Source: a virus. From it: a DNA stretch of 20,578 nucleotides. The position numbers and the translations under genes were made by a program. The stretch lies in the IMG/VR virus record IMGVR_UViG_3300025467_000091, positions 1 through 20,578 of that record; one strand, 5' to 3'. Shown piece after piece: positions 1-20,578 of this stretch. The stretch's first letter is position 1. Every line of letters begins with the position of its first letter. Below the pieces are notes generated by a model. That model searched no databases. It was given only the letters and a program-made list of their open reading frames with translations, and was not told where the DNA came from.

Positions 1-63
1 ACCCTCCCCCGCGCGCACATTTGAAAAAAGTTTTTTGGCGGTTCGGAACATTGGGTGGCTACG
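1..63. other. Leader region / possible genome-end sequence
   Basis: This short non-coding stretch starts with a C-run followed by alternating GCGCGC (positions 6-17). An A6-G-T6 palindromic tract follows at 24-36. With a one-base centre the tract cannot form a useful hairpin, but it could be a curved or protein-bound site. The first gene starts directly after it. A GC-rich patch beside an A/T tract at the very edge of the window would fit a phage genome terminus or a packaging/promoter region, but nothing here proves that. No clear -10/-35 promoter pair is visible. Confidence 0.3.
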
Positions 64-300
64 ATGGTGAACCCGCCGGATGATGTGTTGGATTATTTTT
101 TATATGTATGTGGTCTTCATCAGCGAGTTGTTGATGGTTTAGTTTTTGATTGCGATGATTTGATTGATGTTTTGGTTCAATCTGGTGTTGAGAGTTCGTT
201 GTTATTTAATGAATGGGCTAGACGCGAGGAGTGTCCGTATAGGATGGTTTGTTATGTTGAGTGTGGTGTTGTTCGGTTAGAATTGGGGATGGGCCATTGA
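64..300 (+). CDS. Hypothetical protein, 78 aa, acidic
   Basis: Small protein of unknown function, rich in Asp, Val, Leu and Cys. Its middle (DDLIDVLVQSGVESSLLFNE) looks helical. I do not recognise a family. The ATG at 64 is chosen because a GGGTGG stretch lies five bases upstream. An in-frame GTG at 55 would add three residues and cannot be excluded. The stop overlaps the likely TTG start of the next gene (TTGA at 297-300), so the two are probably translationally coupled. The position just ahead of other small genes might suit a small terminase subunit, which is otherwise missing from the window, but no helix-turn-helix can be argued convincingly, so I make no such call. Coding-strand cytosine is very low. 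Confidence 0.6.
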   Translation: MVNPPDDVLDYFLYVCGLHQRVVDGLVFDCDDLIDVLVQSGVESSLLFNEWARREECPYRMVCYVECGVVRLELGMGH

Positions 301-545
301 TTGCGGAAGTATTGGCGGAGCGTGGCGAGCGGTATGGTTCGTTTAGGGGTCATGCTGAGATTACGCAGGCATTGAAGGATGTGATGAGGTTGTCTCCTAA
401 GTGGGGTGATTTGGATTGTTCGCAGACTGAGGCGTTGGAGATGATAGCGCATAAGGTTGGTCGGATATTGAATGGCGACCCTAATTACGCTGACAGTTGG
501 GTAGATATTGCGGGTTATGCGACGTTGGTTGCGGAGAAGTTATGA
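297..545 (+). CDS. DUF6378-like phage protein, 82 aa
   Basis: The sequence has the hallmarks of the DUF6378 family, small phage proteins of unknown function: an ERYGSFRGHAEIT segment near the N terminus, then EALEMIAHKVGRI and PNYADSWVDIAGYATLV toward the C terminus. In this family the conserved K/R, D and GYA residues lie in helices reminiscent of all-alpha nucleotide-pyrophosphohydrolase folds, but activity is unproven. The start is inferred to be TTG at 297. It overlaps the previous stop, has a GGGGATGGG purine tract just upstream, and puts the conserved region at the usual distance from the N terminus. A GTG at 261 would add 12 unconserved residues read inside the previous gene. The stop overlaps the next ATG (ATGA). 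Confidence 0.75.
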   Translation: MIAEVLAERGERYGSFRGHAEITQALKDVMRLSPKWGDLDCSQTEALEMIAHKVGRILNGDPNYADSWVDIAGYATLVAEKL

Positions 546-706
546 CTGAGACGTATGAGATTAAGATTGAGAGGAACGACACGGAGTTTGAGGTTGTTTC
601 TTATGATTTTCCCGAGGACAGGTTTGGGAAGAAGATGTTGTCTGTATTGTTTGCACAGATAAGCCAGCATTTGCAGGATGAGGTTGAGGCGAGTGAGGGC
701 GAATGA
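542..706 (+). CDS. Hypothetical protein, 54 aa
   Basis: Short acidic protein with no recognised family. The N-terminal half alternates charged and hydrophobic residues (YEIKIERNDTEFEVVSYDF), suggesting beta strands. A short helix (MLSVLFAQISQHLQ) and an acidic tail follow. The ATG at 542 overlaps the upstream stop as ATGA and has a good ribosome site, GGAGAAG at 533-539. A longer version starting at 497 would lie mostly inside the preceding gene and is not favoured. The stop overlaps the next ATG by an ATGA arrangement, continuing the coupled string of small genes. Confidence 0.65.
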   Translation: MTETYEIKIERNDTEFEVVSYDFPEDRFGKKMLSVLFAQISQHLQDEVEASEGE

Positions 707-879
707 TTGATTGGTTATTGAATTGGTTGAAGGTGACGGTTGCTCGTTGGTTATTGGCTGATGAGTTAGAGGCTGAGCGTGTTCGTGACCGTGAGAAGTG
801 GCGACGGCGGCAGGAGATAATTGATGCTAATTATGAGACGACTGATACTGCCGATGACCTTGATAGGGGCGAGTTTTAG
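703..879 (+). CDS. Hypothetical 58-aa protein, possible inner spanin-like partner
   Basis: The protein starts with an amphipathic or weakly membrane-like helix (IDWLLNWLKVTVARWLLA), followed by a highly charged helix rich in Glu and Arg up to about residue 45, and an acidic tail. The last 56 bases are also read in another frame as the start of a signal-peptide lipoprotein. That gene arrangement is the one known for inner/outer spanin pairs (Rz/Rz1). The protein is much shorter than usual inner spanins, and its N-terminal segment contains Lys and Arg, so a spanin role is only an inference. The ATG at 703 overlaps the previous stop. A purine-rich AGTGAGGG tract upstream can serve as ribosome site. 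Confidence 0.6.
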   Translation: MIDWLLNWLKVTVARWLLADELEAERVRDREKWRRRQEIIDANYETTDTADDLDRGEF

Positions 880-1054
880 TTTTGTTGGCTGCAATAGTGT
901 GTCTGAGTATCACGGCGGTTCTTGTCCTAATGTAAGGACTTACAGTCCCGCAGAGCAGAAACGTGCTGCGCAAGAGATCAGGTCTAATCCTAATGGCGAG
1001 TTAGCGCGGATGGTTCGGGATTATGGATTGTTGAGGAAGGCGTGTCGAATTTAA
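824..1054 (+). CDS. Small signal-peptide lipoprotein, outer-spanin-like
   Basis: The N terminus is a classical lipoprotein signal: two Arg at residues 5-6, a hydrophobic core (LILPMTLIGASFSF) and a Cys at residue 23 preceded by F-V-G, a loose lipobox. The mature part has a Cys-Pro (C34) and then SPAEQKRAAQEI, LARMVRDYGLLR and ACR. That pattern resembles small lipoproteins in the lysis regions of alphaproteobacterial phages. The likely role is an outer-membrane lipoprotein acting in host lysis as an outer spanin, or a related envelope function. The ATG at 824 is chosen because AGGAG lies at 812-816, seven bases before it. The gene begins inside the preceding one in a different frame, as Rz1 genes do. 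Family assignment is from memory of similar proteins, not a search. Confidence 0.6.
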   Translation: MLIMRRLILPMTLIGASFSFVGCNSVSEYHGGSCPNVRTYSPAEQKRAAQEIRSNPNGELARMVRDYGLLRKACRI

Positions 1055-1251
1055 GTAAGGCGAGTGGTGAGCGGCGGGCGTTGTTTTCGAGTTGGCCTGC
1101 TGAATATCGCCAAGGTTATGATGACGGATTGAAGCGTCGTTTGAAATATCCGCAAGGTTTTAATGAGTGGGTTTCTAAGCGGCAAGACGCTTATTACGCT
1201 GGCTATAATCGCGGGCGGTTAGATAGGCCTGACGTTAAGGTGCGTCGATGA
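1042..1251 (+). CDS. Hypothetical basic protein with paired GYxxG motifs, 69 aa
   Basis: Arg/Lys-rich small protein. Two similar helical motifs are visible, EYRQGYDDGLKRR (residues 21-33) and AYYAGYNRGRLDR (50-62), both carrying G-Y-x-x-G. Paired GY..G motifs also occur in ribosome-modulation-factor-like small phage proteins, but the match is weak and no function is claimed. GTG at 1042 is the start, with GAGGAAGG just upstream. It overlaps the end of the lipoprotein gene by 13 bases. The stop overlaps the next ATG (ATGA at 1248-1251). Confidence 0.6.
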   Translation: MSNLSKASGERRALFSSWPAEYRQGYDDGLKRRLKYPQGFNEWVSKRQDAYYAGYNRGRLDRPDVKVRR

Positions 1252-1337
1252 AAGATTATCGTCTGTTACTCATTGGAGCGACGCTTGGCCTAATTTGGGT
1301 TGGCGGTGTTCTTCTAATGACATGGATGGTTCTATGA
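1248..1337 (+). CDS. 29-residue single-pass membrane peptide
   Basis: Tiny open frame coding for a charged start (MKDYR) followed by an almost unbroken hydrophobic stretch (LLLIGATLGLIWVGGVLL) that would span a membrane once. The frame is joined by ATGA overlaps at both ends: 1248-1251 with the upstream gene and 1334-1337 with the tail fibre. Very short random frames rarely have such perfect junctions, so a real gene is likely. A holin-like or other lysis-accessory role is possible given the nearby lipoprotein, but this is inference. It could also exist mainly to couple translation into the fibre gene, which lacks a clear ribosome site of its own. Confidence 0.5.
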   Translation: MKDYRLLLIGATLGLIWVGGVLLMTWMVL

Positions 1338-3703
1338 CCGACGATATTAAGAAGGGGCCTGTCCCCAACCCTGCGGCGATTACGACTGTAAATAACAAGA
1401 CGGGAATTACCGTTTGGGTCTTAGGCGATGACATTGGTGCGCCGGGCCGTGAATATCCAGACAACCCCGGCGTTAAGTCAACGCTTGGCGCTGTTAAAGC
1501 TGGCACAAATATTACGATTGCCGCTGACGGAACAATTTCAGCAAGTGGTGGCGGCTCAACTGATTGGTCGCAAATTACCAATAAGCCCGCAACATTTACA
1601 CCACCTATTGCAACGGCGGCTGTTGTCGGCGGCGTAAAGCAGGGAACCAACATTACGATTGGAGCTGACGGCACCATTAGCGCCGCTGGCGGGACTATTG
1701 TTCCAGCAACGCCAACTGTGCTTGGCGGCATTAAAGTCGGAACTGGCCTTAATGTTACGGGTGACGGCACGTTATCGACGCAAGACGCTGTGCCGGATTG
1801 GAATAGCATTATCAATAAGCCAGCCACGTTCCCGGTTGCTATTGCGTCAGCAAGTCAATTGGGTGGCGTTAAAGAGGGCGCTGGTATTAACATTGAACCA
1901 GACGGCACAATTAGCACTGTATCGGCTGCGCCTGAGTGGAATGAGATTTTAAACAAGCCTGTTGCGTTTCCGCCGCCTGTTGCGGCAACCAATGTTCTTG
2001 GTGGCGTAAAGCAGGGCAACGGCGTGTCGATTGGTCCTGACGGAACACTTAGCGCAAACATTCAGCAAGTGGATTGGGACATTATCGTTGATAAGCCGAC
2101 TGCATATCCGCCGACGATTGCTTCTGATACTGAGGTTGGTGGCGTTAAGGCTGGCAACAATATCAGCATTGACATTGACGGCACGATTAATGCGGCTGCG
2201 GTGGATTTGCCAATTGCTTCGACCTATTTGCTTGGCGGCGTCAAGATTGGTGCGGGCATTAGCATTGCAGAAGACGGCACGATTGGAACTGAGGCCAGCG
2301 CGCCATATTGGCTTGACATTGTTGATAAGCCAAAAGCGTTTCCTCCGACAAACGCAAGTGAAGGTGTTGTTGGCGGCATTATGCCTGACAGCAATTTCTC
2401 CATTGCGCCGGATGGTATGATTTCCGCTAAGCCATTTACGGGTGTTCCGTTTGCGGCGATTGCTTATGATGGTTACGGCAAGATTGGCGGTTCAACGACT
2501 GCGACGTTCCTTAACGGCAATCTTATTCTTGGCGGCAGCGCGCCTGTTGTTAAGGAAGACGGCACGTTAGGCGAGACTGTATCGTTTGGCGGTCAGGTTA
2601 CATTGCTTGACCAGACGGGTGCATATCGCGCTGGCATTAAAAACGATAGCTTTGACTATACGCTTCTTCTGACAAATGGCCCGAATGTTAAAGCGGGCTT
2701 TATGCCGTTTGTGACGCAGGTTGATAACGTCGATGTGTCGGTTGCTTTTGGCCCATTGTCTGACGCTATTGGTTACACGACCAAAGCAAAGCTCGGTGTT
2801 GTGCAAGTTGGCAACAATATTGACGTTGATGCGAAGGGTGTTGTCAGCGTTAAGACGACAAGCAAGTCAGACCTTGGCCTTGTTAAAATTGGCGGCGGTC
2901 TGGATGTTGACGCAAATGGTCTTGTTACGCCAAGCCTTGCGACGACTGCGTCTCCCGGCATTGTTCAAATCGGCAAGGGCTTGGAGGTTGATGCAAACGG
3001 CGTGATTAACACGACTGACGCAGTTGGCTTCTTAAACCGCAGGGTTTTTGAAAACAACACATATTACGAAAAGGATTATGATTGGACGTTGCCGGAAGGA
3101 GTTGAGTATTTCCGTGTGACGGTTGTTGGCGGCGGCGGCACTGGTGGCGGCTGGTCGAATAACGCGAATGAAGGTTCTGGCGGCGCTGGCGGCGGCGGCG
3201 GTGCTTATGCCCGTTCAATGTTCTACGGCTACAAGTTTAAGGCTGGCGATGCGTTTAAGGTTCGCGTTGGCTGTTCAAACTACAAAGGATTAGGCGACGG
3301 GACTGAAAGTTATTTCCGTCTTGCAAGTAAGGCATCATCGTATCTTTACTGCGAGGGCGGCAAAGGCGGCGAGAGTGGCTATGTGCAAGGCAGTGAGAAG
3401 AAAGGCTTCACAAAGCCGGGCGACGGCGGTGTTGTGAAAACCGATGGCTTTGACGGCGCAGTAATGTTCAATCTTGATGCAGTGTCAGGCGGCAATGGTT
3501 TGCCGGGACTAAGTGTTACGACGCCGCATGGCCCAAAAACTGTTGGCGGCGCTGGTGGCAGTTCCTTCTTGGGAACATCTGGCGGCACTTTTCCTACCTC
3601 TGGTTATGGCACTGGCGCGGGTGGTGCTGGCGAAGCAAACAACTCTGGCGGTGGCGGCGGCGGCTACGTTGGTCGTGGCGGCGTTGTGATTATCGAGTGG
3701 TGA
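1334..3703 (+). CDS. Tail fibre with shaft repeats and glycine-rich tip, 789 aa
   Basis: Probable receptor-binding fibre. Residues 1-47 form a unique head that likely attaches to the tail. Residues about 51-364 hold eight repeats of the form GGVKxGxxIxIxxDGTIS, most separated by a DWxxIxNKPxxFPP linker. Residues 365-485 are a non-repeated region. Residues 487-560 hold three diverged repeats (LGLVKIGGGLDVDANG). The C-terminal third (about 575-789) is a glycine-rich domain with GGGG runs ending in GGVVIIEW, typical of phage fibre tips that fold with many glycine strands. The shaft repeats resemble those of other trimeric phage fibres. The ATG at 1334 overlaps the upstream stop. An in-frame start at 1295 would lie inside the membrane peptide gene and add 13 unlikely residues. 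The ribosome site is weak, so translation probably depends on coupling. Confidence 0.88.
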   Translation: MTDDIKKGPVPNPAAITTVNNKTGITVWVLGDDIGAPGREYPDNPGVKSTLGAVKAGTNITIAADGTISASGGGSTDWSQITNKPATFTPPIATAAVVGGVKQGTNITIGADGTISAAGGTIVPATPTVLGGIKVGTGLNVTGDGTLSTQDAVPDWNSIINKPATFPVAIASASQLGGVKEGAGINIEPDGTISTVSAAPEWNEILNKPVAFPPPVAATNVLGGVKQGNGVSIGPDGTLSANIQQVDWDIIVDKPTAYPPTIASDTEVGGVKAGNNISIDIDGTINAAAVDLPIASTYLLGGVKIGAGISIAEDGTIGTEASAPYWLDIVDKPKAFPPTNASEGVVGGIMPDSNFSIAPDGMISAKPFTGVPFAAIAYDGYGKIGGSTTATFLNGNLILGGSAPVVKEDGTLGETVSFGGQVTLLDQTGAYRAGIKNDSFDYTLLLTNGPNVKAGFMPFVTQVDNVDVSVAFGPLSDAIGYTTKAKLGVVQVGNNIDVDAKGVVSVKTTSKSDLGLVKIGGGLDVDANGLVTPSLATTASPGIVQIGKGLEVDANGVINTTDAVGFLNRRVFENNTYYEKDYDWTLPEGVEYFRVTVVGGGGTGGGWSNNANEGSGGAGGGGGAYARSMFYGYKFKAGDAFKVRVGCSNYKGLGDGTESYFRLASKASSYLYCEGGKGGESGYVQGSEKKGFTKPGDGGVVKTDGFDGAVMFNLDAVSGGNGLPGLSVTTPHGPKTVGGAGGSSFLGTSGGTFPTSGYGTGAGGAGEANNSGGGGGGYVGRGGVVIIEW
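1484..2425 (+). repeat. Fibre shaft repeat block 1 (8 units)
   Basis: Eight coding repeats begin at 1484, 1625, 1721, 1859, 1997, 2135, 2231 and 2369, judged by the codon that begins each LGGVK/VGGVK motif. Spacings are 141, 96, 138, 138, 138, 96 and 138 bases. The long units carry an extra W-I-KP-FPP segment that the 96-base units lack. The eighth copy is degenerate (GGIMPDSNFSIAPDG). Bases differ between copies although the protein pattern is kept, so the array is old rather than freshly duplicated. Confidence 0.85.
2792..3009 (+). repeat. Fibre shaft repeat block 2 (3 units)
   Basis: Three further repeats begin at 2792, 2873 and 2954, exactly 81 bases (27 codons) apart. They keep the G-V-K/Q-x-G and DxxG-hydrophobic parts of block 1 but lack the linker, and lead directly into the tip domain. 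Confidence 0.8.
3122..3703 (+). other. Glycine-rich receptor-tip domain of the fibre
   Basis: This segment encodes fibre residues from about 597 to the end. It has repeated Gly runs (VVGGGGTGGG, GGAGGGGGAY, GGGGGGYVG) separated by aromatic and polar patches. Such glycine-rich ends occur in several phage fibres and adhesins, where variable loops between glycine strands bind the receptor. This part is therefore the best candidate for the host-range determinant. Confidence 0.7.
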
Positions 3704-3710
3704 GGTTAAA

Positions 3711-3926
3711 ATGACAAACATTCCAAACCCTAATCCTTATGGAAATATTATATCTATTAGCCAATCGGCTAATATGTCTCCTGCTTTGACTGCTTTAACA
3801 GACACGCAATACGTTCTTTGTTGGAACTATAACAAAAATTGCTGGCAAGTTTGGGCTACGCCAGATACGCCAGTAATTGTTGTTCCAAGTGAGGAATTAG
3901 AAGAAAGCTCGAAGGGCAAAAAATGA
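3711..3926 (+). CDS. Hypothetical protein, 71 aa, downstream of fibre
   Basis: Unknown small protein. It begins with an Asn/Pro-rich segment (TNIPNPNPYGN), has a middle with Cys and Trp (YVLCWNYNKNCWQVWAT), and ends with an acidic/Lys tail. No signal peptide or membrane segment is seen. The ATG at 3711 is seven bases after the fibre stop, with GAGG upstream. The position directly after a fibre gene would suit a fibre assembly or tip protein, but there is no sequence support for that. The stop codon lies in the loop of a hairpin that probably ends the transcript. Confidence 0.6.
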   Translation: MTNIPNPNPYGNIISISQSANMSPALTALTDTQYVLCWNYNKNCWQVWATPDTPVIVVPSEELEESSKGKK

Positions 3927-3940
3927 CAGGTTGCCCTTTT
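3912..3940 (+). terminator. Intrinsic terminator after the fibre unit
   Basis: A perfect 8-bp inverted repeat, AAGGGCAA (3912-3919) and TTGCCCTT (3931-3938), encloses an 11-base loop and runs into TTTT then ATA. The stop codon of the preceding gene is inside the loop. The T-run is short, so termination may be partial. Confidence 0.6.
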
Positions 3941-3969
3941 ATAGATGCTGTAATTATACAGGTCATCAA

Positions 3970-4182
3970 ATGGCTAATGTGAGTTGCAAGACTTGCGTTT
4001 ACCGAGGCGAGCAGGTGGTGGATTTAACGCCACCTGTTTGGCTTTGCATGTGCAATCCTCCCGCTCCTGGCGGATATTTAAATGAGGAACAAAGGTTAAA
4101 GAATATTGGTGTGACGCCATACCCGATTGTTGACGAGCAATGTTGGTGTGGACAACACCAAGATTTTGATAAGCGTGGCTAA
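3970..4182 (+). CDS. Small Cys-rich (zinc-ribbon-like) protein, 70 aa
   Basis: The protein carries three cysteine pairs: C6-x2-C9 right after the start, C26-x-C28, and C58-x-C60 followed by GQH. Such spacing suggests metal binding, as in the short phage proteins that begin CxxC and end in a W-C-G motif. The function of that group is unknown to me. ATG at 3970 is preferred over TTG at 3931. The TTG lies in the terminator hairpin, while ATG at 3970 places the first Cys motif at residues 6-9 and has CAGGT six bases upstream. The stop overlaps the terminase start (TAATG), implying coupled expression. Confidence 0.6.
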   Translation: MANVSCKTCVYRGEQVVDLTPPVWLCMCNPPAPGGYLNEEQRLKNIGVTPYPIVDEQCWCGQHQDFDKRG

Positions 4183-5708
4183 TGGCTCAATTAGATTTAG
4201 ACGAATTTAATCGCAAGATTTACGAGCCAGACGGCAAGGTTTTGGCTGAATATCTCACTGACCGTTCGCATGTCAGCGTGATACGAGGGCCAATTGGTTC
4301 TGGCACTTCATCTTGTTCCTGCATCAAGATAGCAATGATTGCTGCGGAGCAGGAGAAGAACCCGATAGATGGGATTAGGCGCAGTCGATGGGCTGTTATT
4401 CGTAACAGTTATCCGGCGCTGAGAAATACGACTGTAAAGACTTGGCTTGATTGGTTTGATGAGCGCCTTTACGGGCGGTTCAATTGGGGCAAGCCAATGG
4501 CCCATGTGATGAAATGGGCTGACGTTGAGTGCGAGGTTATCTTTATAGCGTTGGACGATGAGGCTGATATTTCCAAGCTTCGGTCGTTGGAGTTGACGGG
4601 CGTTTGGTTCAACGAGTTGGAGTTTATTCCGCATCAAATCTTTGACGAGGCTGAAAGTCGAACAGGTCGTTATCCTGCTTTGAAGGATGGCGGTCCAACA
4701 TGGTCAGGCGTGATAGGGGACTTGAACGCGCCTAATGAAGACCATTGGCTGATGATGATGACGCGCGAGGCTCCATATCCTGACGAGGTGCCAGAAGAGG
4801 ACCGTTCATATTGGCCTGAGACATGGAGCTATTTTGTCCAGCCTGCCGCTCTAATTGAGGTTATGGGCGCTGATGGGAAAACAGTTGTTGATTATATCGA
4901 CAACCCTGTCGCTGAGAATAGAAAGTGGCTCGTAAATAGTTTCTACTTGGAGAAACGGCGCGGCAAATCAAAGCAATGGATTGATAGCCGTTTGATGAAC
5001 AGGATTACGTTCGTTGTCGATGGCGACCCTGTATGGCCTAATTTTAGGAGGGAAGCGCATGTTTCTCCAAAGCCTCTTGCGTATAATCCTTCTTACCCTG
5101 TCGTTGTTTCTTTGGATTTTGGTCGTCGTCCATCTGCTCTCATCGGGCAGGAAATCAACAATCGACTTTATATCTTAAAAGAGTTTCGCATGTATGGCGT
5201 TGGTGCAACGACTTTTGCGCCAGCGTTGAAGAGGTTGTTAGACCAGAATTTTCCCGGCGCGCTGTATAGGTTCGTTGGCGACCCGAAGGGAAGGGACAGA
5301 GGGCAGGCAGATGAGAATACGGCTTACGATGTATTCAAAGCTCATGGGATGCTTGTGGCTCCTGCTCCTGTTAAAAATAACAATATACAAACAAGAATTA
5401 TGGCTGTGGAGCAAATCTTAAACGAGCTTTGGAACGGTGGCCCAAGGTTACAGATTGACCCGCAAGAATGTTCAACATTGGTTGCAGGCTTGTCCGGCAA
5501 ATACCGTATGCGGAAGCTGATGTTTGGCGAAGACCCAACGCCTGAGAAAGACAAATATTCCGATATAGCCGATTGCTTGCAGTATATGGTTTTGTTTCTT
5601 GGCAATGGCCGCGTCCTTAACGGTGGCTATGTGGATAGCCGTCCAAAGTTTCTTAATGTGCAGCGCAAAGAAAAGTCGTTGCGAAGGTATGGCAATGACA
5701 GAGTTTAG
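4182..5708 (+). CDS. Terminase large subunit (packaging ATPase-nuclease)
   Basis: Packages genome DNA into the prohead and cuts it. The length of 508 residues is normal. The ATPase part has a P-loop-like segment, GPIGSGTSS, at residues 36-44 and a Walker B-type strand ending F-N-E at 143-145, with further acidic residues in LEFIP. A GDLNAPNED segment around 179-187 fits the coupling region. The nuclease part has three Asp in the expected RNase-H-like places: SLDFG (D312), VGDPKG (D367) and KYSDIAD (D461/D464). The usual P-loop lysine is replaced by Thr42, which is unusual (see findings). ATG at 4182 overlaps the previous stop. No strong ribosome site is seen, so coupling is likely. The C-terminal end overlaps the next gene by 14 bases. 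No small subunit was recognised nearby. Confidence 0.92.
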   Translation: MAQLDLDEFNRKIYEPDGKVLAEYLTDRSHVSVIRGPIGSGTSSCSCIKIAMIAAEQEKNPIDGIRRSRWAVIRNSYPALRNTTVKTWLDWFDERLYGRFNWGKPMAHVMKWADVECEVIFIALDDEADISKLRSLELTGVWFNELEFIPHQIFDEAESRTGRYPALKDGGPTWSGVIGDLNAPNEDHWLMMMTREAPYPDEVPEEDRSYWPETWSYFVQPAALIEVMGADGKTVVDYIDNPVAENRKWLVNSFYLEKRRGKSKQWIDSRLMNRITFVVDGDPVWPNFRREAHVSPKPLAYNPSYPVVVSLDFGRRPSALIGQEINNRLYILKEFRMYGVGATTFAPALKRLLDQNFPGALYRFVGDPKGRDRGQADENTAYDVFKAHGMLVAPAPVKNNNIQTRIMAVEQILNELWNGGPRLQIDPQECSTLVAGLSGKYRMRKLMFGEDPTPEKDKYSDIADCLQYMVLFLGNGRVLNGGYVDSRPKFLNVQRKEKSLRRYGNDRV

Positions 5709-6132
5709 GACTTTTGAGGTTGTCCAGAATTGGGGTGTTGCTTTTTCCAAGGGTTCTTCACGGACTTGGTGGAGGCTTCTTTGTCCGGGCAAATACAAGC
5801 ATGTATCTTTATTCAAATATTCCGCTGCCGCCGATAGCTGGATTTATCTTGATTTAGACTTTTCTGGTATGGGCGTGATTATTGCCCCCGGTGATACTGA
5901 GGCCGTTGAGGTCATTTGTTTGGCGATGGGCGATGTGGATGCCTTGACCATTAATGTTCAAGAGCGCGTTCCTATTATCTTTCGAGGGTTGTTTACCTGC
6001 GTGTCTTTTGTAAAGCATGTTTTAGGAATACGAGCGCCGTTAGTTTTTTTCCCTGACCAGCTCTACAACCATCTAGTCAAGATTGGTGCGCAACCAATGC
6101 CAACTGGCAGCAATGGAGGTCGGTGCGTTTAA
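5695..6132 (+). CDS. Permuted papain/NlpC-like fold candidate, 145 aa
   Basis: Small protein next to terminase. The visible pattern is KYKHVSLF (His36), a Trp-x3-Asp (W49, D53), and FTCVSFVKHVLGI (Cys102) followed by a PDQLYNHL helix. A His on an early strand and a Cys on a later helix is the order of circularly permuted papain-like (YiiX/LRAT-type) folds. I also recall similar proteins beside terminase in other podoviruses. The enzymatic role (peptidase, amidase or none) is unknown, and the catalytic set is inferred. ATG at 5695 is chosen because GAAGG lies seven bases upstream. ATG at 5689 is too close to it, and an earlier start at 5599 would lie inside the terminase gene. A strong terminator follows. 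Confidence 0.65.
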   Translation: MTEFRTFEVVQNWGVAFSKGSSRTWWRLLCPGKYKHVSLFKYSAAADSWIYLDLDFSGMGVIIAPGDTEAVEVICLAMGDVDALTINVQERVPIIFRGLFTCVSFVKHVLGIRAPLVFFPDQLYNHLVKIGAQPMPTGSNGGRCV

Positions 6133-6151
6133 TCTATTCATCTCCCCGACT

Positions 6152-6189
6152 AGCCTCTGAGCAATTCAGTTTGCTTGGGGGCTTTTTTT
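6152..6189 (+). terminator. Strong intrinsic terminator before the portal unit
   Basis: A 13-bp stem is formed by AGCCTCTGAGCAA (6152-6164) and TTGCTTGGGGGCT (6171-6183). It uses three G-U pairs, has a 6-base loop and runs into seven T residues (6183-6189). The start codon of the next gene begins at the base after the T-run. Confidence 0.85.
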
Positions 6190-6546
6190 ATGGGCGGAGG
6201 TGGCGGCGGCGATAACGGCATGATGATGATGATGACCATCATGATGATGCAGTCCATGCAGCAAATGCAGCAGCAGCAGCAAGCACAGATTGACGCTCAG
6301 CAAACAGCACAGACGCAGAAACAAGTTTCACAAGTTCAATCAGATGTGCAGGCGAATACATGGGACATGCTTCGCCAGTATGGACAGTCGAATAGCCAGC
6401 AATCTGCGACCGCTGGTAATATGACCAACCCAACATCTTCGTTTATGTCTCCGACGCCTGCGGGCGCTCCACCATTATTGACGGCACTTACAACGGGTAG
6501 TGCTGCCCCTGCCGCTCCTGTCGCTTCTGCTCCGAAGAGTTCGTAA
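6190..6546 (+). CDS. Low-complexity Gly/Met/Gln-rich protein, 118 aa
   Basis: Unrecognised protein of biased composition. It has a six-glycine run after the start, then a Met cluster (MMMMMTIMMMQSM), a Gln-rich helix (QQMQQQQQAQ) to about residue 50, and a Pro/Ala/Thr-rich tail. A short coiled coil or virion-internal linker is possible. Its place between terminase and portal suggests a head-assembly role, but no function can be assigned. ATG at 6190 directly follows the terminator T-run with no good ribosome site. A start at one of the Met codons from 6220 onward is an alternative, though it also lacks a well-spaced site. The portal start is two bases beyond the stop. Confidence 0.55.
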   Translation: MGGGGGGDNGMMMMMTIMMMQSMQQMQQQQQAQIDAQQTAQTQKQVSQVQSDVQANTWDMLRQYGQSNSQQSATAGNMTNPTSSFMSPTPAGAPPLLTALTTGSAAPAAPVASAPKSS

Positions 6547-6548
6547 GC

Positions 6549-8288
6549 ATGGAGAAGGAGCCAGAGCTTAAAGACGCGCGAGACGAGGCAGACCGCATTG
6601 CTGGCTTAGAGACTTTATCTAAGAACCGCCTAGCAGATGCGCGCAAGCAAAAGGCTCCGTTCGAGTGGGACATGCTGGAAGGTTATACCTTTGCAGCGCC
6701 TCATCGTGCGATGGTTGTTAATTCGACCGCGCCAAAGCCCGTCGGCAAAATTCAAGACGTTCCGATTGTTAATACGTCGATGGCCTATGAGCTATGCGGC
6801 GATTTTCCGACCGTCATTATTAATACCTTCTGCCCGCAAACGCAAAATTGGGTTACGCGGCGTCCTAATCAGAATGTCCCGCCAGAGCAAATGCAGGGTG
6901 TTGCGATTGCCTCGGCGCAAGCTGACGACGCGATATTCAGGTCTATCTTGGCGAGCAATTTTTATTCAGAGATTGGCAAGGCGTTTAACCCTGACTTGGC
7001 GCTTGGAACCGTGGCTTTGTGGATTGACCATCCTAAGTCATGGCGACCGCCGATTGTTCAATGTGTTCCTATTCGGGAACTAGAGATTAATACGGGACCA
7101 GACGGCCAGATTGATGACCGTTTTGTTGTTCGTCATACGCGCTATCGGTATTTGAAAGACGTTCTTCCTGACTTTGACATCCCGAAAGCGGTGCAGGAAA
7201 AGGGCAAGAAGGACGACAAGAAAAACTGTGTTGTTGTTTGGGCTTTCTGGAAAATCCGCGATGGGTCTTCTGAGGACAAGTGGCAGCATATCATCACGGT
7301 TGATGGGCATTACGTTCACGATGCTGTGTTAAAGGGTAATGGTTCTTGCCCGTTGGTTGTGGCGCGTTTCAATGCTACGCCAGATTGGGCGTGGGGTGTT
7401 GGGCCGCTTATTCAGTCGTTGCCTGACCTTCGCATTATTGATGAGCTTACGCATAAAAAAGTGAAGACGGTTGACCTTGCGTTAAACCCGCCGATTACTT
7501 TTCCAGATAGCTCGTTCACCAACATTCAAGAGGGCATTGAAGCTGGCATGGCTTACGCCATACGTCCGGGCGAAGAGGGTGCGATTAAGAACCTTTATAT
7601 GCCGCCAAGCTTAGACCCTGCGATATTCCTGACCAATGATTTGGAAACGCGCATTAAGCGTCTCTTCTTCCTTGATTGGCCGCAGCAAGACGGCAAGACG
7701 CCGCCAACTGCGACACAATGGCTTGATGAGATGACGCTGGCGCAGCGTCGTATTGGAACGCCGGGGCTTGTGTTTTGGCAAGAGTTTTGTGCTGGCGTGT
7801 TCGAGCGGTTTGTTTATCTCTTAGAGAAAGCAGGCCAGGTTCCTAAGATTACGCTTGATGACGGCAACGGCAAGAAGCAGGCCGTTACGATGCTTCCTTA
7901 CAATCCTGCATTGCGTTCCGCAGAGCAAGAAGAAGTCGCGTTGTTTGCCCGCTTTGTGCAGATTGGCGCGCAGGCATTTCCAGAAGAATGGAAAATGGTC
8001 ACTGACGGCAGCGCGACATTGCAGAATGTCGCAAGCAAGATGGGCGTTGATAGTATGTGGAAGCGCCGCGACCCTAAACAAATGCAAGCGGCTATTTCTC
8101 AAATGTCTCAAATGATGGGCGGTGCGCAAGCAGGTGCGCCTGCAATGGGACAAGGACAAGCGCCTGTTGCTGACTTAGCAGGTGCGCCGCCTGAGATGGG
8201 TAAGCCAAGAACGGCTGTTAATAGCGCAGCGTTTAATCCGAAAGATGTTCGCGGCATGGGTCCACAAGGGATGAATTACGGCAAATGA
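6549..8288 (+). CDS. Portal (head-tail connector) protein, 579 aa
   Basis: Forms the ring at one head vertex through which DNA enters and leaves, and on which the tail is built. It matches the podovirus head-tail connector family (T7 gp8-like). Evidence includes VGPLIQSLPDLRIIDEL at about residues 283-300 and the diagnostic PPTATQ with following helix (DEMTLAQRRIG) at 385-401. An Asp/Asn-rich middle (DGHYVHDAVLKG) comes before these, and a Gln/Met/Gly/Ala-rich C-terminal tail covers about 520-579. The length is in the usual 500-600 range. The ribosome site before ATG 6549 is weak. The stop overlaps the next ATG as ATGA. Neighbours (scaffold and capsid protein) agree with the call. Confidence 0.92.
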   Translation: MEKEPELKDARDEADRIAGLETLSKNRLADARKQKAPFEWDMLEGYTFAAPHRAMVVNSTAPKPVGKIQDVPIVNTSMAYELCGDFPTVIINTFCPQTQNWVTRRPNQNVPPEQMQGVAIASAQADDAIFRSILASNFYSEIGKAFNPDLALGTVALWIDHPKSWRPPIVQCVPIRELEINTGPDGQIDDRFVVRHTRYRYLKDVLPDFDIPKAVQEKGKKDDKKNCVVVWAFWKIRDGSSEDKWQHIITVDGHYVHDAVLKGNGSCPLVVARFNATPDWAWGVGPLIQSLPDLRIIDELTHKKVKTVDLALNPPITFPDSSFTNIQEGIEAGMAYAIRPGEEGAIKNLYMPPSLDPAIFLTNDLETRIKRLFFLDWPQQDGKTPPTATQWLDEMTLAQRRIGTPGLVFWQEFCAGVFERFVYLLEKAGQVPKITLDDGNGKKQAVTMLPYNPALRSAEQEEVALFARFVQIGAQAFPEEWKMVTDGSATLQNVASKMGVDSMWKRRDPKQMQAAISQMSQMMGGAQAGAPAMGQGQAPVADLAGAPPEMGKPRTAVNSAAFNPKDVRGMGPQGMNYGK

Positions 8289-8590
8289 TACCTGACGATG
8301 TTGTAGTCGAAGAGTTGAAGCGTCTTGGCAATTATCCAGAAGCTTCGTCATTGTGCCAATTGTTACTGAAAGAGTTGCAAGCACTAACTTCAATCGGTGC
8401 GCCGTCTGGTGCGTTGGAATGGCGTGAGGGACGCCGCAGTTTAGCCGCCATGCTCATAGGAGCGATGGAGTTAAACGAACCGCATGACCGAAGAAGTAAC
8501 GACGCCGCAGAGCTTGTCAGGAACCGCGCAGGAAACGCCCGCGCAGGAAACAGCACAATCCCAAGAAGGCTTTCAAGCACCCAAGGTTGA
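8285..8590 (+). CDS. Small protein between portal and scaffold, 101 aa
   Basis: The first 65 residues look like a real small helical protein, with PEASSLCQLLLKELQAL and then ALEWREGRRSLAAMLIGAM. The EGRRSLA motif resembles the small proteins often found between portal and scaffold in podoviruses (Bbp19-like, from memory). The function is unknown, probably in head assembly. The ATG overlaps the portal stop. The last 35 residues are Arg/Asn/Ser-rich and are read out of frame through the start of the scaffold gene (8484-8590), so they are probably unconserved or overprinted. The real gene is well supported for its first two thirds. Confidence 0.65.
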   Translation: MIPDDVVVEELKRLGNYPEASSLCQLLLKELQALTSIGAPSGALEWREGRRSLAAMLIGAMELNEPHDRRSNDAAELVRNRAGNARAGNSTIPRRLSSTQG

Positions 8591-9245
8591 GAAACCAGAT
8601 TGGCTTGATGATAGCTTTTACGATGCGGATAAAGGCGTGAAGCTTGATGAGCTTGGTAACAAGTTCAAAGAGCTTAATGAGTTCAAGTCTCGGTTTGAGC
8701 AAGAGGCCGAAAAACGCAAAGCAGAAATGCCTGATAATGCGAAAGAGTATGGCTACGCTCCCAAAGATTACAAAGTTCCCGAAGGTTACAAGGTCGAAGA
8801 GAACAGCCCAATGTGGCAGCTTCTTCAAGAGACTGCGTATGAAAAGGGTTTAACTAAATCTGAATACAACGCGATGGCGACGAAGTTTATTGAAGCTTCA
8901 AACGCCCATCAAAAAGCGTGGGCCGAAGGCATCCAGGCACAAAAGGCAGAGCTTCTTAAACAGCTTGGTTCTGATGCTTCTGAGCAAGTCTCTTCTCTTA
9001 AATCTTGGTTCAAAGCGACCGCTGGCGATGAAGCCGTTGCGGAACAGCTTAGCGAAACTTTGTGGACCCCCGGCATCATCCGTTTTTGGCAGCGGGTTCA
9101 GAAAGAAATCACAAGCCAAGGAGCAGGCAGCTTCTCTGGTTTGGGACGCGATGGAACCGGCGGCGGTGAAATCGAGGGATGGGACAAGATGACCTTCGAG
9201 CAGAAGTGGCATCACACCCAACAAAGAGAGCGCCGCGCTAACTAA
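8484..9245 (+). CDS. Capsid assembly scaffolding protein, 253 aa
   Basis: Guides capsid protein into proheads and leaves before or during packaging. Typical scaffold features are visible. There is a Glu/Gln/Thr-rich disordered N terminus (about 1-35), a KPDWLDDSFYD segment, a long charged helical centre (LGNKFKELNEFKSRFEQ and KEYGYAPKDYKVPEGYK), helices to about 210, and a basic C terminus (HHTQQRERRAN) suited to contact the capsid. The position directly before the major capsid gene, as with T7 gene 9, is the strongest evidence. ATG at 8484 is kept although it overlaps the previous frame, because no later in-frame ATG would preserve the KPDWLDD segment. Confidence 0.85.
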   Translation: MTEEVTTPQSLSGTAQETPAQETAQSQEGFQAPKVEKPDWLDDSFYDADKGVKLDELGNKFKELNEFKSRFEQEAEKRKAEMPDNAKEYGYAPKDYKVPEGYKVEENSPMWQLLQETAYEKGLTKSEYNAMATKFIEASNAHQKAWAEGIQAQKAELLKQLGSDASEQVSSLKSWFKATAGDEAVAEQLSETLWTPGIIRFWQRVQKEITSQGAGSFSGLGRDGTGGGEIEGWDKMTFEQKWHHTQQRERRAN

Positions 9246-9256
9246 GGAAGAGTTAA

Positions 9257-10246
9257 ATGGTGAACATTGTTTCGGGTGTAACCGCACCCATTACATTACT
9301 AGAATATGCGAAGACGATGGATGATGGCGACCGTTCGCGCATCTTCGTCGAGAACATGGCGGCGAACAGTGATTTGCTTTCTGCCATGCCTTTCCTGCCT
9401 GCCAATAACGGCAAGCGCGCTTTCATGGACATTGGTAACGTGCCGACTGTTGGCTTCCGTGGTTTGAATACCGCTGGCGGCGAGCAGACAGGTCACTTCA
9501 ACCTTCGTGAAGAAGACACGTTCTTCGTTGACGAATATGTCAAAGTTGACCGCGCTATTCTTGACCGTCTTGGCCCTGACCATGAGGCTCGTCAGATTAA
9601 ACTGAAAACCATTTCTATGGCTCAGATGTTTACTCAGTCGTTCATTAAGTCAGACAATGACATTAACCCAACGGCTCCGAATGGTATTCAGTCACGTTGC
9701 CTCAATCTTGCTACCAATGCAGGAACGGGCGGCAACTTGCTGAACAATTCGACGACCGCTGGCGGTGGTCCTCTCTCGCTTGCTAACCTGTCCATTCTTT
9801 ATTGGCTGGTTAATAAGCCAACGCATTGGCTTATGCCTCGCGGTCTTATGCCTTATCTTGACGCCGCTGCGCGTGACGCTTCTGTCACCAACAATGCGGT
9901 TGTTTACTCGGATGAGAAAGACCCATTTGGTCGCCGTGTTATGAAGTTCAATGGCCTGCCAATTCTGTTTGGTTATGAGCCTGACGACAGCCCTGACATG
10001 CTTCCTTTCACAGAAGTTCCTGCTGGCGGCGGTGCTGCACAGACGGCTTCTATTTACTGCATCAGCCTCCGCGATGGTGGCCTGTATGGCATTGAGCAGA
10101 CGCCTATCACTGTCCGTCCAGAGGGCCAGTTGATTGGTGCGCCATTCAGCTCGACGCATATCAAATGGGATTGGGGTATCGCCCGCGAACATCCTCGTTC
10201 GGTCGCTCGCCTTACGTCCGTAACCGCTGCCAAGATTGCAGCGTAA
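9257..10246 (+). CDS. Major capsid protein, 329 aa
   Basis: Main head shell protein, expected to have the HK97 fold. It resembles the major capsid family of epsilon15-like podoviruses. An N-terminal LLEYAKTMDDGD segment is followed by LLSAMPFLP, VGFRGLNTAGGEQTG, then EYVKVDRAILDRLGP and a long helix region with FTQSFIKSDNDINP. The C-terminal GGLYGIEQTPITVRPEGQ ends in a beta strand (HIKWDWGIA). Length and gene order (after scaffold) agree. The ribosome site AAGGAAG lies eight bases before ATG 9257 and is among the best in the window, consistent with high expression. Confidence 0.92.
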   Translation: MVNIVSGVTAPITLLEYAKTMDDGDRSRIFVENMAANSDLLSAMPFLPANNGKRAFMDIGNVPTVGFRGLNTAGGEQTGHFNLREEDTFFVDEYVKVDRAILDRLGPDHEARQIKLKTISMAQMFTQSFIKSDNDINPTAPNGIQSRCLNLATNAGTGGNLLNNSTTAGGGPLSLANLSILYWLVNKPTHWLMPRGLMPYLDAAARDASVTNNAVVYSDEKDPFGRRVMKFNGLPILFGYEPDDSPDMLPFTEVPAGGGAAQTASIYCISLRDGGLYGIEQTPITVRPEGQLIGAPFSSTHIKWDWGIAREHPRSVARLTSVTAAKIAA

Positions 10247-10269
10247 TTTAACGCAAGGAGAACACGACA

Positions 10270-10791
10270 ATGGCACTAGGTCCATGGATTGGTAATAACG
10301 GCGCACCAATGCCTTTTAATGCGCCTACTAAGGTCGGCACATTTGATGCGCAGACCTGCTTTACGGGTGGCGTAACGCCTCAGACGTTTACGGCTTCCGG
10401 CTACTTTACAAGTGGTGGTCAGCCTACGCAGCTTGATGTTGGCCCCGGCTTGTTCGATGGCTATTGGGTTATCGACTGGGTTTCCCGTAAACAGTCTGCC
10501 GGAACTGAGGAATATACTGTTTATATCCTTGGCTCGAATGACCCTGCTTTTGGCGCTGGCAATGTTGAAATGCTCAGTGTTCAAGACTACGGCTCGTCTC
10601 GCACAGCATTGGCTCCGTCAGGTGTTCCAATTGGCGCAAGTCCCGCTGTTACCAGTGGAGAAACGGATTACATTCCTCTTTTGAACTTCCGTTCGGGGAT
10701 TGTTTATCGTTATATCCGTTCATGGATTGACGTTAATGGAACTGCTCCATCAGCGACAGTCAATGGTTGGCTAACTTACGACGCAGGTTAA
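10270..10791 (+). CDS. Putative capsid decoration (cement) protein, 173 aa
   Basis: Beta-rich protein with alternating hydrophobic and polar residues. It has Thr/Gly-rich strands, a central GYWVIDWVSRKQSAGTEEY and YTVYILGSNDPAFG segment, and FRSGIVYRYIRSWIDVNG near the end. The pattern of W-V-I-D followed by 'ILGSNDPAF' recalls head decoration proteins encoded after the major capsid gene in Bordetella BPP-1-like phages. This is recognition by pattern and position, not a search. A strong AAGGAG nine bases before ATG 10270 indicates high expression, as expected for a protein needed in many copies. Confidence 0.6.
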   Translation: MALGPWIGNNGAPMPFNAPTKVGTFDAQTCFTGGVTPQTFTASGYFTSGGQPTQLDVGPGLFDGYWVIDWVSRKQSAGTEEYTVYILGSNDPAFGAGNVEMLSVQDYGSSRTALAPSGVPIGASPAVTSGETDYIPLLNFRSGIVYRYIRSWIDVNGTAPSATVNGWLTYDAG

Positions 10792-10794
10792 TAA

Positions 10795-10974
10795 ATGGAA
10801 GCTTTGGTTCAGATTTTCTACAAAGACCCTGCTAATGGTCAGGTTTCGGAAGTTAGCATGTATGCGATTGATGCGCGTGATGCTGTTCGCCGTTTTCCCG
10901 ACCAGTATAAACTGACAGCTTGGGAAGAGGTTAAGCCTGTTAAGGTCGAGCCTTCTATTCGCAAGACGGTTTAG
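10795..10974 (+). CDS. Hypothetical 59-aa protein after the capsid block
   Basis: Short protein starting three bases after the preceding stop. It alternates strands and a helix: ALVQIFYKDPANGQVSEV, SMYAIDARDAVRRFPDQY, and a Lys/Val-rich tail. The middle ARDAVRRFPDQY segment looks like the helix of a small adaptor, but no family is recognised. It is probably co-transcribed with the capsid and decoration genes, because the next terminator lies about 40 bases after its stop. A modest CAGGT purine element precedes the ATG. It could be a minor capsid or head-completion factor, which is only positional inference. Confidence 0.6.
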   Translation: MEALVQIFYKDPANGQVSEVSMYAIDARDAVRRFPDQYKLTAWEEVKPVKVEPSIRKTV

Positions 10975-11012
10975 TAAAGAGTAAGTGTAGGACGGACAAG
11001 AGTAGTGGGTTT

Positions 11013-11040
11013 GGCCGGGAGCAATCCCGGCCTTTCCTGT
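11013..11040 (+). terminator. Terminator between capsid and tail units
   Basis: A perfect 8-bp GC-rich stem, GGCCGGGA (11013-11020) and TCCCGGCC (11025-11032), has a GCAA tetraloop of the stable GNRA type. The sequence continues TTTCCTGTTTTA. The T-run is interrupted, so partial read-through into the tail genes is likely. It occupies the same position as T7 terminator T-phi after gene 10. Confidence 0.8.
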
Positions 11041-11088
11041 TTTACGGGGTGCGTTGAGAGAAAGGGTCACGCACAGCAATTTGGTTGC

Positions 11089-11802
11089 ATGACGATACCT
11101 ATTTCCAGAAATCCCGTTGCGTCTCCATCTGGTCGCGTTATCCCAACGTCAGACCGCCTATCGTTAATTAACGAGGCGCTTATCAATACGAATAACAATA
11201 CGGTTAATGTGTATGACGATACTTCGTCAGAATGGATTGTGGCGAACAGCGCATTTGAGCAGATTGTTCCAGAGCTTTATTATTTACGGGATTGGAATTT
11301 TGCGACTTCATTTGCAGAGCTAACGCGCGTTGGCGACAGTCAATATCCTGGTATGACGGATGAGTTTGCCAAGCCTGCCGACTGTATGTTTCTGCAAAAT
11401 GTTTGGCGTATTGACGATATTGAGCGGTATGAGCAAACGCTTCCGCCAAACTGTCATTTGCCGAAAGAGGCTTATCCTCCGCAGCTAGAATACAAGGTCT
11501 TGAATGACCATATCCATACTCGCGCGCCTTATGGCGTTAAGGCTCAATATACGCCGTTCCCACAGCCCAATGACGAATGGTCGTTCGGCTTCCGGGTTGC
11601 TTTGAGAAAAAAGATTGAGGCCGCAATCTATCGTTCGCTGAATGAAAATTTACAGGCGGCTACTGCCGTCGAGAAATACGCCGAAGAGTTTATTCAACGG
11701 GCGGCTTCACGCGACGCGCAGGAGAGGCCAGGACGGGCCATGTTCAAGTCGCCATTATATGAAACGCGCTGGAAGCGCCGAGTGGCGGGATATTGGCGTT
11801 GA
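11089..11802 (+). CDS. Tail tubular protein A (gp11-like), 237 aa
   Basis: Forms the ring that joins portal and tail nozzle. The largely helical sequence has gp11-like features. LSLINEALINTNNNTV near the start leads into an ELYYLRDWNFATSF helix. A conserved-looking PADCMFLQNVWRIDDIERYEQ middle and a LEYKVLNDHIHTRAPYGVKAQYT strand region follow. A YAEEFIQRAASRDAQE helix comes next, and the end is Arg-rich. The length is near the 190-240 typical of the family. ATG at 11089 is chosen because upstream in-frame codons run back through the terminator. It lacks a clear ribosome site. A 6-bp inverted repeat (GTGCGT/ACGCAC, 11049-11074) lies in its leader. The stop overlaps the following TTG start. 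Confidence 0.78.
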   Translation: MTIPISRNPVASPSGRVIPTSDRLSLINEALINTNNNTVNVYDDTSSEWIVANSAFEQIVPELYYLRDWNFATSFAELTRVGDSQYPGMTDEFAKPADCMFLQNVWRIDDIERYEQTLPPNCHLPKEAYPPQLEYKVLNDHIHTRAPYGVKAQYTPFPQPNDEWSFGFRVALRKKIEAAIYRSLNENLQAATAVEKYAEEFIQRAASRDAQERPGRAMFKSPLYETRWKRRVAGYWR

Positions 11803-14054
11803 GTGAGACAGAGCTAGACATTCAAGTTGATTTTGGTGGGGGTCAGATTAACGAGGCCGCGCGCCGTCGCAATGATATTCCCATCTTTAAAACTGGCGGC
11901 GATGTTGTTGAGAATTGGCGCGCATTGGCGACGGGCCAGATTATTCAGCGTCCTGGCCGAGGCGCTATTTATTATGCCGACAGCTATCGCGGAGAATATT
12001 TCCGCGTTTCGACAGGCCAAGAGTTCATGTTGCGCTTTGGCCCGAATAGCGTTGAGATATATGACTTGGTGGGTAATTTTATTTCCGGGTTCAAGGATGC
12101 CAACCGTCTTATCTGGACAGAGCAGACGCTCAATCTGATTAATTGGACGCAAGCCCAAGACGACATTATCATTTGCTATCGAGACCCTAATGGCACGACT
12201 ATTCTGCCTTATTGTTGTTTTTGGGACCGCACAAAGTTTACTTGGACTTATGGCGACTTTGCTTTTGAGGTTAGCCAAGGCGTAACGAAGCAGCCGTTTT
12301 ATCGCCGTGTGTCGCAAGGCGTTGTGCTTTCATATAGCGCGACAACTGGAACCGCGACTGTGACTGCGGCAAATGTCAGCGCGACCGATACTGTTTTTAC
12401 GCAAGACATGGTTGGTCAAACGCTGTCTATTGTTGGTCAGCAATGCACAATTACAAAATACACTGACAGTCGCAATGTTGAGGTAAAGATACAACAACGA
12501 CTGCCGGATAGCATTGCGATTACAGTGGATGATGCTAGGAACTTTTATCCCGGTCAGATTTGTTCGACGGTTAAGTCTTCCATCAAGTTTGAGGTTGGCT
12601 CTGTAAACGTAACCACAAACCAAGTCATCGGCATTATGACGACACAGCTTGTCTATAACGCTGATTTGATTACTCCGAGTTCTGGCTCTGACGCAGACTT
12701 TCTTGTTGGCCCTAATGGTTCATCCAAGATTACAGAGGTTGGTCCTGCTGACCCCGGTAGCCCAACGCTGCAATGGGCGGAAGCTTTCATGTCATCGACA
12801 AGTGGCTATCCTGCTTCTGTGTCTTATGACCGTGACCGCGTTGTGTTTTGTAATTTTCCACAAGCGCAAAATGCTATCATCTGGTCGCAGATTGGCGACC
12901 CTTTTGGCTTTTGGGTTGATAGCGTTGCGTCTGGTCTTAATCCCGGTGCAGGAGCTAACGCAAACTCGTCAATATTTGAGTTAATTGCTGGTTGCCCTCA
13001 GATTTATTATTTAATCGGATGGCAGCAAGGTGAGTTCGTTTTTACTTATCGTGGCGTTTATTTCTTGCCTATTTCTGCTTCCGCGCCATTGCAGCCTGGA
13101 ACATTGTTCTTTGACAAAATAGCGGATGACGGCGTGTCGAACATTCGGCCTGTTACCATCCAAGATGCTATTTTGTTTATCAACCAAGGCTTGAACCGCG
13201 TAGGCGCTATTCGTGCGACGGGTTCTATCACGCGCCCGTTTCTGGCTATCGACGTTGCAGACCTTCACTATGACCTGTTTACCGACCCTGTGTTCCTAGC
13301 GATTACGACAGGTGATGGCGAACGGCCAGAGCGTTATGTCTATGTTGTGAATGGTGATGGCACTTGCGTTGTTGGTAAGGCCGCATTTGGTGGCGATGGT
13401 CAGCCAATGTTTATTGGATGGGCGCCATGGACAAGCCAAGGCTTTGTCAAATGGGTGACGACCAAAGGTTCAAGCGTCTATTTTACGACGCAATATCCTA
13501 CGTCTGGAACGCAGGTTTATACAGTAGAGGTTGAAAGCGAGAAGCTTTATTTTGACCATGCTTTGCTTGTGAACCAAGACAATGGACAGGCTAATCCTCC
13601 CGCTGGCAAAGGTCCGTTTTATCATCTTCCTGCCGGGACAATGATTAGTTTAATGGATGGCAATCGTGATTTGGGCGAGCGCCCAATTGATGCGAATGGC
13701 TTTTTGATTACAGACCCTAGTGAAAACATAGGTTTCCCTAATCTTGTTGGTGGCTTGTTTACGCCGTCTAGGTTTGTTCCTTGGACTTATTTTGACAGAG
13801 TTGGAGACAGGACGAAGCGTTTGAGCATTGCTCGCGCATACGTCAATGTTACTGGCGCGACTGACTTTATGGTGGACAATAAAGTCTTCACGACAAATGT
13901 TTGGGGCAACGATGGTTCTGCACAGCCGACATTGTTGGATGGGGCTTTTCGTATTCGCAAATTAGGACGCGATTGGAAGCAGACTATTCAGATAGTCAAG
14001 CATCGTCCGGGTCCAATTACTATCTGCGAAGTCTCATTGGAGGTTGGAAACTAA
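11799..14054 (+). CDS. Tail tubular protein B / nozzle (gp12-like), 751 aa
   Basis: Forms the tubular tail stub below the adaptor ring. The family signature is clear. The N-terminal GGGQINEAARRRNDIPIFKTG is followed by a beta-rich body, and the diagnostic YDRDRVVFCNFPQAQN then WSQIGDPFGFW occurs at about residues 343-371. Late in the protein come Gly-rich strands and a DWKQTIQIVKHRPGP end. The start is taken as TTG at 11799. It overlaps the previous stop (TTGA) and sits eight bases after a GGCGGGA site, better spaced than the TTG at 11793. The stop overlaps the next ATG (TAATG). Length is close to T7 gp12 (794). Confidence 0.85.
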   Translation: MSETELDIQVDFGGGQINEAARRRNDIPIFKTGGDVVENWRALATGQIIQRPGRGAIYYADSYRGEYFRVSTGQEFMLRFGPNSVEIYDLVGNFISGFKDANRLIWTEQTLNLINWTQAQDDIIICYRDPNGTTILPYCCFWDRTKFTWTYGDFAFEVSQGVTKQPFYRRVSQGVVLSYSATTGTATVTAANVSATDTVFTQDMVGQTLSIVGQQCTITKYTDSRNVEVKIQQRLPDSIAITVDDARNFYPGQICSTVKSSIKFEVGSVNVTTNQVIGIMTTQLVYNADLITPSSGSDADFLVGPNGSSKITEVGPADPGSPTLQWAEAFMSSTSGYPASVSYDRDRVVFCNFPQAQNAIIWSQIGDPFGFWVDSVASGLNPGAGANANSSIFELIAGCPQIYYLIGWQQGEFVFTYRGVYFLPISASAPLQPGTLFFDKIADDGVSNIRPVTIQDAILFINQGLNRVGAIRATGSITRPFLAIDVADLHYDLFTDPVFLAITTGDGERPERYVYVVNGDGTCVVGKAAFGGDGQPMFIGWAPWTSQGFVKWVTTKGSSVYFTTQYPTSGTQVYTVEVESEKLYFDHALLVNQDNGQANPPAGKGPFYHLPAGTMISLMDGNRDLGERPIDANGFLITDPSENIGFPNLVGGLFTPSRFVPWTYFDRVGDRTKRLSIARAYVNVTGATDFMVDNKVFTTNVWGNDGSAQPTLLDGAFRIRKLGRDWKQTIQIVKHRPGPITICEVSLEVGN

Positions 14055-14581
14055 TGGGTGTCGGCGCGGGCATAGGAGCTTTAACGGGCGTCGCGGGTGG
14101 CGTCCTTGGTGGCATGGGTAAAATGCAAGAGGCGGAAACCCAAGCCAAGAATATTGAGATGCAAGGCGTTGCCACTGGTATGCAGGATTGGTGGGAAGCT
14201 GGTCAAATGAACATTGAAGCTTCATTGACCGATTTGCAGAATTCACAGACCGATACATATCTGCGCCAGCAAACCGCTGAAAAAATGGCGAACATAAATG
14301 CCGTTATGGCTGTCACTGGTTCTTCATTTGATAGCCCTTCAAACAATGCCGTTAAAAATCGCTTTCAGACAATGGACGATACGCAGCGCGCACAACAACA
14401 ATGGAATGGTTACATGCAGTCTGAGCAAGACCGCAACCAAGCCAAACTATTATTGATGAGCGGCATGTTGTCGATGATGAACGCGCAAGACAATGCGGGC
14501 AGGACAAGGGCAGCCGGAAGCATGGCGGGAATAGGCTCGATGATTGGTGGCCTTGGAAGTCTTGGCGGCTTATTCGGATAG
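14054..14581 (+). CDS. Internal virion protein, gp14-like, 175 aa
   Basis: Short protein with glycine-zipper-type ends: GAGIGALTGVAGGVLGG at residues 4-20 and GSMAGIGSMIGGLGSLGGLFG at the C terminus, both suited to insert in or cross a membrane. The centre is a long helix with NIEMQGVATGMQDWW and later RFQTMDDTQRAQQQWNGYMQ. Size, position after the nozzle gene and before two large virion proteins, and composition match the T7 gp14 type, which is ejected into the host envelope. GGAGG ten bases before ATG 14054 is a good ribosome site. An earlier in-frame start at 13901 would lie inside the nozzle gene. Confidence 0.72.
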   Translation: MGVGAGIGALTGVAGGVLGGMGKMQEAETQAKNIEMQGVATGMQDWWEAGQMNIEASLTDLQNSQTDTYLRQQTAEKMANINAVMAVTGSSFDSPSNNAVKNRFQTMDDTQRAQQQWNGYMQSEQDRNQAKLLLMSGMLSMMNAQDNAGRTRAAGSMAGIGSMIGGLGSLGGLFG

Positions 14582-14588
14582 GTGAGAC

Positions 14589-17500
14589 ATGGAATTATTC
14601 GGACAACGCAATAACCCGCTGGTCGTTGCTGACTATAAGCAAATGCAGCTTCCCGGTCGTTATTGGGAAAGTCTCGCACAGCAAAAGGTCAGCACTGGTA
14701 AAGGTCTTGAAGCTCTTGGCGCTGGCATTGAAAGCGCGGGCAAAGGTATTGGCGGAGGCATAACTAAGGCTGAGAATGAGGCTGAGAGTAGCGGTGCGCA
14801 AGAGATTACATTTGGCCGCGATGACCAAGGCAGTTTAACTCCGTTATCGGCTGGCTCTGGCAGCTTTTTGTTTGGCGCAAAAGGACCAAGCACAGCGGCA
14901 GGTGGCAGCGACTTCTTTTCTAATTTGTTTGGTGGTGTTGCTCCGCCTGAGGGTAGCGCAGAAGCGATGGGTGCATCTGGCGCTGCAAGTGGCGCTAATA
15001 TTCAGTCGATGGGCCATGCGCTTACTGTCTCGACCATCCAAGCTGCGAATACGACGATTGCTGATGACTTGTTGCAGGCGCGTCAAAAGTTCCAAGGCAA
15101 CCCACAAGCGTTTCAAGAATATTATGTTGGCAAGGCAAATGCAGCGCGTGACAACATTGGCGGCAAGCAGGGTCTAGCCCTTTACAATGCCTATTATCAT
15201 ACAGGCGGTCAGCACTATGCCAACATGGTTGGCGACCAATTTGAGAACCAACGCAATCAAAGTTGGGACCAGATTAACGCAGGCATTAAACAATCGTCTG
15301 ACGATGCTTTTAGCGTAGCGCGCAATTTTACTGGCAGCTTTGACCAATTCAAAAAGACGACTGCCTATAAGAAGGTAACAGAAGGATATAAGTCCTTAGA
15401 GATTAATCCTATCTTCAACGGCAAAATGACGGCTGGTAAAGCGTCACAGCATTTGATGGAGTTGGACAACGACTTAATGAAAAGCCATGCCATAGGGCAG
15501 GCTGAGAGATTGCGTGATGAGCCGGGAGGCAGCGTTGATAAGGCGCAGGCTTGGCTTATTAAAGAGTATAAGAACAAGGGTAAAGACGATGTATTTAACG
15601 TCGCCAACTCTCATATCCTATGGAAGAGTGAGGCGCAGAAGGACGAGATTGAAGCGGTAAACCAGCAAGTTCATACTTTTAACAATGCCTATGCAACGCA
15701 TACTGGCGTCCCTGATTATGCGCAAGTTCAATCTGCTATTCAACATGCGCAATCAATGGGTGCTTTCTCTGCGGCGCATCAGTTGCGCGCTGGTTGGGAA
15801 GCTTACAACGACCGCAAAAATTATAGGGGCGGCGTCCAGGGCACTACGTCTAGGATGGCGGCAGCGACGATTACTACTCCTGGCTATACAGCGCCCGCGA
15901 CTGCTTTGCCTGACTTGGACGCAAACTTTAATGAAGCCAATGATAAATTAAAGATGAACGCGCAGGAGCAGTTTCTTTATGGACTGCATCGCCGCAATGC
16001 TGTTGGAAGCGGTGGGGTTGATAATCCTGACGGCTCGCGTTCTTCTCTAAAACAGATGTCCGTCAATATTGGCGGCAAAGTATATAACCTTCCAACTGTT
16101 TGGAATGGCAAGGCTCTTGACCCTAAGAAGCCCGCTGAAATGGCGGAGATTAGAAAGAATGTCGAGGCGTTAGGGTTAGATAATTTCCCGTCTTACAAGA
16201 CAGAAGCGGAAGCTGAAAAACGCTATAATGATATGCACAAATATATTGACAAGGACATGCAGGCTATCCAGCAATGGAAAACTGCAAACAACCGAAGCCA
16301 TAAAGACTTGCAGGACCACGGTTGGGACGCCAGCCAATTTGATAAAAACGTCCATTTGTTTGGAAGCCGTGGCACTGGCTATGGCGGCATTAACATGGCG
16401 TGGAAGGGCGACTTAAACGGCATTGGTAAAGGCGGCATTTCTCCTAATCAATTGTTCACTTATTTTAAAGGTATTGGCGCAAGTGATAATGAAGCGCGCA
16501 TGTTGACGGGTGCTGCGGCGTCAGAAAGCGGGCTTAACCCAAACGCTGCACATGACCCTGTTAATGGCGTTTATACAGGTCATGGGATGTGGGGCCATAA
16601 GCATGAGCGCATTGATATGCGCGGCATGAATTGGCAGCAACAAGCGTCAGCCGTGTTGCAAGAATTGCGCAGTCGTCCAGAAGGTAAATTAGTTAATTCA
16701 GCGACAACGCCGGAAGAGCTTGCTCGCGCGCAAATGTTTTTTGAGCGACCAAAAGGGTTCACTGAAAACCATCCAGAAGGTGGTCACAATTATACAGGCC
16801 GACTAAATACAATCCGCCGTTTCTATGGATTGAATGGCGGCGCTGAGTTGCCGCAAGTCGCAGCCCCCGGCGACATCCGAACTGGACCTATGCCGCCAAC
16901 GCAGGAACAGATTGGCGCTAATCCTTATCTTGCAACTGCCTATTCCCGCCAAGCACAAGCTGACGCGCATCGTGATATTGCTTATGCCTCTTCACAAATG
17001 CCAGTGATGGAAGCTGCAATTCGCCAAGGCGTTGACCCTGGCACATTACCGCTCGCGCGTATGCAGCAAATGGCAGACCAATATCCAGAGCAGCTAGGCG
17101 AGAAATGGAAGGGCGTCCAGCAAACTATGGAAGCCCATCCTGCCGCCATGGAATTAGCTGGCATGGGTGACGCGCAGCAACGCATCGACGATATTAGAAA
17201 TGTCGCGCGTTCTAATGGTGACTTAGATACGATGGCGTTTGCTGATGAGTTAGAGAAGCAACATGCCGGAATGATTAAGGATTATACGGATAATCCTCAA
17301 CGCTTTGGCGCGCGTAAAGATGTTGGCTATTTACCAGAGCAGCCTCCGCCATTGTCTGATGTTATGAAGGCGCAAGACAAGCAAGACGCTTTTAATAAGA
17401 CTATGGCTATAAAGCGAAAGGCTGGAATTACGCTAGACAATAAGTTTGGCAATGGTGTCGTTGCTAATACGCTTATGAAAGATGATGTTAATTTTATAAC

Positions 17501-18494
17501 AAATGCGATGGCGGCTGACGGCAATACTGCTTCTGGCGTCTTAAAAATGGTCGCGCATATGAATGATGATGAGTTAGCCCATCTTCAAAAAGACGATAAG
17601 TTTAAAGGCGCTATTGTCGGCATGACGATGAGTGATGACATCCAAAAGGTTAGCGCAGCTATGGGCTTTCTCGACCTTCAATGGTCGAAGAACCCTGTCA
17701 AGTTTAATCAAGACTATCCTAGTATGCGGTCGCAAATTGCTAAGTGGCAATCTGACTTGCAGTTTAAGAGCGAGAAGTCTGCGATGGAAAACCGTCGCAT
17801 GGCGCTTGACCCTGGACAGCAAGCAATGCGCGAAACAATGAAAAGTATGGCTAAGACAGAGCTTGACGCCATGAAGCCAGACCAAGCTTTTGCGGCAGTT
17901 GGAAGCTTTAAGAAGCTTGACCAAGCGTTGGAGAATGGCAGCACTTGGGGCGCAAAGGGTGTTGCTTGGGAAGAGTTCAAAGACCTTTATACAGAATATC
18001 GCCAAGCAAATAATGACACGCGCGCGGCAACTGCTTATGCGCAGCGCGACATTCAAATGAAGTGGAATAACTCTGAATTGAACGGTGGCCGCTTCATGGC
18101 TTATCCGCCAGAGATGAATGGTCACTATGCGCCGATTAATGGTTCGACCGATTGGGTTAAGCGTCAGCTAGCCGAAGACGTTTCAAGTCTCGCAGAGCAG
18201 AATGGCTTGAAAAAGGTTCAATGGAACCCGCGCAATGGCGTGTTTGAAGACGGCGTTGAGACCGCGTTGGCAAGCGATACTGATACGCAGAAAGACATTG
18301 CTAATGGTGTCGCGCCTTCCTATCGCATCCTCGTAAAGCAGTCAGACGGTTGGCACGTTATGACGACCAAAGACGCGAACGGAAATTATCAGCCAGCGCG
18401 TTTCCATGCAGATAGGCAGAAGGCTGTTGCCGAAGCTAATGCAGAGTTTATGGCTAAGCGTTCAATGTCTGCATTGTATAACGGGAGCATGTAG
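14589..18494 (+). CDS. Large internal virion protein with lysozyme-like domain, 1301 aa
   Basis: Probable ejection protein of the podovirus core. The N terminus is Gly/Ala/Ser-rich (about 1-150), followed by helical repeats. Residues about 478-560 hold a segment (NPDGSRSSLKQMSVNIGG, LPTVWNGK) recurrent in phage virion proteins, with a following TEAEAEKRYNDMH helix. Residues about 615-746 form a lysozyme/transglycosylase-like domain: LTGAAASESGLNP (catalytic Glu646 by analogy), GHGMWGHKHERID, helix WQQQASAVLQEL, and FFERP near its end, as in phage tail-lysozyme domains. The remaining 550 residues are helical with a C-terminal beta region. It would cut peptidoglycan locally at infection. ATG 14589 follows AGGTGAG. 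Length is similar to T7 gp16 (1318), where the wall-degrading domain is N-terminal instead. Confidence 0.82.
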   Translation: MELFGQRNNPLVVADYKQMQLPGRYWESLAQQKVSTGKGLEALGAGIESAGKGIGGGITKAENEAESSGAQEITFGRDDQGSLTPLSAGSGSFLFGAKGPSTAAGGSDFFSNLFGGVAPPEGSAEAMGASGAASGANIQSMGHALTVSTIQAANTTIADDLLQARQKFQGNPQAFQEYYVGKANAARDNIGGKQGLALYNAYYHTGGQHYANMVGDQFENQRNQSWDQINAGIKQSSDDAFSVARNFTGSFDQFKKTTAYKKVTEGYKSLEINPIFNGKMTAGKASQHLMELDNDLMKSHAIGQAERLRDEPGGSVDKAQAWLIKEYKNKGKDDVFNVANSHILWKSEAQKDEIEAVNQQVHTFNNAYATHTGVPDYAQVQSAIQHAQSMGAFSAAHQLRAGWEAYNDRKNYRGGVQGTTSRMAAATITTPGYTAPATALPDLDANFNEANDKLKMNAQEQFLYGLHRRNAVGSGGVDNPDGSRSSLKQMSVNIGGKVYNLPTVWNGKALDPKKPAEMAEIRKNVEALGLDNFPSYKTEAEAEKRYNDMHKYIDKDMQAIQQWKTANNRSHKDLQDHGWDASQFDKNVHLFGSRGTGYGGINMAWKGDLNGIGKGGISPNQLFTYFKGIGASDNEARMLTGAAASESGLNPNAAHDPVNGVYTGHGMWGHKHERIDMRGMNWQQQASAVLQELRSRPEGKLVNSATTPEELARAQMFFERPKGFTENHPEGGHNYTGRLNTIRRFYGLNGGAELPQVAAPGDIRTGPMPPTQEQIGANPYLATAYSRQAQADAHRDIAYASSQMPVMEAAIRQGVDPGTLPLARMQQMADQYPEQLGEKWKGVQQTMEAHPAAMELAGMGDAQQRIDDIRNVARSNGDLDTMAFADELEKQHAGMIKDYTDNPQRFGARKDVGYLPEQPPPLSDVMKAQDKQDAFNKTMAIKRKAGITLDNKFGNGVVANTLMKDDVNFITNAMAADGNTASGVLKMVAHMNDDELAHLQKDDKFKGAIVGMTMSDDIQKVSAAMGFLDLQWSKNPVKFNQDYPSMRSQIAKWQSDLQFKSEKSAMENRRMALDPGQQAMRETMKSMAKTELDAMKPDQAFAAVGSFKKLDQALENGSTWGAKGVAWEEFKDLYTEYRQANNDTRAATAYAQRDIQMKWNNSELNGGRFMAYPPEMNGHYAPINGSTDWVKRQLAEDVSSLAEQNGLKKVQWNPRNGVFEDGVETALASDTDTQKDIANGVAPSYRILVKQSDGWHVMTTKDANGNYQPARFHADRQKAVAEANAEFMAKRSMSALYNGSM
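16431..16826 (+). other. Embedded lysozyme-like domain of the virion protein
   Basis: This segment encodes residues about 615-746 of the 1301-residue protein. The codon at 16524-16526 is the putative catalytic Glu within A-S-E-S-G-L-N-P, the classical placement for phage tail lysozymes. The segment ends in the FFERP and GRLNTIRRF signature. It is flanked by unrelated sequence, so the domain is inserted mid-protein. Confidence 0.75.
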
Positions 18495-20578
18495 TGCCGA
18501 TATTTGCAGAAGGTAATGACCCGCGTTTTGAAGGAACGACGCCGTTCCGTGGCAATGTTGTTCCTAATGAACCAGAAGAACCAATGAAGTTAGAGGAACG
18601 TCCTAACTTTGTTGATGAGACATTACCTGCGGCATTGAGAACAACAACGTCTTACATGGCGTTGAAAATGATTAATGATAGCGTCAATGGCAAAGCGTCC
18701 CCTACTAACTTTGACCCTAACTTTAACCCATTGAAAGCTGCGGAAGGAACGCCGCTAGAGGGTAAGGTTGACCGTCTCGCTGGCGTTGCGAACAAAGACC
18801 AGTTTGACGCGATGCTTAAACGCGAGATGGACATCCATAACGACCGCAAGACACTGGAAGCTTCTGGCTGGCCGGGAACTGTTGCGTCAGTTGGCGCTGG
18901 CCTTGTTGACCCCGGCTTGTTTCTTATTCCAGGCGCGATTGGCCCTAAAGCGTTAAGCATGACGGCGCGCATGGCATTGGGTGGCGCGGCAGTTGGTGCA
19001 GTCGATGCAGGCGTTAGAACGGCATACGATAGGAATAGGACGCTTGGCGATAACGCCATGACTATTGGCCTGACGACTGCGGCAGGCGGTGTATTAGGTA
19101 AGGCAATCGGCTTTCTTACAAAAGATGAGTTGGCCCATACCATTGACAGCATTGCCGTCGAAAACGGGATTAAGCATTATTCGCAAAAGCAAGACAGGGT
19201 TATTGGCGACGTTTCTCTTAATCGTGAAGTGACGCCATATACGCCGGAGCAAGTTCAAGCAGCGTTAGCTGAAAGGCCGGAAAATCCATACTTGTTGGAT
19301 GATGCTTATGAGGCAGTCAACAAGGGCGAGCCTTATGCAGAAGTCTTGCAAAAGCAAAAGCAGTATGAGCGCGACTATCGTGATTGGTGGAATAAACACG
19401 CCGACAATATTGACCAGATAAAAGCTGAGTATGATGCCGGAGTGCAGGGTAACAGTTTATCGCCACCAACGCCGGAAGAAGTTAATAACCTTGCGGCAGG
19501 CGAGGCGCAGTCTGTCTCGGCAGCAAAGAACACGGACCCTTATGCTTCTGCCGAAGGTCGCAGCTTTAAGCAGAAAGAAGGTGTGTGGGGGTCGAAGCAT
19601 CTAATTAATGCGCTTGGTTTTCTTAGCCCGATTGGTCGCGTCTTTAAGGGCGAAGGCTTGGCGGCAAAGAAATATACGGCAGAGCTCACAGAGACGGCGC
19701 GTGAGTTCGACCAAAGCTTAGAAGGTCTTCCTACGTCTCAACATGGCGGCGCTATTGAGACGACCGTTAATGTTAAGTCTATGCGCAACAACATGACGGT
19801 GCGCGATGCCGCGCGCGATGGCTGGTTGAAGCATTTGCATGGTGAGGCTGGCGGCGTCTTGCAGGGTTTCAAGAGTGACATACAAAGCCTTGCGGGTGGA
19901 CTGCCAAACGGCAAGCTGACTTATTCACAGTTCAAGGCTGAAATATCTAAGGCTCTGCGAAGCGGTGATAAGAATGAAGCTTTTCCAGAAGCGGCAGAAG
20001 CGGCGCGCACAATCCGCGAGAATGTCATTAAGCCGATTGAAGAAGAGTTAAAGACGCTAACCTATTCAGACGGGACGCCCATGCTCGACCCTAATGCGGT
20101 TGCGCCAAAGGGTGATGAAAGCTTTTACTCCCGCATGTGGAACCTGCCTGTCATTCGGTCACGCCAGCAAGAGTTGCGCGGCAAGATTGTTAATTGGTTA
20201 AAAGAAGAACAAGATTATGCGGCAGCGGCGCGCGAGCGGATTATGGCGCACAGTGACCGTGAGGTTGAATTAGGACAGCATATCGACAAGCTAGAAAACG
20301 GTTTGCTGACTATTGAGAAGCGCGTGAATGAGACGGGCATTAGGTTAAGCGAACGCGGTATGGCTGTTCGTGACAATCTAACTGGCGCTGAGAGAATACA
20401 GGAACGCCTCAACATGGTTGAGGAGTTGGCAAGCGAGATGCAGCAAGCAATCGACTATGCGCGGTCAGAGTTTAAAAATCCTGAGAAGCTAGAATATATC
20501 GCTGACTTAGACCGGCAGCTTAAAGAGATACGCAGAGAAGCCGCGCCAATGTCTGAGGCTGAACAAGCGCGCATTGAG
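18494..20578 (+). CDS. Large internal virion / ejection protein, N-terminal 695 residues (partial)
   Basis: The frame stays open from GTG 18494 to the window edge, so the gene is truncated only by the window. The start has GGGAG six bases upstream and overlaps the last base of the previous stop. A Gly/Ala/Leu-rich region at about 127-208 (TVASVGAGLVDPGLFLIPG and MALGGAAVGAVDAG) has the 'GLVDP-hydrophobic' pattern seen in podovirus ejection proteins and could enter membrane. Later come a Pro-rich stretch, FYSRMWNLPVIRSRQQELRG (about 543-562), and long helices with coiled-coil periodicity (from about 575). Its position after the lysozyme-bearing protein fits a T7 gp15/gp16 pair. A different giant phage enzyme (polyvalent virion protein) is possible, because the C terminus is unseen. 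Confidence 0.75.
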   Translation, partial: MPIFAEGNDPRFEGTTPFRGNVVPNEPEEPMKLEERPNFVDETLPAALRTTTSYMALKMINDSVNGKASPTNFDPNFNPLKAAEGTPLEGKVDRLAGVANKDQFDAMLKREMDIHNDRKTLEASGWPGTVASVGAGLVDPGLFLIPGAIGPKALSMTARMALGGAAVGAVDAGVRTAYDRNRTLGDNAMTIGLTTAAGGVLGKAIGFLTKDELAHTIDSIAVENGIKHYSQKQDRVIGDVSLNREVTPYTPEQVQAALAERPENPYLLDDAYEAVNKGEPYAEVLQKQKQYERDYRDWWNKHADNIDQIKAEYDAGVQGNSLSPPTPEEVNNLAAGEAQSVSAAKNTDPYASAEGRSFKQKEGVWGSKHLINALGFLSPIGRVFKGEGLAAKKYTAELTETAREFDQSLEGLPTSQHGGAIETTVNVKSMRNNMTVRDAARDGWLKHLHGEAGGVLQGFKSDIQSLAGGLPNGKLTYSQFKAEISKALRSGDKNEAFPEAAEAARTIRENVIKPIEEELKTLTYSDGTPMLDPNAVAPKGDESFYSRMWNLPVIRSRQQELRGKIVNWLKEEQDYAAAARERIMAHSDREVELGQHIDKLENGLLTIEKRVNETGIRLSERGMAVRDNLTGAERIQERLNMVEELASEMQQAIDYARSEFKNPEKLEYIADLDRQLKEIRREAAPMSEAEQARIE

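Follow-up and report, generated by a model that had tools for sequence, protein, structure and literature searches.

A putative phage fibre built from fixed-length modules, with whole-module differences and exchanged tips among relatives

The window, meaning the whole stretch of DNA analysed, is the 20,578-base IMG/VR virus record IMGVR_UViG_3300025467_000091, whose gene order reads as podovirus-like, running from a fibre through terminase, portal (head-tail connector), capsid and tail proteins to an internal virion protein. The fibre gene (1334–3703, plus strand, stop included) encodes 789 amino acids from an ATG at 1334, with an alternative TTG start at 1295, and all of the parts described below lie on the same strand. 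Its N-terminal segment (1334–1483), delimited by position and aligned with relatives, presumably forms the particle-attachment end and had no family match in Pfam and PHROG searches. The first block of the shaft, divided by the spacing of a repeated core, consists of module 1 (1484–1624; 47 codons, with a linker whose W is at 1565), module 2 (1625–1720; 32 codons, without the W linker), module 3 (1721–1858; 46 codons, linker from 1799), module 4 (1859–1996; 46 codons, linker from 1937), module 5 (1997–2134; 46 codons, linker from 2075), module 6 (2135–2230; 32 codons, without the W linker), module 7 (2231–2368; 46 codons, linker from 2309) and the degenerate core of module 8 (2369–2428), where the block ends. 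A non-repeated middle domain (2429–2791), for which a search of 2450–2791 returned no match in Pfam (E up to 10) or the PHROGs (E up to 0.01), separates this block from a second one, made of two 27-codon modules, each a core plus seven codons (2792–2953), and a last core that ends at 3013 and is given seven further codons by analogy (2954–3034). The C-terminal glycine-rich tip (3035–3703), presumed to bind the receptor, matched Pfam Gly_rich_2 (PF21722; residues 581–787, 29 bits, above the cutoff of 24.3), PHROG 863 (tail fiber assembly) and PHROG 6202 (tail fiber protein).

Core starts in the first block fall at 1484, 1625, 1721, 1859, 1997, 2135, 2231 and 2369, with spacings of 141, 96, 138, 138, 138, 96 and 138 bases (47, 32, 46, 46, 46, 32 and 46 codons), and in the second block at 2792, 2873 and 2954, with two spacings of 81 bases (27 codons each). 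A preliminary description of this DNA had given these spacings, and on re-mapping they were exact to the base. When each of the 11 cores was left out of its own matrix, they scored 27.9 to 55.5 bits, every one of them above the highest score among 300 shuffles in its own leave-one-out run (19.3 to 26.5 bits); outside the cores, the real protein peaked at 3.5 to 6.6 bits. Even the weakest core, that of module 8, scored 27.9 bits against a best shuffle of 21.5. On these scores, chance is ruled out as a source of the core repeats in the fibre. At the DNA level, six copies are 61–73% identical to the reference copy.

The length classes are combinations of fixed pieces, a 20-codon core being followed by a 7-codon tail (27 codons), by a spacer of 12–13 codons (32 codons), or by the spacer and a W..I..KP..FPP linker (46 codons), and a 46-codon module corresponds to a 32-like one extended by about 14 codons of W..I..KP..FP. 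The linker had been ascribed to the long modules only, and the W..I..KP motif was found in all five of these and in neither of the 32-codon modules nor the 27-codon ones; the last class, as had also been proposed, lacks linker and spacer alike. A uniform length of 46 codons for the long modules holds for modules 3, 4, 5 and 7, the first long module having 47, and the classes of 46, 32 and 27 codons, which describe the window with that one exception, do not cover the relatives, where modules of 33, 44, 47, 48, 49, 50, 80 and 82 codons also occur. A census of 60 distinct first-block modules from 12 of 18 mapped loci (near-duplicates, a short fragment and a genome hit were left out) gave 46 codons in 32 modules, 32 in 10, 80 in seven, 49 in three, 47 and 48 in two each, and 33, 44, 50 and 82 in one each. 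The core that follows a linker begins 20 codons after the linker's last W in 47 of the 60 modules and 21 after it in two (11 have no linker), while the distance from the core start to the first W varies from 24 to 30 codons (26 in 32 modules, 27 in 12) and the spacer drifts from 4 to 10 residues across modules. Judged by these lengths, the invariant parts are the core and the W-to-core linker, of 20 codons each, and the spacer between them is the variable one. In some relatives the 80-codon modules contain an additional W..[VI]..KP segment and an apparent partial core. The short form is present in three of the four distant named phages examined, with a core-to-core distance of 32 residues in Escherichia phage Bas101, of 34 in Synechococcus phage ACG-2014i and of 34 in Eggerthella phage EL753P1 (one core weak, 28.2 bits); in Burkholderia phage BcepSauron the two cores stand apart, and a Y..L.NKP stretch precedes LPVATTTTLGGVK. 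The W-form linker occurred in none of the five proteins scanned from distant named phages. Because the short form reaches into distant phages, the long form looks like the short form with a linker added.

Scans of IMG/VR with the fibre and with a fibre alignment returned 17 and 20 loci, on 26 contigs in total, and later scans with the fibres of relatives L064 and L015 added two contigs, both cut inside the gene and both also present in the terminase scan. A scan of genome contigs gave one weak locus with a single core (L072), and apart from this match and the named phages the fibre-bearing relatives are metagenome contigs. The terminase scan found 36 loci, 23 of which were scanned upstream for the fibre; at 18 of these the 2–7 kb of upstream sequence scanned held no ORF with these cores or linkers, two of the 18 being at 69–73% identity and 16 at 49–56%. 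The fibre is either confined to the nearer relatives or located elsewhere in the farther ones.

A comparison of repeat number and order across the 18 mapped loci, a check proposed in the preliminary description, yielded six shaft architectures that differ by whole modules. In codons, the window reads 47-32-46-46-46-32-46, L015 reads 49-33-46-46-46-32-46, L006 reads 49-46-46-32-46, architecture D (L009, L010, L058–L061 and L063, with which L070 and L071 agree as far as their sequence reaches) reads 80-80-46-46-46-46-32-46, L064 reads 82-48-49-44-46-46-46-32-46, and L069 reads 80-48-50-46-46 before it is cut. The distance from module 1 to module 4 is accordingly 125 codons in the window, 128 in L015, 49 in L006, 252 in architecture D, 269 in L064 and 224 in L069, so that the part of the shaft ahead of module 4 ranges from 49 to 269 codons across relatives. 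Module 4 is the first of a zone of constant length, the order from there onward being 46-46-32-46 in 12 of the 12 covering loci (out of the 18 mapped, several of them near-identical), with module 6 keeping its slot and its length in all 12. The claim that the length classes imply in-frame deletion or insertion of modules is borne out among the relatives, by the whole-module differences between L006 and L015 and by the range of 49 to 269 codons, and is not supported for the window, where the second 32-codon module is the one that keeps slot and length in every covering locus. The related suggestion that modules tune fibre length agrees with the variation in module number among relatives, from which an effect on the length or flexibility of the real fibre may be inferred.

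The core of module 4 finds a partner in L015, L006, L009, L064 and L069 at 80–95% identity. Between the window and L009, four cores find their best match in the equivalent slot (module 3 at 75%, module 4 at 90%, module 6 at 85% and module 8 at 60%), and those of modules 5 and 7 reach 60% each in their own slot and 65% and 75% elsewhere, so slot-by-slot orthology is not clean and the register of these two modules rests on spacing. Codon sharing between modules is 51.3% in the window against 45.3% under permutation (P 0.013), 50.7 against 45.2 in L009 (P 0.017) and 50.7 against 44.3 in L064 (P 0.002). The modules are read from these comparisons as old duplicates, and the short modules of the window look like old slots rather than recent deletions. 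A recent tandem duplication in the window was dismissed, as its modules have no exact match longer than 14 nt and codon sharing is only slightly above permutation. Codon diversification against slippage was considered as well and set aside, a deficit being found in none of six fibres (lowest P 0.30) and a small excess in three (window, L009 and L064; P below 0.02).

The clear two-module difference rests on one contig, L006, which starts part-way into the gene, carries an in-frame stop beyond the first shaft block and is without equivalents of modules 2 and 3 of L015 (33 and 46 codons). At its junction, module-1-like sequence passes into module-3-like sequence, with the switch in the NKPAT codons of the W..I.NKPAT linker; one L006 base past the junction agrees again with module 1, and since module 1 of the window shares the NKPA codons of L006, the exact crossover could sit a few codons later. 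The two linkers concerned, as measured in L015, share at most 8 identical bases. A deletion in L006 is preferred over an insertion in the others because the L006 shaft is sister to that of L015. Among the module pairs of seven fibres compared, modules 1 and 3 of L064 share 35 identical nucleotides; one pair of L069 reaches 20, and no other pair exceeds 17. Recombination between modules in populations, which the preliminary description had raised, is suggested by the L006 linker junction and the 35-nt match in L064.

Over approximately 1457–3620 the window fibre is 86–100% identical to that of L003, except for 75–78% near 2400–2540, whereas the upstream DNA is at chance level (mostly 31–44%) and the terminase is at 61–83%; a near-identical fibre between diverged flanks points to exchange of the fibre as a cassette. 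The DNA just downstream of the fibre is unrelated between the two, although the tip is 93–100% identical, so the next window gene (3711–3926) does not travel with the tip. L009 is 31–78% identical to the window in the shaft, low where modules are missing, and 96–100% identical in the tip, over about 2943–3210, beyond which its contig does not reach, and L064 and L015 have a common tip (83–95%) on different shafts. Among these relatives, tips change over within the last 27-codon repeat or immediately beside it.

Trees were built for eight rows (seven different sequences) from 588 columns of shaft and from 690 columns of tip, the latter mostly gaps in L009 and L010. The tip tree rejects L006 and L015 as one clade (p-AU 1.4e-72) and the group of L009, L010, L058 and L064 (AU 3e-13), and the shaft tree rejects L064 with L015 (AU 5e-74) and the window with L003, L009 and L010 (AU 2.7e-4), p-values that are descriptive, the groups having been named after the identities were seen. 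The middle domain groups the rows like the shaft at the main split. Parts of one gene with conflicting histories, in the AU tests and in sliding identity, identify this as a mosaic, horizontally exchanged fibre. Contigs also ended inside the fibre gene in 18 of 26 cases (9.35 expected), against 1 of 20 inside the terminase (6.0 expected; 20 of the 36 loci, those at 69% identity or above) and 3 of 22 inside the portal (8.0 expected). The test assumes random, independent ends, several contigs are near-duplicates, detection is biased and the count leaves out the two cut contigs from the L064 and L015 scans; as the two controls give fewer internal ends than expected (P 0.005 and 0.013), the null is poorly calibrated, and the excess, which fits a locus where populations vary, is only suggestive.

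The whole fibre had no match at E 1e-5 among 50,697 phage records. The shaft alone at E up to 1 matched 74 records, from which the four distant named phages described above were taken, with a best E of about 1e-4 among the 40 listed, and the middle domain with the tip matched none at E up to 1. No credible match to the fibre was found in NCBIfam, and two PHROGs without a described function there, 38707 and 9625, match the repeat over five stretches each (E 2.5e-37 and 5.5e-34). AlphaFold2 monomer models were of low confidence (mean pLDDT 36.5 for the full protein with 14 rows, 43.4 for modules 4–8 with 11 rows), and the second hints at strand-turn-strand elements in the cores at 46, 46, 32, 46 spacing. 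Matches to solved structures were short and mostly weak, with unrelated proteins among them. The module profile matched the collar fibre gp4 (9d93) in the linker (E 0.00047 for the whole chain, 0.083 for the best single stretch), two chains of the unrelated flagellar protein FlgF on the core (E 0.037 and 0.16) and, weakly, the R2-type pyocin 6ct8 (E 0.23), with the same stretch in 6cl6, named Tail fiber protein, at E 0.36; a profile of alignment A1 and the L064 fibre each matched nothing in the PDB at E up to 1.

The same repeat could form a stalk anywhere on the virion, and a head (capsid) or neck fibre in place of a tail fibre is an unlikely but substantive alternative. The FP..IAT...LGGVK segment weakly matches the phi29 head fibre (modules 4–8 profile; 6qvk E 0.037, 3qc7 E 0.26, with a pullulanase between them at 0.24), segment PYSLPAATTTTLGGVKKG of phi29 gp8.5 in these structures resembling the approach to each core of the window, and PF11133 (phage head fibre) gives 14.9 bits with the fragment 1484–2449, below its cutoff of 24.6, and does not appear among the whole-protein matches up to E 0.1. 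The window fibre searched alone against the PDB (E up to 1) found 7qof, a chain named head fiber protein gp29/gp21 (E 0.053), and an unrelated T-cell receptor chain (E 0.11). In the PHROGs, the shaft matches the head-and-packaging families 2163 (E 9.6e-7), 4366 (0.00095) and 20838 (0.0016), the last two being head-fibre families whose weak matches count against a tail-side placement, and a Wifcevirus protein located between head genes has a 32-residue module pair, passes PF11133 and matches 3qc7 at E 0.0024. Set against this are the tail-category PHROGs 863 and 6202 and the Gly_rich_2 family at the tip, the separate and exchangeable nature of that tip, and the length of 789 amino acids, which far exceeds the 280 given for gp8.5 (PMC6542822). 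That account gives gp8.5 a capsid-binding base, an N-terminal part of two small beta-barrels, and a helix-turn-helix stem, whereas the window protein has a glycine-rich tip and no gp8.5-like base was detected in it, the 50 residues that precede module 1 being without a family match.

Two further explanations bear on how the fibre varies. Long and short modules could have come about by sequence drift and small indels within modules, without recombination between them, and the drifting spacer, the slots kept by modules 3, 4, 6 and 8 across relatives and the codon sharing close to permutation would all suit such an origin; we consider it quite improbable given the whole-module differences in count, the mixed junction of L006 and the 35-nt identity shared by L064 modules 1 and 3. 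It is quite unlikely that the differences in module number and tip are chimeras of metagenome assembly, even with 18 contigs ending inside the gene and the tendency of assemblers to break at repeated, shared genes: the 8 or fewer bases common to the junction linkers in L015 are little overlap for a k-mer join (though L006 may have had another parent), architecture D recurs across different sample numbers, in nine contigs (L009, L010, L058–L061, L063, L070 and L071), and L009 and L010 both join a D shaft to a window-like tip, as does L014 as far as its shorter sequence goes.

Among known fibres, duplications in the T4 tail fibre adhesin were reportedly described by Tetart in 1996. The R1 and R2 pyocin fibres are presented as homotrimeric, with a slender shaft, a repeated motif and variable linkers, a repeating structure that allows fibre length to be adjusted in fibres that evolve by motif duplication (PMC6116203). 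An R2-type pyocin stretch, FYWNALPGKPATFPPSA, resembles the linker of the window fibre in a weak match, and if the pyocin chains end at residue 691 it would lie at about 544–561, inside the Shaft domain (529–598), which the same account builds from helix-plus-turn motifs. The pyocin repeat, as described there, is very short and identified only in the structure, in contrast to the sequence repeat of the window, and unlike in the window fibre no 20-residue core repeat was seen in the pyocin match. In-frame duplication inside a fibre gene is reported for Enterococcus phage EfV12-phi1, as duplications of 1.8 kb that arose during the experiment (PMC6365445), whereas the modules of the window are short and diverged, and whole host-recognition modules are reported to be exchanged between phages in Alteromonas A5/V22 (PMC10579305). 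The EfV12-phi1, A5/V22 and T4 fibres differ from that of the window in sequence and in repeat units. Repeat-based fibre length (PMC6116203) and fibre duplication and exchange between phages (PMC6365445, PMC10579305) are already in print, and because these general ideas are published, to the extent of those accounts, and the phage records contain no whole-protein relative at E 1e-5, the window fibre is a new example of a known fibre type.

With a probability of roughly 0.7, the gene encodes the shaft of a phage receptor-binding fibre that is assembled from fixed pieces, with proximal modules gained or lost whole and tips swapped at the last 27-codon repeat. The core spacing, the piece lengths, the whole-module differences and the incongruence of shaft and tip are read directly from the sequences. 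The fibre is probably a homotrimer, in which each repeat unit would comprise a 20-residue core, weakly predicted to fold as a strand-turn-strand hairpin, and then a P.IAS-like approach to the next core, with the extra W..I..KP..FPP segment of long modules inserted before that approach. Module lengths nearest the middle domain stay constant in relatives while the particle-proximal shaft gains and loses whole modules, the one readable junction falling in the linker, and the number of modules would set the length of the fibre. The last 27-codon repeat would be the boundary where different C-terminal tips, which may bind a receptor, are swapped between shafts.

A more detailed division into zones is tentative and somewhat doubtful: a proximal shaft whose length is changed by whole modules through crossovers in the W..I..KP linker, a fixed zone comprising the 46-46-32-46 stretch with the middle domain, and a last 27-codon repeat serving as a standard adapter for interchangeable tips. 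If it is true, the linker and the last repeat may be kept partly because recombinants in them still fold. The relatives offer a natural set of variants of a single fibre, differing separately in module number and in tip, with which one could study whether adsorption depends on shaft length and whether short structural repeats act as joints for swapping receptor-binding tips.

The fibre proteins of the window, L003 and L013 (two loci carrying related fibres) are approximately 96% identical over their aligned parts, in contrast to the DNA upstream of the fibre gene (window 134-1220), which is unrelated between the window and either locus. Directly downstream of the fibre, the window carries a 71-aa ORF (3711-3926), for which searches of Pfam and PHROG at E up to 0.1 returned no match. 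Despite a near-identical fibre tip, L003 has unrelated DNA at this position, and a tip-specific chaperone is therefore disfavoured as the identity of this ORF. Elsewhere, an ORF flanked by terminase and portal (6175-6546) contains a Met/Gln-rich run, MMMMMTIMMMQSMQQMQQQQQ.

Within the middle domain of the fibre (2429-2791), the stretch 2450-2791 matched neither a Pfam family at E ≤ 10 nor a PHROG at E ≤ 0.01. The related fibre gene of L006/L028, from a single contig (3300032227_000531), contains an in-frame stop codon 3' of the first shaft block (789-791), which may represent a broken gene, a sequencing error or a real truncation.

In the more distant Wifcevirus Bas101, the protein at L084 2632-3552 is annotated as a tail fibre, yet its neighbours are head genes and it passes the Pfam head-fibre model PF11133; among the matches listed, three records annotate the matching gene as a head fibre.
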